64,000 nt of DNA. It comes from Catenuloplanes indicus. Its GTDB lineage: Bacteria; Actinomycetota; Actinomycetes; Mycobacteriales; Micromonosporaceae. Positions 1 through 64,000 of this stretch are shown piece by piece; the first letter of the stretch is position 1, and every line of letters begins with the position of its first letter. The DNA is taken from assembly GCF_030813715.1 (NCBI RefSeq), contig NZ_JAUSUZ010000001.1:1550001-1614000 (forward strand), given 5' to 3'. The translations under genes were made by a program, and so were the position numbers. The notes under the pieces are model-generated. The model did no database searches. It saw only the letters and a program-made list of their open reading frames with translations, and had not been told where the DNA came from.

Positions 1-324
1 CAGATCCGCTACACCGCGAACCACGACGGCTCGATCGCCGGCTGGCTGCCGTTCGTCGACGGTGGCGAGGACATGGAGAAGGAGCTGGAGAAGAACGGGC
101 CGGTGCTGCCCGGACTGTCCAACTTCTACCTCGCCGGCGTCTGGACCACGATCGGCGGCCTGATCCGCGCGGTCGCCAGCGGGCGGCACGTCGTCCAGTT
201 CATCTGCCGTGACGACGGCCGGCCGTTCACCGCGAGCATCGACGACACCGCACCGGAGCCGACGCAACTCATGGTTCCCGTGCCCCCCGCGCGTACATCC
301 GCCCTCACCAGCCAAGGAGCATGA
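1..324 (+). CDS. FAD-dependent oxidoreductase (phytoene-dehydrogenase-like), C-terminal part
   Basis: Only the last 107 codons are in the window; the frame is open from base 1. The visible segment has the C-terminal signature of amine-oxidase/phytoene-desaturase-like flavoproteins: PGLSNFYLAGVWTTIGG followed by LIRAVASGRHVVQ, the stretch that normally closes the FAD-binding fold near the end of these enzymes. After that comes a low-complexity Pro/Thr tail. It ends one base before the ATG of the next oxidoreductase, so the two are very probably co-transcribed. The substrate cannot be told from this fragment. Confidence 0.7.
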   Translation, partial: QIRYTANHDGSIAGWLPFVDGGEDMEKELEKNGPVLPGLSNFYLAGVWTTIGGLIRAVASGRHVVQFICRDDGRPFTASIDDTAPEPTQLMVPVPPARTSALTSQGA

Positions 325-325
325 C

Positions 326-1381
326 ATGAGGATCGAGAAGTGGGTCGTCCGCCGGCACCTGGACGGGCTGCCGAACACCGAGAAGATCTACGAGAAGGTC
401 GTCGAGGACGTGCCGGTCACGCTCCGGGCCGACGAGATGCTGTTCCGGACGAGGTACGTGTCGGTCGACCCGTACCTGCACGGGCTCGCGCTGGAGACCC
501 CGATCGGCGAGCACATGATCGCCGACTCGATCATGGAGGTGGTCGAGGCCGGGCCGGACGCCGCGTTCCGGGCCGGCGACCTCGTCCAGGGCTACGGCGG
601 GTGGCGCAGCCACGTCATCGGCACCGGCGGCGAGGTGCTCTGGCAGGGCGAGTCCTTCCCGATGGTGTTCCCGGCGTACCGCCTGCTGAACCCGGCGCAC
701 TACGACGACGTGCTGCCGGTGGCGACCGCCCTCGGCGTGATGGGCGGCCCGGGGATCACGGCCTGGGGTACGCTCGCGCACTTCATGACGATCCGGCCGG
801 ACGACACGCTGGTGATCAGCGGTGCCTCGGGCGCGGTCGGCACGATCGTCGGCCAGCTGGCGAAGCGGGCCGGTGCCCGGGTGGTGGGGACGACCTCGTC
901 GCCGGAGAAGGCCGGCTTCCTCACCGACCTCGGGTTCGACGCGGTGGTGCCGTTCCGGCACGGCGACGACCCGGACCGGGTCCGGGAGGAGCTGCTCAAG
1001 GCCGCGCCGAACGGTGTCGACCGGTACTTCGACAACCTGGGGGGCACGATCACCGACGTGGTCTTCGGCATGCTCACCGTGCACAGTCAGGTCGCCGTCT
1101 GCTGGCAGTGGGCGACCCAGGTGAACCGCGACTACACCGGGCCGCGGCTGCTGCCGTACATCATGCAGCCGCGCACCACCATCCGCGGCATCTTCGCGCA
1201 CGAGTGGTTCACGGAGGAGAACCTCACGGCGATGCGGGACGAGCTGGGCGGCATGATCCGCCGGGGCGAGCTGCGCTTCCGGCAGACGATCTACCGCGGT
1301 TTCGACGAGATCCCGGCCGCGTACCAGAGCCTCTACGTGGACCGCTCCGGCAATCGCGGCAAGGTCCTGGTGGAACTCTGA
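326..1381 (+). CDS. NADP-dependent oxidoreductase of the zinc-less MDR family
   Basis: A 351-residue medium-chain reductase of the leukotriene-B4-dehydrogenase/CurA type. The Rossmann motif SGASGAVGTIVGQLAKRAGA lies in the middle, with GTTSSPEKA following as the NADPH phosphate-binding turn. No zinc-ligand cysteine pattern is present, as expected for this branch, which reduces C=C bonds of enones or related lipids in the cytoplasm. The ATG at 326 is chosen because AAGGAG lies 8 bases upstream; longer in-frame starts run through the preceding gene. It follows the partial flavoprotein with a 1-nt gap and ends before a strong hairpin. The physiological substrate is unknown. Confidence 0.85.
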   Translation: MRIEKWVVRRHLDGLPNTEKIYEKVVEDVPVTLRADEMLFRTRYVSVDPYLHGLALETPIGEHMIADSIMEVVEAGPDAAFRAGDLVQGYGGWRSHVIGTGGEVLWQGESFPMVFPAYRLLNPAHYDDVLPVATALGVMGGPGITAWGTLAHFMTIRPDDTLVISGASGAVGTIVGQLAKRAGARVVGTTSSPEKAGFLTDLGFDAVVPFRHGDDPDRVREELLKAAPNGVDRYFDNLGGTITDVVFGMLTVHSQVAVCWQWATQVNRDYTGPRLLPYIMQPRTTIRGIFAHEWFTEENLTAMRDELGGMIRRGELRFRQTIYRGFDEIPAAYQSLYVDRSGNRGKVLVEL

Positions 1382-1406
1382 TCGCCGGCTCCCGGGCCAC
1401 GGGACG

Positions 1407-1440
1407 GGGGTGCCCGGCCGGACTGGCGGCCGGGCACCCC
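1407..1440. terminator. Bidirectional hairpin terminator
   Basis: A perfect 13-bp inverted repeat (GGGGTGCCCGGCC and its complement) with an 8-nt loop lies between two convergent genes, 25 nt after one stop and 5 nt from the other. Confidence 0.75.
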
Positions 1441-1445
1441 GCGGG

Positions 1446-4400
1446 TCAGCGGCGTCCGGCGGTGACGAGCGCGGCCACCTCGGCCTCGGTGAGGGCGCGG
1501 CCGTAGGCGTGGACGTCGTCGATGCTGCCGGACCACCAGTCGGTCTCGGTGCCGGCGTACTTCGCTCGGCCGACCGCCAGTGCGCCGGTGCTGACCGTGA
1601 CCGGGCCGGCCGTGGTGGTGGCGACCCGGACGCCGTCGACGTAGAGGTGGATCTGGTTGCCGTCGCGGACGCCGGCCAGGTGGTACCAGCGGTGCAGGTC
1701 CGGCGTGACGACGTGCCGGGCCCGGTTGCCGCCGGGGGTGCTGAACGCGAACGCGCCCTGGCCGTACTGCAGGTAGAACGGGCTCTCCGTGCGGCGCCCG
1801 TCCTGGCTGAGCGCCGAGGCGTAGTTGCCGGGCAGCTCGTCCAGGGAGACCCAGGCCGCGACCGTGTACGAACCGGAGGTGTCCAGGACCGGGCCGGCGG
1901 TCTCGGCCGCGTCGCCGTCGCCGTCGAACGCGAGCGCGGAGCCGGACACGCCCGGCACCCACCGGGTGTCGCCGGTCAGCGTCAGGTCGGCCCGGCTGCC
2001 GCTGGTGTCGCGGGCGACCGTGCCGGTGTTCTCGTCCAGCGCCCAGTCACCCCGTCCGGGGAACGTGGCGTCGTCGCCCGCGGCGGCACCGGCCGCGATC
2101 ACCTTCTGGTTGATCGCCCGGACCGCGGCCGCGTCCACCTTGAGGTCCCGCCGGTCGTACGTCCACAGGCCGTTGAGCTCGTTCTCCAGGTCGGTGATCT
2201 GGGTGTAGACCGAACCGGACAGCTCCGCGCCCGCGGCCTCGAGGTAGAAGCGGCCGGTGTTGTCCACGTACTTCGCGGTGAGCGCGGCCTTGTCCGCGAC
2301 GCCGCTGTAGATCACGGTGGGCACGCCGGGCCACATGTGACCGGGCGTGCGGAGCGTGAAGCCGCCGTGCTCGCCGTCCATCGCGACGCGGGTCGCGTCC
2401 GGGAACGCCGGGTCGGTGTTGTTGTAGTCGTGGTGGTCGATGACGTCGCCGCGGCCGGAGTCGCCCTTGGAGTCGCAGCAGTTCACGCCGGAGTGCGCGT
2501 TCACGATCCGGGACGGGTCGGCGGCCTTGACCTGGTCGGCGATCTGCCCGGTGGCGGTGCGGTCCCACTCGCCCCAGCCCTCGTTGAAGACCACCCAGCC
2601 GATGATCGACGGGAAGTTGTGGAACTGGCTCATCATCTCCCGGCCCTGGCGCAGGAACGCGTCCTGGCCGGCCGTGGTGCGGATGGTCGCGGAGACGAAG
2701 TCCTGCCAGACCAGCAGGCCGAGTTCGTCGGCGTGCCGGTACCAGCGGGCCGGTTCGGCCTTGATGTGCTTGCGGACCGCGTTGAAGCCGAGCCGCTTGG
2801 TCTCCTCCAGGTCGAAGCGCAGCGCCTGGTCGGTCGGCGCGGTGTACAGGCCGTCCGGGAAGAAGCCCTGGTCCAGCGTGGCCAGCGAGAAGACCGGCTT
2901 GCCGTTCAGCACCAGCTTCGGGAAGCCGCCGACCGTGCTCACCTCGATCTGCCGCATGCCGAAGTAGCCGCGGACCCGGTCGGTGCTGCGGCCCTGGGTG
3001 AGCGTGACGTCGAGGTCGTAGAGGTACGGGTCGTCCGGGCTCCACAGCCGCGGGTTGGTGATCTTCAGGGTGAGCGGCGTGTTGGCGGTACCGCTCACCG
3101 TGCCGACGCGGCGGCCCTGCCGGTCCAGCGCGGTCGCGGTGACCGCGGCATTCGTCCTGGCACGGACCGTGACGGTCAGCGCCGAGTTCGGCACGTCCGG
3201 CGTGGTGACCAGGTCGTCGATCGCGGTCGTGGCGACCGGCTCCAGCCACACCGTCTGCCAGATGCCGGACGACGGCGTGTAGACGATGCCGCCCGGGTTC
3301 AGCGACTGCTTGCCCTTCGGCTGGTCGTTGCCGGTGGTGTCGGTGACCGCGACGATGATCTCCTGCGGGCCGCGGCCGCGCAGCGCGTCCGTGATGTCCG
3401 CGGTGAACGCGGTGTACCCGCCGGTGTGCTCGGTGACCGGCGTGCCGTTCACCCAGACCTTCGCGTGGTAGTCGACCGCGCCGAAGTTCAGCTTGATCCG
3501 CTTGCCGGACCAGTCACTCGGGACGGTGACGAGCTTGCGGTAGAACATGTGGTCCTCGCGCCGCTCGATGCCGGACAACAGCGACTCCACCGGGTACGGC
3601 ACGATGATCCGCTCGTCCAGCCGCTTGCCGAAGACCGGCGCCGCACCGGCCTCCGCGCCCGCGAACTCCCACGGGCCGTTCAGGTTCAGCCAGTCCTTGC
3701 GGATCAGCTGCGGACGCGGGTACTCCGGCAGCGGCTTGTTCCGGTCGACCCTGTCACCCCACGGCGTGGTCAGGCGCTGCGTCGAGGCGTTCGCCGCTGA
3801 GCGGATCACCAGCGGTACGGTCTCGCCGCCCACGACCAGGCCGCCCGCGCCGTCGTAGGTGACCCGGACGCGCTGGTCCTTGAGCACCTTCTCGGCGAGC
3901 GTGACGGTGAGGCGGTCGTTCCTGGCGCTCACCGCCGCGATCGGCATCGGCACGGTGTCGACCTCGACCTTGAGGCTGGCGGCCGACGGCGCGGTCTCCA
4001 CCCGGCCCTGGAAGTCGGCGGTCAGCGTGCGGCCGTCCTTCGCCACGGCGAACGTCACCGGGAAGACCTGGAAGCCGTCCGGCGGCGTGAAAGCGCTCTC
4101 CGGAACGATCTGCTTCGAGAGCCCGGCGCCCGACCAGCGCAGGTACAGGTTCGCGCCGCCGATGTCCTGGAACATCTCGATCCGCACGTCGTGCGCCTCA
4201 CCCGCGGTCAGCCGGACCGGCGCGCTGGTCTGCTCCACGTCCCAGTCGCCGACCCAGTGGTCGATCACCGGCTGCCCGTCCAGGAAGAACCGGAAGCCGT
4301 TGTCGCCGATCAGGTGGAACGTGTAGTCACCGGTGGCCGGCGCGGTGAGCTTGCCGGTCCAGCGGGCCGTGGTGTGCTCGGTCCGCCCGGTCAGCGACTG

Positions 4401-4619
4401 GAAGGTGCCGGCCAGGCCGGGCAGGTCGATGTTCGGGTCGAGCAGCACGCCGCCCGGCTCGGCGAAGTCCCGCGCGCCGGGCGCGGACATCCGGAAGTAT
4501 TCGCCCTTCAGACCGTGCACAGTGGCCGCCGCGGCGGACGCCGGGCCGGAGGGGACGACGAAAATCGATAGGACCAGCAGGGCGGCCAGCAGAAACGGCC
4601 CCAGAGGCGGACGCGGCAT
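1446..4619 (-). CDS. Secreted glycoside hydrolase family 2 protein with PA14 and LamG domains
   Basis: A 1057-residue exported enzyme. Residues 1 to about 27 form a signal peptide (hydrophobic run then GPASAAAA). A PA14 domain follows (TGDYTFHLIGDNGFRFFLDG), then the three-part GH2 core, and a C-terminal LamG/concanavalin-like jellyroll after about residue 870 (SYTVAAWVSLDE, HLYVDGVRVATT). The GH2 acid/base motif FNEGWGEWD is visible with Glu about 680; a candidate nucleophile is Glu about 750 in DGEHGG. GH2 enzymes are retaining beta-glycosidases; substrate cannot be assigned. The ATG at 4619 has GGGAG upstream and gives a proper signal peptide, unlike longer frames. Probably monocistronic, extracellular polysaccharide breakdown. 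Confidence 0.85.
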   Translation of the reverse strand: MPRPPLGPFLLAALLVLSIFVVPSGPASAAAATVHGLKGEYFRMSAPGARDFAEPGGVLLDPNIDLPGLAGTFQSLTGRTEHTTARWTGKLTAPATGDYTFHLIGDNGFRFFLDGQPVIDHWVGDWDVEQTSAPVRLTAGEAHDVRIEMFQDIGGANLYLRWSGAGLSKQIVPESAFTPPDGFQVFPVTFAVAKDGRTLTADFQGRVETAPSAASLKVEVDTVPMPIAAVSARNDRLTVTLAEKVLKDQRVRVTYDGAGGLVVGGETVPLVIRSAANASTQRLTTPWGDRVDRNKPLPEYPRPQLIRKDWLNLNGPWEFAGAEAGAAPVFGKRLDERIIVPYPVESLLSGIERREDHMFYRKLVTVPSDWSGKRIKLNFGAVDYHAKVWVNGTPVTEHTGGYTAFTADITDALRGRGPQEIIVAVTDTTGNDQPKGKQSLNPGGIVYTPSSGIWQTVWLEPVATTAIDDLVTTPDVPNSALTVTVRARTNAAVTATALDRQGRRVGTVSGTANTPLTLKITNPRLWSPDDPYLYDLDVTLTQGRSTDRVRGYFGMRQIEVSTVGGFPKLVLNGKPVFSLATLDQGFFPDGLYTAPTDQALRFDLEETKRLGFNAVRKHIKAEPARWYRHADELGLLVWQDFVSATIRTTAGQDAFLRQGREMMSQFHNFPSIIGWVVFNEGWGEWDRTATGQIADQVKAADPSRIVNAHSGVNCCDSKGDSGRGDVIDHHDYNNTDPAFPDATRVAMDGEHGGFTLRTPGHMWPGVPTVIYSGVADKAALTAKYVDNTGRFYLEAAGAELSGSVYTQITDLENELNGLWTYDRRDLKVDAAAVRAINQKVIAAGAAAGDDATFPGRGDWALDENTGTVARDTSGSRADLTLTGDTRWVPGVSGSALAFDGDGDAAETAGPVLDTSGSYTVAAWVSLDELPGNYASALSQDGRRTESPFYLQYGQGAFAFSTPGGNRARHVVTPDLHRWYHLAGVRDGNQIHLYVDGVRVATTTAGPVTVSTGALAVGRAKYAGTETDWWSGSIDDVHAYGRALTEAEVAALVTAGRR

Positions 4620-4758
4620 CGGTGCTCCCATCACGGGCGACGACGTTGCCGATCCACATTGACTGATCTTTATTCCAGATGTCAACAGAACGAAACATAA
4701 CCGTGCACGAGACGGCACGAAGCGAACATCGAGCGGCGGCTCCCGGCTCCGGCCGCCG

Positions 4759-5019
4759 TCAGCGGCGGCGGTTCAGGCGGCGGGTCAGACGGCGGGTGGT
4801 CAGTGGCATCAGGAGCAGCAGGCCGGCGGTGATCGCGGCCGCCGCCATCCCTACCCGCAGCACCATGGCCAGCAGCAGCGCCCACGCCACCACGACCAGC
4901 AGCGCGGCCAGCGCGTAGATCCGCAGCACCTGCGGTCCCGGCGGCGGGTCCTGGGTCAGGCCGGCAACGATCTCGTCGAACCGGCGGCGCTCGTCACTCG
5001 AGAGGGGCTCGTCTCGCAT
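4759..5019 (-). CDS. DUF3040-like small membrane protein
   Basis: An 86-residue protein beginning MRDEPLSSDERRRFDEI, which resembles the N-terminal signature of DUF3040 proteins of actinobacteria. It then has two closely spaced hydrophobic segments (about residues 30-50 and 52-68) and an arginine-rich C-terminus, so it should sit in the cytoplasmic membrane with a basic cytosolic tail. The function of the family is unknown. ATG at 5019 is preceded by GGGG at good spacing. It is the first gene upstream of the GH2 enzyme but separated from it by 139 nt. Confidence 0.65.
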   Translation of the reverse strand: MRDEPLSSDERRRFDEIVAGLTQDPPPGPQVLRIYALAALLVVVAWALLLAMVLRVGMAAAAITAGLLLLMPLTTRRLTRRLNRRR

Positions 5020-5085
5020 GTGACCCCACACTGCGCCGCCGGATTGACGAACCACACCCAGGATCATGACGGTACGGTGACGGTG

Positions 5086-5487
5086 TCAGCGCCCGCCACG
5101 CGCCTTCCGGGTGCTGGCGTCGTTCGCCTTCTGGATCGCGTCGACCAGTTCCGGCTTCGTCATCCGCGACCGCCCTCGGATCTCCAGCCGCTTCGCGACG
5201 TCCATCAGGTGCGCCTTGCTGGCGTTCGCGTCCACCCCGCCGGCCGTCCTCGCCCGCGTGGCCCGCCCGCCCGCCGCCTTCGCGTCACTCGGCCCCTTCT
5301 TCTCCTTCGGCTCCCAGTGGTCGCCCACCTTCTCGAACGAGTGTTTGACCGCGGAGAACGCGGTCCGGTGCGCGCGCTCACCCTCCCCGTACTGCTCCAC
5401 GGCCGAGTCGTGCGTCTTCGCGTACGTGTCCTGTGCCTTCTTCGGCGAGCGCTTCAGCGTGCTCGGCATGTCCTCACGGGCCGGCAT
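5086..5487 (-). CDS. ChaB family protein with C-terminal Rho-N/SAP-like domain
   Basis: A 133-residue protein. Residues 7-60 match the ChaB fold: MPSTLKRSPKKAQDTYAKT, then YGEGERAHRTAFSAVKH ending KVGDHW. The C-terminal part (HLMDVAKRLEIRGRSRMTK-PELVDAIQK) resembles the Rho N-terminal/SAP helix-extended-loop-helix nucleic-acid-binding motif. ChaB was named as a cation transport regulator in Escherichia coli, but in actinobacteria such proteins usually accompany stress genes; the molecular role is not established. The start at 5487 has GGAGG 7 nt upstream. A SigB-like promoter (positions 5519-5543) precedes it, in keeping with the stress genes nearby. Confidence 0.8.
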   Translation of the reverse strand: MPAREDMPSTLKRSPKKAQDTYAKTHDSAVEQYGEGERAHRTAFSAVKHSFEKVGDHWEPKEKKGPSDAKAAGGRATRARTAGGVDANASKAHLMDVAKRLEIRGRSRMTKPELVDAIQKANDASTRKARGGR

Positions 5488-5518
5488 GGTGAACCTCCTT
5501 CATCGGGTTCTCCCTCCC

Positions 5519-5543
5519 CTACCCGGCGCCGTGCGCATCATGC
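5519..5543 (-). promoter_or_regulatory. SigB/F-type promoter of the chaB-like gene
   Basis: Read on the minus strand this is GCAT-N15-GGGTAG, fitting the general-stress consensus GNNT-N14-16-GGGTAY except for the last base. It leaves a leader of about 25 nt before the chaB-like start. Confidence 0.45.
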
Positions 5544-5581
5544 GAGCGTTTACCGGGCCGCCGGCCGGGAAGCCGCCCCTC

Positions 5582-5764
5582 ATGACTCCCCCCGACAAGC
5601 TGCCACCGCTCGGCCAGCCCGCCGGCGACCTGACCGACCCCGACCCGGACTTCGCCGCCGAGCACGAGGACACCGCGGTCGGCAAGGACATCACCGCGGG
5701 TACGGACGACTCCGCCGAACCCGAGTCGCCGGCCGGCTGGTCCGGTCTGGAGGGCGACGACTGA
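5582..5764 (+). CDS. Small acidic hypothetical protein
   Basis: A 60-residue ORF (MTPPDKLPPLGQPAGDL..., ending GWSGLEGDD) that is strongly acidic, proline-rich and without hydrophobic segments, so probably soluble or disordered. Its composition resembles the 43-residue acidic protein at 8653-8784 in the same stress block. GGGAAG lies 11 nt upstream as a poor ribosome site. It ends 11 nt before the csbD promoter. I recognise no family; whether it is expressed is uncertain. Confidence 0.4.
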   Translation: MTPPDKLPPLGQPAGDLTDPDPDFAAEHEDTAVGKDITAGTDDSAEPESPAGWSGLEGDD

Positions 5765-5774
5765 CCACCGTGTG

Positions 5775-5800
5775 GTTTCCGGGACCGGCACCCCGGGTAG
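5775..5800 (+). promoter_or_regulatory. SigB/F-type promoter of the csbD-like gene
   Basis: GTTT-N16-GGGTAG, 56 nt before the CsbD-like start codon. GTTT/GGGTA is the canonical element pair recognised by SigB/SigF-family sigma factors in actinobacteria, and CsbD family genes are typical targets. Confidence 0.55.
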
Positions 5801-5855
5801 CCGGAACAGTGAACGGCCCGGAACCGATTCGGGCCTGCACCACACGGAGGTCGTC

Positions 5856-6029
5856 ATGGGCACCGATGACAAGATCGACAACAAGGTCGAGGAAGCCGGC
5901 GGCAAGGTCAAGGAGCACGTCGGCCGCGCTACCGACGACCGCGACCTCGAGGCCGAGGGCAAGGCCGACCAGAGCAGCTCCCACGTCAAGCAGGCCGTCG
6001 AGCACGTCAAGGACGCCTTCAAGTCCTGA
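5856..6029 (+). CDS. CsbD family stress protein
   Basis: A 57-residue hydrophilic protein with the family pattern: DKIDNKVEEAGGKVKEHVGRAT then a KADQ segment and a helical tail (HVKQAVEHVKDAFKS). CsbD proteins are small general-stress proteins controlled by SigB in Bacillus; their biochemical action is unknown. The ATG at 5856 has GGAGG 5 nt upstream. It is preceded by a good SigB-like promoter and followed by a hairpin, so it is probably a single-gene stress transcript. Confidence 0.9.
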   Translation: MGTDDKIDNKVEEAGGKVKEHVGRATDDRDLEAEGKADQSSSHVKQAVEHVKDAFKS

Positions 6030-6051
6030 CGTCCCCCGACGACGACGCTCA

Positions 6052-6087
6052 CGGGTGGCCAGCGGATTCCCGCCGCTGGGCCACCCG
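6052..6087. terminator. Hairpin terminator between convergent genes
   Basis: CGGGTGGCC-AGCGG pairs with CCGCTGGGCCACCCG with a single bulged base and a 7-nt loop; it lies between the convergent csbD-like and LCP genes. Confidence 0.65.
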
Positions 6088-6140
6088 CTGTCGTTTCCGG
6101 GGCCCGCCGACCCGGGGCTGAGGAGACCCGAGCTCCGCGG

Positions 6141-7268
6141 TCAGGATCGGGCGATGAACTGTGGGTTCTCGATCAGGAACGTGCTCAGCGTTCCCGACTT
6201 CGCCGCCGCGAGCATCTGCAGGGACTTGGCGTCGAGGTCCTCGTAGGCGATCCCGTCGACCAGCACCGTGTTCACGTTCCCGGCGTTCGTCTTGATCAGT
6301 GTCAGGTCGCTGGCGGCCACGCCCTTGAACGTGAAGAGGAAGTCCGCGGGCGGCACCCCGCCGGTGTCCAGGACGAACGCGTCGCCGGCCGCCTTGACCA
6401 GGCTGTCCAGCTTGCCGAGGTCGGTGAGGACGCCGCGTGAGGTCGCCTGCTTCACGATCGCCTTGATGAGCTGCTGCTGGTGGCGCTGGCGGCCGTAGTC
6501 GCCGTCGCTGAGGCTCTTGCGGATGCGGGCGTAGTCCAGGGCCTCGGTGGCGTTCATCTTCCGGCAGCCCTTCTTGTGGACCAGCGGCGTGACGCCGGCC
6601 GGCAGCTGGATGCCGTAGTCCTCGGAGTACCAGCCCTGGACGAGTTTGCCGGCGGCGTCGACGCCGAGGTGGGCGGATTCGGCCTCCTCGTCGACGCACA
6701 TGTCGACGCCGCCGAGCGCGTGGATGACGCCGGCGAAGCCGGCGAAGTCGATGATCGCGGCGCCGTTGAAGCGGATGCCGGTGGCCTTGTTGAGCGTGGT
6801 GGAGAGCAGCGTCATGCCGCTGGAGCGTTTCTCCAGTTCCGTCCCTTCGACCTGATATCCGTACGAGAAGGCGGAATTGATTTTGTACGCGCCACCCGCG
6901 AAATCGGCCTTCCCGTACGGCGGGATCTCCACCAGCCAGTCCCGCGGTATGGAGATCAGGTACGCCTGGTCATGCGTCTGCGGAATGTGCAGGACAATGA
7001 TGGTGTCGGACAGCACGGCGGTCTCCGAGGAGCCCTCCGGCCGGGCGTCGATGCCGACCAGCAGCAGGTTGACGGCGCCGTCGATGTCGTTGCCGGCCGG
7101 GCCGTCCTGCGCGTCCGCGGCGCCCTCAAGCAGCGAACCCGGCGTGAACGACCCGGTCACCCGGTTGATCACGGTGTGTGCCGCGACCAGCGTGCCACCG
7201 CTCAGGACGATCAGCACCGCGCCGAATATCACGAGCAGTCGCGCCCACAGCGGGTCCGTGCGAACCAT
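6141..7268 (-). CDS. LCP (LytR-CpsA-Psr) family cell-wall glycopolymer ligase
   Basis: A 375-residue membrane-anchored protein: short cytoplasmic N-terminus, one transmembrane helix at about residues 9-30, then an extracytoplasmic LCP domain starting at VNLLLVGIDAR (66-76). Family hallmarks are present: SDTIIVLHIP, YLISIPRDW with the catalytic-type arginine, and the ALDYARIRKS...DYGRQRHQQQ segment with conserved Arg and Asp. LCP enzymes transfer lipid-linked glycopolymers to peptidoglycan outside the membrane. ATG at 7268 is preferred over GTG 7274 because GGGAG then has 7-nt spacing. It is divergent from, and strikingly similar to, the LCP protein at 7440. Confidence 0.9.
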   Translation of the reverse strand: MVRTDPLWARLLVIFGAVLIVLSGGTLVAAHTVINRVTGSFTPGSLLEGAADAQDGPAGNDIDGAVNLLLVGIDARPEGSSETAVLSDTIIVLHIPQTHDQAYLISIPRDWLVEIPPYGKADFAGGAYKINSAFSYGYQVEGTELEKRSSGMTLLSTTLNKATGIRFNGAAIIDFAGFAGVIHALGGVDMCVDEEAESAHLGVDAAGKLVQGWYSEDYGIQLPAGVTPLVHKKGCRKMNATEALDYARIRKSLSDGDYGRQRHQQQLIKAIVKQATSRGVLTDLGKLDSLVKAAGDAFVLDTGGVPPADFLFTFKGVAASDLTLIKTNAGNVNTVLVDGIAYEDLDAKSLQMLAAAKSGTLSTFLIENPQFIARS

Positions 7269-7439
7269 GTGCACACTCCCGAAAGCCGGAGAACGCCGGA
7301 AGACGCCACGCTAGTCATTTACGGTTGACGATGGCAAGGGTGTGACGTGCGTCGCTTTGCGGATCGATTTAGGCTCCAGACGACTTCCCGAGATGTCAAC
7401 AGGGAACAGGAACGTCACACCGAGGGGGGAGCACCGGGG

Positions 7440-8612
7440 ATGGCATTCGGGCGAAAGATTCCGTTCTGGGCGCGGATCGTGCTCATTCTCGCCGCGGTGC
7501 TGGTCGTGGCGAGCGCCGGAACGGTGATCGGCGCGCGGGTGCTGATCAATCAGGCGACCGAGTCGATCCCGCAGACCACGCTGATCGAGGGGGACGCCAG
7601 GGCGCCGAAGCGCGAGCCGGGTGAGGCGATCGACGGCGCGATAAACCTGCTGCTGGTCGGCATCGACGCCCGGGCGGACGGCGGCGGCAGCGACGGTGAC
7701 TCGGTGCGCTCCGACACGATCATCATCCTGCACATCCCGGAGACGCACGACAAGGCGTACCTGATCTCGATCCCGCGGGACTGGCTGGTCGACGTCCCGG
7801 CGTACCCGAAGAACAACTTCGCCGGGCTCAGCGACAAGGTCAATACCGCGTTCTCGGCCGGGTACGCGGGCGGCGGTGACCGGCTGACCAAGCTCGGCCG
7901 GGGCATGGAGTTGCTGGCGACCACGCTCAACAAGGCGACCGGCATCCAGTTCAACGGTGCCGCGATCATCGACTTCAACGGGTTCGCCAGCGTGATCCAC
8001 GCGCTCGGCGGCGTGGAGATGTGCGTCGCGGAGCCGGCCGAGTCCGCGCACCTGGGCGTCGACTCCGAGGGCAAGCTCGTGCAGGGCTGGTACTCCGAGG
8101 CGTACGGCATTCAGCTCCCGTACGGCGTGCAGCCCTTCGTACACCGGGCCGGCTGCCGCACGATGAGCTCGACCGAGGCGCTGGACTACTCGCGCATCCG
8201 GAAGAGCCTGCCGAACGGCGACTACGACCGCCAGCAGCACCAGCAGCAGCTGATCAAGGCGATCGTCGAGAAGGCGACCACCCGCGGCGTGCTCACCGAC
8301 CTGAGCCGGCTCAACGACCTGGTCGCCGCGGCCGGTGACGCGTTCGTGCTGGACACCGGCGACGCCGCGGTCGCGGACTACGTCTTCACGCTCCGCGGCC
8401 TGCGCGCCGACGACATGGTGCTGCTCAAGACGAACGCCGGCAAGACCAACACCCAGATCATCAACGGTACGTACTTCGAGGTGCTGGACCCGACGTCGAT
8501 GGACATGCTGCGGGCCGCGAAGGACGGCACGCTCGCCGCGTTCCTGACCGACCACCCGGAGTTCGCCGCGGAGCCCGCACCGTCCGCATCGGCCACGGCG
8601 AAGGCGAACTGA
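7440..8612 (+). CDS. LCP (LytR-CpsA-Psr) family cell-wall glycopolymer ligase, paralogue
   Basis: A 390-residue single-pass membrane protein with TM helix at about 11-32 and LCP domain from INLLLVGIDAR (68-78). It shares long blocks with the divergent neighbour: SDTIIILHIPETHDKAYLI, LNKATGIQFNGAAIIDF, GKLVQGWYSE-YGIQLP and YSRIRKSL-NGDYDRQQHQQQL, so the two are recent paralogues rather than general family relatives. The ATG at 7440 has a GGGGG run upstream; an earlier ATG at 7347 would put 31 polar residues before the anchor. The C-terminus carries an extra Ala/Ser/Pro-rich tail. Same expected activity: attaching glycopolymers to peptidoglycan. Confidence 0.9.
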   Translation: MAFGRKIPFWARIVLILAAVLVVASAGTVIGARVLINQATESIPQTTLIEGDARAPKREPGEAIDGAINLLLVGIDARADGGGSDGDSVRSDTIIILHIPETHDKAYLISIPRDWLVDVPAYPKNNFAGLSDKVNTAFSAGYAGGGDRLTKLGRGMELLATTLNKATGIQFNGAAIIDFNGFASVIHALGGVEMCVAEPAESAHLGVDSEGKLVQGWYSEAYGIQLPYGVQPFVHRAGCRTMSSTEALDYSRIRKSLPNGDYDRQQHQQQLIKAIVEKATTRGVLTDLSRLNDLVAAAGDAFVLDTGDAAVADYVFTLRGLRADDMVLLKTNAGKTNTQIINGTYFEVLDPTSMDMLRAAKDGTLAAFLTDHPEFAAEPAPSASATAKAN

Positions 8613-8614
8613 GG

Positions 8615-8647
8615 GCGGTGGGCGCGGCCCGAAGCCGCGCCCACCGC
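8615..8647. terminator. Hairpin terminator between convergent genes
   Basis: Perfect 14-bp inverted repeat GCGGTGGGCGCGGC with a 5-nt loop, immediately after the LCP stop codon and before the convergent small acidic gene's stop. Confidence 0.8.
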
Positions 8648-8652
8648 TCGCG

Positions 8653-8784
8653 TCACTCCTCGGTCTCCTCCGCCCGGTCCGGGTCCGGCTCGCTCGGCGG
8701 CTTCTGATGCGCCCGCTCCTCGGTCTCCGTCTCGGGCACGCCGTAGCCGTCCTCGGCGGCACCGCGTTCCGGTCGATCACTCAT
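8653..8784 (-). CDS. Small acidic hypothetical protein (43 aa)
   Basis: Begins MSDRPERGAAEDGYGVPETE and ends DPDRAEETEE: highly acidic, no hydrophobic segment, probably disordered. A strong ribosome-binding site (GGAGAGGAGGAG) stands directly before the ATG. It starts 28 nt after the stop of the DUF2231 membrane protein on the same strand, so the two should share the SigB-like promoter at 9291-9315. No family recognised; expression is supported by the ribosome site and operon position. Confidence 0.6.
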   Translation of the reverse strand: MSDRPERGAAEDGYGVPETETEERAHQKPPSEPDPDRAEETEE

Positions 8785-8812
8785 GACTCCTCCTCTCCTT
8801 CGGACTGATGTC

Positions 8813-9280
8813 TCAGGTCAGGGAGCTGGCCGCGTCCGGGTGCGCGTCCTCGTGCACGCCGATGCCGAGCCGGTCGACCAGCTCGCCGCCGAACCAGGCC
8901 GCGATGCTGCCCGCGACCAGCGCGAGCACCTCGAGCGTGAACGGCAGCGCGCCCGGCTGGTGCGTGCCGTCGAGGCGCAGCAGCCAGGAGATCGCGAAGA
9001 GCACCAGCACCAGGCCGTTCAGCGTGCCGTGCAGCAGCCCGATCCGTTTGGCCCGGGTGCCGGCCGGGATGCTGGTCCAGTCCAGCCAGCCGGTGACGGC
9101 CGCGACGATCGCGCCGACCAGCCCGGCGGTGATGTTCCAGAAGCCGACCTGGCCGAAGATCTCGTTGCCGGTGACCAGCCGGACCAGGTCGAAGATCGCG
9201 CCGGTCACCAATAGACCGAGCGGGAAGACGATGACCATCTGGTGCACCGGGTGGCCCAGTGCGCGCACTCGTGTCTGCAT
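8813..9280 (-). CDS. DUF2231 family membrane protein
   Basis: A 155-residue integral membrane protein with four hydrophobic segments (about residues 14-34, 48-66, 82-100 and 116-135). The opening RALGHPVHQMVIVFPLGLL with the conserved His-Pro pair, and the GWLDW motif after the second helix, fit DUF2231. The family is often linked to stress or heme-type redox functions but has no proven activity. The ATG at 9280 has no Shine-Dalgarno; a GGGTAC -10 ends 10 nt upstream, implying a leaderless or nearly leaderless message. It probably forms an operon with the small acidic gene downstream. Confidence 0.75.
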   Translation of the reverse strand: MQTRVRALGHPVHQMVIVFPLGLLVTGAIFDLVRLVTGNEIFGQVGFWNITAGLVGAIVAAVTGWLDWTSIPAGTRAKRIGLLHGTLNGLVLVLFAISWLLRLDGTHQPGALPFTLEVLALVAGSIAAWFGGELVDRLGIGVHEDAHPDAASSLT

Positions 9281-9290
9281 GCGACGGCGC

Positions 9291-9315
9291 GTACCCACGT
9301 GGATGCCGTCGAACC
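9291..9315 (-). promoter_or_regulatory. SigB/F-type promoter of the DUF2231 gene
   Basis: On the minus strand GGTT-N15-GGGTAC, an exact fit to GNNT-N14-16-GGGTAY. Its -10 end is 10 nt from the start codon, so transcription should begin 3-4 nt before the ATG. Confidence 0.6.
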
Positions 9316-9377
9316 GCGTCGTTTGAAGCAGAACTCCGGGGGCACGCGCTCTGCTCGGCGTCGAGAGGAGACAGCAG

Positions 9378-9794
9378 ATGAGACGCGCGGTTGTCACGAT
9401 CGCGGTGGGCGGTGCGGCCGGGGTGGCCGCGGTCGCCGCCACGCGGCGGATACGGCGGGCCCGGGCCACCGATGACCGCTGGCACAGCGTCACGGTCAAC
9501 CGGGAGCCGGAGGAGGTCGGGCCGCAGCCGCAGCCGCTGCACGACCTGGGCGAGGCGATCCAGGTCCGGGTGCGCCCGGCGCCCGGCGGACGCGGCACCG
9601 AGATCGCCGCACGCTGCGTGGAGGCCGGCCCGGACGCGGTGCGGGCGCTGCGCCGCGCGCTGCGTGAGACGCGGACGCTGGTGGAGACCGGTGAGGTGCT
9701 GCTGCCGGACGCACCGCCGACCACGCGCCGCACCCCGCTGGGTGCGCCGCTGGCGTACGCGACCCGGCACGGACGTCAGGAGGGACGGCTGTGA
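9378..9794 (+). CDS. Uncharacterised membrane-anchored protein upstream of alcohol dehydrogenase
   Basis: A 138-residue protein with a short hydrophobic N-terminal stretch (residues 4-21, AVVTIAVGGAAGVAAVAAT) followed by an arginine cluster, then a soluble domain containing DRWHSVTVNREPEEV, IQVRVRPAPGGRGTEIAAR and RALRETRTLVETGEVLLPD. That layout resembles small SRPBCC-like or membrane-tethered proteins often found before this class of dehydrogenase, but I do not recognise a defined family. GAGGAG precedes the ATG. Its stop overlaps the next start (GTGA), so it is translationally coupled to the dehydrogenase. A near-miss SigB-like element (GTTT-N15-GGGCAC, 9321-9345) lies just upstream. Confidence 0.6.
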   Translation: MRRAVVTIAVGGAAGVAAVAATRRIRRARATDDRWHSVTVNREPEEVGPQPQPLHDLGEAIQVRVRPAPGGRGTEIAARCVEAGPDAVRALRRALRETRTLVETGEVLLPDAPPTTRRTPLGAPLAYATRHGRQEGRL

Positions 9795-10960
9795 AGGCAC
9801 TGTGCTGGGAAGGCGTGAACAAGCTCGCGGTCCGGGACGTGCCCGACCCGCAGCTGCGCAACGAGCAGGACATCGTGGTGAAGGTGCGCAAGACCGTCAC
9901 GTGCGGCTCGGACCTGCACCTGATCGGCGGCTACATCCCGTTCATGAGCCGCGGCGACGTGCTCGGCCACGAGTTCGTCGGCGAGGTCGTCGAGGTCGGC
10001 GCGCAGGTCCGCAAGCACCGGGTCGGCGACCGGGTGGTGGTCAGCTCGTTCATCTCCTGCGGTAAGTGCTGGTACTGCTCCCAGGAGCTCTACTCGCTGT
10101 GCGACAACGGCAACACGAACCCGGCGATCACCGAGGCGCTGTGGGGCTTCTCCCCCGGCGGCTGCTTCGGCTATTCGCACGCGATGGGCGGCTTCGCCGG
10201 CAGCCACGCCGAGTACATCCGGGTGCCGTTCGGCGACGTCGGCGCGTTCACCATCCCGGACGAGGTCGACGACCTGCGCGCGTTGTTCGCCTCCGACTCC
10301 GCCTCGACCGGCTGGATGGGTGCGGACCTCGGCGGCGTGCGGCCGGGTGACGTGGTCGCGATCTGGGGCGCCGGCGCGGTCGGGCAGATGGCCGCGCGCG
10401 CGTCCGTGCTGCTCGGCGCGGAACGGGTGCTGATCATCGACCGGTACGACAACCGGCTCGACCAGGCCGCGAAGTTCGCCGGCGCGGAGCCGCTGAACTA
10501 CCTGCGCGACGACACCGGGTCCGCGCTGCTGGAGGCGACCGGCGGCCGCGGCCCGGACGTGTGCATCGAGGCGGTCGGCATGGAGGCGCACACGCCCGGC
10601 CCACAGCACGCGTACGACCAGGTCAAGCAGCAGCTGCGGTTGCAGACCGACCGGCCGGCCGCGGTCCGGGACGCGATCTACCAGGCCCGCAAGGGCGGCA
10701 GCGTGTTCGTGCTCGGCGTCTACGCCGGGTTCGTCGACAAGTTCCCGCTCGGCGCGATGATGAACAAGGGCCTGACCGTCCGCGGCGCGCAGATGCACGG
10801 CCAGCGCTACATCCCGATGCTGCTGGACCGGATGGCGCGCGGCGAGCTGGTGACCGAGCACCTGGCCACCCACGTGATGCCGCTGGATCAGGGCCCGGAG
10901 GGCTACCGGATGTTCAAGGACAAGGAGGACGGCTGCGTGCGCGCGGTCTTCGAGCCGTGA
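9791..10960 (+). CDS. Zinc-dependent alcohol dehydrogenase (formaldehyde/threonine dehydrogenase-like)
   Basis: A 389-residue MDR dehydrogenase. Catalytic zinc ligands appear as Cys38 (TCGSDLH) and His60-Glu61 (GHEFVGEVVEVG). The structural zinc lobe has Cys90, 93, 96 and 104 (CGKCWYCSQELYSLC). The cofactor fold shows AIWGAGAVGQMAARAS followed by an acidic Asp in LIIDRYDNR, predicting NAD rather than NADP. Such enzymes oxidise alcohols or thiol adducts of aldehydes in the cytoplasm. The GTG start overlaps the preceding stop by four bases, so it is co-translated with the upstream protein. Substrate unknown; detoxification fits the stress context. Confidence 0.85.
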   Translation: MKALCWEGVNKLAVRDVPDPQLRNEQDIVVKVRKTVTCGSDLHLIGGYIPFMSRGDVLGHEFVGEVVEVGAQVRKHRVGDRVVVSSFISCGKCWYCSQELYSLCDNGNTNPAITEALWGFSPGGCFGYSHAMGGFAGSHAEYIRVPFGDVGAFTIPDEVDDLRALFASDSASTGWMGADLGGVRPGDVVAIWGAGAVGQMAARASVLLGAERVLIIDRYDNRLDQAAKFAGAEPLNYLRDDTGSALLEATGGRGPDVCIEAVGMEAHTPGPQHAYDQVKQQLRLQTDRPAAVRDAIYQARKGGSVFVLGVYAGFVDKFPLGAMMNKGLTVRGAQMHGQRYIPMLLDRMARGELVTEHLATHVMPLDQGPEGYRMFKDKEDGCVRAVFEP

Positions 10961-11056
10961 CCCGGCCGGCCGGCGCGTGTCCCCCCGGGGTCACGCGTCG
11001 GCCCACGCGGGCCGCCCCTGCCGGGAAGTCGGTCCCGCGAGGAGAGGGGGCACGAC

Positions 11057-11302
11057 ATGCCGATCGCGATGCTCGGCCGTACCGCCGTCATCGGCCTTTA
11101 TCTGATCGCGCTGCTGGCCACGCCCGGACCGGCCGCGGTCGCACCGGCCGCGCTGCTCGGCGTCGTCTGGCTCGCCGCCGGCGCGAGGGACGCCAGCCGC
11201 GCCGCCGGATTCGTCCGCGTCGCCGGTGCGGCACGGAACACCGGCCGGGCCGCCGGCCCGACCCGGAACATCGGCCGTGCCGGAGCCGGCGATGGCCGTT
11301 GA
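11057..11302 (+). CDS. Small hypothetical membrane protein upstream of Nramp transporter
   Basis: An 81-residue ORF with an N-terminal hydrophobic region (about residues 9-40, two short stretches) and an Ala/Gly/Arg-rich C-terminus with imperfect repeats (RNTGRAAGPTRNIGRAG). A strong purine-rich ribosome site (GAGGAGAGGGGG) lies before the ATG. Its 3' end overlaps the Nramp start by 11 nt, suggesting coupling. No family recognised; the low-complexity tail lowers confidence that the full frame is meaningful. Confidence 0.45.
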   Translation: MPIAMLGRTAVIGLYLIALLATPGPAAVAPAALLGVVWLAAGARDASRAAGFVRVAGAARNTGRAAGPTRNIGRAGAGDGR

Positions 11303-12548
11303 GCAGGCCGTCGCCGTAGCACCGGGCACGCTGCGGACCCGGGTCGCACGGGCCGCGCCGTGGTTCGGGCCCGCGTTCGTGGCCGCGGTCGCGTACGTGG
11401 ACCCGGGCAACTTCGCCACCAACTTCACCGGCGGCGCCGCGTTCGGCTACCAGCTGGTCTGGGTGATCGTCGCGGCGAACCTGATGGCGATGCTGGTCCA
11501 GTCGCTGTCCGCGAAGCTCGGTCTGGTCACCGGCCGCGACCTGCCGGAACTGTGCCGCGCGCACCTGCCGCGCCCGGTCAGCCGCGGCCTGTGGGTGCAG
11601 GCCGAGCTGGTGGCGATGGCGACCGACCTGGCCGAGGTGATCGGCGGTGCGCTGGCGCTGGCGCTGCTGTTCGGCGTCCCGCTGCCGGTCGGTGGCGCGA
11701 TCACCTGCGTGGTCTCGTTCGCGCTGCTCAGCCTGCAACAGCGCGGCTACCGTACGTTCGAGTCGGTGATCGCCGGCATGCTCGGCGTGATCCTGGCCGG
11801 TTTCCTCTACACCGTGCTGCGCTCCGGCGCGGAGGGCTCGGCGCTGGCCGCCGGGATGGTTCCGTCGTTCTCCGGCGCGGACAGCCTGCTGCTGGCCACC
11901 GGCATCCTCGGCGCGACCGTGATGCCGCACGTGATCTACCTGCACTCCGCGCTGGCCAAGACGCGCACGCCGGGCATCTCCGGACCGCGCGAGCTGCGCC
12001 GCGCGCTGGGCTTCCAGCGGGTCGACATCCTGCTGGCGCTGGGCGCGGCCGGGCTGGTCAACCTGGCCATGCTGGTGATCGCGGCGCGGCTGTTCCACGG
12101 GCGGGCGGTCGGCGACACCGGCACGCTGGAGGGCATCCACGCGGCGCTCGGCAGCACGCTGGACTCGGCCGCCGCGCTCGCGTTCGCACTCGCGCTGCTG
12201 GCGTCCGGGTTCGCGTCGTCGAGCGTGGGCACGTACGCCGGTCAGGTGGTCATGCAGGGTTTCATCCGCCGGCGGATCCCGCTGACCGTGCGCCGCGGGC
12301 TGACCATGGCGCCCGCGATGGTGGTGCTGATGCTCGGCGTCGACCCGACGACCGCGCTGGTGCTGTCCCAGGTGGTGCTGTCGTTCGGCGTGCCGTTCGC
12401 GCTGGTCCCGCTGGTGCTGCTGACCCGGCGCCGGGACGTGCTCGGCGAGCACGTCAACCGGCCGGTCACCACGGCCGCGGCCTGGCTGGTCGCCGGTCTG
12501 ATCATCGCGCTCAACGTGTTCCTGCTGATCCGCACGTTCACCGGTTGA
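11292..12548 (+). CDS. Nramp family divalent metal transporter
   Basis: A 418-residue polytopic membrane protein with around eleven hydrophobic helices. The Nramp metal-binding signatures are visible: DPGNFATNFTGG in helix 1 (Asp37, Asn40) and the MPHVIYLHS motif in helix 6 (near Met211). The family imports Mn2+ or Fe2+ with protons. The ATG at 11292 is used because the Nramp core begins about 30 residues later; the longer frame from 11226 adds an unrelated Gly/Pro tail. Placement shortly before the manganese catalase gene suggests Mn2+ supply for oxidative defence, an inference. Confidence 0.9.
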   Translation: MAVEQAVAVAPGTLRTRVARAAPWFGPAFVAAVAYVDPGNFATNFTGGAAFGYQLVWVIVAANLMAMLVQSLSAKLGLVTGRDLPELCRAHLPRPVSRGLWVQAELVAMATDLAEVIGGALALALLFGVPLPVGGAITCVVSFALLSLQQRGYRTFESVIAGMLGVILAGFLYTVLRSGAEGSALAAGMVPSFSGADSLLLATGILGATVMPHVIYLHSALAKTRTPGISGPRELRRALGFQRVDILLALGAAGLVNLAMLVIAARLFHGRAVGDTGTLEGIHAALGSTLDSAAALAFALALLASGFASSSVGTYAGQVVMQGFIRRRIPLTVRRGLTMAPAMVVLMLGVDPTTALVLSQVVLSFGVPFALVPLVLLTRRRDVLGEHVNRPVTTAAAWLVAGLIIALNVFLLIRTFTG

Positions 12549-12558
12549 TCCCTGTTTG

Positions 12559-12605
12559 CATCCCTTCGTGGCGGGCACCCGCTCGCCGCTCGCTACGAAG
12601 GGATG
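12559..12605. terminator. Hairpin terminator between convergent genes
   Basis: CATCCCTTCGTGGCG pairs with CGCTACGAAGGGATG (14 of 15) around a 17-nt loop between the convergent transporter and response-regulator genes. Confidence 0.7.
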
Positions 12606-12620
12606 GGTCCGGATGCGCCC

Positions 12621-13262
12621 TCAGATCAGGCCGGTGCTCCCGGCCAGCGCCGCGGCCTCGGTCCGGCTCGTCACCCGCAGCCGGCGCAGCAGCGCCGCGG
12701 TCAGCCGCTTCACCGTGCGCTCGGACACGTGCAGCTCCTCGGCGATCTCGGTGGTGGTCGCACCGGCCGCTATCGACCGCAGCAGGCGCCGCTCCGCCTC
12801 GTCCAGCCGCACCGGCACCGGCCGGTTCGCCGGCGCGGGCGTGATCAGCGAGCCGAGCAGCCAGGAGGGCAGCACGCTCCAGCCGTCCAGCACGGACAGC
12901 AACGGGGTGAGCAGCGCCTCCGCGTCCGTGGTCTTCGGCAGGAAGCCCTCCGCCCCGGCCCGCAGCGCCTCGATCACCGGCTCCGGGTGCTCGTCGCCGG
13001 ACATCGCCACGATCCGCGTCCGCGGCACCGTCCGCCGGATGGCCGCGATCGCCCGGACACCGCCCGGCGGCGGCATGTGCAGATCCACCAGGGCCAGATC
13101 CGCCACGGTACGGAGGACGAGCCCGGCCGCGGCGGCCGCGTCCTGGGTCGCGGCGACCACGGTCGCCCGCCCGTCGGTGATCTTCGGCAGCAACAGCTCC
13201 ATTCCCTGCAGGAACATCGGATGGTCATCGATCAGCACGACACGCACGGCGGGGGATGACAT
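12621..13262 (-). CDS. LuxR/NarL-type response regulator
   Basis: A 213-residue two-domain regulator. The receiver domain (residues 6-125) has the acidic pair in VVLIDDHPMF, the phosphoacceptor Asp in LALVDLHMPPPGG, the conserved Ser in IVAMSGDE and Lys in EGFLPKTT. The C-terminal LuxR helix-turn-helix reads LRSIAAGATTTEIAEELHVSERTVKR. It is divergent from a short histidine kinase gene with only 30 nt between the starts, so the two most likely form a cognate pair with an overlapping promoter region. Target genes are unknown. Confidence 0.85.
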   Translation of the reverse strand: MSSPAVRVVLIDDHPMFLQGMELLLPKITDGRATVVAATQDAAAAAGLVLRTVADLALVDLHMPPPGGVRAIAAIRRTVPRTRIVAMSGDEHPEPVIEALRAGAEGFLPKTTDAEALLTPLLSVLDGWSVLPSWLLGSLITPAPANRPVPVRLDEAERRLLRSIAAGATTTEIAEELHVSERTVKRLTAALLRRLRVTSRTEAAALAGSTGLI

Positions 13263-13292
13263 ACCGGGCGCATTCCCGCCCGCGGCGCGGAC

Positions 13293-14252
13293 ATGCGGGC
13301 GGATCCGGTGAGCCCGCTGCTGCGCCTTGCGCGCCGGCTCGTCCCGCCGCGCGGCCGGGCGGCCGATGCCGGCTCCGGTGCCGCGACCGATCCCGCGACC
13401 GATCCCGGCGCCCGGCCGGCGGCCGACCCCGGCGACCGGTCGATGGAGGCCGGGCCACCGGGCGAGATGCTGGTGCTCCGCGCGCTCTGTCACGAGCTGC
13501 GCCCGCCGGTCACCATGCTGGGCTCGCTGCTGCGCGCCCTCGACCGCGAGGACGGCGCGGACGATGGCGACGACGTCGGCCGGGAGACCGGTCACCGGCG
13601 GGCCGCGACCGCGGGTCCCGGCCGCTCAGGACCGGTGCACCGGCCGGGAGACGGCCCGGAAGCCGGGACCGGACCGGATCCGAGGGCTGGTGACGACCGG
13701 CGGGCGCTGGCGCGGCTCGCCGTCGCGCACACCCGGCACCTGGACGAGCTGCTGCGGCACGCGGCGGCGATCGTGGAAGGGCTCAGCGAGCCGCCGGACG
13801 ACACCACGACCGCCGCGCTCGGCCGGATCGTGCCCGCCGTCGCCGCCACCGTGCCGGACGGGCGGCTGTCGGTGCGGGTCAGTGCGTCGGCGGCGCGCAC
13901 CCGCGTGCATCCCCGGCACACCCGGCAGATCCTGACCAACCTGCTCGGCAACGCGGTCCGGCACGGGCCGGCGGACGGCCGGATCACGCTGCACGCCCGT
14001 ACCCGCGGCCGGTCGTTGTTGTTGATCGTCTGCGACGAGGGCTCGCCCACGCCGGAGCTGGCCCGGGCGCTGCGCCGGGACGCGCCGCCGGCCGGCATGC
14101 ACGGGCTCGGACTGTGGCTGGTCCGGCAGCTGGCGCAGCGGCACGGCGGCCGGGCGTTCGCGCGCCGGACCGTACCCGCCGGGGTCGCGGTCGGCGTGCT
14201 CCTGCCCCGTCCCGGCGGGCTGTCACGGCGGGGCCACCGGTTGGCCCGGTGA
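13293..14252 (+). CDS. Sensor-less histidine kinase
   Basis: A 319-residue cytoplasmic kinase. The first 60 residues are Arg/Pro/Asp-rich with repeats (DPATDPGARPAADPGD) and contain no membrane segment or sensor domain. The H-box is LRALCHELRPPVTMLGS (His about 66), followed by a long linker. The ATP-binding domain shows NLLGNAVRHGPADGRI (N box), CDEGS (G1-like) and GLGLWLVRQLAQRHGG (G2). It is divergent from the response regulator at 12621-13262. Lack of a sensor suggests activation by a partner protein or cytoplasmic signal. Confidence 0.75.
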   Translation: MRADPVSPLLRLARRLVPPRGRAADAGSGAATDPATDPGARPAADPGDRSMEAGPPGEMLVLRALCHELRPPVTMLGSLLRALDREDGADDGDDVGRETGHRRAATAGPGRSGPVHRPGDGPEAGTGPDPRAGDDRRALARLAVAHTRHLDELLRHAAAIVEGLSEPPDDTTTAALGRIVPAVAATVPDGRLSVRVSASAARTRVHPRHTRQILTNLLGNAVRHGPADGRITLHARTRGRSLLLIVCDEGSPTPELARALRRDAPPAGMHGLGLWLVRQLAQRHGGRAFARRTVPAGVAVGVLLPRPGGLSRRGHRLAR

Positions 14253-14307
14253 GGCCCGGCACCCGGGCACTCGTCCTCCCGTAACCACTCGACAGGGAGG
14301 ATCCACC

Positions 14308-15177
14308 GTGTTCAGTCACGTCAAAGATCTGCAGTTCGAGGCGAAGCCGGACGGTCCCGACGCGCTCTTCGCCCGGCGGCTGCAGGAGGTGCTCGGCGGC
14401 AAGTGGGGCGAGCTGACCGTGGCCAACCAGTACCTGTTCCAGGGCTGGACCTGCCGGCTGCCCGGCAAGTACAAGGACCTGCTGCTCGACGTCGGCACCG
14501 AGGAGATGGGCCACGTCGAGATGATCTGCACGATGATCGCCCGCCTGCTGGAGGGCGCGCCGCAGAATCTGCACGAGGCCGCGGCCGAGGACAACCCGAT
14601 GCTGTCCGCGATCTACAGCGGACAGAACCCGGCCCAGTTCATCCACGCCGGTGGCGGGCCGCTGCCGGTGGACAGCAACGGCGTGCCGTGGAACGGCTCC
14701 TACATCACGGCCAGCGGCAACCTGATGGCGGACTTCCAGCTCAACGTGACCGCCGAGGCGCAGGGCCGGCTGCAGGTGGCCCGGCTGTACCACATGACCG
14801 ACGACCCGGGCGTCAAGCAGATGCTGCGCTTCCTGCTGGCCCGCGACCACATGCACCAGAACATGTGGTCGGCCGCGATCGAGCAGCTCAAGGCAGACGG
14901 CCTGGAGGACATGCCGGTTCCGGAGGCGTACCCGGACGCGGAGCAGGAGAACGAGTTCGCGTACCGGATGCTCAACTTCTCGGCCGGTGAGGAGTCCGCG
15001 GAGGGCCGCTGGGCGAGCGGGCCGGCCCCGGACGGCAAGGGCACGTTCTCGTACGAGCCGCAGCCGCGGGCGCACGCACCCGAGCCGATCCTGCCGCCGG
15101 GCGACCCGCGCCTCTACGGCACGCCGCCGCCCACCGGTGGCGGCCTCATCGGCACCATCAAGGACGCTCTGACCTGA
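14308..15177 (+). CDS. Manganese catalase family protein
   Basis: A 289-residue ferritin-like di-manganese catalase, which dismutates hydrogen peroxide without heme. Metal-ligand motifs of the four-helix bundle are present: Glu35 (KWGELTVANQY), Glu66/His69 (GTEEMGHVEM), a second helix pair with NVTAEAQGR and ARDHMHQNM. The C-terminal tail is proline-rich as in other members. Starts with GTG at 14308 after a good AGGGAGG site. It lies between the two-component pair and the general-stress sigma factor, and ends before a very strong hairpin. Confidence 0.9.
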   Translation: MFSHVKDLQFEAKPDGPDALFARRLQEVLGGKWGELTVANQYLFQGWTCRLPGKYKDLLLDVGTEEMGHVEMICTMIARLLEGAPQNLHEAAAEDNPMLSAIYSGQNPAQFIHAGGGPLPVDSNGVPWNGSYITASGNLMADFQLNVTAEAQGRLQVARLYHMTDDPGVKQMLRFLLARDHMHQNMWSAAIEQLKADGLEDMPVPEAYPDAEQENEFAYRMLNFSAGEESAEGRWASGPAPDGKGTFSYEPQPRAHAPEPILPPGDPRLYGTPPPTGGGLIGTIKDALT

Positions 15178-15190
15178 GCATCGCTCTCCG

Positions 15191-15236
15191 CGCCAGGGGC
15201 CGGGACCGCCACGTTCGGCGGTCCCGGCCCCTGGCG
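15191..15236. terminator. Strong bidirectional hairpin terminator
   Basis: A perfect 20-bp inverted repeat beginning CGCCAGGGGCCGGG with a 6-nt loop between the convergent catalase and sigma-factor genes. Confidence 0.85.
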
Positions 15237-15243
15237 TTCCGGC

Positions 15244-16029
15244 TCACGATGCCTGCATATGGCTCCTCAGCGTGGTGAGCGCGCGCTGCAGCAACCGGGA
15301 CACGTGCATCTGGGAGATGCCCAGGTGCGCGCCGATCCGGGCCTGCGTCCACTCCTGGTAGAAGCGCAGTGAGATGATCTCGCGTTCCCGCGGGGTGAGC
15401 GCGCGCAGCGCCGGCCCGAGGTCGAGCAGCGACTCGGTCAGCTCGAAGCCCGGGTCGTCGCCGCCGAGCAGGTCACCGAGCTCCTTGCTGTCGCCGTCGT
15501 CGGCGACCGGGCGGGAGAGCGAGACCGCGGAGTACGCCTGCGCACCCTCGATGCCCTCGATCACCTGCTCCTCGGTGACCCGCAGGTGGGCGGCCAGCTC
15601 CGGCACGGTCGGGCTGCGGCCGAGCGACTGGGTGAGCGTCGTGGCCGCGTCGATGATGGCCAGCCGCATCTCCTGCACCCGGCGCGGCACCCGGACCGAC
15701 CAGGTGCGGTCCCGGAAGTAGCGGCGCAGCTCACCGAGCACGGTCGGGACCGCGAAACCGACGAACTCGCCGGCCTCCGGGTCGTACCGGTCGATCGCCT
15801 TGATCAGGCCGACGGCCGCGACCTGGCGCAGGTCCTCGTCGGCCGCGCCACGGCCGGAGAAACGCCGGGCCAGCCGGTTCGCCATCGGCAGCCACGCCTC
15901 GATCGCCCGCTGCCGGGCCTGCGGGCGTCGCCGGTCGCCGTCCTGGAGCGCGGTGAACGCGGCGAGGGCCTGGGTGGCCCGGGTGTCCTCGTCGAGGGCG
16001 AGGTCTTCCACGATTACGGTGCTGCTCAC
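15244..16029 (-). CDS. RNA polymerase sigma factor, SigB/SigF/SigG subfamily
   Basis: A 261-residue group-3 sigma factor. Region 2 is ANRLARRFSGRGAADEDLRQ then AVGLIKAIDRYDPEAG and FAVPTVLGELRRYFRD; region 3 is SLGRSPTVPELAAHL; region 4 is LTPREREIISLRFYQEW followed by the helix-turn-helix IGAHLGISQMHVSRLL. This is the general-stress/sporulation subfamily that recognises GTTT...GGGTA promoters. GTG start with GGAGG 6-10 nt upstream. No anti-sigma factor is adjacent, so its control must come from elsewhere. Six promoters in this window carry the expected element, which suggests it or a close paralogue reads them. Confidence 0.9.
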   Translation of the reverse strand: MSSTVIVEDLALDEDTRATQALAAFTALQDGDRRRPQARQRAIEAWLPMANRLARRFSGRGAADEDLRQVAAVGLIKAIDRYDPEAGEFVGFAVPTVLGELRRYFRDRTWSVRVPRRVQEMRLAIIDAATTLTQSLGRSPTVPELAAHLRVTEEQVIEGIEGAQAYSAVSLSRPVADDGDSKELGDLLGGDDPGFELTESLLDLGPALRALTPREREIISLRFYQEWTQARIGAHLGISQMHVSRLLQRALTTLRSHMQAS

Positions 16030-16115
16030 GGCAGTCCTCCGAATGGGATCATGAACGGGGGAAAGCCTGGCTTCCCCGGTACGGCGCTCCCAACCGGGTC
16101 ATTTTTCACCGAATC

Positions 16116-17498
16116 TCACGGAACGCAGGCGGGCAGGCCCTCCAGTGTGCCGTCGCGGAACTCGGCGATCCGGTCGAACGCGCCCGCACTCGCGTTCTGC
16201 GCCGACCGGCCGAGCGTGAGCAGCGCGGTGACCGCCTCGTCCAGGTCGCCCGGGGAGAGCCTGACGTCGCTGTCCGCGCCGCGGGTCAGCAGGTCGTTCG
16301 TCCAGGTCCCGGCCAGGCAGTCCGTGGTCAGCCGGCCGTCCCGGTCGGTGCTGGACCCGCCGCGGCGCTCCTGCGCGGCCTGCGCGAACAGGCCGCCGAG
16401 CAGCATGCCGAGCGCGTTGTCGCCGATCCGCTGGTGCAGCGCCGGGCCGAGCCGGGTGTCGTCGAACGCCACGAACGCGCCGGACGGGCAGTAGAACGCC
16501 TGGCCGTCGAGGCTGCCGGCGCCGTCCGGCGCGGTCCGGCCGTCGCAGGCCGGCGCCTCGCCGTCGAACGGCACGATGCGCAGCGGCGTCCAGGCCGCGC
16601 CACCGGCGATCCGCGGGTACGCGCGCGCCCAGTACTCCTGCACGTCCGTGCCGAGCAGCTCGATCGTCTGGGTGTACGGCAGGTCGCCGCCGGTCGCCGC
16701 CTCCTGCGCGCTGGTGAACGGCACCTCGGTGATCGGCAGGTTCTCCGCGTCGTACGCCGCGCACCGGCGCACGCCCTCCTCCACGCCGTCCTGGAACGCG
16801 CGGATCCGGTCGAACGCGTTGCCGTGCGCCTGCGGGTTCGTCGCGGACGTGCCCGGCTCGTCGCGCAGCTGGAGGATCCCGGCGACGGTGTCGTCCAGCT
16901 GCTGCGCGGACGGCGCCGCGAAGCCGGTGGACCGCCCGGCGATCACGTCGGCGACCCAGGCACCGGCGTAGCAGTCGGCCTGCTGCTCGAGCACCACGGT
17001 CGGCGCATCGGTGACGCCGAGCCGGGCCTGGACGCCGTGGCCGTACTCGTGGGCCAGCACCACGCCGGTCAGCAGCGCGCCGAAGTCCGCGTGCAGCTGC
17101 GGCAGCAGCACCTCGGCGTCCCACGCGATGAAGTCACCGGCCGGGCAGTAGAACGCGTTCGGCTGGTACTCCCCCGGCGCGTCCCCGCAGGCCGGCGGCG
17201 GGTCGTTGCGGGTGTACGGGTGGTGGCCGCCGCGCACGGGCTGGAACGCGGCACCGCCGGCCAGCTGCGGGTACGCGCCGCTCCAGAAGCGCTCGACGTC
17301 GGTCAGCGCGCTCTCGGCGGTGCGGTTCGCCTCGTCCGGGGAGACCGGTGCGCCGGTCGCGCCGAACCCGTCCCCGGCGTTGCCCGGCTGCCGCGGCGGC
17401 TCCTCGAACCCACCGGAGGTGACCACCACACAGCCGCTCAGCAGCGTCAGCACCGTCGCGGTCAGCAGCGCGCGTACGGTCGTGCCAGCGAGGTCCAT
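16116..17498 (-). CDS. Lipoprotein zinc metallopeptidase (YpfJ-like) with internal duplication
   Basis: A 460-residue lipoprotein: signal peptide with lipobox LLSGC, lipid-modified Cys23. Two homologous modules follow. Module 1 (about 64-250) has the gluzincin-like active site HEYGH at 150-154 and a third-ligand candidate Glu171 in LEQQADCYAGAW. Module 2 (about 278-460) repeats the framework (QEYWARAYPRIAGGAAW, AFYCPSGAFVAFDD, DCLAGTW) but has LFAQA in place of HEYGH, so it cannot bind zinc the same way. The protein should act at the outer face of the membrane; substrate unknown. ATG 17498 gives the lipoprotein signal; a TTG at 17543 would prepend 15 residues. Confidence 0.75.
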   Translation of the reverse strand: MDLAGTTVRALLTATVLTLLSGCVVVTSGGFEEPPRQPGNAGDGFGATGAPVSPDEANRTAESALTDVERFWSGAYPQLAGGAAFQPVRGGHHPYTRNDPPPACGDAPGEYQPNAFYCPAGDFIAWDAEVLLPQLHADFGALLTGVVLAHEYGHGVQARLGVTDAPTVVLEQQADCYAGAWVADVIAGRSTGFAAPSAQQLDDTVAGILQLRDEPGTSATNPQAHGNAFDRIRAFQDGVEEGVRRCAAYDAENLPITEVPFTSAQEAATGGDLPYTQTIELLGTDVQEYWARAYPRIAGGAAWTPLRIVPFDGEAPACDGRTAPDGAGSLDGQAFYCPSGAFVAFDDTRLGPALHQRIGDNALGMLLGGLFAQAAQERRGGSSTDRDGRLTTDCLAGTWTNDLLTRGADSDVRLSPGDLDEAVTALLTLGRSAQNASAGAFDRIAEFRDGTLEGLPACVP

Positions 17499-17584
17499 GT
17501 GGTACCGGATGCCCCGGCGGACCGGCGGCAAACCGGAGCGCAAAACACACGATTGAACGGGGCATCGTGGGGCATCCCGGGCCG

Positions 17585-18523
17585 ATGACCAAGCCCGAAC
17601 ACCTGCTGAGCCTCGGGGCCGCGCTGAAGGCGGCCGGATACGCGTTCACCACCGTCACGCCCGCCACGCACGAGCGGGTCAATCGCCGCCCGGAGAACGC
17701 GCGCGCCACGGACCTGCGCGGCGTCTTCGGCTGGAGCCGGCCGTTCGGCCCGGGCGTGCTGCCGGACGACATCGTGGACCTGATGGACGCGGCGGACGTG
17801 CTGGACCGGGACGGCGACGAGTGGCGCAGCCGGGTGCGCTTCTCCACGTACGACGACGAGCTGTTCGTGCACTCCGCGTTCCCGACCACGGACGCGGAGT
17901 CGGTGTTCTTCGGCCCGGACACGTACCGGATGGCGGAGGCCGCGGCCGCGCACGTCATGCACCGGCGCCGGCCGGTGCGGCGGGCCGTGGACATCGGCTG
18001 CGGCACCGGTGCCGGCGCGATCACGGTGGCGAAGCGGGCACCGGCCGCGGAGGTGTTCGCGGTCGACATCAACGACACCGCGCTGGAGTACACCCGGGTG
18101 AACACCGCGCTCGCGGACGCGCGCAGCGTCCGCGCCTGCCACAGCAACCTGCTCAAGGACATCGACGGTACGTTCGACCTGATCATCTCGAACCCGCCGT
18201 TCATGATCGACCCGGCCGGGCGGGCGTACCGGGACGGCGGCGGCTCCGGCGGACACGACCTGTCCCTGTCGATCATCGACGCGGCCGTGGAGCGCCTCGA
18301 CCCGGGCGGCTCGCTGGTGCTGTTCAGCGGCGCCGGCATCGTCGACGGTCAGGACCCGCTGCGGGCCGCGGCCGCGGAACGCCTGGAGAACACCGACCTG
18401 ACCTGGTCCTACCGGGAGGTGGACCCGGACGTGTACGACGAGGAGCTGGACGGCGAGGCGTACCGGCACGCGGAGCGCCTGGCCGTGGTCGTGCTGACCG
18501 CCTCCCGCTCGGAATGGTCCTGA
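17585..18523 (+). CDS. SAM-dependent methyltransferase (HemK/small-RNA methyltransferase type)
   Basis: A 312-residue class I methyltransferase. The SAM site is VDIGCGTGAGAITVAKR with acidic FAVDIND, and the catalytic-type motif is SNPPF (IISNPPFMID), typical of N-methyltransferases acting on amide, base or amino nitrogens. An N-terminal domain of about 120 residues precedes it. A GTG at 17567 is an alternative start six codons upstream. It is first in a tight run of four genes and divergent from the lipoprotein peptidase. The substrate is not identifiable. Confidence 0.75.
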   Translation: MTKPEHLLSLGAALKAAGYAFTTVTPATHERVNRRPENARATDLRGVFGWSRPFGPGVLPDDIVDLMDAADVLDRDGDEWRSRVRFSTYDDELFVHSAFPTTDAESVFFGPDTYRMAEAAAAHVMHRRRPVRRAVDIGCGTGAGAITVAKRAPAAEVFAVDINDTALEYTRVNTALADARSVRACHSNLLKDIDGTFDLIISNPPFMIDPAGRAYRDGGGSGGHDLSLSIIDAAVERLDPGGSLVLFSGAGIVDGQDPLRAAAAERLENTDLTWSYREVDPDVYDEELDGEAYRHAERLAVVVLTASRSEWS

Positions 18524-18525
18524 CC

Positions 18526-19335
18526 ATGACCATCCAGGCGAGCGTGACGTACATCGGCAACGCCACGACGCTGCTGCGGCTCGGCGGCTTCACGCTGCTG
18601 ACCGACCCGGCGTTCCGGCCGGCCGGCAGTCGCTACCACCTCGGCTACGGCGCGTGGACCAAGCGCGTACTGGACCCGGCCATCGGGCTGGGCGAACTGC
18701 CGCCGCTGCACGCCGTGCTGCTGTCGCACCTGCACTCCGACCACTTCGACAGCGCGGCCGGCCGCGGGCTGGCACCTGACCTGCCGATCCTCACCACGCC
18801 GCAGGCCGGGAAGAAGCTGCGCCGCAAGCGGTTCCCGGCCGCGCACGGGCTGCCGACCTGGGAGAACCACGACATGTCACAGGGCCGGCAGCGGCTGCGG
18901 GTGACCGCGGTGCCCGGCCGGCACGGTCCCGGCGTGGTCGACCGGCTGCTGCCGGACGTGATGGGCTCGGTGGTCGAATTGTTCGAGGACGAGGTCTGCC
19001 GGCTGCGCCTCTACGTCACCGGGGACACGCTGCACCGCCCGATGCTGGCCGAGGTGCCGCGGCGGTGCGGTGACATCGACGCGATGCTGATCCACCTGGG
19101 CGGCACCCGGCTGCTCGGCATGCTGCTGACCATGGACGCCCGGCAGGGCGCGGACCTGACCGAGGTGATCCGGCCGCGGCTGACGCTGCCGATCCACCAC
19201 GAGGACTTCACCGTCTTCACCTCACCGGCCAGCGACTACTTCGCGGCGGCCCGGGACCGTGGCCTGGCCGGGGTACAGCCGATCGGCCGCGGCGCCACGG
19301 TCACGCTGCCCCTTCGCACCGGGGCCGGCACCTGA
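18526..19335 (+). CDS. MBL-fold metallo-hydrolase
   Basis: A 269-residue metallo-beta-lactamase-fold protein of the UlaG/lactonase-like branch. The zinc motif is LLSHLHSDHFD, with further ligands in the VTGDTLHRP region and IHHEDFTVF. The N-terminus VTYIGNATTLLRLGG-LLTDPAF is characteristic of this branch. The start at 18526 is 2 nt after the methyltransferase stop; an ATG at 18514 overlapping that gene is possible. Stop and next start overlap (TGATG). Substrate unknown; the operon also has a carboxylate-amine ligase and a peptidase. Confidence 0.8.
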   Translation: MTIQASVTYIGNATTLLRLGGFTLLTDPAFRPAGSRYHLGYGAWTKRVLDPAIGLGELPPLHAVLLSHLHSDHFDSAAGRGLAPDLPILTTPQAGKKLRRKRFPAAHGLPTWENHDMSQGRQRLRVTAVPGRHGPGVVDRLLPDVMGSVVELFEDEVCRLRLYVTGDTLHRPMLAEVPRRCGDIDAMLIHLGGTRLLGMLLTMDARQGADLTEVIRPRLTLPIHHEDFTVFTSPASDYFAAARDRGLAGVQPIGRGATVTLPLRTGAGT

Positions 19336-20471
19336 TGAGCGACACGCTGCCGGGCGCCGCGCCCGGCATGCTGACCGCCGAGCCGGTCACGCCCACGCTC
19401 GGCGTGGAGGAGGAGTTCCTGCTGCTCGACCCGCACACCGGCGAGAACGCGCCGATCGCGGACCTGGTGCGGGCAGCGCTGCCGGACACCGTGCGCGCGT
19501 TCGGCCAGCCGGAGTTCCGGCGCAGCATGGTGGAGATGGTCACGCCGGTCTGCACCCAGCTCGCCGAGCTCTCCTACCACCTGCGGCGGCACCGGCGGGC
19601 GGCCGCGCTGGCCGCGCGCGGGCTCGGCGCGCAGCTGACCGCGATCGGCGCCACGCCGGTCCGCGAGCCGGACCTGTCGGTCCCGGAGGGCGAGCGCTAC
19701 CGGACCATGGCGGCGCGGTTCGGCGCGATCGCCCGCGAACCGGCGCTGTGCGGCCTGCACGTGCACGTCGGCGTGCCGGATCGAGAGGTGGCCGTGCGGG
19801 TCTGCGCGCACCTGCGCGTCTGGCTGCCGCTGATCCAGGCGATAACCGCGAACTCGCCGTTCTTCGACGGCGCGGACACCGGGCATGCGAGCTGGCGCGG
19901 CGTGCGGATCCAGCGCTGGCCGACGATCGGGCCGACCCCGGTGTTCGGCTCGGCCGCGGAGTACGACGCGACCGTGGCCGCCCTGGTCGAGTCCGGCGCG
20001 ATGATCGACCGCGGGATGGTCTTCTGGTACGCCCGGCTCTCCGACCGCTACCCCACGGTGGAGATCCGGGTCGGCGACGTCTGCGCCACCGCGCGGGACA
20101 CCGTGCTGATCGCCGCGCTGCTGCGGGCGCTGGTCGCCACGATCGTGGCGGGTCCGGAGGAGGACGTGCCGGACATCGCGGACTGCGTGGTGCACGCGGC
20201 GCACTGGCGGGCCGCCCGGGAAGGCCTGGACGGCGACCTCTTCGACCTGCGGACCGGGCGTGCCCGCCCGGCCTGGGAACTCGTCGACGACCTGGTCGCG
20301 GCCGTGACGCCGGCGCTGATCCGGCACGGCGACCTGCAGTGGGTACTGACCGCGCTGTCCGGCCTGCGGCGCTTCGGCACCGGGGCCGCCCGGCAGCGCC
20401 TGCTGCTGGGCACCACCGGGAGCCTGCCGGAGACGCTGACCGCGCTGGCCCGGCTGACCGTGAACGGATGA
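19335..20471 (+). CDS. Glutamate-cysteine ligase family carboxylate-amine ligase (YbdK type)
   Basis: A 378-residue ATP-grasp-like ligase of the GCS2 family. The N-terminal LGVEEEFLLLDPHTGE motif contains the glutamate cluster for Mg-ATP, with CGLHVHVGVPD and YPTVEIRVGDVC further on, all typical of YbdK/EgtA-like enzymes. They form gamma-glutamyl or other amide bonds using ATP in the cytoplasm. Translationally coupled to the MBL hydrolase (shared A in TGATG), and 11 nt before the peptidase. The true amine acceptor is unknown; ergothioneine biosynthesis is possible in principle but no egtB/egtD-like partner is seen here. Confidence 0.85.
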   Translation: MSDTLPGAAPGMLTAEPVTPTLGVEEEFLLLDPHTGENAPIADLVRAALPDTVRAFGQPEFRRSMVEMVTPVCTQLAELSYHLRRHRRAAALAARGLGAQLTAIGATPVREPDLSVPEGERYRTMAARFGAIAREPALCGLHVHVGVPDREVAVRVCAHLRVWLPLIQAITANSPFFDGADTGHASWRGVRIQRWPTIGPTPVFGSAAEYDATVAALVESGAMIDRGMVFWYARLSDRYPTVEIRVGDVCATARDTVLIAALLRALVATIVAGPEEDVPDIADCVVHAAHWRAAREGLDGDLFDLRTGRARPAWELVDDLVAAVTPALIRHGDLQWVLTALSGLRRFGTGAARQRLLLGTTGSLPETLTALARLTVNG

Positions 20472-20482
20472 GGGAGAACGCG

Positions 20483-21832
20483 ATGCACGCGCACGTGAAC
20501 CGGGACGCGCTCGTCGCGAACCTGATGGAGTGGATCCGGCTGCCGTCCGTGCACGGCACGCCGGAGAACGCGATCGACCTGGAGCGGTCCGCGCGCTGGC
20601 TGGCCGGTGCGCTCCGGGAGATCGGCTTCCCGGAGGTGGAGGTCGCCGACCCGGGCGGCGCACCGGCCGTGATCGCACGCTGGTGCGCGGCGCCGGGTGC
20701 GCCGACCGTGCTGGTCTACAGCCACCACGACGTGCGCGCCGCCAAGGAGGAGACCTGGGCGGAGACGCCGGCGTACCGGCCGGTGCTGCGCGACGGGTAC
20801 GTCTACGGCCGGGGCGCCTCGGACGCGAAGGGGCAGGTGATCGCGCATCTGTGGGGCCTGCGTGCGCATCTGGCCGACCGAGACGTACCCGCGGTGAATC
20901 TGATCTGGCTCGTCGAGGGCGAGGAGGAGACCGGCTCGGCGCACCTGGCCGAGCTGCTGGAGCAGCACCGGATCGAGGCCGACCTGATCGTCTACTCGGA
21001 CACGCTGCTGTGGCACCGGGACCACCCGGCGATCTGCATGACCATGCGCGGCGGGGTGAACGCGCAGATCGAGGTGTTCGGGCCGTTGCGCGACGTGCAC
21101 AGCGGCGCGGTCTCCGGCCCGGCACCGAACCCGCTGGTCGCGCTGGCCCGGCTGATCGGCCGGCTGCACGACGACAAGGGCCGGGTGACGCTGCCCGGCT
21201 TCTACGACACGGTGGCCGCGCACCCCGCCGCCGCGTTCGCCGCGCTGCCGTACTCGGACCGGGACTGGCTGGACCGCACGGAGACGCGCAGCATCGGCGG
21301 CGAGGAGGGGTTCACGGTGCTGGAGCGGCTGTGGGCACGCCCGGCCGTGGAGGTGCTGACCGCGATCGCCGGTGACCCGGACGGGCCGGCCCGCGGTGCG
21401 GTGCCGGCCGTGGCGACCGCGAGCATCACGGTCCGTACCGCGCCGGGCCAGGTCTGCGCCGAGGTCGCCGATCAGCTGCGCCGGTGGGTGCGGGACACGA
21501 TCGACGAGGGCGTGGAGTACGAGCTGACCATCGCGGAGGAGCTGGCGCAGGAGCCGTACCGGACGCCGGAGGACCACCCGGCCGTGGCGATGCTGGCGGA
21601 CGCGATGCGGGACGGCTTCGGCACGCCGGAGGTCGGCCGGATGGGCAACGCCGGTGGCGGGCCCGCGGAGCTGCTGTCCCGGTCCACCGGCGCACCGGTG
21701 CTGTTCTTCGGCACCGGGCTGCCGGAGGACCGCTGGCACGACGGCGACGAACGCGCCTCGGTGGACGTGCTCGTCGCCGGCGCGGCCACGCTCGCCTCGC
21801 TGTGGACCCGCCTGGGTCAGTGGTCCCGGTAG
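20483..21832 (+). CDS. M20 family dipeptidase/carboxypeptidase
   Basis: A 449-residue zinc peptidase. Co-catalytic ligands are visible: His81 and Asp83 in VYSHHDV, bridging Asp114 in GRGASDAKGQ, and the catalytic glutamate pair in VEGEEETGS (about 147-148). The dimerisation domain lies between about 200 and 330. M20 enzymes cleave dipeptides, gamma-glutamyl or N-acyl amino acids. The ATG at 20483 has GGGAGA upstream; ATG 20468 is too close. It is last of a four-gene operon, and its stop codon lies inside a terminator hairpin. Confidence 0.85.
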   Translation: MHAHVNRDALVANLMEWIRLPSVHGTPENAIDLERSARWLAGALREIGFPEVEVADPGGAPAVIARWCAAPGAPTVLVYSHHDVRAAKEETWAETPAYRPVLRDGYVYGRGASDAKGQVIAHLWGLRAHLADRDVPAVNLIWLVEGEEETGSAHLAELLEQHRIEADLIVYSDTLLWHRDHPAICMTMRGGVNAQIEVFGPLRDVHSGAVSGPAPNPLVALARLIGRLHDDKGRVTLPGFYDTVAAHPAAAFAALPYSDRDWLDRTETRSIGGEEGFTVLERLWARPAVEVLTAIAGDPDGPARGAVPAVATASITVRTAPGQVCAEVADQLRRWVRDTIDEGVEYELTIAEELAQEPYRTPEDHPAVAMLADAMRDGFGTPEVGRMGNAGGGPAELLSRSTGAPVLFFGTGLPEDRWHDGDERASVDVLVAGAATLASLWTRLGQWSR

Positions 21833-21852
21833 GCCTCGGCCGGGCCTACCGG
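21826..21852. terminator. Hairpin terminator spanning a stop codon
   Basis: CCGGTAGGCC and its complement with a 7-nt loop. The TAG stop of the M20 peptidase lies inside the left arm; it serves both convergent transcripts (peptidase and ctaD). Confidence 0.65.
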
Positions 21853-21854
21853 CC

Positions 21855-23597
21855 TCAGTGGTCCTTGTAGGACGCGCCGCCGTGGGACTCCGGAGTCCCC
21901 GGCGTCGCGCCGCCCTCCGGCGGGCCCTCGACCGACTGGTGACCGGCGGCCAGCTCCGGGAACTTCGCGTCGAACGCCGGCCGCTCGGACCGGATGCGCG
22001 GCATGCGGTCGAAGTTGCGCAGCGGCGGCGGGCTGCTGGTCGCCCACTCCAGGCTGTTGCCGTGCCCCCACGGGTCGTCCACGGTGGCGAGCTTGCCCGC
22101 CCGGTAGGAGTGCCAGCAGTTGTACAGGAACGGCAGCGTGGACAGGCCGAGCACGAACGAGCCGACGGTGGAGAACGTGTTCAGCGCCGTGAAGCCGTCC
22201 TGGATCTGGTAGTCCGCGTACCGCCGGGGCATGCCCTCGTTGCCGAGCCAGTGGTGCACCAGGAAGGTGGCGTGGAAGCCGAGGAAGGTCAGCCAGAAGT
22301 GCAGCTTGCCGAGCCGCTCGTCGAGCATCCGGCCGAACATCTTCGGGAACCAGAAATAGATCCCGGAGAACACCGCGAACACGATCGTGCCGAACAGCAC
22401 GTAGTGGAAGTGCGCGACCACGAAGTACGTGTCGTGCGTGTGGAAGTCCACCGGCGGGCTCGCCAGCAGCACCCCGGACAGGCCGCCGAACAGGAACGTG
22501 ACCAGGAACCCGATCGCGAACAGCATCGGCGACTCGAACGTGAGCTGGCCGCGCCACATCGTGCCGATCCAGGAGAAGAACTTCAGACCGGTCGGTACGG
22601 CGATCAGGTAGCTGAGGAAGCTGAAGAACGGCAGCAGCACCTGCCCGGTGGCGAACATGTGGTGCGCCCAGACGCTCATCGACAGCGCCGCGATCACCAG
22701 CGTGGCACCGACCAGTCCCTTGTAGCCGAACACCGGCTTGCGGCTGAACACCGGGATGACCTCGGTGATGATCCCGAAGAACGGCAGCGCGATGATGTAC
22801 ACCTCGGGGTGCCCGAAGAACCAGAACAGGTGCTGCCACAGCATCGGCCCGTTCGTCGCCGGGTCGTAGACGTGCGCGCCCAGCGTCCGGTCCGCCGCCA
22901 GTGCCAGCAGCGCCGCCGCCAGGAACGGGAAGACCAGCACCACCAGCAGGCTGGTGACCAGGATGTTCCACGTGAAGATCGGCATGCGGAACATGGTCAT
23001 GCCGGGGGCGCGCAGCGTCAGGATCGTGGTGATCATGTTGACGCCGCCGAGGATCGTGCCGAGGCCGGACAGCACCAGGCCGGTGATCCACAGGTTCGCG
23101 CCGACCCCCGGCGAGTGCGAGCCGTCGGACAGCGGCGTGTACGCGGTCCAGCCGTAGTCGGCCGTGCCGCCCGGCGTGATGAACCCGCCCATCACGATGA
23201 TGCCGCCGAACAGGTAGAGCCAGTACGCGAACGAGTTCAGCCGCGGGAACGCCACGTCGGGCGCGCCGATCTGGATCGGCACCACGTAGTTCGCGAACGC
23301 GAACACCACCGGCGTCGCGAAGAACAGCAGCATGATCGTGCCGTGCATGGTGAACAGCTGGTTGTACTGCTCCGGGCTGAGGAACTGCATCTCCGGCCGG
23401 GCCAGCTCGGCCCGCATGATCAGCGCCATCAGGCCGCCGAGCATGAAGAACACGAACGACGTGACCAGGTACATGATGCCGATCTGCTTCGCGTCCGTGG
23501 TGCGCAGCAGCCGGGACAGCGCCGACCCGCGCACCGCCGGGCGGACCGGGCCCGGCCGGGCCTGGATCGTGGTGGGCTTCGGGACGAGGGTCGTCAC
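21855..23597 (-). CDS. ctaD: Cytochrome c oxidase subunit I
   Basis: A 580-residue heme-copper oxidase core subunit with twelve expected membrane helices. Heme and copper ligands are visible: [12 protein letters not shown] (heme a His), [19 protein letters not shown] (CuB His and Tyr cross-link region), [15 protein letters not shown] (CuB His pair) and [16 protein letters not shown] (heme a3 and heme a His). It reduces oxygen to water and pumps protons at the cytoplasmic membrane. GTG start at 23597 with GGAG 7 nt upstream matches the usual ctaD N-terminus. No other oxidase subunit lies beside it, as often seen in actinobacteria. It is divergent from an HxlR-type regulator. Confidence 0.95.
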
Positions 23598-23656
23598 GGG
23601 ATCACTCCAATACGTCGGGGCGCGGCCCCGCGTGCCCAGCATCGACCCGGATAAAC

Positions 23657-23688
23657 CCGCTGTCCAGCGGTCACTTGCGGTTACCAGG
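23657..23688 (+). promoter_or_regulatory. Candidate operator of the HxlR-type regulator
   Basis: Two elements in the ctaD/HxlR divergent gap: the palindrome CCGCTG-TC-CAGCGG (23657-23670), and directly after it TCACTTGCGGTTACCAGG (23671-23688), which matches 15 of 18 positions of a sequence upstream of ridA (29210-29227). Shared occurrence suggests a binding site of the regulator. Confidence 0.45.
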
Positions 23689-23694
23689 GAGCTG

Positions 23695-24096
23695 ATGGAG
23701 AGTAAGCCGGTGGGAAACCGACACGAGATCGCCGCCCTGCCGCCCGAATCCGACCTTGCCCGGGCCGACTCGCTCGCGCGCGAGATCTTCTCCGACATCG
23801 CGAACAAGTGGGCGCTGCTGATCATCGAGTTCCTCGGCATGCGTGGCACCATGCGCTTCGGCGAGCTGCGCGACGAGATCGGCGGCATCAGCCACAAGAT
23901 GCTCACCCAGAACCTGCGCACGCTGGAGCGCAACGGCCTGGTCACCCGCACCGTCCACCCGACGATCCCGCCCCGCGTCGACTACACGCTCACCGACGCC
24001 GGCGACGCCCTCCGCGCGGTCGTCGACGGCATGTGCGACTGGACCCAGCGCTTCATCTCACACATCGAGAATTCCCGTACCCGGTACGACGCGTGA
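23695..24096 (+). CDS. HxlR-type winged-helix transcriptional regulator
   Basis: A 133-residue MarR/HxlR-like DNA-binding protein. Core motif: [19 protein letters not shown] (helix 1), [26 protein letters not shown] (recognition helix), [21 protein letters not shown] (wing). Unlike many HxlR proteins it has no cysteine before the NKW motif, so a thiol redox switch is unlikely at that place; a Cys in DGMCDWTQ near the C-terminus remains. Start uncertain: ATG 23695 has a close GGGAG, GTG 23710 has GGAG at 9 nt. Divergent from ctaD by 97 nt and facing the lasso cluster, with 280 nt to the precursor. Confidence 0.8.
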
Positions 24097-24253
24097 GCGT
24101 CCCCTTTCGGCGGATCATCGTTCTCCGGTCTTGAGTAATTCCATTTGATTTGCTTTTGCCGCGCAATTTCCACGGCGCTCCACCATGGAATGAACAGGCG
24201 CCGGCCTCATTGCCACACCCATTCGCCACCGATAACGTTTTCGCAGTCGGAAG

Positions 24254-24332
24254 CGGTGGCACCGCTGAAATCCGACGATATCGGGGCCGCCGGCGCATCC
24301 GGTGGCACCGAATCCATTGCATCGGCCGATGC
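24254..24332 (+). promoter_or_regulatory. Promoter/operator region of the lasso cluster
   Basis: Within the low-GC 280-nt gap before the precursor gene there are two copies of CGGTGGCACCG (24254-24264 and 24300-24310), itself a palindrome around one central base, spaced 46 nt apart. A perfect 14-bp palindrome GCATCGGCCGATGC (24319-24332) follows, 44 nt before the precursor ATG. A weak -35/-10 pair TTGCAT-N16-TACGTC (24317-24344) overlaps the palindrome. This looks like a regulated promoter; the regulator is unknown. Confidence 0.4.
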
Positions 24333-24376
24333 GATTCGTACGTCCACGGCGAAAGCCATTACCGAAAGGTGGCGTC

Positions 24377-24487
24377 ATGCCTTCCTACGAGAAGCCCACG
24401 CTGACCCCGCAGGGCGACTTCCGCACCGAGACCGGCATCGGGAACAAGGGCCCGAAGGACCTGCTGGGCGGCAAGCAGCTCCTCTGA
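24377..24487 (+). CDS. Lasso peptide precursor
   Basis: A 36-residue precursor. The leader (1-20) carries the actinobacterial motif Y-x-x-P-x-L-x-x-x-G-x-F: SYEKPTLTPQGDF, ending RTETG with the conserved Thr at -2. By analogy with citrulassin, whose leader also ends Thr-Gly and whose core starts with Leu, the predicted core is IGNKGPKDLLGGKQLL: an 8-residue ring from Ile1 to Asp8 and an 8-residue loop/tail. An alternative is cleavage one residue earlier (Gly1 to Asp9 ring). AAGGTGG precedes the ATG. Directly downstream lie cyclase, RRE, protease and exporter genes, which supports the call. Calculated neutral monoisotopic mass of the 16-residue lasso is 1631.97 Da. Confidence 0.85.
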   Translation: MPSYEKPTLTPQGDFRTETGIGNKGPKDLLGGKQLL

Positions 24488-24553
24488 TCACGGTGCACAC
24501 CGGGCGGCGGCTCCGTGCCGCCGCCCGGCCCCTGCGGAGGAAGGACCAGCGCC

Positions 24554-26398
24554 ATGTTTCGTCCCCGTCACATCGCCGGACTGCCCGACTGGTTCCTCGT
24601 GATCCCGGACGGCCCGGCCACCGCGGCCGCGGCCGAGCGGTTGCGGCCGTTCGCCGGCCGGATCGTCGGCCATCCCGGTGAGCGGCCCTGGTTGCTCGGC
24701 AGGTGGACCGTCGAGCGGCTGACCGTCGGCACGGCCGGCGACGTCACCGTTGCGGTCTCCGGCACCCACCTCGTCCCCGTCGAGGACGCGCGCCGGGCCG
24801 CCGAGCGGGTACGGGCGACCGGCCGGGTCGACGGCACGCTGCTCGACGCGCCCGGCAGCTATCACGTGATCGTGCGTGCCGGGTCCGGGACGTACCTGCG
24901 CGGCGGCGCGACCGAGGTGCGCCGCGCGTTCGTGACCCGATCCGGTCCGGCCCCGCTCGCCGCCGACCGGGCCGACGTGCTCGCCGCGCTGTACGACGCG
25001 GACCTAGACCTCACCCGGCTGGCTCTGCACCTGCTCGACCCGCAGACGCTCCACCCGCTGGCCGGCACGCCCGTGTGGGCCGGGATCGACGCGGTCCCGG
25101 CCGGGTCGTGGGCGCGGATCGACACCGCCGGCCGCGTCGGATTCCGGCGCTGGTGGAATCCGCCGGAGCCGGTGACCCCGATGGCGGCGGCCGCGGACGG
25201 GCTGCGTGACGCGCTGACCGACGCGGTGCGGGTGCGTACCGCCGGGCGCCCGCTGGTCACCACCGATCTGGGCGGCCTGGACTCGACCGCGGTGTGCAGC
25301 GTCGCCGTCACCCGCGGCGGGACCGCGGTCGCGGCGTACACGGTCGACGTGCACGACCCGCTCGGCGACGACGTGCGGTGGGCCGAGCGCACCGTCGCGG
25401 CGCTCGGGATCGAGCACCACCTGGTGCCCGCCGCACGCATGCCGATGACCTACGACGGGCTCACCGGGCCGGGCGAGAACTGGGACGAGCCGTGCCTGAC
25501 CACGGTGGACCGGAACCGCTGGAAGACGCTCATGCGGATGGCCGTGGACCGTGGCTCCACGCTGCACCTGACCGGGATCGGCGGCGACGAACTGCTCTAC
25601 GGCTCCGTCGCTCACCTGCACACGCTGCTGCGCCGACGGCCCCGGCTCTCCTGGCGCGCGCTGCGCGGCTTCGAGGCCAAGTACCGCTGGCCGCGCGGCG
25701 AGATGCTGCGCCAGCTCGCGGACCGGCGGCCGTACCGGGCCTGGCTCGCCCGCACCGGGGACGAGCTCACCGCACCGCCGCCGTCGCTGCGTGAGCCGCT
25801 GCTCGACTGGGGCAGCCCGCCGCGGCTGCCGCCGTGGACCACGCCGGACGCCGCCGCCGCCGTCCGTGCGCTGCTGCGCGCGGAGGCCACGGACGCGGAG
25901 CCGCTCGCGCCGTCCCGGGGCCGGCACCGGGAACTGGAGGCCATCCGGTCACTGTCCCGCACCACCCGGCAGCTGCGCCAGATGGCCGCGCCGCTGGGGC
26001 TGGACTACGCGGCGCCGTACTACGACGACCGGGTGGCCGAGGCCGCGCTGCGCACCGATCCGGCGGACCGGATCACGCCCTGGCGGTACAAACCACTGAT
26101 CGTCGAGGCGATGCGCGGGGTGGTGCCGGAGGCCAGCCGTGACCGCGCCACCAAGGCGAACGCGATGGTGGAGGAGGAGAGCGGCCTGCGCCGGTACCGC
26201 GGCGACCTGCTGGCGCTCTGCGACGACTCCCGCCTGGCCCGGCTCGGGCTGATCGACGCGGCCGCGTTCCGGGCGGCGTGCGCCCGCCCGCCCGCCGGCG
26301 ACCTGCAGATCGGCGTGCTGCACCAGACTCTCGCCTGCGAGGTCTGGCTGCGCTCGCTGGAGGAATCGGCCGTTCCGGCCGGAGGAGGACCGAGATGA
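24554..26398 (+). CDS. Lasso peptide cyclase (asparagine synthetase-like, C protein)
   Basis: A 614-residue homologue of asparagine synthetase B. The N-terminal third is a degenerate glutaminase-like domain without the catalytic Cys2 (starts MFRPRHIAG), as in lasso cyclases. The ATP-pyrophosphatase domain has the PP-loop DLGGLDSTAV at 238-247; the usual SGGxDS reads LGGLDS here. GIGGDELLYGS and APYYDDRVAEAAL are further signature parts, and KATKAN-type RATKANAMVEEE lies near the end. The enzyme should adenylate Asp8 of the core and join it to the N-terminal amine. GGAGGAAGGA upstream; ATGA overlap with the RRE gene. Confidence 0.9.
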   Translation: MFRPRHIAGLPDWFLVIPDGPATAAAAERLRPFAGRIVGHPGERPWLLGRWTVERLTVGTAGDVTVAVSGTHLVPVEDARRAAERVRATGRVDGTLLDAPGSYHVIVRAGSGTYLRGGATEVRRAFVTRSGPAPLAADRADVLAALYDADLDLTRLALHLLDPQTLHPLAGTPVWAGIDAVPAGSWARIDTAGRVGFRRWWNPPEPVTPMAAAADGLRDALTDAVRVRTAGRPLVTTDLGGLDSTAVCSVAVTRGGTAVAAYTVDVHDPLGDDVRWAERTVAALGIEHHLVPAARMPMTYDGLTGPGENWDEPCLTTVDRNRWKTLMRMAVDRGSTLHLTGIGGDELLYGSVAHLHTLLRRRPRLSWRALRGFEAKYRWPRGEMLRQLADRRPYRAWLARTGDELTAPPPSLREPLLDWGSPPRLPPWTTPDAAAAVRALLRAEATDAEPLAPSRGRHRELEAIRSLSRTTRQLRQMAAPLGLDYAAPYYDDRVAEAALRTDPADRITPWRYKPLIVEAMRGVVPEASRDRATKANAMVEEESGLRRYRGDLLALCDDSRLARLGLIDAAAFRAACARPPAGDLQIGVLHQTLACEVWLRSLEESAVPAGGGPR

Positions 26399-26652
26399 CG
26401 ACCACGTTGCGCAGCGGCGTCCTGATGACCGAGACCGACTACGGCGTCGTGCTGCTGGACGAGCGCACCGGCGCCTACTACACGCTCAACCCGACGGCCG
26501 CGCTGGTGGTGCGGACGCTGGACTCCGGCGGTGACGGCGCGGCCGCGGCCGCGGCACTCGTCGCGCAGTTCGGCGCGGACCCGGCTACCGCGAGCGCGGA
26601 CGTGGCCGAACTCGTCGGCTCCCTCCGCACGGCCGGGCTGCTGCGCCGATGA
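26395..26652 (+). CDS. PqqD-like RRE protein (lasso B1)
   Basis: An 85-residue PqqD-fold peptide-recognition element. Family features: LMTETDYGVVLLDERTG, AYYTLNPTAALVVRTLD, and the C-terminal helices ending VGSLRTAGLLRR. In lasso systems this protein binds the leader peptide (the YxxP/L region) and delivers the precursor to the B2 protease. It overlaps both neighbours by ATGA junctions, so the cyclase, RRE and protease are translated as a coupled block. Separate RRE and protease genes are usual for Gram-positive lasso clusters. Confidence 0.9.
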   Translation: MTTTLRSGVLMTETDYGVVLLDERTGAYYTLNPTAALVVRTLDSGGDGAAAAAALVAQFGADPATASADVAELVGSLRTAGLLRR

Positions 26653-27065
26653 GCATGCCGGAGACCATCCCGTACAACCCGGGGTCGTTGCCCTTCGTCA
26701 CGCGATGGGCGGCGCGCGCGGCCGTGACCGTGGCCCGGATGCTGGCCCGCTGCCGCCCGGACCGGGTCCGGTGGGTGATGGGCCGGCTGCATCGCGGCGC
26801 CCGCCCGGCCGGCACCGCCCAGGCGCTGGCCGCGCACCGGGCGGTGACCACGGCGAGCCTGTACTGCGCCGGGCGCGAGGGCTGCCTGCCCCGGTCGATC
26901 GCGGTCGCGCTGCTCTGCCGCGCCCGCGGCACCTGGCCGACCTGGTGCGTGGGTGTCCGGCGGCTGCCGCCGTTCGCCGCGCACGCCTGGGTGCAGGTGG
27001 ACGGTGAGCCGGTCGGCGAGGAGTTCCCCGCCGACTACTTCCGGCTGCTCTACTCGGTCGGATAG
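26649..27065 (+). CDS. Lasso peptide leader protease B2 (transglutaminase-like)
   Basis: A 138-residue cysteine protease. The catalytic triad is visible as Cys79 (GREGCLPRSIAVALL), His112 (FAAHAWVQV) and Asp118 (VDGEPVG), in the arrangement of the transglutaminase-like B2 family. It should remove the leader after the Thr-x motif of the precursor with help from the RRE protein. Start ATG overlaps the RRE stop (ATGA); the exporter starts 5 nt after its stop. The first 60 residues are helical and Arg-rich as in other B2 proteins. Confidence 0.9.
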   Translation: MSMPETIPYNPGSLPFVTRWAARAAVTVARMLARCRPDRVRWVMGRLHRGARPAGTAQALAAHRAVTTASLYCAGREGCLPRSIAVALLCRARGTWPTWCVGVRRLPPFAAHAWVQVDGEPVGEEFPADYFRLLYSVG

Positions 27066-27070
27066 CGCCC

Positions 27071-28801
27071 GTGCGTGCCGATCTGGCCCGCTGGCGGGAC
27101 GTGCGGCGGCTCACCGAGGGGCACCGGCGCGCGATCGCGGCCGCGGCCACGCTCAGCCTGGCCGGTTCCGCGCTCGCGCTGGCGCAGCCGGTCCTGGCCC
27201 GGGACGCGGTCGACACGGCCGCGTCCGGCACCGTGCCGTGGCCGGTGCTCGGCGCGCTCGTGCTGCTGTTCGCGGCGCAGGCCGGCACGATGGCGCTCGG
27301 CCGGTACGTGCAGGCGCACACCGGCGAGGCCATGATGCTGCGGCTTCGCCGTACTCTGATCGGTCATCTGCTGCGGGTACGGATCCGTGACCTGGACCGG
27401 CACCGGATCGGTGACCTGATCGCACGCGCCGGTGGCGACACGGCCGTGGTCCGCACGCTCATCGCGCAGAGCCTGGGCTCCGGTATCGCCGGCGTGGCCG
27501 GCCTGGCCGGGACCGTGGCGCTGCTGGCCTGGCTGGATCCGTGGCTGCTGGTCGCGGTCAGCCTGATGTTCGGGATCGCGGTGGCGGCGCTGCTGGCGAT
27601 CGTGCGGCGGCTGCGGACCGCCTCGCGCGGCGCGCAGGAGGCGGAGGGAGCGCTGGTCGCGGACCTGGAGCGGGCGCTCGGCGCGATGCGCACGGTCCGG
27701 GCCGCCCGCGCCGAGGCGTGCGAGAGCGCGCGAGCCGCCGCGGTCGCGCGCCGCGCCCGGGACGCGAACGTGCGGATGGCCCGCCTCGCCGCGGTGAGCG
27801 GACCGGCGAACGACCTCGCGGTCAGTGGCGCGTTCCTGGTGGTGCTGTTGATCGGCGCGACCCGGGTCGCGGCCGGGCAGACCAGCCTCGGTCAGCTGGT
27901 GGCGTTCACGCTGGCGATGACATACCTGGCCGCGCCGATCGGGGAGATCTTCCTGGCGGTGACCGCCATCCAGCAGGGTTCGGGCGCGCTGCACCGGATC
28001 AACGAGGTGCTGGCGCTGCCCCGGGAGAACGACCCGGCGCCGGGCCGGCCGCACGCGCCGTCCGGGCCGGTGCTGGAGCTGCGCGGCGTCTGGTTCGGCT
28101 ATCACCCGGACCGGCCGGTGCTGCGCGGCGTCGACCTGGTGGTGCCGGCGCGTGGCCACCTGGCACTGATCGGACCCTCCGGAGCCGGCAAGTCCACGAT
28201 CTTCGCACTGGTCGAGCGGTTCTACGACCCGGACCGTGGCGCGGTGCTGCTGCACGGGCAGAGCGTCGCGTCCATACCGTACGGCCGGCTGCGCGCCACC
28301 GTCGGCCTGGTGGAACAGGACTGCCCGCTGCTGCACGGCACGCTGCGCGACAACCTGCTCTACGGCAGCGGCCCGGTCGGCGACGACGAGCTGCACCGCA
28401 TGCTGGCGCTGACCAGCCTGACCGACGTGGTCGCGGCGCTGCCCCGGGGGCTGGACACCGACGTCGGTGAGCACGGCCGGCTGCTCTCCGGCGGGCAGCG
28501 GCAGCGCGTCGCGATCGCCCGCTGCCTGCTGACCCGCCCCCGCCTCATCCTGCTCGACGAGCCCACCGCCCACCTGGACCCGGACAGCGAGCGCGCGCTG
28601 GCCGACACGATTCGGGACGTCTCCCGGGTCTGCGCGCTGATCGTCATCGCACACCGCTTCTCCACCGTGCGCGGCGCCGACCGGGTCGTGGTGCTGGACG
28701 GCGGCCGGGTCGTCGCCGGTGGCACCCATGAGGACCTGCTGCGCCGCAACGCGTACTACCGCCGGCTGGCCGCCTCCGCGGCCCTGCCGGTCAGTCCGTG
28801 A
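27071..28801 (+). CDS. ABC transporter, fused membrane and ATPase domains (lasso exporter)
   Basis: A 576-residue half-transporter. Six membrane helices occupy about residues 20-300; the ATPase domain has Walker A GPSGAGKST (about 368), Q-loop LVEQDCPL, signature LLSGGQRQRVAIARCLL, Walker B LILLDEPT and the H-loop IAHRF. All catalytic motifs are intact, so a homodimer should be active. GTG start at 27071, 5 nt after the protease stop. Position at the end of the cluster indicates export of the mature lasso peptide and self-immunity. Its last 11 bases overlap the convergent ridA-like gene, so there is no room for a terminator. Confidence 0.9.
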   Translation: MRADLARWRDVRRLTEGHRRAIAAAATLSLAGSALALAQPVLARDAVDTAASGTVPWPVLGALVLLFAAQAGTMALGRYVQAHTGEAMMLRLRRTLIGHLLRVRIRDLDRHRIGDLIARAGGDTAVVRTLIAQSLGSGIAGVAGLAGTVALLAWLDPWLLVAVSLMFGIAVAALLAIVRRLRTASRGAQEAEGALVADLERALGAMRTVRAARAEACESARAAAVARRARDANVRMARLAAVSGPANDLAVSGAFLVVLLIGATRVAAGQTSLGQLVAFTLAMTYLAAPIGEIFLAVTAIQQGSGALHRINEVLALPRENDPAPGRPHAPSGPVLELRGVWFGYHPDRPVLRGVDLVVPARGHLALIGPSGAGKSTIFALVERFYDPDRGAVLLHGQSVASIPYGRLRATVGLVEQDCPLLHGTLRDNLLYGSGPVGDDELHRMLALTSLTDVVAALPRGLDTDVGEHGRLLSGGQRQRVAIARCLLTRPRLILLDEPTAHLDPDSERALADTIRDVSRVCALIVIAHRFSTVRGADRVVVLDGGRVVAGGTHEDLLRRNAYYRRLAASAALPVSP

Positions 28802-29198
28802 TCGCGGTGGCCTCGATCTCGACCAGGTGCTCCGGTACGTCGAGCGTGGCGACGCCGAACAGGGACGCGGGCGGCGTGGCGGTGATGCCGAGGCGGGCGG
28901 TGGCGCGGGCGATGCCGTCGAGCAGCAGCGGCATCTTGTCCGGGGTCCAGTCGACGACGTGCACGACGAGCTTGACGACGTCGTCGAAGGTGGCGCCGGC
29001 GGCGGTGAGCGCGGTGGCGACGTTGACGTAGGCCTGCTCGACCTGGCCGGTCAGGTCGCCGACCGCGATGTTCGTGCCGTCGGCGTCCCAGGAGACCTGG
29101 CCGGCGATGTGGACGAAGCGGGAGCCGGTGGCCACGGAGACGTGGTGGTAGACGGGGATCTCCGGCAGGCCAGCCGGGTTGATCAGGGTGACAGCCAT
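28791..29198 (-). CDS. RidA family protein
   Basis: A 135-residue member of the RidA/YjgF/Rid family, trimeric enzymes that hydrolyse reactive enamines and imines released by PLP enzymes, or act as detoxifying deaminases. Features: VHIAGQVSWDADG, DLTGQVEQAYVNVATALTAAGATFDDVVKL and the C-terminal HLVEIEATAI. The classical RidA arginine is not evident in the usual VAVHVVD-like segment, so it may belong to an Rid subfamily with different activity. Convergent with the lasso exporter, overlapping 11 nt. A near-perfect inverted repeat (29210-29240) lies just upstream of its start. Confidence 0.85.
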   Translation of the reverse strand: MAVTLINPAGLPEIPVYHHVSVATGSRFVHIAGQVSWDADGTNIAVGDLTGQVEQAYVNVATALTAAGATFDDVVKLVVHVVDWTPDKMPLLLDGIARATARLGITATPPASLFGVATLDVPEHLVEIEATAITD

Positions 29199-29209
29199 CG
29201 GAAGCTCAC

Positions 29210-29240
29210 TCTCTTTCGGTTACCGGGAAACCGTAAGAGA
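29210..29240 (-). promoter_or_regulatory. Inverted-repeat operator upstream of ridA
   Basis: TCTCTTTCGGTT (29210-29221) and AACCGTAAGAGA (29229-29240) are complementary in 11 of 12 positions around a 7-nt spacer. It begins 12 nt upstream of the ATG. The left half and spacer match the site before the HxlR-type gene. Confidence 0.5.
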
Positions 29241-29276
29241 TCGGCGTGGAGCTGGGAAGAAGGTACTTTTTCCCGC

Positions 29277-30278
29277 TCAAGGCACCTTTTGGTAACCGGC
29301 GGCACGCGGCGTCGCGGTCCGCACGGCACGCCGGGTGGCGAGCAGCGTGAGGCGGCCGTCGTGGCGGGGCTGCCAGCCCAGTTCGGTACGGGCGCGCGTG
29401 CAGTCCAGCAGCGGGCTGTCGATCAGCAGGTCGGCCCAGGACGGGTCGAGCGGTTGCAGACGCAGCCGCCAGGCCACGCCGAGCAGGCGCCGGAGCGTGC
29501 CGCGGGAGATCGGGACGTGCCGGCCACCCATCAGCCGGGCCAGCACGGGCGCGCGCATCGCGGGCTCGTCGGTCACGTTGAACGCGCCGGTGGCGCGGGC
29601 CAGCAGGATTCGCCCGACCAGATCCGCGACGTCCTGGGCGGCGGACACCTGGGTGATCGTTGCGCGCGGCAGCGGCAGCACCGGCAGGCGGCCGACCAGC
29701 GGGGCCAGCGGCGCGGACCGGCCCAGCGCCAGGCGGGCCAGGTCACGGGCCGCGGCCGGCTGCACCACCGCGAGCGGCCGGACCCGGGCCACCCGCAGCT
29801 GTGGATGATCCCGCTCGTGCCGGTCGAGCAGGTCCTCCACCGCGACCTTGTCCTGGCTGTACGTGGAACCGGGCACGCCGCGGCGCGGCCAGTCCTCGGT
29901 GACCCGCGTGCCGCCGTCGCCGCGCGAGTAGACCGCGGCCGACGACAGGTGGACCAGGTGCGGCACCCGCGCGCGCCGCAGCGCGGTGAGCACGGCCCGC
30001 GACCCGTCCAGGTTCGTGCGTGCCTGCGCCGCCCGGTCGTGACCGGCCACGATGTGCCAGGCCAGGTGCACGACCGCGTCCGCTCCGGTGAACGCGCCGG
30101 TCAGCGCGCCGGCCGCGCCGGGCGTGCCCACGTCCACCGCGCGCCAGTCGATGCCGTGCCGGTCCGCCGGGACGCGCCGGGCGATGCCGGTCACGTGCCG
30201 GATCTCCGGCCGGGCGGTGAGCCACTCCACCACCGCGGACCCGATGTTGCCGCTCGCACCCGTCACCACGATCCGCAC
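29277..30278 (-). CDS. NAD-dependent epimerase/dehydratase (extended SDR)
   Basis: A 333-residue extended short-chain dehydrogenase. N-terminal Rossmann motif VVTGASGNIGSAVVEWL, AVVHLAWHIV, LSSAAVY with the catalytic Ser, and YSQDK with the Tyr/Lys pair. The middle and C-terminal part is the variable substrate domain, with LGWQPRHDG near the end, typical of nucleotide-sugar epimerase relatives. Cytoplasmic; substrate unknown. It lies upstream of ridA on the same strand with the ridA operator in the 78-nt gap, so ridA probably has its own promoter. Confidence 0.8.
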   Translation of the reverse strand: MRIVVTGASGNIGSAVVEWLTARPEIRHVTGIARRVPADRHGIDWRAVDVGTPGAAGALTGAFTGADAVVHLAWHIVAGHDRAAQARTNLDGSRAVLTALRRARVPHLVHLSSAAVYSRGDGGTRVTEDWPRRGVPGSTYSQDKVAVEDLLDRHERDHPQLRVARVRPLAVVQPAAARDLARLALGRSAPLAPLVGRLPVLPLPRATITQVSAAQDVADLVGRILLARATGAFNVTDEPAMRAPVLARLMGGRHVPISRGTLRRLLGVAWRLRLQPLDPSWADLLIDSPLLDCTRARTELGWQPRHDGRLTLLATRRAVRTATPRAAGYQKVP

Positions 30279-30307
30279 TCCGCGGAGCTTTCCCCGGATC
30301 CGGCGGG

Positions 30308-31021
30308 CTACACCCGGGGTGGCGGCAGCGCGCCCGTCTCGAGCAGGAAGCGGGCGACCTCGGCGACCTTGCGCCGCCGGCCGCGGGCGGTGCCGCGGAG
30401 CAGTTCGAACGCGGCGGCCGGGCCGAGGCGGCGCTGGGCCATCAGGTAACCGACCGCACGCTCGATCACGATCCGGTAGTCCAGCGCGTACTGCAGCTGC
30501 CCGGCCAGGTCACCGGCCTGCTGAGCGGCGAGCGCGGTGGCGAGCGTGGCGCCGATGACGTCCGCGTAGCGGGACAGCGCCGCGGCCTCGGAGTCGTCCC
30601 ACTCGTGCGGCCCGGTGACGAAGACGTCGAGCGTGCCGACCGGCGTGCGGTCCAGCCGGACCGGGACGCCGAGCACCGCGACCACGTCGTGGCGCAGGAA
30701 CTCGTCGCGGACGCCGGGCCAGCGCGGATCCGTGCGCATGTCGGCCGCCCGGATCACCTGGTTGTCCACGAACGCGGCCACGCACGGCCCCTCGCCGGTC
30801 TTGCTCTGCACCTCCTCCATCGCCTTGCTCGCCGTATTGCTCGCGGCGACGTAGTGCAGCGTGTTCTCCTCGTCGGCGATCATCAGGCCGCTGCCCGCGA
30901 CCCGGAACAGCGTCACGACCGCGTCGACGGTCTCGCCGACGGCGGCGGTGAGGTCGGTGCCGGCGCTTCCGCTGAGGCGGCGCAGGCTGTCGGTGAGTCG
31001 TTCGGAGTCGATGTTCGGCAC
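30308..31021 (-). CDS. GAF and ANTAR domain RNA-binding regulator
   Basis: A 237-residue protein with a GAF-like sensor domain (about 25-165; VTLFRVAGSGLMIADEE, TGEGPCVAAF, LGVPVRLDRTPVGTLDVF) and a C-terminal ANTAR helix bundle (LDYRIVIERAVGYLMAQRRLGPAAAFELLR). ANTAR proteins bind paired hairpins in nascent RNA and prevent transcription termination. GTG start with AAGGA upstream. Divergent from the sigma-region-4/STAS protein by 159 nt. Common in actinobacteria in many copies; the signal sensed is unknown. Confidence 0.85.
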   Translation of the reverse strand: MPNIDSERLTDSLRRLSGSAGTDLTAAVGETVDAVVTLFRVAGSGLMIADEENTLHYVAASNTASKAMEEVQSKTGEGPCVAAFVDNQVIRAADMRTDPRWPGVRDEFLRHDVVAVLGVPVRLDRTPVGTLDVFVTGPHEWDDSEAAALSRYADVIGATLATALAAQQAGDLAGQLQYALDYRIVIERAVGYLMAQRRLGPAAAFELLRGTARGRRRKVAEVARFLLETGALPPPRV

Positions 31022-31180
31022 GGCCCCATCCTTGCCGTAGCGGACCCGGACGGCGAGGTCAGTCCCCTGATCGGGGGCGAGGGAAACCGGCGGGTTTGAG
31101 AACGTTCACCACTGGTGACATTACGGCGCAGCCGACCGTCTCCGCCCTGTGTCCGCGGACCGATCTCGTGAGGATGCCTC

Positions 31181-31702
31181 ATGCCCGCGGACACCCGTAC
31201 CCACGCCGCACCCGCCCGCATCCCGGCGCTGGTCCGGCGGCTACCGGCCCAGCAGCGGCGTCTGCTGGCGCTGCGCTGCCGGGAGCAGCTGACCGAGGCG
31301 GAGATCGCCGGCCGGCTGCACGTCCCGCCGGCGACCGTGTCGCGTGCGCTGACCCGTACGTTCGGCTGGCTGCGTCACGGTGTGCTGACCGGGTACGCGC
31401 CGGACGGCGCCCGTCCGGGCATCACGTCGTGCACGCTCGGCTCCGGTGAGGTACGGGTGCGGGTGACCGGCGAGATCGACCGGGACAACGCGGCCGAGCT
31501 GCGGCACCGCCTGCGCGACGCGCTCGGCGGGAACCCGCCGGTGCTGACGCTGGACCTGGCCGGCGTGCCGCTGCTGGACGCGGCCGGTGCCCGGGCGTTC
31601 CGGGACGTGCTCGCGGCGGCGCGGGCGCGGGGCGTCCGGGCCGCTCTGGTACGGGTCCAGCCGGCGGTCCGGACCGTGCTGGAGCTGTGCGAGGTGTGCT
31701 GA
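31181..31702 (+). CDS. Sigma-region-4-like HTH fused to STAS domain
   Basis: A 173-residue two-part protein. Residues about 14-70 read LVRRLPAQQRRLLALRCREQLTEAEIAGRLHVPPATVSRALTR when joined, resembling sigma-70 region 4 (helix-turn-helix for the -35 element). Residues about 88-173 form a STAS (anti-anti-sigma) domain: VRVRVTGEIDRDNAAEL, PPVLTLDLAGVPLLDAAGARAF; the usual phosphoacceptor Ser in DLSGV-x-F-DS is replaced (DLAGVPLLDA). So the STAS part probably cannot be controlled by phosphorylation in the standard way. GAGGA precedes the ATG. A terminator follows. Confidence 0.65.
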   Translation: MPADTRTHAAPARIPALVRRLPAQQRRLLALRCREQLTEAEIAGRLHVPPATVSRALTRTFGWLRHGVLTGYAPDGARPGITSCTLGSGEVRVRVTGEIDRDNAAELRHRLRDALGGNPPVLTLDLAGVPLLDAAGARAFRDVLAAARARGVRAALVRVQPAVRTVLELCEVC

Positions 31703-31731
31703 GCCGGGGGCACCGGTCCGGTGCCCCCGGC
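31703..31731. terminator. Hairpin terminator between convergent genes
   Basis: Perfect 14-bp inverted repeat GCCGGGGGCACCGG with a single-base centre, starting right at the stop of the STAS gene and ending 6 nt from the stop of the convergent gene. Confidence 0.75.
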
Positions 31732-31737
31732 CGCGCG

Positions 31738-31920
31738 CTATCCGTTCGTGTCGCCGGCGCCGGTGCGCTTCTGCGCCTCGTCGACGCCCCGGTCGATCTG
31801 GTCGGAGTGCTTGCCGCCGGTGCGCTGGTCGACCGCGTCACCGGCCTTCTCCAGCCCCTGGTCGACCTGCTCGTCGTGCTTGTCGGCGAAGTCGCCGGCC
31901 TTGCTCAGGAAGTCGCTCAT
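31738..31920 (-). CDS. MT0933/Rv0909-like small stress protein ('antitoxin' family)
   Basis: A 60-residue hydrophilic protein: MSDFLSKAGDFADKHDEQVD, then GLEKAGDAVDQRTGGKH and DQIDRGVDEAQKRTGAG. This repeated helical pattern is that of MT0933-like proteins, annotated as antitoxins, though no toxin gene lies beside it and the composition is closer to CsbD-type stress proteins. GGAG lies 8 nt before the ATG. A SigB-type promoter (31956-31980) is directly upstream. I regard a general-stress role as more likely than a toxin-antitoxin role here. Confidence 0.75.
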   Translation of the reverse strand: MSDFLSKAGDFADKHDEQVDQGLEKAGDAVDQRTGGKHSDQIDRGVDEAQKRTGAGDTNG

Positions 31921-31930
31921 GATCTGGCTC

Positions 31931-32098
31931 CTAATCCTCGTGCTCCGCGTATCGGCTACCCGGGCCGGCCGTCGTCACACGTGTGACCGGCCGCCGGCTC
32001 ACGAAGGCACGCGGACGTGACGCGCCGCCGCGACCGGACCAGGACCGGGATCGGACCACCGGCACCGAGGCGGCCCGCCAGACGTTGATGCGTTTCAT
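31931..32098 (-). CDS. Small arginine-rich hypothetical protein (55 aa)
   Basis: Begins MKRINVWRAASVPVVRSRSW, then Arg/Ser/Gly-rich to the end; strongly basic, no membrane segment. It has a good ribosome site (AAAGGGGGCGA) and is preceded at 32129-32153 by an exact SigB-type promoter with a leader of about 24 nt. Those two signals are the reason to call it. Against it: its 3' part overlaps the promoter of the MT0933-like gene, and no family is recognised. It may alternatively mark a short stress RNA. Confidence 0.35.
   Translation of the reverse strand: MKRINVWRAASVPVVRSRSWSGRGGASRPRAFVSRRPVTRVTTAGPGSRYAEHED
31956..31980 (-). promoter_or_regulatory. SigB/F-type promoter of the MT0933-like gene
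   Basis: On the minus strand GTGT-N15-GGGTAG, 36 nt before the start codon. Confidence 0.5.
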
Positions 32099-32128
32099 CG
32101 GTTCGCCCCCTTTCACGGACGTAGGCGC

Positions 32129-32153
32129 ATACCCGCTGACCGCAGGCCCATGC
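32129..32153 (-). promoter_or_regulatory. SigB/F-type promoter upstream of the Arg-rich ORF
   Basis: On the minus strand GCAT-N15-GGGTAT, an exact match to GNNT-N14-16-GGGTAY, 30 nt before the ATG of the small ORF. Confidence 0.45.
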
Positions 32154-32168
32154 ACGCAGCGGCGCGTC

Positions 32169-33062
32169 TCACACGTAGCGCCGGGCGGTGGACGCGCGCT
32201 GGGCGGCGTCGAGCGGGGCCAGCCGAACCTCCACGTGGTGCGGGCGGGTGCGCCGCCGGGCCAGCACCCAGGGCAGGCCGCGGACCGCGTCCCAGCAGGC
32301 CAGCGCGGATACGCTGTCGCGCGGCACGGTGCCGGCCAGGAACGCGGTCCGGCGCAGCGCGGGCAGCACCGGCCGGCGCAGCCAGGTGAACCACAGCGTG
32401 TTGCGCAGGCCGATGCGGCGCCGCAGCACCGAGTCCCGCACCACGGACGCGTGATGGTGCACCACCAGATTCTCCAGGTAGCAGATCTCCCAGCCCGCGG
32501 TGATCAGGTCGGTGGCCAGCAGCTCCTCCTCGCCGCCGAGCCACAGCCGCGGGCTGAAGCCGCCGGCGGCCAGGAACGCGTCCCGGCGTACCACGGACGC
32601 ACCGGCCAGGAAGCTGCCGAGTGCCGGCCCGGGCAGCCAGTCGGGGCCGGGCACCGGGGAGTCGCGCAGCTCGGCCACGATCGGGTCGTCGTGCCCGCCC
32701 GGCTCGACCACGATCCGCGCGTTGACCACCGCGATCGCCGGGCACGCGTCCAGCGCGTCCGCGGCCGCGCGCAGACTGCCCGGCTCCCACCAGGTGTCGT
32801 CGTCGCAGAACGCCACGTACGGCGTGTGCAGCCGGGCCACGCCCGCGTTGCGCCCGGCCGCGCCGCGGTTCTCCCGCAGCGCGAGCACCTCGATCTGCGG
32901 GAATCGCGCCCGGAGCGACTCGGCCGTACCGTCCGTCGAGCCGTTGTCGACCACCACGACCGCGGGCCGTTCCGGCAGGCTCACCAGGCGCGCGACCGCG
33001 TCCAGCACTTCAGGCCGCCGCTGATGGGTGACCACCACGACGCCGATGCGGGAATCCGTCAT
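32169..33062 (-). CDS. Glycosyltransferase family 2
   Basis: A 297-residue GT-A fold transferase: VVVVTHQRRPEVLDAV at the N-terminus, VVDNGSTDGT for nucleotide binding, ENRGAAGRN, and the acidic metal motif FCDDDTWWE (DXD-like). A rhamnosyl- or mycofactocin-type acceptor domain follows (SFLAGASVVRRDAFLAAGGF, WLGGEEELLATDL). Cytoplasmic or membrane-associated sugar transfer; donor and acceptor unknown. A GGGTAC hexamer 10 nt before the ATG resembles a stress -10, but no fitting -35 is at 14-16 nt. Confidence 0.85.
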   Translation of the reverse strand: MTDSRIGVVVVTHQRRPEVLDAVARLVSLPERPAVVVVDNGSTDGTAESLRARFPQIEVLALRENRGAAGRNAGVARLHTPYVAFCDDDTWWEPGSLRAAADALDACPAIAVVNARIVVEPGGHDDPIVAELRDSPVPGPDWLPGPALGSFLAGASVVRRDAFLAAGGFSPRLWLGGEEELLATDLITAGWEICYLENLVVHHHASVVRDSVLRRRIGLRNTLWFTWLRRPVLPALRRTAFLAGTVPRDSVSALACWDAVRGLPWVLARRRTRPHHVEVRLAPLDAAQRASTARRYV

Positions 33063-33123
33063 GCGGCCGCGGGTACCCGCTCCGGCGCCGTGATCACCCG
33101 CTCGTTCGTGGGATGTGCGCGGG

Positions 33124-33954
33124 TCAGTGGAAGCGCCGGACGAACGCGAGCGCGGTGTCGCACACCTCGCGCCAGCCGCTGTCGATGGTCAGCGAGTGGC
33201 CGCGGTCCTCGATCTCGACGATCTCGGTGACGCCCGCGTTGTCCTTCTGCTGCTTGTACGAGGCGTTCGCGATGGCCCACGGCACGGTGTGGTCCTTCTC
33301 GCCGGACACGATCAGCAGCGGCCCGCGTCCCGGGTTGCCGGTGTCGACCTTCGCCTCGGTCCACGGGTTGAGGTTCGCGGCCGCGGCCTGGAACAGCGGT
33401 TCACCCGGCGCCGGTACGGCGTAGGTCCGGTACAGCTCGCGCGCCTCCTCCTCCGGGACCGCGTTCGCGAACCCGTACCGGAACTGCGCGAACGTCAGCG
33501 GCACCGCGCGGTGATAGTTGGCCGGGTTGCCCAGCACCGCACCGGCCACCCGCAGCGCGGAGACCGGCAGCGGCAGCACGCCGCGGAACGGCGCCGGGTC
33601 GATCGCGACCGTGGCGGCGGACAGCCCACGGCCCGCGCTGAGCTGCGCTATCAGGCCGCCGAACGAGTGCCCGATCACCGCCGGCCGGCGGTCGAGCCGG
33701 CCGATCAGGTCGCAGAAGTGGTCGGCGACCTGGCCGACGCGCTTGCCGGCGAACACCGCCGGGTGCGTATTCGCCTCCTCGACCGTGTCCGGGTCGTCCG
33801 GCCAGCCGGGCACCACCGGCGCGTACCCGGCCTCGGCGAACACGCCGGCCCACCGCTGCCAGCTGGTCGGCAGCAGCCGGAGCCCGTGGATGAACACCAC
33901 CGGCGGACGGCCACCGGCGTTGGCGGCCTCGATCTGTCGCAGATCACCGTGCAT
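33124..33954 (-). CDS. Alpha/beta hydrolase
   Basis: A 276-residue alpha/beta-fold hydrolase. PPVVFIHGLRLLP supplies the oxyanion turn, the nucleophile elbow is GHSFGG, the acid is in VSGEKDHTVP and the histidine in DRGHSLT. It belongs to the branch of cytoplasmic esterases/lactonases; substrate unknown. ATG at 33954 has no clear ribosome site; GTG at 33960 is possible. The start region overlaps head-to-head with that of a truncated AraC-type protein, which suggests a past deletion or rearrangement at this junction. Confidence 0.8.
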   Translation of the reverse strand: MHGDLRQIEAANAGGRPPVVFIHGLRLLPTSWQRWAGVFAEAGYAPVVPGWPDDPDTVEEANTHPAVFAGKRVGQVADHFCDLIGRLDRRPAVIGHSFGGLIAQLSAGRGLSAATVAIDPAPFRGVLPLPVSALRVAGAVLGNPANYHRAVPLTFAQFRYGFANAVPEEEARELYRTYAVPAPGEPLFQAAAANLNPWTEAKVDTGNPGRGPLLIVSGEKDHTVPWAIANASYKQQKDNAGVTEIVEIEDRGHSLTIDSGWREVCDTALAFVRRFH

Positions 33955-34386
33955 GGTCACGGCGACGCGGTCGCGGCGCCGACCGTGGAGCTGATCCGGG
34001 CCGCGCTCACCGTGCAGCTCGGCGACGACCGCGCCGGGCGCGTGCCGCTGGACGGCACGCTCGCGGTCCGGATCCTGGCGGACATGCGCGCGCACCTGGC
34101 CGACCCGCAGCTGTGCCCGGCCGCGGCCGCGGCACGGCAGCACGTCTCGGTGCGCTACCTGCACCGCGTGCTGCAGCGCGAGGGCGTCCGGTTCGGTGCC
34201 TGGGTACGGCACCGGCGGCTGGAGGACACCCGCCGCGACCTGGCCGATCCGGCGTTCGGCACGGCCACGGTCGCGGCGGTCGCCCGGCGCTGGGGGTTCA
34301 CCGACGCGGCACAGTACAGCCGGACGTTCCGGGCCGCGTACGGGATGAGCCCGCGCGAGTGGCGGGCGGCGGGCCGGCCGCGCTGA
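33949..34386 (+). CDS. AraC family regulator, N-terminally truncated
   Basis: A 145-residue reading frame covering only the end of the linker (APTVELIRAALTVQLGDD) and the double helix-turn-helix of an AraC/XylS protein: HVSVRYLHRVLQREGVRF, VAAVARRWGFTDAAQYSRTF, AYGMSPREWR. Close relatives normally have about 170 further N-terminal residues forming a cupin-like ligand domain; here that region is occupied by the start of the divergent hydrolase. The first codon is an assumed GTG at 33949 without a ribosome site. It may be a remnant, or an orphan DNA-binding module. Confidence 0.6.
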   Translation: MHGHGDAVAAPTVELIRAALTVQLGDDRAGRVPLDGTLAVRILADMRAHLADPQLCPAAAAARQHVSVRYLHRVLQREGVRFGAWVRHRRLEDTRRDLADPAFGTATVAAVARRWGFTDAAQYSRTFRAAYGMSPREWRAAGRPR

Positions 34387-34389
34387 GCC

Positions 34390-34956
34390 TCACTTCGTGG
34401 CGGGGCCGGTGAGCTTGTCGCGGAGGCGGTCGACCAGGCCGACGCCGGCGCCGACCGTCTTGTGGAACAGCTCGCTGTTCGGCGCGCTCGGGTGCGGACG
34501 GGTCGGTGCCAGCCGCTTCGCGGTCTCCACCTTGCCCGCGAGCTCCACCAGCTCCTCCGCGGGTACGCGACGGCGCAGTTCGGGGAACTGCTCCGCCTCC
34601 TCGTCCGTGACGTGGTCGGCGAGGATCGCCTCCAGCCGGCTCAGTTCCTGGTCGAAGCGCGGGTCGGAGACGTCCAGGTCCTCGAGCCGCTTCATCGCCT
34701 GCTCCAGTTCCTTGTGCTCCTCGACGTCGTGTGCGACCGCCTTGTCGCCGTCGTCGAGGTACCGGCGCATGGCCGGGTAGACGTACATCTCCTCGGCCAC
34801 GGCGTGCCGCACCAGCTCGCTGATCGCGGTGTCGGTCAGGTCCCGGCGGATCATCGGGTCGGCGACGGTACGGATCTCGCCGATCAGCGCGGTCACGTCG
34901 CGGTGGTCGGCCGTCAGCACGTCGACGACGTCCCGGCCGGTTCCGGTACTGCTCAT
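34390..34956 (-). CDS. Hemerythrin domain protein
   Basis: A 188-residue protein with a hemerythrin-like four-helix bundle that binds a di-iron centre: VLTADHRDV (His), ELVRHAVAEEMYVYP (His and Glu), DVEEHKELEQ (His), ADHVTDEEAEQFPEL (His and Glu). Such proteins sense or store O2, NO or iron and are common stress proteins in actinobacteria. The ATG at 34956 has GGAGG directly upstream; a longer frame is not supported. A SigB-type promoter precedes it (34990-35014). It ends 3 nt from the convergent AraC-type gene. Confidence 0.9.
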   Translation of the reverse strand: MSSTGTGRDVVDVLTADHRDVTALIGEIRTVADPMIRRDLTDTAISELVRHAVAEEMYVYPAMRRYLDDGDKAVAHDVEEHKELEQAMKRLEDLDVSDPRFDQELSRLEAILADHVTDEEAEQFPELRRRVPAEELVELAGKVETAKRLAPTRPHPSAPNSELFHKTVGAGVGLVDRLRDKLTGPATK

Positions 34957-34989
34957 GAGCCCTCCAGTAATAGGCACTTCGCCGGCCGC

Positions 34990-35014
34990 GTACCCAGCTG
35001 GGACCGCGGTAAGC
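34990..35014 (-). promoter_or_regulatory. SigB/F-type promoter of the hemerythrin gene
   Basis: On the minus strand GCTT-N15-GGGTAC, an exact fit to GNNT-N14-16-GGGTAY, 33 nt before the ATG. Confidence 0.55.
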
Positions 35015-35044
35015 GGCTCGATTTGTTCACGCACCCGACCGGTG

Positions 35045-35055
35045 AAGATCATCTT
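35045..35055 (+). promoter_or_regulatory. Palindrome upstream of the metal-efflux genes
   Basis: AAGAT-C-ATCTT, an 11-bp palindrome in the low-GC stretch 80 nt before the efflux operon. A metal-sensor operator is possible; support is limited to position and symmetry. Confidence 0.25.
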
Positions 35056-35135
35056 TCGTGGCCTGCGGGATCCGCGCGGACATCACCACACTGAGCGCCG
35101 TTGTGTAGTACCGCACCACCCAGGAAGACAATCCA

Positions 35136-35831
35136 TTGAGCTTCATGAGTGCCCGCACGCTGGTGACGCTGGCCGTCATCGGTGTCGCGGCCGGGACCGC
35201 CGTGTTCACGCCACGGCCGGCGGCAGCCCATCCGTTCGGCGACCCGCAGACCGTGGTCGTCACGCCCGACCCGAGACGCGCCGACGTGGTGCACGTCAAG
35301 TGGCGGGTCGGCGGACCGGACGACCTGACCGTGCTCGGCGTCTCGCTCGGGCTGCTGCCCGCGGACCGGGTGCGCGCGGACGGGACGGTCGACTACCGGT
35401 ACGACGACCCCGGCGTGGTCGGCGCGTCACCCGCGTTCACCGGCTACCTGCTCGACCGGATCACGGTCACCGGCGGCGGCCGGCCGTGCACCGGCGCGGT
35501 CGAGCCGATCGCGGCGCTCGCGCTGAAGGGCGCGACCGCCGGTTTCACCTGCCCCGGGCCGGTCACCTCGGTGACCGTGGCCGTGCGTACGCTGACCGAC
35601 CTGCACCCGGCGTACCGCACGATGGCCACCGGGCCGGCCGGGCAGCGCGCGGTGTACGAGGGCGCGAACGACACGCACACGTGGTCGCTGACCGGATCCG
35701 GTCCCGGGCTCGGGCGCAGTGCGCTGGTGCAGATCGCGGCCGTGTTCGGCGCGCTCCTGCTGACCGCCGTCGCCGTCGTGTTCACGGTGAAGCGCCGGGC
35801 GTTCACGGTGAACCGCCGGGTGTCCGCATGA
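35136..35831 (+). CDS. Secreted membrane-anchored protein of a metal-efflux operon
   Basis: A 231-residue exported protein: signal sequence (about 1-30, cut near PAAAHP), an extracytoplasmic domain starting HPFGDPQTVVVTPDP with one Cys pair (GRPCTGAV, TCPGPV), and a C-terminal membrane helix (about 195-220) followed by a basic tail. The His-Pro-Phe start and the downstream NicO-type transporter match accessory proteins of nickel/cobalt exporters, which may bind metal outside the membrane. TTG at 35136 is taken because AGGAAG is 8 nt upstream; ATG 35145 would shorten it by three residues. Coupled to the transporter by ATGA. Confidence 0.65.
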   Translation: MSFMSARTLVTLAVIGVAAGTAVFTPRPAAAHPFGDPQTVVVTPDPRRADVVHVKWRVGGPDDLTVLGVSLGLLPADRVRADGTVDYRYDDPGVVGASPAFTGYLLDRITVTGGGRPCTGAVEPIAALALKGATAGFTCPGPVTSVTVAVRTLTDLHPAYRTMATGPAGQRAVYEGANDTHTWSLTGSGPGLGRSALVQIAAVFGALLLTAVAVVFTVKRRAFTVNRRVSA

Positions 35832-36643
35832 ACCCCGGCTCGCTCTCCGACCGCCTCCAGGACCTGATCCACGCGCCCGGGGTGGCGCCGCTGGCGTTCG
35901 TGTTCGCGTTCCTGGCCGGTGCCGGGCACGCGCTGGCCCCCGGCCACGGCAAGACGCTGGCCGCCGCGTACCTGGCCGGCTCGCGCGGCCGGATCCGCGA
36001 CGCGGCCTGGCTGGGCGGCTCGGTCGCCGCCATGCACACCGTGTCGGTGCTGGTCATCGGCGTGGCGTGGACGTTCTTCTCGCTCTCCGACCTGATCCGG
36101 ATGGAGCAGCTGACCACGTGGCTCCAGATCGCCGCCGGGCTCCTGGTCCTCGGCACCGGCCTCTGGATGCTCCGCCGCCACCTGCGCGGCAGCCACTCCC
36201 ACTCCCACTCGCATGATCACGACCACGGCCATGATCACGGTCATGGCCATGATCACGGTCATGGCCATGATCATGACCGCGGGCACACGCGTCACCACCA
36301 GCACGACGGCGGACAGCGGCCCGGACTGTTCCTGCTCGGCGTCTCCGGCGGCCTGACCCCCTCCCCCGCCGCGTTCCTGGTGCTGGCCACGGGCCTGTTC
36401 CTCGGCCGGGCCGGCTTCGCGCTGCTGCTGGTGCTCACCTTCGGCGCCGGCATGGCCGTGGTCCTCTTCGGCATCGGCGTGCTCGCCGTCGCGGGCAGCA
36501 CCCTGGTCACCCGCAACGCCCGCACCCACGCCACCCTGCGCCTGGCCACCCGCTTCACCCCGATGCTCGCCGCCGGTGGCATCACCGCCTTCGGCGCCGG
36601 CATGATCGCCGTCGCCGCCGTCCACCTCGCCGCGCTGGCCTGA
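35828..36643 (+). CDS. NicO/RcnA-type nickel-cobalt transporter
   Basis: A 271-residue membrane protein of the NicO family. Six helices; helix 1 has AGAGHALAPGHGKTLAAAYL, the metal-path HAxAPGHG motif, and SGGLTPSPAAFLVL begins the second half. Between them a cytoplasmic loop (about residues 121-160) is His/Asp-rich (HSHSHSHDHDHGHDHG and onwards) and should bind Ni2+, Co2+ or Zn2+. RcnA-like members export these metals. ATG overlaps the stop of the upstream secreted protein. The His loop is encoded by tandem 18-nt DNA repeats. Confidence 0.85.
   Translation: MNPGSLSDRLQDLIHAPGVAPLAFVFAFLAGAGHALAPGHGKTLAAAYLAGSRGRIRDAAWLGGSVAAMHTVSVLVIGVAWTFFSLSDLIRMEQLTTWLQIAAGLLVLGTGLWMLRRHLRGSHSHSHSHDHDHGHDHGHGHDHGHGHDHDRGHTRHHQHDGGQRPGLFLLGVSGGLTPSPAAFLVLATGLFLGRAGFALLLVLTFGAGMAVVLFGIGVLAVAGSTLVTRNARTHATLRLATRFTPMLAAGGITAFGAGMIAVAAVHLAALA
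36212..36283 (+). repeat. Tandem 18-nt repeat coding for the His-rich loop
   Basis: Four consecutive 18-nt units; two (36230-36247, 36248-36265) are identical copies of CATGATCACGGTCATGGC, the outer two have diverged. Length change by whole units would keep the frame and alter the number of metal ligands. Confidence 0.8.
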
Positions 36644-36648
36644 CCGTC

Positions 36649-37899
36649 TCAACCCGCCGCGCGGTACGCCCGGCCCGCCTCGGTCGGCGTGGTCGCGTCC
36701 CGGTACAGCCCGTACGGGAGCGAGTCACCGACCGCGGGCAGGGAGAACCAGGCGTACCGCTCGACGTACGGTGCGGCCTCCAGCTCCCGGGTGGAGGCGG
36801 TGATGAACGCGGTGATCTGCGCGGTGCTCGGGAAGCGCGGCTCGGCGGAGAAGTTCATCAGGCCGTACTCGGTGACCCAGATCGGCAGGCCGTAGCGCTC
36901 GTGAACGGCCCTGACGTACCCCATGAACTGGCCGGTGGCGGCCGCGCTGAAGTCGCCGCCGTACCAGTGCAGCGTGATGAAGTCGACGCGCAGGCCACGC
37001 TGCCGGGCGCCGGTCATGAACCGGTCCAGCCAGCCGCCCGGCGCGTCGCCGCCCCACGCGACCGCGGGGCTGCCCAGCCGCATACCCGTCGCCTCCAGCC
37101 GGGGCCACAGGCCGAGGGCCTGCTCGACGCTCATGTTCGCCTGCTCGGCGAGGTCCGGCTCGTTGAAGCCGAGCAGCGTGTCACCCTCGGCCCGGACCTT
37201 CGCCAGGTTCGCGGGCGTGACCACGTTCTCGTCCCAGATCATCGGCACGAACTCCGCCCCGGCCGGCATGGCGTCGTTGTTCGTGCCCCAGTTGTAGTAC
37301 CAGGACACGCCGGCATCGTCGACGGCACCGGCCAGCCCGGCGAACTCCCAGCTGCTCACGCCCTTCTTGGCACCGTCGCCGCCGCTGTCGCCGCCGGTCG
37401 GCGACGGCGCCGGGGCCGGCGTGGAGACCCGCCAGGACTGGTTCGGGTTGCCGGTGCACGACCAGATCTGCAGCCGGGTGCCGCTGGCCGTGCTCATCCC
37501 GGTCTCGTCGAGGCACTTGCCCGACCCGGTGTTGACCAGCTGGGAGCCGCGCACCGCCCAGGTCTGCGCGCCGGTGCCGTTGCACGTGTGGAGCTGTACG
37601 CGCGCGCCGTCCGCGCGCGACGCCGACGTCACGTCCAGGCACTTGCCCAGCGCCCGGAGGCTCGCGCCCTCGAACCGCCACTGCTGCGCGCCGGTGCCGT
37701 TGCAGTCCCACAACTGCACGGCGGTGCCGTCGGCCCGGTTCGCCCCGGCGACGTCGACGCACCGGCCACCCAGGCCGGTGATCGCGGTGCCGTCGGCGGC
37801 CAGCACGTCGGTCACCCAGATGCCACCGCCGAGAGCGGCGACGACCGTTGCGGACACGCCGGCGCCCAGGACCCGGCGGCGGACTTTCGATGCGGACAT
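36649..37899 (-). CDS. Secreted glycoside hydrolase (GH128-like) with ricin B-lectin domain
   Basis: A 416-residue exported protein. The N-terminus (VRRRVLGAGVSATVVAALGG) looks like a Tat-type signal. A ricin-type beta-trefoil covers about 40-160, with three QxW repeats (GAQQWRF, GAQTWAV, NQSWRV). After a Pro/Gly linker comes a TIM-barrel domain like the Asl1/GH128 family: SWYYNWG, FVPMIWDE, LLGFNEPDL with the acid/base Glu, and IWVTEYGL with the nucleophile Glu. GH128 enzymes cut beta-1,3-glucans. Probably degrades fungal or plant glucan outside the cell. Confidence 0.8.
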   Translation of the reverse strand: MSASKVRRRVLGAGVSATVVAALGGGIWVTDVLAADGTAITGLGGRCVDVAGANRADGTAVQLWDCNGTGAQQWRFEGASLRALGKCLDVTSASRADGARVQLHTCNGTGAQTWAVRGSQLVNTGSGKCLDETGMSTASGTRLQIWSCTGNPNQSWRVSTPAPAPSPTGGDSGGDGAKKGVSSWEFAGLAGAVDDAGVSWYYNWGTNNDAMPAGAEFVPMIWDENVVTPANLAKVRAEGDTLLGFNEPDLAEQANMSVEQALGLWPRLEATGMRLGSPAVAWGGDAPGGWLDRFMTGARQRGLRVDFITLHWYGGDFSAAATGQFMGYVRAVHERYGLPIWVTEYGLMNFSAEPRFPSTAQITAFITASTRELEAAPYVERYAWFSLPAVGDSLPYGLYRDATTPTEAGRAYRAAG

Positions 37900-37978
37900 G
37901 GCAGCACCGTAGCCGCGGCCGGGCCGGACACGGAGAGAACGCTCCCTGGTCCCGGGATTTCCCTCACTCCCGGCCCGG

Positions 37979-40900
37979 TCAACGGAGCGTGATGGCGTAC
38001 AGCTGGATGCGGTTGTCGTCCGGGAGGGTGAGGGAACGGATCTGCTTGCCCGGGGTGAGCGGCACGCTGATCGCGAAGAGGCTGACCGGTGGGCCGTCGA
38101 CGCCCTGGCCGGCCCTGATCCGGTGGGGCATGGCCAGCGCGGTGGTGGAGCCGGCCGCGGGTGAGCCGCACCAGTCCGCGACCGTGACCGCGCGGGTGTC
38201 GGTGCCGCCGTCCGTGTAGCCGATCGTGAACGCGCCGGTGACCGGGCCGTTGTGGCTGGTCGCGACCAGCTCCAGCGACGTGTGTGAGCCCTGCGGCAGC
38301 ACCAGTGACTGACCGGTCGCGGTGACCAGGTTGGGTGCGGTGCCGGCCGGGTCCGGGGCCTGGTAGGTGACGCCGTTCCAGACGACCGGGCCGGCCGGTG
38401 GGAGCAGCGCCGCGTCGTAGCTCCAGCCGACCGTGTCGAAGTTGCCCTCGGTGGTCGCGGTGACGGTGGCGGTGCCGTCCCGCGTCAGTTCCGGTGTCAG
38501 GTCGACCGCGCAGGACGTGCCGGCCGCGCAGGTCAGCGCGGGCCGGACCGTGACCGGGACGGTACGCGTGACCGAGTTCGCGCCACCGGCCGTGACCTGC
38601 ACCGGGTACGTCCCGTCGGCCACGCCGGCGGGCGCGGTGACCGTGACCGTGGCCGTGGTCGCGACCGGCAGGTGCGACGAGCGCAGCACCGGCAGCCGGG
38701 CCGGGTCGACCGTCACGGTCCAGCCGGCCGGGCCGGTCGCGGTGACCGTGGGCCGCAGCGTGGCCGGTGCCTGCGCCACGACGTCCACGGTGAACGTGGT
38801 GGTGCCGCCGGCCGGCAGCGCGGCCGAGGCCGGGCGCACGGACGCGTCGACGTGCCGGCGGGCGTCCTGCGGCGCCCGGTTCACCGACGGCGGCTCCGCC
38901 TGCGGCGCGGTGCCCCACGACGACGGGCGGCTGCCGACCGTGTGGGCGAGCGTGCCGCCGTCCGCGACCGAGTCCCAGGTCACCCAGTTCCTCGTGAGCC
39001 GGCCGCCGTCCAGCCGGACGTTCTGCACGTACCGGTTCGGGTCGGAGACGCCCGGCGCGGTGATCCGCAGCGTGCCGGTGCCGGTCCGCACGGTCGCGGC
39101 CGGGAAGACCGGGCTGGACACGGTGAGGAAGTCCGCGCCGCTCATCGTCGGGTAGAGGCCGAGCGCGGAGAAGACGTACCAGGCGCTCATCGTGCCCAGG
39201 TCGTCGTTGCCGGTCATGCCGTCCGGGCCGGTGGTGAACAGCGTCATCGCGGCCCGGACCACGGTCGCGGCCTTCGCCGGCGCGCCGGCCCAGTGGTACA
39301 TGTACGGCGCGAGCAGGTCCGGCTCGTTGTTCGGGTTGTAGGTGGGCTTGGCGTAGTAGTCGTACGGCGCGGCGATCCAGTCGGTGCGCGCGGTGCCGGC
39401 CGGGTCGGTGAGCAGCTCGTCGTACACGAAGAACTCGTCGAGCCGCTGCTCGGCGGCGTGCCGGCCGCCCATCAGCGAGACCAGCCCGGCCGGGTCCTGC
39501 GGGACCAGCCACTGGTACTGGTACGCGCCGCCCTCGTGGAACTGGTGCGACGCCGCGACCGGGTCGTACGGGGTGAGCCAGGTGCCGTCCACGGTGCGCG
39601 GGCGGAACCGGCCGGCCGCGGAGTCCCACAGGTTGCGGTACCACTGACCGCGGGCGGCGAACATCCGCGCGTCCGCGGTCTTCCCGAGGCCCTGTGCCAT
39701 CAGTGCGAGCGCGGCGTCCGCGGCGGAGTACTCCAGCGTGGCGGAGGCCGGGTGCACGCAGTCGTTGTCCCCGCCCTTGTGCACGCAGTCGGTGCCGAGC
39801 CGCAGGCCGGACGGGATGTAGCCGCGGCCGGCGTAGTGGTCCTGCCCGGTGCGCCCGTTGAACGGTGAGGAGGCCGGCGGCTGGCTGGTGGCGTTCGCCC
39901 GCAGCAGCGCGTACGCCTCCTCCTCGTACCCCTCGAGCAGGCCCTTCGACCAGTTCTCGACCAGGAACGGGGTGACCGGGTCGCCGGTCATGATGTTGGT
40001 TTCGCTGTTCGCCAGCGCCCACCGGGGCAGCCAGCCACCGTCCCGGCCGATCGCCAGCACGGAGAGCGCGACGTCGCGCGCCACGTCCGGCGCGATCAGC
40101 TCGAGCAGCTGGTTCTGCGGGCGGTACGTGTCCCACAGCGAGAAGTTCTGGTACGGGGTGTAGCCGCTCGCGGTGTGCACCTGCCGGTCGAAGCCGACGT
40201 AGCGCCCGTCCACGTCACCGGCCACGTTCGGGTGCAGCAGCGAGTGGTAGAGCGCGGTGTAGAAGACCGCGCGGCGCTCCTCCGTACCCCCGTCGATCGC
40301 GATCTTGCTCAGGGCCTCGGACCACTCGGCGCGGAGCGCGTCCCGGACCGCGTCGAAGTCGAAGCCGTCACCGGTCTCCGCGGCCAGGTTCGCCCGTGCG
40401 CCGTCCGCGCCGGTATAGGACAAACCGACCTTGACCACCACATCCCGGTCGGTACGGGTGTCGAACGTGACGTAGGCGCCGTTACCGCCCGCACCGGATG
40501 CGTCCCGGCCACCGGGAGCGAGGTCCGCGCCGCGCCAGGTGCCGAACGCGGTGAACGGCCGGTCGAACTGGGCCGTGAACCACACCGTGTGGTCGTCCTT
40601 GCCGGCGCAGAAGTTGCCCGCGTTCACCCGCCCGGTCAGCGTCCGGTCGCCGATCACGTGGATCTCCGAGTCGAACACGTCCTGGTTCGCCTTACCGGTG
40701 TTGAACAGCACGTTCGCCTGCTCGGTAGCCGGGAACGCGTAGCGCTGCCAGCCGGTCCGCGCGGTCGCGGTCAGCTCCGCGTCGATGCCGTAGCGGCTCA
40801 GCCCGACCCGGTAGTAGCCCGGGCTCGCCTCCTCGTCGTCGTGCGAGAACGCGGACCGGTACGCGTGATGGTCGGTGCTGGTCACCGCGCCGGTGGTCGG

Positions 40901-41176
40901 CATGATCGGCAGCTCACCGGCCACGCCGCAGCCGACGCCGGACAGGTGCGTCTGACTGAAGCCGTAGATCGAGCCGGCCAGGTAGTCGTAGCCGCCCTGG
41001 CCGCCGGTGTCCGGGCTGACCTGCACCATGCCGAACGGCGCGGCGGCACCGGGGAACGTGTTGCCGAAGTTCTGCGTCCCGACGAACGGCCGGACCAGAT
41101 CGACGGGCTCGGGCGGTGCGGCCACCGGCGCCTCCGGAACGAGCAGCAGCGCGGCCACCAGCACATTGCGAATCAT
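37979..41176 (-). CDS. Secreted GH92 family alpha-mannosidase
   Basis: A 1065-residue exported enzyme. Signal peptide about 1-20. The GH92 core runs to about residue 740: VRPFVGTQNFGNTFPGAAAPFGMVQVSPDT, HLSGVGCGVAGELPIMP, GYYRVGLS, YTPYQNFSLWDTYRPQNQL, EGGAYQYQWLVPQD and NDDLGTMSAWYVFSALG, all typical of these calcium-dependent exo-alpha-mannosidases. The rest holds NPCBM/beta-sandwich modules likely to bind glycans. The ATG at 41176 has GGGAG 7 nt upstream. It should trim mannose from fungal or host glycoproteins. It lies in a run of secreted hydrolase genes. Confidence 0.9.
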   Translation of the reverse strand: MIRNVLVAALLLVPEAPVAAPPEPVDLVRPFVGTQNFGNTFPGAAAPFGMVQVSPDTGGQGGYDYLAGSIYGFSQTHLSGVGCGVAGELPIMPTTGAVTSTDHHAYRSAFSHDDEEASPGYYRVGLSRYGIDAELTATARTGWQRYAFPATEQANVLFNTGKANQDVFDSEIHVIGDRTLTGRVNAGNFCAGKDDHTVWFTAQFDRPFTAFGTWRGADLAPGGRDASGAGGNGAYVTFDTRTDRDVVVKVGLSYTGADGARANLAAETGDGFDFDAVRDALRAEWSEALSKIAIDGGTEERRAVFYTALYHSLLHPNVAGDVDGRYVGFDRQVHTASGYTPYQNFSLWDTYRPQNQLLELIAPDVARDVALSVLAIGRDGGWLPRWALANSETNIMTGDPVTPFLVENWSKGLLEGYEEEAYALLRANATSQPPASSPFNGRTGQDHYAGRGYIPSGLRLGTDCVHKGGDNDCVHPASATLEYSAADAALALMAQGLGKTADARMFAARGQWYRNLWDSAAGRFRPRTVDGTWLTPYDPVAASHQFHEGGAYQYQWLVPQDPAGLVSLMGGRHAAEQRLDEFFVYDELLTDPAGTARTDWIAAPYDYYAKPTYNPNNEPDLLAPYMYHWAGAPAKAATVVRAAMTLFTTGPDGMTGNDDLGTMSAWYVFSALGLYPTMSGADFLTVSSPVFPAATVRTGTGTLRITAPGVSDPNRYVQNVRLDGGRLTRNWVTWDSVADGGTLAHTVGSRPSSWGTAPQAEPPSVNRAPQDARRHVDASVRPASAALPAGGTTTFTVDVVAQAPATLRPTVTATGPAGWTVTVDPARLPVLRSSHLPVATTATVTVTAPAGVADGTYPVQVTAGGANSVTRTVPVTVRPALTCAAGTSCAVDLTPELTRDGTATVTATTEGNFDTVGWSYDAALLPPAGPVVWNGVTYQAPDPAGTAPNLVTATGQSLVLPQGSHTSLELVATSHNGPVTGAFTIGYTDGGTDTRAVTVADWCGSPAAGSTTALAMPHRIRAGQGVDGPPVSLFAISVPLTPGKQIRSLTLPDDNRIQLYAITLR

Positions 41177-41273
41177 CGACACTCCCGTCACCGATGTGTG
41201 ATCACGTTGCCACCATCGAGCGACGAAAGTCAATGATCCTCAGGTCCCGGCCATAACGGCCGATAAGCACCAG

Positions 41274-42854
41274 GTGGGTACGTCGCGGAGGCGCTGGACC
41301 AGCGTCCTGCTCGTCGCGCTCGTGCTGAGCGGTGGCCTGTCCATGACCGCGGCCGCGCACTCGGTGGTCCGGGCCGGCGATGCCCGGTACACCGCCGCGG
41401 CCATGGACTCCAGTGCCGGCGACGTCACCGCCGCGGTCGCGCACGCGGCCACCGACTACGGCAGCGTGCTCAGCGACCTCGCCTACTCGCTGGCCTCGCA
41501 GACCGACCTGTACCGCAACGACTTCCTCCGGATCACCGCCGGGCTGACCAACGTCCGGCTGCACGGCGCGACCCGGATCGGCTACGTCGTGCCCGCCACC
41601 AGCGCACAGATCCCGGACGTGCAACGGCGCTGGCGCGGATACGGCGCCGACGGGCTGACGCCGCGCCCGGCCGCCGGCACGGACGTCCACTCGTTCGTCA
41701 TCTACGACAAGGTCTTCGACGGCCACCCGAACCAGCAGGGCGTCGACCTGGCCGGCAACCCGGCCGCGGCCGAGGTGCTGCGGCACGCCCGCAACCGGCG
41801 CGCGCTGGCGATCAGCCCGGCGTTCCAGCCCGCCCTGGACAACGAGACCGCCACCGGGTCCCGGCGTACGTTCGTGATGCTCGCCGCGCCGGTCTTCTCG
41901 TTCGCGGACAGCGCGGACGCGTTCCGCGGCTGGGCCGTGATGATGCTGCGCACCCAGGACTTCCTGGCACAGACCCTGCTCGACCGCGGCGCGAACGCGG
42001 TACAGGCCCGGGTCGTCGACCCGGCCGCCGGCCTCGAACTCGCCTCCGTCGCCCCCGGCCGGCGCGCGACCGGCACCGCGCTCGACCGACGGCACGAACT
42101 CACGGTCGGCGGACGCCGATGGCAGATCTCGATGACACCGACCACCCGCCTGGTGTCGGACGCCTCCGGCGGCCTGAGCGGACTCACGCTCGCGTCCGGC
42201 GCCGCGCTGACCGTCATGCTGGCCGCGATGACCGGCATCCTGGCGGGCAGCCGCGGTCGCGCACTCGACCAGGTGGACCGGGCCACCACGGCACTGCGGC
42301 TCGACATCGCGCGGCGCCAGCAGATCGAGGCGCAGCTGCGGGAGCGCGAACAGGAGTTGCAGCACCTCGCGTTCCACGACCCACTGACCGGGCTGGCGAA
42401 CCGCTTGCTGTTCTACGACCGGCTCACGCACGCGCTGCACACGCACGCCCGGGAGGGACGCACGTTCGCGGTGCTGTTCATCGACCTCGACGGCTTCAAG
42501 GAGATCAACGACCGGCACGGTCACCAGGCGGGCGACACGGTGCTGCGTACGGTCGCGGACCGGCTGCGGGAAGGGCTTCGGGTGGCGGACACCGTGGCCC
42601 GGTTCGGCGGCGACGAGTACGCGATCATCCTGGAGTCCCTCACCGGGGCGGACGACGCACGGGTGGCGGCGGAGCGGGTCATCGCGGAGGTCCAGGCACC
42701 GATCGCGCTGAAGGACGGGACCGCGGTAGGGGTGTCGGCCAGTGTGGGGATCGCGGTGAACCAGCCCGGAGCGAGTGCGGACGACATCATCCGCGACGCG
42801 GACACGGCGATGTACACGGCGAAGACGGCGGGGAAGAACCGTTTCGCTTTCTGA
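41274..42854 (+). CDS. Membrane diguanylate cyclase with CHASE-like sensor
   Basis: A 526-residue protein: N-terminal helix (about 9-28), extracytoplasmic CHASE-like domain (about 60-270), second helix (about 300-322), short coiled linker (QIEAQLREREQELQHLAF) and GGDEF domain (about 360-526). The active site reads GGDEY at 445-449, and an RxxD inhibitory site (RVAD) sits five residues before it, so it should make c-di-GMP and be product-inhibited. LFIDLDGFKEIND supplies the metal Asp. GTG start; divergent from GH92 with 97 nt between. The Tyr in place of Phe in the motif is usually tolerated. Confidence 0.85.
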   Translation: MGTSRRRWTSVLLVALVLSGGLSMTAAAHSVVRAGDARYTAAAMDSSAGDVTAAVAHAATDYGSVLSDLAYSLASQTDLYRNDFLRITAGLTNVRLHGATRIGYVVPATSAQIPDVQRRWRGYGADGLTPRPAAGTDVHSFVIYDKVFDGHPNQQGVDLAGNPAAAEVLRHARNRRALAISPAFQPALDNETATGSRRTFVMLAAPVFSFADSADAFRGWAVMMLRTQDFLAQTLLDRGANAVQARVVDPAAGLELASVAPGRRATGTALDRRHELTVGGRRWQISMTPTTRLVSDASGGLSGLTLASGAALTVMLAAMTGILAGSRGRALDQVDRATTALRLDIARRQQIEAQLREREQELQHLAFHDPLTGLANRLLFYDRLTHALHTHAREGRTFAVLFIDLDGFKEINDRHGHQAGDTVLRTVADRLREGLRVADTVARFGGDEYAIILESLTGADDARVAAERVIAEVQAPIALKDGTAVGVSASVGIAVNQPGASADDIIRDADTAMYTAKTAGKNRFAF

Positions 42855-43031
42855 CCACGGCGGCCAGCGCCGGAGCCCGTTCCGGGGTCCCGGCATCCGG
42901 GCGGCTTCCCCGAAACCCGTACCACCCACGAGAGAACAGGCGCGCGCCGGCGGCCCCGACCAGGCCGAAAGCCCGGAGGCCACGCCCGCCCGCGAAGGCC
43001 ACGCCCAGCCGCGGAGTCGCTCTCCAGCTCG

Positions 43032-43964
43032 CTACGGCCGGCGCATGGTCGTCTTCGCCAGCTGCAACTCGCGCATCACCTCACCCGCCATCCGGACCGA
43101 GGCCGCGTCCAGCACGTTGCCGAACTCGATCACCCGCACCCGCCCCTCCAGCCGCCGGGCCAGTTCCGGGGACTCGCTCGGCACGACCACCAGGTCCACG
43201 TCGCGCAGATCCTCGTCCGTCGTTCCCGTCAGTACCTCGATGTTCGACACCCCGGCCTGGGTCAGCGAGTCCCGGATGCTGACCGCCTGGTCCTCGGTGG
43301 AGTACAGCAGCCCGACCGTACGGTCCTTCGGCACCTGGGCGATCTGCACCAGCGTCTGGATGTGCGGCGCGGCGACGATCGCGACCACCTCGGTCTCCGG
43401 CCGGCGCAGCAGCGTGCGCGCCTCGGACAGGTGGAAGAACGTGGTCAGCACCAGGTCGGGCCGCTCCCCCGCGGCGTCGAACGCGCCCAGCACCAGTGGC
43501 TTGACCGCCACGCCGAGTTGCCTGCCCAACTCGGTCGCGAAGTATCGCGCGCGCTCGTCGTTGCATTCGACGAACGACACCGCGAGCGTCTTGTCGGCCT
43601 CCCACGCGGCCAGGCCGGCGATCAGGTCGCGAATCTCGGCGGCGGTCAGTCCCAGGCCGAGGCATTCGCGGGCGGCGGCGGAGAGGATCTCGCGCGCCCG
43701 GTTGCGGGTCTCGGACGTGGTGCGGGCCCGGCCGCCGCCGACGACCACCATGCCGTTGCGGCCGCGGGGTTCGATCAGGCCGAGTTCGCGCAGTTCACCG
43801 TACGCGTGGGCGACGGTGTTGCGGTTGATGCCGAGGTTGCTGGCGAGCAGCCGGGAACCGGGCAGCCGATCGCCGTCGCCGAGCAACCCCATCTCGATCA
43901 TGAGCGTGACCTGGGAGACGATCTGACGGTAGACGGGAACGTCCGACTGCCGGCTGACACTCAT
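43032..43964 (-). CDS. GntR family regulator with periplasmic-binding-like effector domain
   Basis: A 310-residue regulator. The winged helix (about 8-75) reads VPVYRQIVSQVTLMIEMG, LPGSRLLASNLGINRNTVAHAY and LGLIEPRGRNGMVVV. The C-terminal 200 residues (TLAVSFVECNDERARYFATEL, DLVLTTFFHL, VVAIVAAPHIQTL, TVGLLYSTEDQA) look like a type I periplasmic-binding fold and not like the usual FadR or UTRA domain. This form occurs in actinobacteria; ligand unknown. An in-frame TTG at 43976 with GGGGAAG upstream is an alternative start. Confidence 0.8.
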   Translation of the reverse strand: MSVSRQSDVPVYRQIVSQVTLMIEMGLLGDGDRLPGSRLLASNLGINRNTVAHAYGELRELGLIEPRGRNGMVVVGGGRARTTSETRNRAREILSAAARECLGLGLTAAEIRDLIAGLAAWEADKTLAVSFVECNDERARYFATELGRQLGVAVKPLVLGAFDAAGERPDLVLTTFFHLSEARTLLRRPETEVVAIVAAPHIQTLVQIAQVPKDRTVGLLYSTEDQAVSIRDSLTQAGVSNIEVLTGTTDEDLRDVDLVVVPSESPELARRLEGRVRVIEFGNVLDAASVRMAGEVMRELQLAKTTMRRP

Positions 43965-44032
43965 GCTGGAGATCAAAGGTCACTTCCCCGCCGCTGTGTC
44001 CTGAGGATGCCGCGAGTGTAGTGGCCCGCTCG

Positions 44033-44560
44033 TCAGTCCAGCATCCGGCGCATCCGCAGGCTGACGATGTGGTCGTCGACCCGGGACAGCGACGCCTGCA
44101 CCGTGCTCACCGGCTGGAAGCCGCGCGCGCGGTAGAACGCGATGCCGGGGCTGTCACCGAGGAACACCGACACCCACACCTCCCGGCCGCCGGCCTCGCG
44201 GATCTGCGTGACGACCCGGTCCAGCAGCAGCGTGCCGAGGCCACGGCCGCGCGCGGCCGCCTCGAGGTAGACCAGGGACAGTTCACCGGCGCGGGCGCTG
44301 ATCATGCCGCCGCCGGCCGCGCCGAGCACCCGGCCGTGCTCCTCGACGACCTGGTAGCCGAACCATTGGGACGGTGCCGGGGCGATCTCCCGGGCCACCC
44401 GGCGCTCGTCGTAGAACGCGACGACGCTGCGCTCTATGTACCCCTCCGGCAGCAGCTCACGGTAGGTATCCCGGTACACCGTGCTGCAGATCCGGGCGAT
44501 CTCGGCGACGTCGGCATCGGTGGCTTGTCGAACAACGGCGGTCAACGACGGTCGTGGCAC
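44033..44560 (-). CDS. GNAT family N-acetyltransferase
   Basis: A 175-residue acetyltransferase: VRQATDADVAEIARICSTVYRDTYREL, LSLVYLEAAARGRGLGTLLLDRVV with the acetyl-CoA pyrophosphate loop RGRGLG, and VFLGDSPGIAFYRARGFQPV. Substrate unknown. GTG at 44560 has no ribosome site, but a TAATCT hexamer (44568-44573) sits exactly 7 nt upstream, the geometry of a leaderless transcript; longer in-frame sequence is Arg-rich and atypical. It follows the secreted metzincin gene on the same strand. Confidence 0.8.
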   Translation of the reverse strand: MPRPSLTAVVRQATDADVAEIARICSTVYRDTYRELLPEGYIERSVVAFYDERRVAREIAPAPSQWFGYQVVEEHGRVLGAAGGGMISARAGELSLVYLEAAARGRGLGTLLLDRVVTQIREAGGREVWVSVFLGDSPGIAFYRARGFQPVSTVQASLSRVDDHIVSLRMRRMLD

Positions 44561-44609
44561 GCCGAACAGATTAGCGGCCGGGGTCACACCGGCCCCGGCC
44601 GCCACTGCG

Positions 44610-46532
44610 TTACGGACGGGAGCGCGGGCCGCTACCCGGCTCCAGCGTGTCGATGAACTCGTGCGGGTTCTCCGCCTTCGCGGACACCCGCATCGCCTCG
44701 GCCTCGGCGTGCATGGCGCGGGCCGCGCTCGCCGGGTCGACACCGGCCTTGGCGGCCGCCCGGACCACGCGGTCGTACGCGCTCTCGGCCAGCGTGTAGG
44801 CGAGACGGTAGTCGTGCGCGGCGAACGCCTTCTTCGCCAGCCCGATCGTCAGGTCCGCGGCGTGGAGGTCCGCGGTCGCCTTCCGGGCGTCCGGATCGGC
44901 CAGCACGTCCGCGGACAGCCGGTTCGCCGCCTCGATGTACGCCGCGGTCAGGAACCGGTCGCTGTTGTCCCGGTCGAACTGGCTGAAGTCCCAGTTCACG
45001 TCGATGTAGCTCATCATCGAGTTGGACTCGTCGCCGACCCACGCGAAGTAGTGGTCGCCGGTCGGGACGATCTCGGTCGCCGACTCGCTGTCCCACCCGT
45101 CGTGCGGGTGGTGCATGCCGAGGTGGTGACCGACCTCGTGGATCTGCGTGGTGGTCAGGCCGTAGCCGGCCGCCACCACCTGCGGGTTGAGGAACGAGTA
45201 GACGTAGCTGGCGGTGCCGTCCACCCAGTTGTCGTCCGCGTAGCCGAGCAGGCCGCTGAGGTTCGCCTCGGTCACGTAGTTGAACAGCGGCATCTCGTAG
45301 TCGACCCGGCCGGCATCGTCCTGGGTCCGCTCCAGGTTCTCCAGGTTGTAGAGGTACAGGTTCGCGGACGGCGGCAGCGTCTGGTCCGGGTAGCACGGTT
45401 CCCCGGTCACGTACTGGCCGGTGTAGCAGGCCCGGTTCTGCGCGTCGAACGCCAGGTCCTGCTCGTCGAAGTCCAGCCGGTTGCGCCAGCGCAGCTCGGA
45501 CAGCTCGTCGACCAGCAGCTCCGGCGTTATGTACGAGGAGCCGTCCACACCGGGCCAGCCCTCGTACGTGTTGCTGTCCAGGTTGATCGACTTCGGCAGC
45601 CGGGCGGGCAGCTCGACCGGGTAGATCGGCGACGTGGTCATCAGCAGGTCCAGCGCCACGTACCGGGTCAGTCTGGCCAGGTCCCCGGCGAGCGCGCCGG
45701 GTGCCCGGAAGCCGCCGTCGGCGTACTCCCAGGAGGTCGGCAGGCGGTAGTCCGGCTCACCGTCGCCGTCCACGTCCTGCTCGTCGACGAGGTAGTTGGT
45801 CATGTTCGCGTCCGGGCCGGCGGACAGGTCGGCGAACCAGACCCGGCGGGTCGCGCCGAGACCGGTCTCCTCGTCGTCCGCGGTGGTGCCGCCCCAGGCC
45901 ATCAGCTTGCGGCTGTCCCGGTTCGCCCCGAAGTCGAAGCCGGTGTCCGGGTCCGGCTCACCGGTCTTGGTGTAGACGTGGAACTTGAAGTCCGCCCGCC
46001 CGTACCAGTTGATCAGGAAGACCGTGTTGCGCCGGGTGTCGACGCCGTGCGGCGGGTTGAACGCGAGGTACTTCTCCACCGTCGGCGCGTCGATGTAGTG
46101 GTTGTCCGTGACGTCCAGGACGTTGCGCTCCTGCGCGTTGTAGGTCTCCTGGTACTCGGTCAGCGGTGCCGGCGTGGCGAGGCTGGACAGCTTCCGGAAG
46201 AACCGGTCCTCGTACCCGCGGTCCGCGTAGGAGACCTTGTAGTCGTAGATGTACGTGATGCCGAGCTTCTCCTGCTCGCCGTACCACCGGCGCGAGGTCA
46301 CCTCCGGCTCGTACGTCCGGGCCAGGCCGGACGTGAACGCCCGCTGATCCACCTTCGTCCGGTCGAAGCCGAGGAACACCACGTTGACCGGGACCTTCTC
46401 CACGAGGTTCGGCTGGCCGCCGGGCACCAGATGAGTGAACCTCGGTGCCGGTGCCGCGGCGCTCGCCGGTGTCGCCGACGCCCCGATCATCGCCGCGATT
46501 AGCGCTGTCACTAGCGCTGCTCTCCGTCTCAT
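44610..46532 (-). CDS. Secreted metzincin-type zinc metalloprotease
   Basis: A 640-residue exported protein. Signal peptide about 1-25 (MRRRAALVTALIAAMIGAS, then ATPASA). The zinc site is HEVGHHLGMHH, the extended HExxHxxGxxH of metzincins, and a Met-turn candidate follows in SNSMMSYIDV. The long N-terminal part (YKVSYADRGYEDRFFRKLS and onwards) is not a domain I recognise. A helical C-terminal region has TPR-like composition (AFAAHDYRLAYTLAESAYD). Extracellular proteolysis is expected. ATG 46532 chosen because it gives the signal peptide; ribosome site is weak. Confidence 0.75.
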   Translation of the reverse strand: MRRRAALVTALIAAMIGASATPASAAAPAPRFTHLVPGGQPNLVEKVPVNVVFLGFDRTKVDQRAFTSGLARTYEPEVTSRRWYGEQEKLGITYIYDYKVSYADRGYEDRFFRKLSSLATPAPLTEYQETYNAQERNVLDVTDNHYIDAPTVEKYLAFNPPHGVDTRRNTVFLINWYGRADFKFHVYTKTGEPDPDTGFDFGANRDSRKLMAWGGTTADDEETGLGATRRVWFADLSAGPDANMTNYLVDEQDVDGDGEPDYRLPTSWEYADGGFRAPGALAGDLARLTRYVALDLLMTTSPIYPVELPARLPKSINLDSNTYEGWPGVDGSSYITPELLVDELSELRWRNRLDFDEQDLAFDAQNRACYTGQYVTGEPCYPDQTLPPSANLYLYNLENLERTQDDAGRVDYEMPLFNYVTEANLSGLLGYADDNWVDGTASYVYSFLNPQVVAAGYGLTTTQIHEVGHHLGMHHPHDGWDSESATEIVPTGDHYFAWVGDESNSMMSYIDVNWDFSQFDRDNSDRFLTAAYIEAANRLSADVLADPDARKATADLHAADLTIGLAKKAFAAHDYRLAYTLAESAYDRVVRAAAKAGVDPASAARAMHAEAEAMRVSAKAENPHEFIDTLEPGSGPRSRP

Positions 46533-46615
46533 GCCGCTACGCTGCCACCGGACGGCCGATGAGTAAATGGCCGCATGTGGATATGTCCATTGTTGAATCA
46601 CGGGGGTAACACGGG

Positions 46616-48097
46616 GTGAGACGCCTCATCGCGCTCGTCGTCACGCTCGCGACGCTGATCCTGATCGCACCACCGCCCGCGCAGGCCGCGCCGCCGGTGT
46701 TCTCCAATCAGGACGTCGGGCTGGGCGGCCCGGACCAGATACCGGACCCGGCGGGCAAGCCGATCCGGATCGAGGTGTCCTGGTGGGGCGTGCAGGACCG
46801 GCCGGAGCTGGCCTACGACTGGTCGCGCTACGACCCGGCGATCGAGCGCGCGCACGCGGCCGGCATGAAGATCCTGCTGCTGGTCACCTACTCGCCGCCG
46901 TGGGCGAGCGGCGGGCACGGCGCGTCGGACGGCCTGGACCACTGGTTCCCACTGCCCGAGTGGGACGACGAGTGGGGCGCGTTCATGACGGCCCTGACCC
47001 GGCGGTACGCGGGGAAGGTCTACGCGTACGAGATCTGGAACGAGCCGAACCACGCCACGTTCGGCAACTACGGCGACGGCTCCGACCTGGCCCGCAGGAC
47101 CCGCTACTGGGAGGTGGTCCGGCTCAGCAACGCGCGGATCAAGGCGGAGTGCGCGGGGTGCACCGTGCTCGCCGGCGGCTCCGCGGCCGGCACCCGGCCC
47201 GCGAACCAGCCGGCCGTGCCGGACACCGTGCCCAACCCGAACTCCCCGGCCGCGTGGCTGACCTGGGCGTACGCGAACGGTTTCGGCGGCACCTTCGACG
47301 CGGTGGCGCACCACCCGTACCCCATCTGGCATCAGCGCCAGGGTCCGGCCCAGTCGGACTGCGCGCGCCCGGACCGGGTGCTGTTCGGGCCGCGCTACGT
47401 GCCCGGGTCGGCGCCGTGCGGGCAGCTGGCCGCGCTGCGCAAGGTGCTGGTCGACAACGGTCACCCGGACAAGAAGATCTGGGGTACGGAGTGGGGCTAC
47501 CCCACCGCGTCCGGCCTCGGCGCGAACCACCCGTCGCTGGAGCTGATCCGCGACTTCGACGTCGAGGGCGTGCACATGTGGCGCGAGCTCGACTACGCCG
47601 GCCCGCTGTTCCTCTACCAGTTCCGGGACTCGGCCGCGTGCACGGACGCGAACCAGGACCCGGAGTGCCACTACGGCATCGTCTACCGCGACGGCACGCC
47701 GAAGGAGCCGCGCTACAGCGAGCTGGTGAACAAGGTGGCGAACTACATGCCGGCCAGCCTGGCCACCGGGCAGAGCATCCGCAAGCTGTCCGCGATGCGC
47801 TCTCCGAACGGCCGCTTCTACCTGTGGATGCAGGCCGACGGGAACCTGGTGCTCTACGACTCGTCGAACGGCCGGGCACTGTGGAGCGTGCTGAACACCG
47901 GCGGCCGGCGGCTGCTCAACCAGCCGGACGGCAACCTGGTCCTCTACAGGAACCCGGACGCGCCGGTCGCGGTCTGGGACACGAAGACCTGGACGGCCGG
48001 CCCGAGCACGCTGCACCTGCAGAACGACGGCAACCTGGTGCTCTACCGCAACGCCACCGGCAAGCCGATCTGGGCGAGCAACACGGTGGTGCGCTGA
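46616..48097 (+). CDS. Secreted clan-A glycoside hydrolase with bulb-type B-lectin domain
   Basis: A 493-residue exported enzyme. Signal peptide about 1-23 (ending PPAQA). The TIM barrel (about 25-375) has YAYEIWNEPNHATF with the acid/base Glu and KIWGTEWGYPT with the nucleophile Glu, spaced as in GH39/GH5-like retaining enzymes. The C-terminal 110 residues form a B-lectin beta-prism with three QxDxNxVxY-type repeats: MQADGNLVLYDS, NQPDGNLVLYRN, LQNDGNLVLYRN, the mannose-binding signature. Divergent from the metzincin with 83 nt between. Likely targets mannose-rich or plant/fungal walls. Confidence 0.8.
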   Translation: MRRLIALVVTLATLILIAPPPAQAAPPVFSNQDVGLGGPDQIPDPAGKPIRIEVSWWGVQDRPELAYDWSRYDPAIERAHAAGMKILLLVTYSPPWASGGHGASDGLDHWFPLPEWDDEWGAFMTALTRRYAGKVYAYEIWNEPNHATFGNYGDGSDLARRTRYWEVVRLSNARIKAECAGCTVLAGGSAAGTRPANQPAVPDTVPNPNSPAAWLTWAYANGFGGTFDAVAHHPYPIWHQRQGPAQSDCARPDRVLFGPRYVPGSAPCGQLAALRKVLVDNGHPDKKIWGTEWGYPTASGLGANHPSLELIRDFDVEGVHMWRELDYAGPLFLYQFRDSAACTDANQDPECHYGIVYRDGTPKEPRYSELVNKVANYMPASLATGQSIRKLSAMRSPNGRFYLWMQADGNLVLYDSSNGRALWSVLNTGGRRLLNQPDGNLVLYRNPDAPVAVWDTKTWTAGPSTLHLQNDGNLVLYRNATGKPIWASNTVVR

Positions 48098-48114
48098 GTT
48101 CTAAGCTGGCCCGC

Positions 48115-49143
48115 ATGGAGCGGACCCAGGCACTGATCATCGGTGGCGGCGTCGCCGGCGCCGCCACCGCGCTCGCGCTGCACCGGGCCGGCCTCACGTC
48201 CACGGTCTTCGAGGCGCACCGGTCCGGCGGCGACGACGCCGGCGCGTTCCTCACCGTGATGGCGAACGGCATGGCCGCGCTCGACTCGCTCGGCGTCGCG
48301 CAGGCCGTGCGCGACGCGTCCTACCCGGCCGCGGCCGTGGCGCTGTTCGACGCGGACGGCCGGTGCCTGGGCGAACGCCCGATCGAGGGGCCGGCCCGCA
48401 CGATGCGCCGGGCCGCGCTCTACCGGGTGCTGCAGGAGCAGGTGGCGGCGCGCGGCATCCCGGTCCACCACGGCCGGCGGTTCACCGGCGCGACCGCGGG
48501 CGTCCACGCCCACTTCGCGGACGGCGGCACGGCCGAGGGCGCGTTCCTGGTCGGCGCGGACGGCATCCACTCCCGCGTCCGCGGCCTGATCGACCCGGAC
48601 GCGCCACGGCCGCGCTTCACCGGCCGGCACGTGGTCTACGGCTACGCCGGCGGCAACCCCGGCGACGTGCCGCCGGACACGTACCACATGATCAACGGCA
48701 GTCGGGCGTTCTTCGGCTGCACGGCGCCCGGCGACGGCCGCACCTGGTGGTTCGCCCGGATCCCCGGCGAGCCCGGCAGCGGCGGCGCCACCCCGGCCGA
48801 GTGGCGCGAGCTGGCGCTGACGGTGTTCCGCGACGACGCCGCACCGGCGGCCGCGATCATCGCCGCGACCGGCGCCGAGGTGGTCGGCGGCGACTCCTAC
48901 GACATCCCGGCCACGCCCCGCTGGCACGACGACCACATGGTGCTGACCGGCGACGCGGCGCACGCGGCCTCCCCGGCCGCGGCCCAGGGCGCCTCGATGG
49001 CGCTCGCGGACGCGGTCGCGCTGGCCGACGCACTCAGCAGACACGGCGGCGACCACCGGGGCGCGTTCGCCGACTACGAGTTGCAGCGCCGCGCCGAGAC
49101 CGAGGAGACCGTCGCGGCGAGCGCCCGCCTGAACTCCCGCTGA
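48115..49143 (+). CDS. FAD-dependent aromatic-type monooxygenase
   Basis: A 342-residue class A flavoprotein: ALIIGGGVAGAATALALHRAG (FAD ADP-binding), LVGADGIHSRVRGLI (DG motif, NADPH and FAD) and LTGDAAHAASPAAAQGASMALADA (GD motif, FAD ribityl). These enzymes hydroxylate aromatic or polyketide substrates. The ATG at 48115 lies 17 nt after the lectin-GH stop, but no ribosome site is obvious. No biosynthetic genes lie next to it, so the substrate cannot be guessed. Downstream follows a long non-coding stretch with repeats. Confidence 0.85.
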   Translation: MERTQALIIGGGVAGAATALALHRAGLTSTVFEAHRSGGDDAGAFLTVMANGMAALDSLGVAQAVRDASYPAAAVALFDADGRCLGERPIEGPARTMRRAALYRVLQEQVAARGIPVHHGRRFTGATAGVHAHFADGGTAEGAFLVGADGIHSRVRGLIDPDAPRPRFTGRHVVYGYAGGNPGDVPPDTYHMINGSRAFFGCTAPGDGRTWWFARIPGEPGSGGATPAEWRELALTVFRDDAAPAAAIIAATGAEVVGGDSYDIPATPRWHDDHMVLTGDAAHAASPAAAQGASMALADAVALADALSRHGGDHRGAFADYELQRRAETEETVAASARLNSR

Positions 49144-49248
49144 GACAGACCAAAAGCGCTCCCGGCGCGGTGCGGTCCGCCTGCTCCCGGCGCCGTCGCC
49201 CATTCCCCCGCTCCGCTCGCCCCGCCCGGCCGTCTTCCGCCAGCCCGA

Positions 49249-49590
49249 CGCCGCGTCGGCAACCCGGCTCCTTGCCGGCAATCCGGCTCCGCCGCGGCAA
49301 CCCAGCGCCGCGTCGGCAATCCGGCACCGCCGCGGCAACCCAGCGCCGCGTCGGCAATCCGGCACCGCCGCGGCAACCCAGCGCCGCGTCGGCAATCCGG
49401 CACCGCCGCGGCAACCCAGCGCCGCGTCGGCAATCCGGCACCGCCGCGGCAACCCAGCGCCGCGTCGGCAATCCGGCACCGCCGCGGCAACCCAGCGCCG
49501 CGTCGGCAATCCGGCACCGCCGCGGCAATCCGGCACCGCCGCGGCAATCCGGCACCGCCGCGGCAATCCGGCACCGCCGCGGCAATCCGG
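49249..49590. repeat. 18 tandem copies of a 19-nt repeat
   Basis: Exactly 342 nt = 18 x 19 with no spacers. The unit is CACCGCCGCGGCAATCCGG. In the middle, two diverged 19-mers alternate (the second is CGCCGCGTCGGCAATCCGG-like), giving a 38-nt higher-order period that is repeated five times without change; the last four copies are identical single units. The period is not a multiple of three, so it is not coding-driven. Length variation between strains is likely. Confidence 0.95.
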
Positions 49591-49665
49591 CGCTACCCGC
49601 CCGAAATATCACGGTATTTCACCCTACGTGGGAAGCACTGCCGTCGGCGAGCATCGCCGCGCAGC

Positions 49666-49748
49666 CCTGTGTGATCAATCAGTGGAGCAAAATGGATATC
49701 AACTTCGCTCGATGATCTCCTTTTCGCTCCACTGATTGATCACACAGG
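49666..49748. repeat. Long hairpin with perfect 23-bp arms
   Basis: Left arm 49666-49688 (CCTGTGTGATCAATCAGTGG and three more bases), right arm 49726-49748 its exact complement, loop 37 nt. Complementarity continues imperfectly into an A-run/T-run beside the loop. It is far from both flanking genes (522 and 258 nt), so a simple terminator is doubtful; it may be a dispersed palindromic element. Confidence 0.85.
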
Positions 49749-50006
49749 CGCCGGACCGGCGGCGGGTGCGATCACCAGGCGCAAACGGCCGCGAACTTAT
49801 CCGGAAATTTCGGGCGGACAGCGCGCATGGGCGTCATGCAGGCTGGGTCCGCACCGACGAGGTGAGGCCGCCCGGTACGCGCGGCCGACCTGCGGCCAGC
49901 GCCTCGGCGGGAACGCGCACCAGAGTCGCTCCCGCGGGCACCGCCGCGTCGCCGGTCACCACGAGCCACGACCCGCATGCGTGCCCGGGTCACGGCTCGG
50001 GCACGC

Positions 50007-51431
50007 TCAGCTGGTCTTGGTGATCACGACGGAGCTGACCGGGGTCTTGTTGAGGCGGTCGATCGGGGTGGTGACCCCGGCGCCCCACGTGCCGTCCTCG
50101 GTGGCCTTCCGCTTGTGGTCGGCCAGGAACGTGTAGTCGGCCTGGGACAGGCGGTCGATGCGCACCGTCCACTTCTCGCCGACGCCCTCGCCGTCCTTGG
50201 GACCCAGCGTGACCGTGTAGTCCTCGGCGACGCCGTTCTTGATCGTGATCGGCCCGTCGAGGAAGCACCATTCCTTGACGCAGACGGTCAGCGCGAGCTT
50301 CGTGCCGGTCGCGGCCACGTCCGCGCCGGAGAGCGCGACCGAGACCGTGAAGTCCCGGGAGACGCCGTCCCCGTTCTTCGGCGAGACGATCCGTGTGGTG
50401 GCCGCCGGCGGTTTCGCCGGTGCCGCCGTGGTCGCCGCCGGTGCCGGTGCGGCCGGGGCGGGCGTGGTGGCGGCCGGGGCGCCCGTCGCGGACGCGGACG
50501 GCGTGGCCGACGGCAGCGTGCCCAGCGCGGAGTCGCCCGCGCCGGAGGGCCCTGCCGTGGCAGCCGGCTCGCCGGTCGCGTCGGCCACCGGCGTCACCGG
50601 ATCCGCACCCGGCCGGACCAGCACGACGACCAGCATGATCACGGCGAACACGACCGCGGCCGCGGCGATCACCCAGGGCGTACGGTTCTGCTTCCGCGCC
50701 TCGCCCGGCTCCCCGAACGGCGACGACGGCACTCCGGAAACCGGCGCCCCGAACGTCGGCGAGCCGGACACCGGCTGGCCATAGCCCGGCCCGCCGGAAA
50801 CGGGCTGACCAGGCCCGCCGGACACCGGCTGCCCGTAACCCGGCTGGCCACCATGAGGTGCGCCGGAGACCGGCTGGCCACCATGAGGTGCGCCGGAGAC
50901 CGGCTGGCCTACGGCCGGGGTCGCGAACGGCGGCATCGGGGTGGTCGGCGTCTCCGCGGCCGGGACCGCGGGCAGCTGGGTGGTCGGGAAACCGTCCTCG
51001 GTCGCGGTCGGCGCACCCGCTGCCACGTACTCACGGGCGTGCGCCACCGCCGGGTGACCCTCGCCGAGCGCGGCCGGCCCGTGCTCCGCGACCAGCGCGA
51101 AGTTCTTCTTCGCCACCAGCCGGTTGGCCAGCTCGTCCGCGACCACGGCCAGGTCGTACGCCAGCAGCACCATCACCGGGTCGACCGGCTGGATCCGCTG
51201 CTGACCGGCCGCGTACGCCTCCTCCAGCAGCCGCCGCGCGCCGGTGTGGTCGCCGGCCTGCGCGTACAGCCCGGCGAGCTGGCGCATGGTGGTGAGCAGC
51301 TCCGGGTCACCCGTGGTAAGCCCGGGCCGGCCCTGGTCGACGGCCTTCTCCAGCAGGGCCCGGGCCGCGGCCGGGTCCCCGCCCTCCGCGATCCGCTGGG
51401 CCTGCTGGCGGGCTTCGGGATACGAGTGCAC
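50007..51431 (-). CDS. TPR-containing membrane protein with Pro/Gly repeat linker
   Basis: A 474-residue protein. Residues 1-140 contain tetratricopeptide-type helices (ALLEKAVDQGRPGLTTGD, LAGLYAQAGDHTGARRLLEEAYAAG). A disordered linker follows with repeats of GQPVSG-A/G-P. One membrane helix (WVIAAAAVVFAVIMLVVVLV) separates it from a Thr/Ala/Pro stalk and a C-terminal extracytoplasmic domain with one Cys pair (LTVCVKEWCFLDGP). So cytoplasmic TPR and an external sensor-like domain are joined. GTG start at 51431 is tentative. Function unknown. Confidence 0.6.
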   Translation of the reverse strand: MHSYPEARQQAQRIAEGGDPAAARALLEKAVDQGRPGLTTGDPELLTTMRQLAGLYAQAGDHTGARRLLEEAYAAGQQRIQPVDPVMVLLAYDLAVVADELANRLVAKKNFALVAEHGPAALGEGHPAVAHAREYVAAGAPTATEDGFPTTQLPAVPAAETPTTPMPPFATPAVGQPVSGAPHGGQPVSGAPHGGQPGYGQPVSGGPGQPVSGGPGYGQPVSGSPTFGAPVSGVPSSPFGEPGEARKQNRTPWVIAAAAVVFAVIMLVVVLVRPGADPVTPVADATGEPAATAGPSGAGDSALGTLPSATPSASATGAPAATTPAPAAPAPAATTAAPAKPPAATTRIVSPKNGDGVSRDFTVSVALSGADVAATGTKLALTVCVKEWCFLDGPITIKNGVAEDYTVTLGPKDGEGVGEKWTVRIDRLSQADYTFLADHKRKATEDGTWGAGVTTPIDRLNKTPVSSVVITKTS

Positions 51432-51597
51432 CCGGACATGGTTCCTGATCGCCGCAACGCCCCGCCACCCCGGTCCCGCGGTCCCGCGAGCAGGGCACGA
51501 TCCACCGGCAGCCCGGCTCGGGGACCGCCGTGGCCCGGTACCGGCGGTCCCCGAGCCACGCGTAACCGGTGGCGCGGGTGGCGTACCGTCCCAGGTC

Positions 51598-51699
51598 ATG
51601 ATCGCCGTACGCCCCTGGCACCTGGTAGTCCTGCTGATCTGCATGGGCGGCACCGCCGCGCTCGTCGCCGCCGCGGTAGCGCTGAGCCGGCGGCGGTAG
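51598..51699 (+). CDS. Small single-helix membrane protein (33 aa)
   Basis: MIAVRPWHLVVLLICMGG then an Ala/Val-rich stretch and a final LSRRR: one transmembrane helix with a positive C-terminal stop-transfer. The RPWHLVVLL opening resembles small actinobacterial membrane proteins that I have seen as hypothetical genes. No clear ribosome site. It starts 166 nt from the divergent TPR gene and is followed after 36 nt by another membrane protein on the same strand. Confidence 0.45.
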   Translation: MIAVRPWHLVVLLICMGGTAALVAAAVALSRRR

Positions 51700-51735
51700 C
51701 GGCCGGCCGTTGCCGGCCATGCGCACACTGGACCC

Positions 51736-52287
51736 GTGCCCCCGACGCGGAAGACCCCACCGAGGATCCCCACCCCGGTCGCCTGGCTGGTGGCCGCCGT
51801 GGTCGTACCGGTATGGATCTGGTGCTGCGTGGCGGGCGTGTGGGCCTTCGGCAAGGAGTCGCTGGCCCGGGCCGGGTGGATCGGCGACCGCGGCACGGTG
51901 GTCGTCGACGGCTGCGCGGACGACCTGATCACCATCGGCATCGGCGCGAAATGGGAGGACTGTTCCGGCCTCTTCACCGCGGCCGGCGGCACCACGGCAC
52001 CGGAGCCGGTGGTGATCGCCAACTCCCGCGAGCTCGCGACCGGCAGCCGCGTCGAGGTGCTGCTGGTCGGCGACGTGGCGTACCTGCCGCACTGGGGTGA
52101 CGCCATCGCCGCCGCGATCACCATGCTGGTGTGCGCCGCGTTCGGCGGCATCGTGATCGTCCCGCTCCTGCTGGCGCTCCACGCGCGGGTGACGCGGCGG
52201 AACCCGCCGGTCGTGACGCAGCGCCGCCGGATCGGGAGATCCCGCCGCGGCCGCCGGGCGGCGTCGCGCGGCGGACGGCCGAACTGA
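51736..52287 (+). CDS. Hypothetical membrane protein
   Basis: A 183-residue protein with two hydrophobic segments (about 15-38, VAWLVAAVVVPVWIWCC; about 125-148, AAAITMLVCAAFGGIVIVPLL). The part between them (VVVDGCADDLITIG, KWEDCSGLFTAAGG) would face outside and has two cysteines that could form a disulfide. The C-terminus is strongly Arg-rich and cytoplasmic. GTG start at 51736. No recognised family. It follows the 33-residue membrane protein and may be co-transcribed. Confidence 0.6.
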   Translation: MPPTRKTPPRIPTPVAWLVAAVVVPVWIWCCVAGVWAFGKESLARAGWIGDRGTVVVDGCADDLITIGIGAKWEDCSGLFTAAGGTTAPEPVVIANSRELATGSRVEVLLVGDVAYLPHWGDAIAAAITMLVCAAFGGIVIVPLLLALHARVTRRNPPVVTQRRRIGRSRRGRRAASRGGRPN

Positions 52288-52405
52288 TACGCAAAGTCAC
52301 CGCAAAACTACCCAAAAAATTCTCGGATCCGGGGCAGCAGCGACGACGGTTGACCGCGTTCAGGGGGTGGAGAACAACCGGCGAGGTCCGAGGAGAACAG
52401 CACCG

Positions 52406-53431
52406 ATGGCATCCAAGCGCAGGCGGATCACAGTGGGAGTGACGGTCACCGCGGCCGTGGCCGTGCTCCTCGGGGTCGGCATCGGCACCGCGAACGCGGG
52501 CACCCGCCCCTGGTGGGACCGGTGGAAGCCGCGGCCGAAGCCGGTCGCGTCCGCACCGGCCACGCCGACGCCCACGCCGTCCGCCGTCGCCACCACGAAG
52601 GCACCGGCGCCGAGCGTGTCGCCGTCGCGCACCACCGCCGCGCCGAGCGTCACCCCGGCCACGTCGAAGCCGGCGGCGTCACCGTCGGTGACCGCCCCCG
52701 CCACCGGCGCCTGGACGCCGCCGCCGGCGAACGCGGGCTTCGACTACCAGATCGGCGGGGCGTACGCGCCGCCGTCCGGCGTGACCGTGGTCAGCCGGGA
52801 CAGCGAGGCCAGCCCGGCCGCGGGGCTCTACAACATCTGCTACATCAACGCGTTCCAGGTGCAGCCGGGCGCGCAGTCGTGGTGGGAGAAGAACCACAAC
52901 GACCTGCTGCTGCGGGACAAGAGCGGCAACCTCGTGATCGACGAGGACTGGGACGAGGCGATGCTGGACTTCTCCACCGCGGCCAAGCGCGCCGCGCTGA
53001 CCACGGTCGCGGCCGGCTGGATCGACCAGTGCAAGGCCAAGGGCTTCCAGGCGATCGAGCCGGACAACCTCGACTCGTACACCCGGTCCAACGGGTTGCT
53101 GACCCAGGCTCAGGCGGTGGAGTACGCGGCGGCGCTCTCCGCCTACGCACACGGCAAGGGCCTGGCCGTCGGTCAGAAGAACCTGGCGGAGCTGTCCACC
53201 GCGAACGCGAAGAAGGCCGGGTTCGACTTCGCGGTCGCCGAGGAGTGCGGGGCGTGGAACGAGTGCGACCGCTACACCGCTACGTACGGTAACAACGTCG
53301 TCGTGATCGAATACACTCAGAGCGGCTTCACGAAGGCGTGCAACGGGTTCGGCAGCAAGCTCTCGATCGTCCTGCGGGACGTCGACGTGACGGCGCCGGG
53401 GTCGCGTTCGTACGTGTTCAAGGGCTGCTGA
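52406..53431 (+). CDS. Secreted GH114-like (endo-alpha-1,4-polygalactosaminidase-type) hydrolase
   Basis: A 341-residue exported protein: signal peptide about 1-31 (ending TANA), a Pro/Thr/Ser/Ala-rich linker to about 110, then a TIM-barrel of the GH114/TM1410 type. Diagnostic parts are FDYQIGGAY, YNICYINAFQ, FQAIEPDNLDSY (catalytic-region Glu and Asp), GQKNLAEL and FAVAEECGAW. Members cleave galactosaminogalactan-type polymers of fungal walls. GAGGAGA precedes the ATG at 52406. The gap before it is low in GC (AAAACTACCCAAAAAATT) and probably holds the promoter. Confidence 0.8.
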   Translation: MASKRRRITVGVTVTAAVAVLLGVGIGTANAGTRPWWDRWKPRPKPVASAPATPTPTPSAVATTKAPAPSVSPSRTTAAPSVTPATSKPAASPSVTAPATGAWTPPPANAGFDYQIGGAYAPPSGVTVVSRDSEASPAAGLYNICYINAFQVQPGAQSWWEKNHNDLLLRDKSGNLVIDEDWDEAMLDFSTAAKRAALTTVAAGWIDQCKAKGFQAIEPDNLDSYTRSNGLLTQAQAVEYAAALSAYAHGKGLAVGQKNLAELSTANAKKAGFDFAVAEECGAWNECDRYTATYGNNVVVIEYTQSGFTKACNGFGSKLSIVLRDVDVTAPGSRSYVFKGC

Positions 53432-53519
53432 TCTGCTTTCCCGATTCCGCTACGCCCCCGAGATCTCCGGTGCCCCGCGCGGGCCCGGAGATCTCCGGCG
53501 TCGAGGCGAACAGGCCACG

Positions 53520-54053
53520 ATGAGCACCAACGAGTCGACGACGGTCGTCACCGGCCGTGCGGAGGACTTCGACGACTTCGTGCACGGCCGCGGCCGGGCG
53601 CTGCTGCGGTTCGCGTACGTGCTGTCCGGTGACGCGCACCTGGCGGAGGACCTGGTGCAGGAGGTGCTGGCGCGCATGCACCGGCGCTGGCACAAGGTCA
53701 CCGTGATGGAGAGCCCGGAGGCGTACGTGCGGACCGCGATCGTGCGCCAGTTCGTCTCCTGGCGCCGGCGCTTCTCCGCCCGGGAGGCGATCCTCGCGGA
53801 CGTGCCGGAGCCGGCCGGTGTCGACGAACCACAGGCGCGGGTGGCCGCCCGCGACCAGATGTGGCAGCTGATGGCCGGGCTGCCGCGCTCTCAGCGCGCG
53901 GTGCTGGTGCTGCGCTTCTACGAGGATCTGCCGGACGACGAGATCGCCGCGCTGCTGGGCTGCGGGCAGTCCACGGTCCGGTCCCAGGCGGCCCGCGCGC
54001 TGGCGAGGATGCGGACCATGTTGAGCGAGAGAGGAGTGGGCGGCGATGGATGA
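53520..54053 (+). CDS. ECF sigma factor, SigE family
   Basis: A 177-residue ECF sigma factor. Region 2: FDDFVHGRGRALLRFAYVLSG, LAEDLVQEVLARMHRRW and YVRTAIVRQFVSWRRRF. Region 4: LPRSQRAVLVLRFYEDLPDDEIAALLGCGQSTVRSQAARAL. This is the actinobacterial SigE-like (M. tuberculosis-unrelated 'SigE family') type that is co-encoded with a membrane protein. It overlaps by 8 nt the next gene, whose product likely controls it. Starts 88 nt after the GH114-like gene. Confidence 0.9.
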   Translation: MSTNESTTVVTGRAEDFDDFVHGRGRALLRFAYVLSGDAHLAEDLVQEVLARMHRRWHKVTVMESPEAYVRTAIVRQFVSWRRRFSAREAILADVPEPAGVDEPQARVAARDQMWQLMAGLPRSQRAVLVLRFYEDLPDDEIAALLGCGQSTVRSQAARALARMRTMLSERGVGGDG

Positions 54054-55110
54054 GCTGGACCGGTTGCTGGCGGAGACGATGCACGACGCGGCCGGCCGCG
54101 CCCCCTCCGACGACGGCCTGCTGCGCGGCGTGCACACGCGGTCCCGGGTGCTCCGCCGGCGCCGCATGATCACCACGAGCGTTTCCGCGGTGGTGGCCGT
54201 GGTCGCGGTCGGCGTGCCGGTCGCGGCCGTGCTGACCACCCGGCCCGAGCCGGTCGTGCCACCGGCCGCCACCGCACCGGCCGTGCCGCCCTCCCCCACC
54301 GCCGCGGCCAGCGCGTCCCCGTCCCCGCCGGCCGCGCCGCCGTCGAGCGGCCCGCCGTCGCCGTCCGCGCCGCCGCCGGAGAGCGAGGCGCCGGCCGGCA
54401 CCGCGGTGACGCTGGCCGAGGGCTGGACCGCGCCGGTGTTCCCGTACACGCTGCCGCCCGCGGACGACCGGCGCACGCCGGTGGCCACGATGAGCGGCGG
54501 CGACCTGATCGGCTTCTTCGAGACCACCGACCCGGCGCACGAGGCGGACATCACGGTCACGGTGTCCGGCGTGCGCCCGTCGTTCGGCACGCCCGGCACC
54601 GAGACCGCGCGGCAGGTGCGCGGCAGGGCCGGCACGCTGCGGACCGTGGACGTGCAGCCGGCCCGGCAGCTCACGCTGTACTGGCAGGAGTCGCCGGGCC
54701 GGTGGATCTCGCTGACCACGGACGACACGTACACGCCGGACCAGGTGGTCGAGTGGGCCGGCGCGCTGTCCGAGGCGTCGATCGCGGTGCAGCCGCCGTT
54801 CCGGCTCGGCGTGTCCCCGGCCGGGCTGACCACCACGACCGTCACCAAGTCTCGGATGATCTTCACCGGCCCGGGCGACGTCAGCCTGATCCTGCGCAAG
54901 CGGCAGCAGCTGACCGGCACGAACCAGACCATCAACGGGTACGCCGCGGCGCTCACCCGGGACGACGCCGGCGCCCGGCTGACCATCGACGTGGACGACT
55001 GGGACGCCACGCTGGAGATCACCGTCACCGGCGGCCTCACCATCACCGACGCCGACCTGCTCCGCCTCGGCACCGGCGTGCAGCTGCTGACCCGCTCCAA
55101 CCCGGAGTAG
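54046..55110 (+). CDS. Membrane partner of the ECF sigma factor (putative anti-sigma)
   Basis: A 354-residue single-pass protein. A cytoplasmic N-terminus (MDELDRLLAETMHDAAGR) of about 45 residues is followed by one transmembrane helix (about 46-65, TSVSAVVAVVAVGVPVAAVL), a Pro/Ser/Ala linker and an extracytoplasmic domain of about 240 residues with no recognised family. Gene overlap with the sigma factor and this topology fit an anti-sigma-like regulator, though no zinc-binding HxxxCxxC motif is present in the N-terminus. The function is inferred from context only. Confidence 0.6.
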   Translation: MDELDRLLAETMHDAAGRAPSDDGLLRGVHTRSRVLRRRRMITTSVSAVVAVVAVGVPVAAVLTTRPEPVVPPAATAPAVPPSPTAAASASPSPPAAPPSSGPPSPSAPPPESEAPAGTAVTLAEGWTAPVFPYTLPPADDRRTPVATMSGGDLIGFFETTDPAHEADITVTVSGVRPSFGTPGTETARQVRGRAGTLRTVDVQPARQLTLYWQESPGRWISLTTDDTYTPDQVVEWAGALSEASIAVQPPFRLGVSPAGLTTTTVTKSRMIFTGPGDVSLILRKRQQLTGTNQTINGYAAALTRDDAGARLTIDVDDWDATLEITVTGGLTITDADLLRLGTGVQLLTRSNPE

Positions 55111-55130
55111 CAGGCCGTTTCCCCAGGGGG

Positions 55131-55165
55131 TCCCGCCCGTCCGCCGGCTCAGCGGGCGGGCGGGA
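55131..55165. terminator. Hairpin terminator between convergent genes
   Basis: TCCCGCCCG pairs with CGGGCGGGA over a 17-nt loop. The stop of the SARP-type gene (55149-55151) lies in the loop; 20 nt separate it from the other gene's stop. Confidence 0.5.
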
Positions 55166-57158
55166 ACTGGCCGTAGTCCTGCACGATGCCGGTGGTCAGC
55201 GTCATCAGCTCGGGTGACTCGCGCTGCAGGTCCGGGTCCTTGAAACTGAACGCGAACAGGCCGTCCGCGACCAGCCGGGCCAGCGCCTCCGGCGGGAACG
55301 TGCGGTGCAGGTCGTCCAGGTAGACGGCGAGCGAGTCCTCGTGCGGGCCGTAGTGCGAGACCATCACCGGGCCGTGCGCGCCGAGCACGCCGACCATCTG
55401 CGCGATGTGGTCCGCGTTGCCGTCCTCGGTGAACGCGCCGAAGCTCTGGAAGTCGGACGCGCGCATGACCTCCACGAAATACTGGAACATCGACCGGCCG
55501 GCGCCGTTCTCCGGGTCGTCGTGGGAGGCGTTCCAGCCGTCCCAGTTCAGCGCGATGCGCAGGTTCGGTGCGGCGGCCCGCATCACCCGGATCAGCTCGA
55601 GGTATCGCTCCTTGAGCGCCATGTAGTAGTTCGTGGTCGCCGGGTCGTCGAGGTAGCCGTTGTCCGCGCAGGTCAGGTGCTGGAGGCCGGAGAACATCGA
55701 GATGTACAGCGGCGGCCCGTCCGCCCGGCCCGCGAATGCGGCCGCCAGCCGCCGCATGTCCGGCACGAACTCGTCGGACAGCGGGTAGGGCTGACCGCAC
55801 GCGTGGCCGAACCGGGTGTCCAGCGACTCGCCGTCCTCCCAGGTGCCGACGATCACGTGCATGGCCAGACCGGACGCGTACGTCTGCGGGATCACGTCGG
55901 CCCGCCAGCCCTCGAACCGCTCCAGGTCGCCCTGCTTGTGGTACCAGGTGGTGACCATGCCGATGCCGGACTGCATCAGCGGTGACTTCCCGGCCCGCAC
56001 CGGGTCCGGCCCGAGGCCGAAGAGGATCCGCGGCGCGGCCGCCACCCCGCCCGCGACGCCACCGGCCCGCTGGAGACCGCGACCGGCTACCGTGGCCGAC
56101 CCGCCGGCCAGCACCAGCACCCCGGCCAGCACCAGCGCGAGCAGCGCGGCCGGCACCCGCCGCCGGTCCGCCCGCACCGGCCGCCGGGGCGGCGCGGCCG
56201 GCACCGGCGACGTCACGGCCACCGCCGGGCCGGGGGCGTGCGACGCAGGCGCCGGGGAGCCCGTCGCCGGGGCCGCGGCGTGCGGGCCTGACGTCGCAGG
56301 AGCCGCATCGCGGGAGCCGGAGGCCGCCGGGCCCGTGGTCGGTGGGCCGGCGGCCGGGTCCGGCCGGTCCGCGGTCTCGGTGAGCAGCGCCCGGTAGGCC
56401 TCGCGGAGCCGGCTGCCCGGCTCCGCGCCGAACGTGTCCAGCAGCAGCACGCGCGCCGCCTCGTAGCTGGCCAGCGCGTCCACCTGCCAGCCGGCCGCGC
56501 GCTGCGCGACGACCAGCCGCTCCCAGGCCGGCTCGCGCAGCCGGTCCTCGGTCAGCATCGCGCGAGCCAGCGCGATCGCCTCGCCCGCCTCGCCGGTCGC
56601 GATCAGCGCGTCGGCCAGCGTGTACCGCGCGCTCCAGCGCAGCTCGGTCAGGTGCCGGACGGTGACCGTGTCGAGCGCGTCCGCCTCCGGGTCGCCGCGC
56701 CACAGCGCCAGCGCCCGCTGCTCCAGCCGCACGGCCGCGGCCGGGTCGCCCTGCCCGAGCGCGGCCATCCCGGCCTCGGCCAGCGCACTGAACACGTCCG
56801 CGTCCAGCTCGCCCTCCGCCACCGTGAGCCGGTAGGCGCCGCCACGGCCGGCCAGGCGTGCCTCCCCGTCCGTACCCGGTGGGAGGATCTTGCGCAGTTG
56901 GTGGATGTAGGTCTTGATGCTGCCGCTGACCGAGCTGGGGTAGTCGGCGCGCTCCCAGAGCGCCGCGGCCAGCGTGTCGTTGTCGACCCAGCGGTTGCGC
57001 CCGCGCAGCAGCGCGGCGAGCAGCGTGCGGCGGCGGCCGGGCGGCAGCGGCACGTCGGTCCCGTCCGGCCCGGTCACGGCGAGCGGGCCCAGCACGGCGA
57101 ACGACGGCTCCACGGGATGAGACAACAGACACTCCTGGAAATCGATATCGACCGTCAC
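55149..57158 (-). CDS. Transmembrane SARP/BTAD regulator fused to an extracytoplasmic TIM-barrel-like domain
   Basis: A 669-residue protein. N-terminal OmpR-type winged helix (about 18-100: FAVLGPLAVTGPDG, RRRTLLAALL, SGSIKTYIHQLRKIL) and BTAD helices (about 105-260: DADVFSALAEAGMAAL, LREPAWERLVVAQ, YEAARVLLLDTFG-EPGSRLR), the SARP arrangement. A linker and one transmembrane helix (about 333-355) lead to an outside domain of about 300 residues resembling glycoside-hydrolase barrels (MVTTWYHKQGD, LYISMFSGLQHL, LRIALNWDGWN, PVMVSHYGPHED). GTG at 57158 is used; TTG at 57125 has AGGAG 7 nt before it. It lies divergent from a GH16 gene with SARP-like repeats between. Confidence 0.7.
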   Translation of the reverse strand: MTVDIDFQECLLSHPVEPSFAVLGPLAVTGPDGTDVPLPPGRRRTLLAALLRGRNRWVDNDTLAAALWERADYPSSVSGSIKTYIHQLRKILPPGTDGEARLAGRGGAYRLTVAEGELDADVFSALAEAGMAALGQGDPAAAVRLEQRALALWRGDPEADALDTVTVRHLTELRWSARYTLADALIATGEAGEAIALARAMLTEDRLREPAWERLVVAQRAAGWQVDALASYEAARVLLLDTFGAEPGSRLREAYRALLTETADRPDPAAGPPTTGPAASGSRDAAPATSGPHAAAPATGSPAPASHAPGPAVAVTSPVPAAPPRRPVRADRRRVPAALLALVLAGVLVLAGGSATVAGRGLQRAGGVAGGVAAAPRILFGLGPDPVRAGKSPLMQSGIGMVTTWYHKQGDLERFEGWRADVIPQTYASGLAMHVIVGTWEDGESLDTRFGHACGQPYPLSDEFVPDMRRLAAAFAGRADGPPLYISMFSGLQHLTCADNGYLDDPATTNYYMALKERYLELIRVMRAAAPNLRIALNWDGWNASHDDPENGAGRSMFQYFVEVMRASDFQSFGAFTEDGNADHIAQMVGVLGAHGPVMVSHYGPHEDSLAVYLDDLHRTFPPEALARLVADGLFAFSFKDPDLQRESPELMTLTTGIVQDYGQFPPAR

Positions 57159-57216
57159 AGCCTAGGACAAGAGGTGCCGACCGCGTCACCCGTCCGTACC
57201 GCTTCTGAACTGCGGT

Positions 57217-57246
57217 TTCACCATTTGCTCACCGCGACCTGACCGA
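57217..57246 (+). promoter_or_regulatory. Three direct heptamer repeats at 11-bp period (SARP-type site)
   Basis: TTCACCA (57217), CTCACCG (57228) and CTGACCG (57239): consensus YTSACCR repeated exactly every 11 bp. SARP proteins bind heptameric direct repeats spaced 11 bp apart. The site is in the 203-nt gap between the SARP-type gene and the GH16 gene; a weak CACAGT (57256) stands about 10 nt after it as a -10. Confidence 0.5.
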
Positions 57247-57361
57247 ATCGGCGGGCACAGTGGACGGAGTGCGCGTCCCCTGTTCCCGGGTCATGACGCC
57301 CAACCGCACGCGTCCCTAGCGTGACCTGCGCCGAGCTTCACCGCTAGCAGAGGGAGGGATC

Positions 57362-58687
57362 ATGCGGACTCATCTGGCCGCCGCGGCCGCCGGGCTCGTG
57401 GTCATCACCGGAACCGGGATCGCCGTGGCACAGGCCGCACCCGCGGCCGACGCCGTGACACGCACCGGATCACTGGTCAACACGTGCGCGAACCCGGTCG
57501 TGGACCGGGACGTCACCGGCTGGGGCCGGCACGGCACCGGCGCGGCCGGCGCGCGGGTCGCGATCGGCGCGCACGTCGTGGCCGATCACGCCTATCGCCA
57601 GCCGTCCGGGAACGGCGTGAACCCGGAGATGTACCTGCCGCAGAAGGACGTCACCGAGGCCGAGCGCTGGCGGTTCGCGATGGACACCTGGGTCAGCGGC
57701 ACCACCGCGGCGGTGACCGCGCGGATGCAGGTGGACTGGTACGGCCCGGCCAGTGCCTACCTCGGCCACTCCAACGGCGCCGAGGTCCCGGTCACGCCGA
57801 ACGCGGTGGAGACGTGGACCCGAGTCGCCGGCGAGTTCACCGCGCCGGGCGGCGCCACCCGCGCGAACGTGACCGCGCAACTGACCGGCCCGGCCGGGAT
57901 GACCTGGTCCGCGACCGCCTGCGACTACCAGCCGATCTCGTTGCCGGACCCGACGACCCCGCCGGCCACCCCGCCGCCGGGCGGCGCGGACACCGCGGCG
58001 CAGCGCTACAACTGGGGCACCCCGCTGCCGGCGTCCGACGAGTTCGACTACGGCAGCGCGGCCGCGCCCGCGAAACCGGACGCGACGAAGTGGACGCTGG
58101 CCGGCAGCGAGGCCAGCGGCTGCTGGGAGGGGCACAACGGCAACGGGCGGCGCTGCGAGGAGAACAGCCGGGTGCTGGGCGGCATCATGCGGATGACCGG
58201 CGAGGCCGGCGGCGACACCGGCCTGCTGGGCAGCAAGTTCGCGCAGCGGTACGGCCGGTGGGAGGTGCGGGCCCGCTCGCAGGCCACGTCCGCGAACAAC
58301 GGCAAGCAGTACCACCCGGTGCTGCTGCTCTGGCCGGACGACGAGGAGTGGCCGGAGGGCGCGGAGTACGACTACCTGGAGAACAGCGCGCCCGGCGAGC
58401 AGTGCGCCGAGGCGTTCATGCACTACCCGAACCACCAGCCGAAGGTGCAGGAGCATGCGACGAAGTGCAACGTCGACCTGACCCAGTGGCACAACTTCGC
58501 GTTCGAGTGGACGCCGCAGCACGTCAAGGGCTTCATCGACGGGCAGCAGTGGTTCGTGTTCAGCGCGGACTGCATCCAGTGCGCGCCCGGCCCGATGTTC
58601 CAGACGATCCAGCTGGACAACTTCCACGGCACCGGCCTGCAGACCGCGATCTTCGAGGTCGACTGGGCACGGGTCTACTCGCTGTGA
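57362..58687 (+). CDS. Secreted GH16 family glycosidase with carbohydrate-binding module
   Basis: A 441-residue exported enzyme. Signal peptide about 1-25. A beta-sandwich binding module (about 35-195, LVNTCANPVVDRDVTGWG, ARMQVDWYG) is joined by a Pro/Thr linker to a GH16 jellyroll. The catalytic ExDxxE motif is EYDYLE at 335-340 (nucleophile Glu335, acid/base Glu340). WTLAGSEASGCWEGHNG and FAFEWTPQHVKGFIDG are further family parts. GH16 members cut beta-1,3 or beta-1,4 glucans and galactans. AGGGAGGG before the ATG. Probably regulated by the SARP-type protein divergent to it. Confidence 0.85.
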   Translation: MRTHLAAAAAGLVVITGTGIAVAQAAPAADAVTRTGSLVNTCANPVVDRDVTGWGRHGTGAAGARVAIGAHVVADHAYRQPSGNGVNPEMYLPQKDVTEAERWRFAMDTWVSGTTAAVTARMQVDWYGPASAYLGHSNGAEVPVTPNAVETWTRVAGEFTAPGGATRANVTAQLTGPAGMTWSATACDYQPISLPDPTTPPATPPPGGADTAAQRYNWGTPLPASDEFDYGSAAAPAKPDATKWTLAGSEASGCWEGHNGNGRRCEENSRVLGGIMRMTGEAGGDTGLLGSKFAQRYGRWEVRARSQATSANNGKQYHPVLLLWPDDEEWPEGAEYDYLENSAPGEQCAEAFMHYPNHQPKVQEHATKCNVDLTQWHNFAFEWTPQHVKGFIDGQQWFVFSADCIQCAPGPMFQTIQLDNFHGTGLQTAIFEVDWARVYSL

Positions 58688-59187
58688 GTCCGGTGGCCGG
58701 CGAGCCCGGCCGGGGTGTAGAGCCCGTCGGCCACCGCCCGCACCAGCAGGTCCGCCTTGGTCGGCAGGTGGTGGCCCAGCTCCGCGTACTTCTGCCGGAT
58801 CCGTTTGATGTACATCTCCACCGTGTGCGGTGAGATGCCCATCCGGCGGGCCACCGACGCCTTGGTCAGCGAGCCGAGCCACCAGCACAGCGCCGCGTGC
58901 TCGCGCGCGGACAGGTGCGGGACGATCCTGGGAGCCGTGCCCCGCCCGTGTGGCACGGCCGCCAGGATCTCGGCGATCAACTCGCGCCGGTCCCGGTCCA
59001 CGGTGAACACCACGACCGGACGGCGGTGCAGGCCGAGGACGCACGCGCCGGAGTCGCACACCAGCACGTCCGCGTCCTCGGCCTCGGTCACCGCCAGCCG
59101 TGGGTCCTGCCGCAGCCAGGAGCGCACACCCTCGGCCACCACCGGACGCATGCCGGCGACGCCGACGCGGATCGTCACCACATCCAT
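58675..59187 (-). CDS. LuxR-type transcriptional regulator with degenerate receiver
   Basis: A 170-residue regulator. The C-terminal LuxR helix-turn-helix is LSAREHAALCWWLGSLTKASVARRMGISPHTVEMYIKRIRQK. The first 85 residues have a receiver-like outline (VRVGVAGMRPVVAEGVRSWL-like start; ADVLVCDSGACVLG) but no clear acidic pocket or phosphorylation Asp in the normal spot, so it is probably an orphan or atypical regulator. Its 3' end overlaps the convergent GH16 gene by 13 nt. ATG at 59187; GTG 59193 is possible. Confidence 0.75.
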   Translation of the reverse strand: MDVVTIRVGVAGMRPVVAEGVRSWLRQDPRLAVTEAEDADVLVCDSGACVLGLHRRPVVVFTVDRDRRELIAEILAAVPHGRGTAPRIVPHLSAREHAALCWWLGSLTKASVARRMGISPHTVEMYIKRIRQKYAELGHHLPTKADLLVRAVADGLYTPAGLAGHRTHSE

Positions 59188-59246
59188 GACCACCGAGCCT
59201 GCGGTACGGCGGTCAGCGGTGGGTCAATCCGCGGTGAAGGTCCGGG

Positions 59247-61457
59247 TCAGCGCGGTGCCGGTGGGCGCGGTGACGGCGGCGCGGGCCGGTCCTCGACCGG
59301 CGTGAGCGGGAACGTCACGCTGTCGCCGTCCGCGACCGTCACCTCCGTACCCTCGTGGCCGAACGTCGCGGCGTCGCCGCGCACCGCGTAGGTCACCTCG
59401 CCGGGCGTGACGGTCACGGTCAGCCGCGCCCGCCGCCAGCGCATCCGGAACCGCAGCCGGGACAGGCCCGGTGCCAGCCGGGGCGCGAACGACAGCCGCC
59501 CGCCGCAGTCGCGCAGCCCGCCGAAACCCATCACCAGCGCCATCCACGCGCCCGCGCACGCGGCGATGTGCAGGCCGTCGCCGCCGGACTCGCCGCCGCC
59601 GCGCAGGTCGAGCAGCGCGGCCTCGGCCAGGTACGCGTGGGCCAGGGACAGGTGCCCGGTCTCCGCCGCGAGCACGGCCTGGACCGGCGCGGACAGCGAC
59701 GAGTCACGGACCGTGCGGGCCTCGTAGTAGGCGAAGTTACGCCGTTTCTGCTCCGGCGTGAACACGTCGCCGCGCATCAGCATGGCCAGCACCAGGTCCG
59801 CCTGCTTGACCACCTGACGGCGGTAGAGGTTCAGGTACGGGTGGTGCAGCATCAGCGGGAACCGGTCCCCCGGGAAGGTCCACTCCTCCAGGCGGGTGAA
59901 CCCGGCCGACTGGTCGTGCACGTCGTGCCGTTCGTCGTACGGGATCGCGATCCGGTCCGCTATCTCCAGCGAGTGCTGGTCGAGCGCGGCGGCGCGCAGA
60001 TTCTGCTGCGCCATCAGGTTCGTGTAGACGTTGTCGTCCATCAGCGCGCTGTACTCGTCCGGGCCGGTCACGCCCACGATGTGCGCGACGCCGTCCGCGT
60101 CCAGATGCGACACGCTCACCCACAGCCGCGCGGTCTCGTCGATCAGCTCACGGCCGGCCTCGCGCATGAACGTCTCGTCGCCGGTGGCCGCGTGGTAGCG
60201 CAGCACCGCACCGGCGATGTCCGCGTTCACGTGCAGGCCCGCGGTGCCGGCCGGCCAGTAGCCGGAGCACTCCGGGCCGGTGATCGTCCGCCAGGCGAAC
60301 GCGGCACCGGCCAGGCCCAGCTCCCGGGCCCGGTCCCGGGCGTGGCCGAGCGTGTGGTGCCGCCAGCGGAGTGCGCGCTCGGCGTACTCCGGGTGGGTGT
60401 AGGTGAGCACCGGCAGCACGTAGATCTCGGTGTCCCAGAGCGTGTGGCCGTCGTATCCGTTGCCGGTCAGGCCCTTCGCCGGGATCGGGCCGGGCACGGA
60501 CAGCGCACCGGCCTGCAGCACGTGGAACAGCCCGAACCGGACCGCCTGCTGCACCTCCGGGTCACCGTCGATCTCCACGTCCGCGTCCGCCCAGAACGCC
60601 TCCAGGTGCCGGCACTGCTCGTCGGTGAGCACGTCGAACCCGGCCGCCACGGCCGCGTCCCGCTCCCGCAGCGCGGACTCGCGCACGTCCTCGTCGCCAC
60701 CCCACCGGTACGCCACGATCTTGTCGAACCGCAGCTCGCCGTGGCCCTCCGCGGTCCACCGGAGCAGGTCCGGCTCCGACGACACGATGCCGTCCGCGCC
60801 GACGTGCGCGACCGCGGCCGCCACCGAGATCTTCGAGCGGCGGGTCCGGTGCACCAGCGCGTCCCGGTCGTGCGCCACCGGCTCGAACGGCCGCGGGATG
60901 ATCTCGCTGGCCCGCGGGTCGTCCCGCTGCTCCGGCGGCTCCTCGTTGACCCGCACGTCCGACTCGGCCCGCAGCGGCGCGTCGGCCCGGGCCACGTACC
61001 GGACCGCCGCGATCGACGGCCGGGTGAACGAGACCAGCCGCTCGGTGCGCAGGCTCAGCCGCACGCCCCGCGGCGAGGTCCACTCGACCTCCCGGACCAG
61101 CGTGCCGCGCCGCAGGTCGAGCACCCGCTCGTGCCGGGTCACGGTGCCGGTGCGCACGTCGAAGCGCTCACCGCCGACGGTCAGCGTGATCGGCTTGGCG
61201 TTCGGCGCGTCCACGATCGTCTCGGTGCGCTTCGGGAACGCGTATCCCTCCTCCGGGTAGCTCAGGTCCCGCTCCTCGAACAGCGAGTTCAGGTAGGTGC
61301 CCGGCATGCCGCAGATCTCCGGCTCGTCCAGGTTGCCGCGCAGGCCGATGTGGCCGTTGGCCAGCGCGAACACGGACTCCCGCTGGCGCAGCTCGCCGTC
61401 GTCCGGCACGCCCGTCTCCCGTACCGCCCACGGCTCCGCCGCCCCGATCTCAGACAT
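59247..61457 (-). CDS. GH65 family glycoside phosphorylase/hydrolase
   Basis: A 736-residue cytoplasmic protein with GH65 layout: N-terminal beta-sandwich (about 10-270; RESVFALANGHIGLRGNLDE, PGTYLNSLFEE), helical linker, (alpha/alpha)6 barrel with LTGNGYDGHTLWDTEIYVLP and the general-acid motif VTGPDEYSALMDDNVYTN (Glu), and a C-terminal beta-sheet. KQADLVLAML is the phosphate-site region of phosphorylases. Members phosphorolyse maltose, trehalose, kojibiose or nigerose. No signal peptide. ATG 61457 with GAGAGGG upstream. No partner phosphoglucomutase is next to it. Confidence 0.9.
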   Translation of the reverse strand: MSEIGAAEPWAVRETGVPDDGELRQRESVFALANGHIGLRGNLDEPEICGMPGTYLNSLFEERDLSYPEEGYAFPKRTETIVDAPNAKPITLTVGGERFDVRTGTVTRHERVLDLRRGTLVREVEWTSPRGVRLSLRTERLVSFTRPSIAAVRYVARADAPLRAESDVRVNEEPPEQRDDPRASEIIPRPFEPVAHDRDALVHRTRRSKISVAAAVAHVGADGIVSSEPDLLRWTAEGHGELRFDKIVAYRWGGDEDVRESALRERDAAVAAGFDVLTDEQCRHLEAFWADADVEIDGDPEVQQAVRFGLFHVLQAGALSVPGPIPAKGLTGNGYDGHTLWDTEIYVLPVLTYTHPEYAERALRWRHHTLGHARDRARELGLAGAAFAWRTITGPECSGYWPAGTAGLHVNADIAGAVLRYHAATGDETFMREAGRELIDETARLWVSVSHLDADGVAHIVGVTGPDEYSALMDDNVYTNLMAQQNLRAAALDQHSLEIADRIAIPYDERHDVHDQSAGFTRLEEWTFPGDRFPLMLHHPYLNLYRRQVVKQADLVLAMLMRGDVFTPEQKRRNFAYYEARTVRDSSLSAPVQAVLAAETGHLSLAHAYLAEAALLDLRGGGESGGDGLHIAACAGAWMALVMGFGGLRDCGGRLSFAPRLAPGLSRLRFRMRWRRARLTVTVTPGEVTYAVRGDAATFGHEGTEVTVADGDSVTFPLTPVEDRPAPPSPRPPAPR

Positions 61458-61701
61458 CCGCACCCTCTCGCCGCTCCGGTATCCAAGTCCCTTACCCAGC
61501 TCACCACGGATTGGCACGAGTGATCTCGGTGGCCGGTCGCTACCCTTGATCACCCCGAGCCGACCCGATGATCATCGAGCCCCGCGCATCCGGCGGCCCC
61601 GCCGCCGGCGACACGAGGGACATCAGGAGCGACCGCCGATCGGCGCGGTCGGCCCGGCGGCGTACTCACCCTGCCGCATGCCGCGTTCTCCCGGCCCGGC
61701 G

Positions 61702-61772
61702 TCAAGATCCTTTCATGCGTCACGGCCCTTTCGCGGGGGCTGGAAGGGCCGTGACGCATGAAAGGATCTTGA
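61702..61772. repeat. Long hairpin with perfect 29-bp arms
   Basis: Left arm 61702-61730 (TCAAGATCCTTTCATGCGTC and nine more bases), right arm 61744-61772 fully complementary, 13-nt loop. It is 53 nt downstream of the ABC-transporter stop and lies in the otherwise empty 367-nt gap 61458-61824. It could end transcription, but the arms are far longer and less GC-rich than the other terminators here. Confidence 0.85.
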
Positions 61773-61824
61773 GTCCTGATGCGTGGGTGACGACATGCCG
61801 GGCGCGCGGCGCGCGACGACGTCG

Positions 61825-63537
61825 TCAGGACGACACGTTGGACTCGTCGCCGTGCCAGGAGTGCCAGAGGTCCGCGTACGGGCCGCCGGCGGCCAGCAGG
61901 TCGTCGTGCGCGCCGATCTCGATGATCCGGCCGGCGTGCATGACCGCGACCCGGTCCGCGTCGTGCGCGGTCTGCAGGCGGTGCGCGATCGCGATGACCG
62001 TGCGTTCGTGCAGAACCGCGGCGAGCGCGCGCTCGGCGGTGCGGGCCGCGGTCGGGTCGAGCAGCGCGGTGGCCTCGTCCAGGATGACGGTGTGCGGGTC
62101 GGCCAGCAGCACCCGGGCGAGCGCGAGCTGCTGGGCCTGCGCGCCGTCGAGCGGGGTCGCGCCGAGGTCACGGTCGAGGTCGTCGGCCCAGTCCGCGCCG
62201 ACCGTGCGCAGCGCACGGTGCAGCTCCTCGTCCGGCGCCGCGGTCATCAGGTTGGCGCGCAACGTGTCCCGGAAGACGTGATGCTCCTGGGTGCAGAGTA
62301 CGACCTGGCGGCGCAGCAGGTCCGGCGGCAGGTCGGCGATCGGCACGCCGCCGGCCAGCACGGACCCGGCGGTGGGCCGGTCGACGCCGGCGAGCAGACG
62401 GCCGAGCGTGGACTTGCCGGCGCCGGAGAGGCCGACCACGGCGAGCCGCTCCCCCGGCCGTACCGTCAGATCGACGTCGTGCAGCACGTCCGGGCCGGTG
62501 CCGTAGGCGTAACGGACGCCGATCACCTCGATCCGGTCGCCGTCCGGCACGCCGGCGGTCACCGCGGGCGGCGCCGGGATGGTGGCCACGCCTTCGATCC
62601 GGGCGAACGCGGCGCCGCTGCTCTGCACCTGCTCCATGTAGATGAGGATGGTGTCCAGCGGGTTGACCAGCTGCCGCAGGTAGAGCACGGCCGCGGCGAC
62701 CGTGCCGAGGCTGACCCGGCCGTCCGCGTAGAGCACGCCGCCGAGCAGCAGGACCAGCACCGCGGGTACGGCGTAGACGGTCTCCGCGACCGGGAAGAAC
62801 ACGCTGCGCAGCGCCAGCGACCGCAGCCGGGTGCGGCGGGTCTCCGCGATCGCGGCCCGTCCGGCGTCGAGCCGGCGCCGGTGCAGGCCGAGCGCCTCGA
62901 CGGTGCGCGCACCGGTCGTGGTCGCGGACAGCTCCTCGGCCAGCCGCGAGTTGGCCTGCCCCTCGGCGAGGTAGACCGCGCGGGCCCGGCGCAGGTAGTA
63001 GCGGGCGGTGAACCAGATGCCGGACAGGCCGAGGACGCCGCTGACACCGAGCAGCGGGTCGAGAACGATCACGGCGGCGACCAGGAAGATCATCTGCACG
63101 ACGCTCAGGAACATGCCGGGCAGCACGTCGCGCAGCGTGGTGGCGACCGTGTCGACGTCCGTGGTACCGCGTGCGACCAGGTCGCCGGTGGGCACGCGTT
63201 CGGCGACCGAGGCGGGCAGCGCGAGCACCCGGCGCAGGAACGTCTCCCGGATCCGGGCCGCCGTACGCTCGCCGAAGCGGTAGGCGGCGCCCAGCGCGTA
63301 CCGGTTGAGCAGGGTCTCTGCGACGGCGCAGCCGACCACCGCGAGCGCGAGCCGGTCGACGTCGGTGACGCCGCCACCGGCCCCGACCGTGTCGATCACC
63401 CGGCCGAGCAGGTAGGGCGCCCCCAGCCCGGCCAGCGCGGCCAGCGCGCTGAGCAGCATCATCATCGCGACGGTACGGCGTTCCGCGCCGATCAGCCGGG
63501 CGGCGGCCCGGGCCACGTGCCGCTGGTCCGCGATCAT
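61825..63537 (-). CDS. ABC exporter subunit with degenerate signature motif
   Basis: A 570-residue half-transporter. Six membrane helices fill about 20-310. The ATPase domain has a good Walker A (VVGLSGAGKST), Walker B TVILDEAT and H-loop IAHRL, but its signature is LDGAQAQQLALARVLL in place of LSGGQ. Such a subunit normally pairs with one that has the complementary set of residues, forming a heterodimer with a single consensus ATP site. It overlaps the upstream ABC gene by ATGA, which supplies that partner. Substrate unknown (drug, siderophore or peptide). Confidence 0.85.
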   Translation of the reverse strand: MIADQRHVARAAARLIGAERRTVAMMMLLSALAALAGLGAPYLLGRVIDTVGAGGGVTDVDRLALAVVGCAVAETLLNRYALGAAYRFGERTAARIRETFLRRVLALPASVAERVPTGDLVARGTTDVDTVATTLRDVLPGMFLSVVQMIFLVAAVIVLDPLLGVSGVLGLSGIWFTARYYLRRARAVYLAEGQANSRLAEELSATTTGARTVEALGLHRRRLDAGRAAIAETRRTRLRSLALRSVFFPVAETVYAVPAVLVLLLGGVLYADGRVSLGTVAAAVLYLRQLVNPLDTILIYMEQVQSSGAAFARIEGVATIPAPPAVTAGVPDGDRIEVIGVRYAYGTGPDVLHDVDLTVRPGERLAVVGLSGAGKSTLGRLLAGVDRPTAGSVLAGGVPIADLPPDLLRRQVVLCTQEHHVFRDTLRANLMTAAPDEELHRALRTVGADWADDLDRDLGATPLDGAQAQQLALARVLLADPHTVILDEATALLDPTAARTAERALAAVLHERTVIAIAHRLQTAHDADRVAVMHAGRIIEIGAHDDLLAAGGPYADLWHSWHGDESNVSS

Positions 63538-64000
63538 GAGTCCTCCCCGAACGCCCGGGTGACGAGCGCGCGGTAGCCGGCCGACCCGGCCAGCAGCGCG
63601 CGGTGCGTGCCGCTCGCCGCCACCCGGCCGTCAACCAGGTAGTACACGATGTCGGCGCGGTCCAGCAGCACCGGCGAGGTGGTCGCGACGACCGTGCCGC
63701 GGCCGGCCCGGGCCGCGCTGAGCCGTTCCGCGATCGCCGCTTCGGTGTGCGCGTCCACCGCGGAGGTCGGCTCGACGGCCAGCAGCATCTCCGGGTCGGC
63801 GTGCACCGCACGGGCCAGCCGGACCCGTTGCCGCTGACCGCCGGAGAGGTTCCGCCCGCCCCAGTCGACCGGCCGGTCCAGGTCGTCGCCGACGTCGTGC
63901 GCGACCGCGGTGTCCAGCGCCGGCCGCACGTCGCCGTCGTGCCGGCCGGCGACCACGTCGCGCAGCGGAGCGGCGAACAGCGCGGCGTCGTTGTCCGCGA
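63534..64000 (-). CDS. ABC exporter subunit, partial (runs off the window)
   Basis: Only the C-terminal 154 codons are present; the gene continues past base 64000. The visible ATPase part has an intact signature LSGGQRQRVRLARAV, but its Walker B region reads EMLLAVEPTSAVDAHTE, with Val where the metal-coordinating Asp normally stands before Glu, and TTSPVLLDRAD in place of the H-loop His. So it is the complementary half of the heterodimer with the next gene: good signature here, good Walker/H-loop there. ATGA overlap ensures coupled translation. Confidence 0.85.
   Translation of the reverse strand, partial: ADNDAALFAAPLRDVVAGRHDGDVRPALDTAVAHDVGDDLDRPVDWGGRNLSGGQRQRVRLARAVHADPEMLLAVEPTSAVDAHTEAAIAERLSAARAGRGTVVATTSPVLLDRADIVYYLVDGRVAASGTHRALLAGSAGYRALVTRAFGEDS

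Follow-up and report, generated by a model that had tools for sequence, protein, structure and literature searches.

A complete five-gene cluster, very probably for a lagmysin-type class II lasso peptide, with a shortened cyclase PP-loop

Five genes on one strand (+), at positions 24377-28801 of the window (the whole stretch of 64,000 nucleotides that was analysed), make up a lasso peptide cluster that is complete by content. They are given here in order, together with a palindrome pair and an intergenic hairpin:

24254..24310, +: palindrome pair CGGTGGCACCG (copies at 24254-24264 and 24300-24310), a candidate operator judging from sequence
24377..24487, +: lasso precursor (A), ORF MPSYEKPTLTPQGDFRTETGIGNKGPKDLLGGKQLL of 36 residues, with a leader of residues 1-20 ending in TG and the core IGNKGPKDLLGGKQLL
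24488..24553, +: hairpin in the 66-base gap between precursor and cyclase, a possible expression-ratio element
24554..26398, +: lasso cyclase (C), asparagine-synthetase-like, with the PP-loop DLGGLDST at residues 238-245
26395..26652, +: PqqD-like RRE (E/B1), a predicted leader binder by its NF033530 profile and TfuB1 kinship
26649..27065, +: B2 leader peptidase, by its NF033537 profile and Cys79/His112/Asp118
27071..28801, +: ABC exporter (D), GTG start, a membrane domain fused to an ATPase (PF00664 and PF00005)

The first-pass annotation had proposed a complete lasso cluster, and profile matches on all five proteins bear this out; those above cut-off on the precursor, cyclase, RRE and peptidase go far beyond what chance would give. 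The precursor scores 19.9 bits with the lasso leader L3 profile NF033521 (cut-off 19) and 33.2 bits with DUF5972 (cut-off 22.6). The cyclase reaches 129.9 bits with PF00733 (Asn_synthase, cut-off 21) and lies below the cut-offs of two NCBIfam lasso-cyclase profiles, NF033561 (245.5 bits, cut-off 300) and NF033535 (35.1 bits, cut-off 525). The RRE matches the lasso PqqD/RRE profile NF033530 with 102.2 bits (cut-off 70), and its nearest solved relative is TfuB1 (PDB 6jx3, E 3.4e-13), which we take to be the fusilassin/fuscanodin RRE. The peptidase, the sole PF13471 match in the genome at E <= 0.001, scores 122.8 bits with the lasso B2 family NF033537 (cut-off 33) and 94.2 bits with Transglut_core3 (cut-off 26), and the residues named for it, Cys79, His112 and Asp118, are found at those positions. 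The claim that the genes are joined by ATGA overlaps had to be narrowed to two of the four junctions, cyclase/RRE and RRE/peptidase; the other two are gaps of 66 bases and, between peptidase and exporter, 5 bases. The order cyclase, RRE, peptidase, exporter recurs in 18 of the 20 named loci compared.

Upstream of the precursor, the palindrome CGGTGGCACCG occurs twice in the window against 0.26 expected (3 of 100 shuffles reach two), and the pair is the only one at a spacing of 25-45 in the 9.2-Mb genome. Both exact copies are found upstream in relative G001 and one in G004, and the palindrome is absent upstream in G320. In a one-strand scan of 17 named loci for GGTGNCACC the palindrome was not consistent, and a promoter and terminator scan of 24000-24700 returned none of either. 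The hairpin (24485-24553) folds with -40.3 kcal/mol and a z of -2.63, 4 of 200 shuffles folding as well; in relatives the same intergenic place was folded without shuffle controls.

A review table (PMC12427821) gives 62 published cores, and to place the window core we compared it with 47 of these, those omitted being mostly near-duplicates. There is no identical entry among them, and lagmysin (core LAGQGSPDLLGGHSLL in that table) is the nearest, with 8 of 16 residues identical and a score of 40, the next scoring 22.5; shuffled versions of the window core never scored as high against lagmysin (0 of 2000). The core beside cyclase L075, from S. lavendofoliae, is identical to LAGQGSPDLLGGHSLL, and it is by this core identity that L075 is tied to the lagmysin producer's cluster. 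Lagmysin itself has reportedly been isolated and its structure described in the original work.

The cyclases of the window and of L075 fall into one 12-row clade (SH-aLRT 99) in two quick trees, one of 63 rows and one of 64 rows built without the loop columns. The former holds 63 of 66 cyclase loci. It leaves out L092, which is truncated where its contig stops, L094, whose match is broken, and L089, whose loop the pattern did not match; the latter tree includes L089. Long branches are seen for L061, L098 and L087. Scanning genome contigs with only the window cyclase as query yielded 11 pattern matches, none confirmed as a relative, and a four-member alignment yielded 36 loci. Of 31 cyclase matches, one had no locus. 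Precursors were found beside 11 of the 12 clade cyclases, all 11 with Asp8 and a [LV]LGG[KH]xL[LV] tail; none was found for L073, whose cyclase match starts at base 10 of the locus. The window, whose cyclase is 49-56% identical to named clade members, shares the traits of the lagmysin type, a grouping defined here from the cyclase tree: a clade cyclase, a TG-ending leader, Asp8 and the tail motif.

Taken together, the profile matches of all five proteins, the identity of the L075 core and the shared cyclase clade indicate that this is very probably a lagmysin-type class II lasso peptide cluster. At the level of sequence, the reading is supported by which genes are present and in what order, the families they belong to, the orthologous precursors, the place in the cyclase tree, the purifying selection acting on the enzymes and an empty site in relatives. 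The core had been called apparently undescribed, which stands for its exact letters in the literature searched but not for its type, already described as lagmysin: a letter search of that literature did not find IGNKGPKDLLGGKQLL. The exact peptide thus looks new, and its kind, a relative of lagmysin, is known.

In lasso cores the ring is closed by an Asp or a Glu at one of positions 7-9, and Asp8 of IGNKGPKDLLGGKQLL falls in this range. The proposed TG-ending leader, core IGNKGPKDLLGGKQLL, Ile1-Asp8 ring and 8-residue tail are upheld by homology, the leader/core split because the published lagmysin core starts directly after TG in a homologous precursor, and the ring because all 11 clade precursors that were seen carry Asp8. 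By analogy with the lasso family, the RRE would bind the YEKPTL..G.F leader, the B2 peptidase would cleave after Gly20, and the cyclase, using ATP, would activate Asp8 and link it to the amine of Ile1, giving an 8-residue ring through which the LLGGKQLL tail would thread before the ABC exporter releases the product. The expected mass is 1631.972 Da for IGNKGPKDLLGGKQLL, or 1688.994 Da for a cut one residue earlier, in agreement with the earlier values of 1631.97 and 1688.99 Da. Such an earlier cut, giving GIGNKGPKD with a nine-residue Gly1-Asp9 ring, would suit the many lasso cores with an initial Gly (39 of the 62 cores in the PMC12427821 table by our count), but the start of the published lagmysin core, the Leu1-Asp8 ring given for citrulassin N in PMC12971885, and Thr19-Gly20, kept in 8 of 8 precursors of alignment A2 and 20 of 20 of A3 (hand-picked, leaving out L064, L077, L078 and L099), make it very improbable. 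The core is free of aromatic residues, as had been noted, a trait common to lagmysin and citrulassin A in the review table (PMC12427821). A tail such as LLGGKQLL, with no bulky aromatic plug, might leave the peptide branched and cyclic but not stably threaded; as the same table lists lagmysin, with a tail of the same kind, as class II, and citrulassin A likewise without aromatics, we consider this improbable.

The PP-loop of the cyclase reads DLGGLDST instead of DLSGGLDST, one residue shorter, with the Ser of SGGxDS missing, which could mean a defective enzyme and no lasso product. This is highly unlikely, given that the same short GG loop is present in 12 of 12 clade rows, the lagmysin-core cluster L075 among them, that the cyclase is under purifying selection and that its AlphaFold model is a confident predicted fold (pLDDT 89.6). 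From its presence in the lagmysin-core cluster, the short loop is probably not a defect. In the tree, one change is enough to separate 32 clear short-loop rows from 30 clear long-loop rows, and this holds without the loop columns too; L089 (DLSGGLGST, long but mutated) and L078 (HLSGLDSS, a short form) stand outside these counts as 'other', and if the two are treated as a group of their own, two changes rather than one are required for the long group. It is possible, if rather doubtful, that lagmysin-type cyclases belong to one lineage in which the signature was shortened from SGGxDS to GGxDS or SGxDS and kept, with modified ATP binding or turnover, possibly tied to substrate choice. In any case, the shortened loop poses a simple enzymology question.

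Within the genus, the cluster is present in three of five genomes, between the same two genes, and the other two have an empty site. At the site in G003 the aligned flanks are 603 bases apart. A search there for cluster remnants gave a best protein match of E 0.26, and a single DNA match, 71% to 25133-25184 at E 0.024, is taken as chance. The cluster enzymes are under purifying selection, with dN/dS values against G004 and G001 of 0.27 and 0.33 for the cyclase, 0.23 and 0.28 for the RRE, 0.52 and 0.47 for the peptidase, and 0.14 and 0.21 for the exporter. For the precursor, the length does not allow such a test, the core giving a dN/dS of 1.83 against G001 on 3 base changes. From the window's genus to Streptomyces, variation sits at ring positions 2-4, with the ring-closing segment and the tail conserved; by weak inference, these conserved parts may be the likelier functional face. 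Our guess is that the product most likely serves as an extracellular peptide against other actinobacteria. A comparative-genomics paper (PMC6780079) lists the activity of lagmysin as unknown, and the natural series of cores, variable at ring positions 2-4 with a conserved tail, offers ready material for studying the function of lagmysin. The cluster also places a lagmysin-type lasso peptide in a genus probably other than Streptomyces, with a predicted mass to look for.

Citrulassin, the model named in the first-pass annotation, was taken up at first as the nearest kin and dropped on the closer clade identities and the cyclase tree. Two precursors of citrulassin type, L010 and L011, have the identical leader end FRTETG, and the cyclases of these loci are 43-44% identical to that of the window, but the named clade members are closer (49-56%), and in the tree the citrulassin type, covered by the cyclases L037-L039 from beside such precursors, lies outside the clade. 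In PMC12971885 citrulassins are defined by Arg9, the citrullination site; position 9 of the window core is Leu, and GNDRLxLSKN is absent. Membership of the citrulassin family is therefore extremely unlikely. Kinship with triculamin/lariocidin, which the lysine content had prompted, was also rejected: the lariocidin core SKKSKPGDGKFGRGVKRG (PMC12427821 table) is unlike that of the window, and the lariocidin cluster has a GNAT gene, absent from the five genes here.

Among known systems, citrulassins share with the window the TG-ending leader, the aliphatic residue 1 and the Asp8 ring, and citrulassin A the lack of aromatics, whereas Arg9, the GNDRLxLSKN tail and cyclases elsewhere in the tree with a long SGGxDS loop set them apart. 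TfuB1 is the closest solved relative of the RRE, but the fuscanodin core WYTAEWGLELIFVFPRFI (PMC12427821 table) is unrelated to the window core. The nearest solved folds to the predicted cyclase, TsnB9 and beta-lactam synthetase, have 15-16% identity and different reactions. Lagmysin has, like the window, a 16-residue core with an aliphatic residue 1 after TG, Gly5, Asp8, LLGG at 9-12 and an LL end, and the L075 cluster that carries its core also matches the window in gene order, in cyclase clade and in having the short PP-loop; lagmysin and the window differ in 8 of 16 core residues, in the three Lys of the window core, of which lagmysin has none, and in their cyclases, which are 50% identical.

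The five genes of the lasso-peptide cluster lie on the plus strand at the coordinates given by the first-pass annotation, and each is recognized by its family profile. Their content, order, homology and conservation are those of a lasso cluster.

Features of the cluster in the window
24377-24487, plus strand: lasso precursor
24554-26398, plus strand: lasso cyclase
25262-25291, cyclase residues 237-246: short PP-loop, one residue fewer than the usual SGGxDS
26395-26652, plus strand: RRE (PqqD-like, predicted leader-binding protein)
26649-27065, plus strand: B2 leader peptidase
27071-28801, plus strand: ABC exporter

The triad residues of the B2 peptidase and the predicted product masses in that annotation were reproduced. 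Of the four gene junctions, only two have the ATGA overlaps that it describes. The cyclase scores above the general Asn_synthase cut-off and below both lasso-specific NCBIfam cut-offs. PF13471 has one match (E up to 0.001) in the whole 9.2-Mb genome, so by this profile the cluster's peptidase is the sole B2-type there. A strong hairpin lies in the 66-base gap between precursor and cyclase. Pfam DUF5972 ("unknown function") matches the precursor above cut-off (24386-24460), and this family may therefore consist of lasso precursors. The palindrome CGGTGGCACCG occurs twice upstream of the precursor (24254-24310), a pair with no other at such spacing in the genome, kept in the genus genome G001 and partly in G004; it is a candidate operator.

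In the proposed mechanism, the leader would be bound by the RRE and cut after Gly20, the ring would be closed between Ile1 and Asp8, the tail would be threaded and the product exported. Our best guess for its role is extracellular activity against other actinobacteria.

The cyclase was found in three of the five genus genomes (100, 90 and 82% identity). G004 has exactly the window's core, and G001 has it with one change, Lys4 to Arg. Among 354 family genomes, 50 had precursor matches at E up to 1, and the strong ones (E 8.5e-14 or better) were only those of the window's genome, G001, G004 and G320, from another genus, with the core IGAHGPKDLLGGKQLL. A sample of 397 genomes from the order yielded four with a match at E 0.01 or better, and the sole one from another genus was G386 (core LGTNRGPERLLVFRFSL).

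The cluster is flanked on the left by an HxlR regulator, ending at 24096, and on the right by a RidA-family gene (28791-29198, minus strand). G004 and G001 carry it between the same pair of genes, and the pair aligns at empty sites in G002, with 9 bases in between, and in G003, with 603 unrelated bases. From these alignments, the cluster is a cassette that three of the five genus genomes have. In G320 the cluster aligns and the flanks do not; no mobile-element genes were identified among six neighbouring genes. The dN/dS values, limited to the four larger genes because a precursor of this length allows no judgement, were 0.14-0.52 against the two genus relatives and 0.39-0.58 against G320.

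Across 30 aligned cyclases and 36 further loci, the ATP-pyrophosphatase loop has three main forms, DLSGGxDST (long), DLGGxDST (GG) and DLSGxDST (SG), with 30, 22 and 10 rows in the trees, respectively. In a quick maximum-likelihood tree of 63 of 66 cyclases (branch support by SH-aLRT only, no bootstraps), the long-loop rows form one side of a branch with support 97, and the window cyclase falls in a 12-row clade (support 99) with the lagmysin-core cluster L075. L089 was added for another tree, of 64 rows and built without the loop columns; there the clade again reached an SH-aLRT of 99, and one change suffices to separate the clear short from the clear long rows. Two changes are required for GG and likewise for SG, which indicates switching between these forms within the lineage. 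The GG loop is found throughout the window's clade, in 12 of 12 rows. For 11 of these rows a precursor was seen, and all 11 precursors have Asp at core position 8. In the neighbour group of 10 rows most cores are of the GPE type, LGFKDGPERFWFFRRKFF among them; the Streptomyces cores of L066, L068 and L070, exemplified by the same sequence, have strongly aromatic basic tails and adjoin the lagmysin clade.

Cyclases with the short loop are most likely functional, because the lagmysin-core cluster has one, and lagmysin was isolated. In the predicted structure both ten-residue blocks of the loop region have a pLDDT of 94, and the closest folds are TsnB9 and beta-lactam synthetase. No lasso cyclase is named among the literature matches listed for loop shortening, though the shortening may already have been described elsewhere.

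Two loops are odd: the short HLSGLDSS of L078, and the long DLSGGLGST of L089, a Streptosporangium homologue whose signature Asp is replaced by Gly; a pattern search at the latter locus found no precursor, and it may have decayed. The core of L064, LAPTEGPNGSSV, has no acid at positions 7-9 beside a cyclase free of stops, perhaps through frameshift or decay. L050 has two different lasso-like precursors in tandem upstream of a single cyclase. A further precursor group in the same family (L040, L042-L046, L048, L053), TAG|SLFT(S/N)CRES(F/Y)VTQKP..(I/V)C(S/N), has two Cys and Glu8, adjacent to cyclases with the DLSGxDST loop.

In the family sample, the next-nearest cyclases after G320 have 42-45% identity, and those of L037-L039 (43-44%) adjoin citrulassin-like precursors, two being LLGRSGNDRLILSKN and LLQRNGRDRLILSKN. 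These neighbours at first backed the comparison with citrulassins in the first-pass annotation. That kinship was dropped: citrulassin-type cyclases lie elsewhere in the tree, and the window cyclase groups with that of the lagmysin-core cluster. When named genomes were scanned with a four-cyclase alignment, 208 pattern matches gave 36 loci; in 18 (17 Streptomyces, one Crossiella) the cyclase has 48-56% identity across most of the protein. The gene order is common to 18 of 20 named loci.

Related precursors
S. carminius: LGSRGPRDLLGGKQLL
S. qinglanensis: IKDTGPKDLLGGKQLL
Streptomyces sp. H27-C3: ATGSGPKDLLGGKQLL
S. albospinus: IGIKGPKDVLGGKNLL
S. abikoensis: LASKTAKDVLGGHNLV
S. noursei: LAGTGSPDLLGGHSLL
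S. lavendofoliae: LAGQGSPDLLGGHSLL

The window core had been called undescribed. GNKGPKDLLGGK, KDLLGGKQL, LLGGKQLL, KDLLGGK and RDLLGGK had no match in the open-access papers searched, supplements excluded, and the novelty stands to that extent, but the kind is already known. The S. lavendofoliae core is exactly that of lagmysin as tabulated in the review PMC12427821, and of 47 published cores compared with the window core, that of lagmysin matches far better than any other. By eye, DLLGGKQLL (24458-24484) and lagmysin DLLGGHSLL resemble propeptin DLFGGHTFI in the same table, with aliphatic replacing aromatic residues; the propeptin score against the window core was only 9.5.
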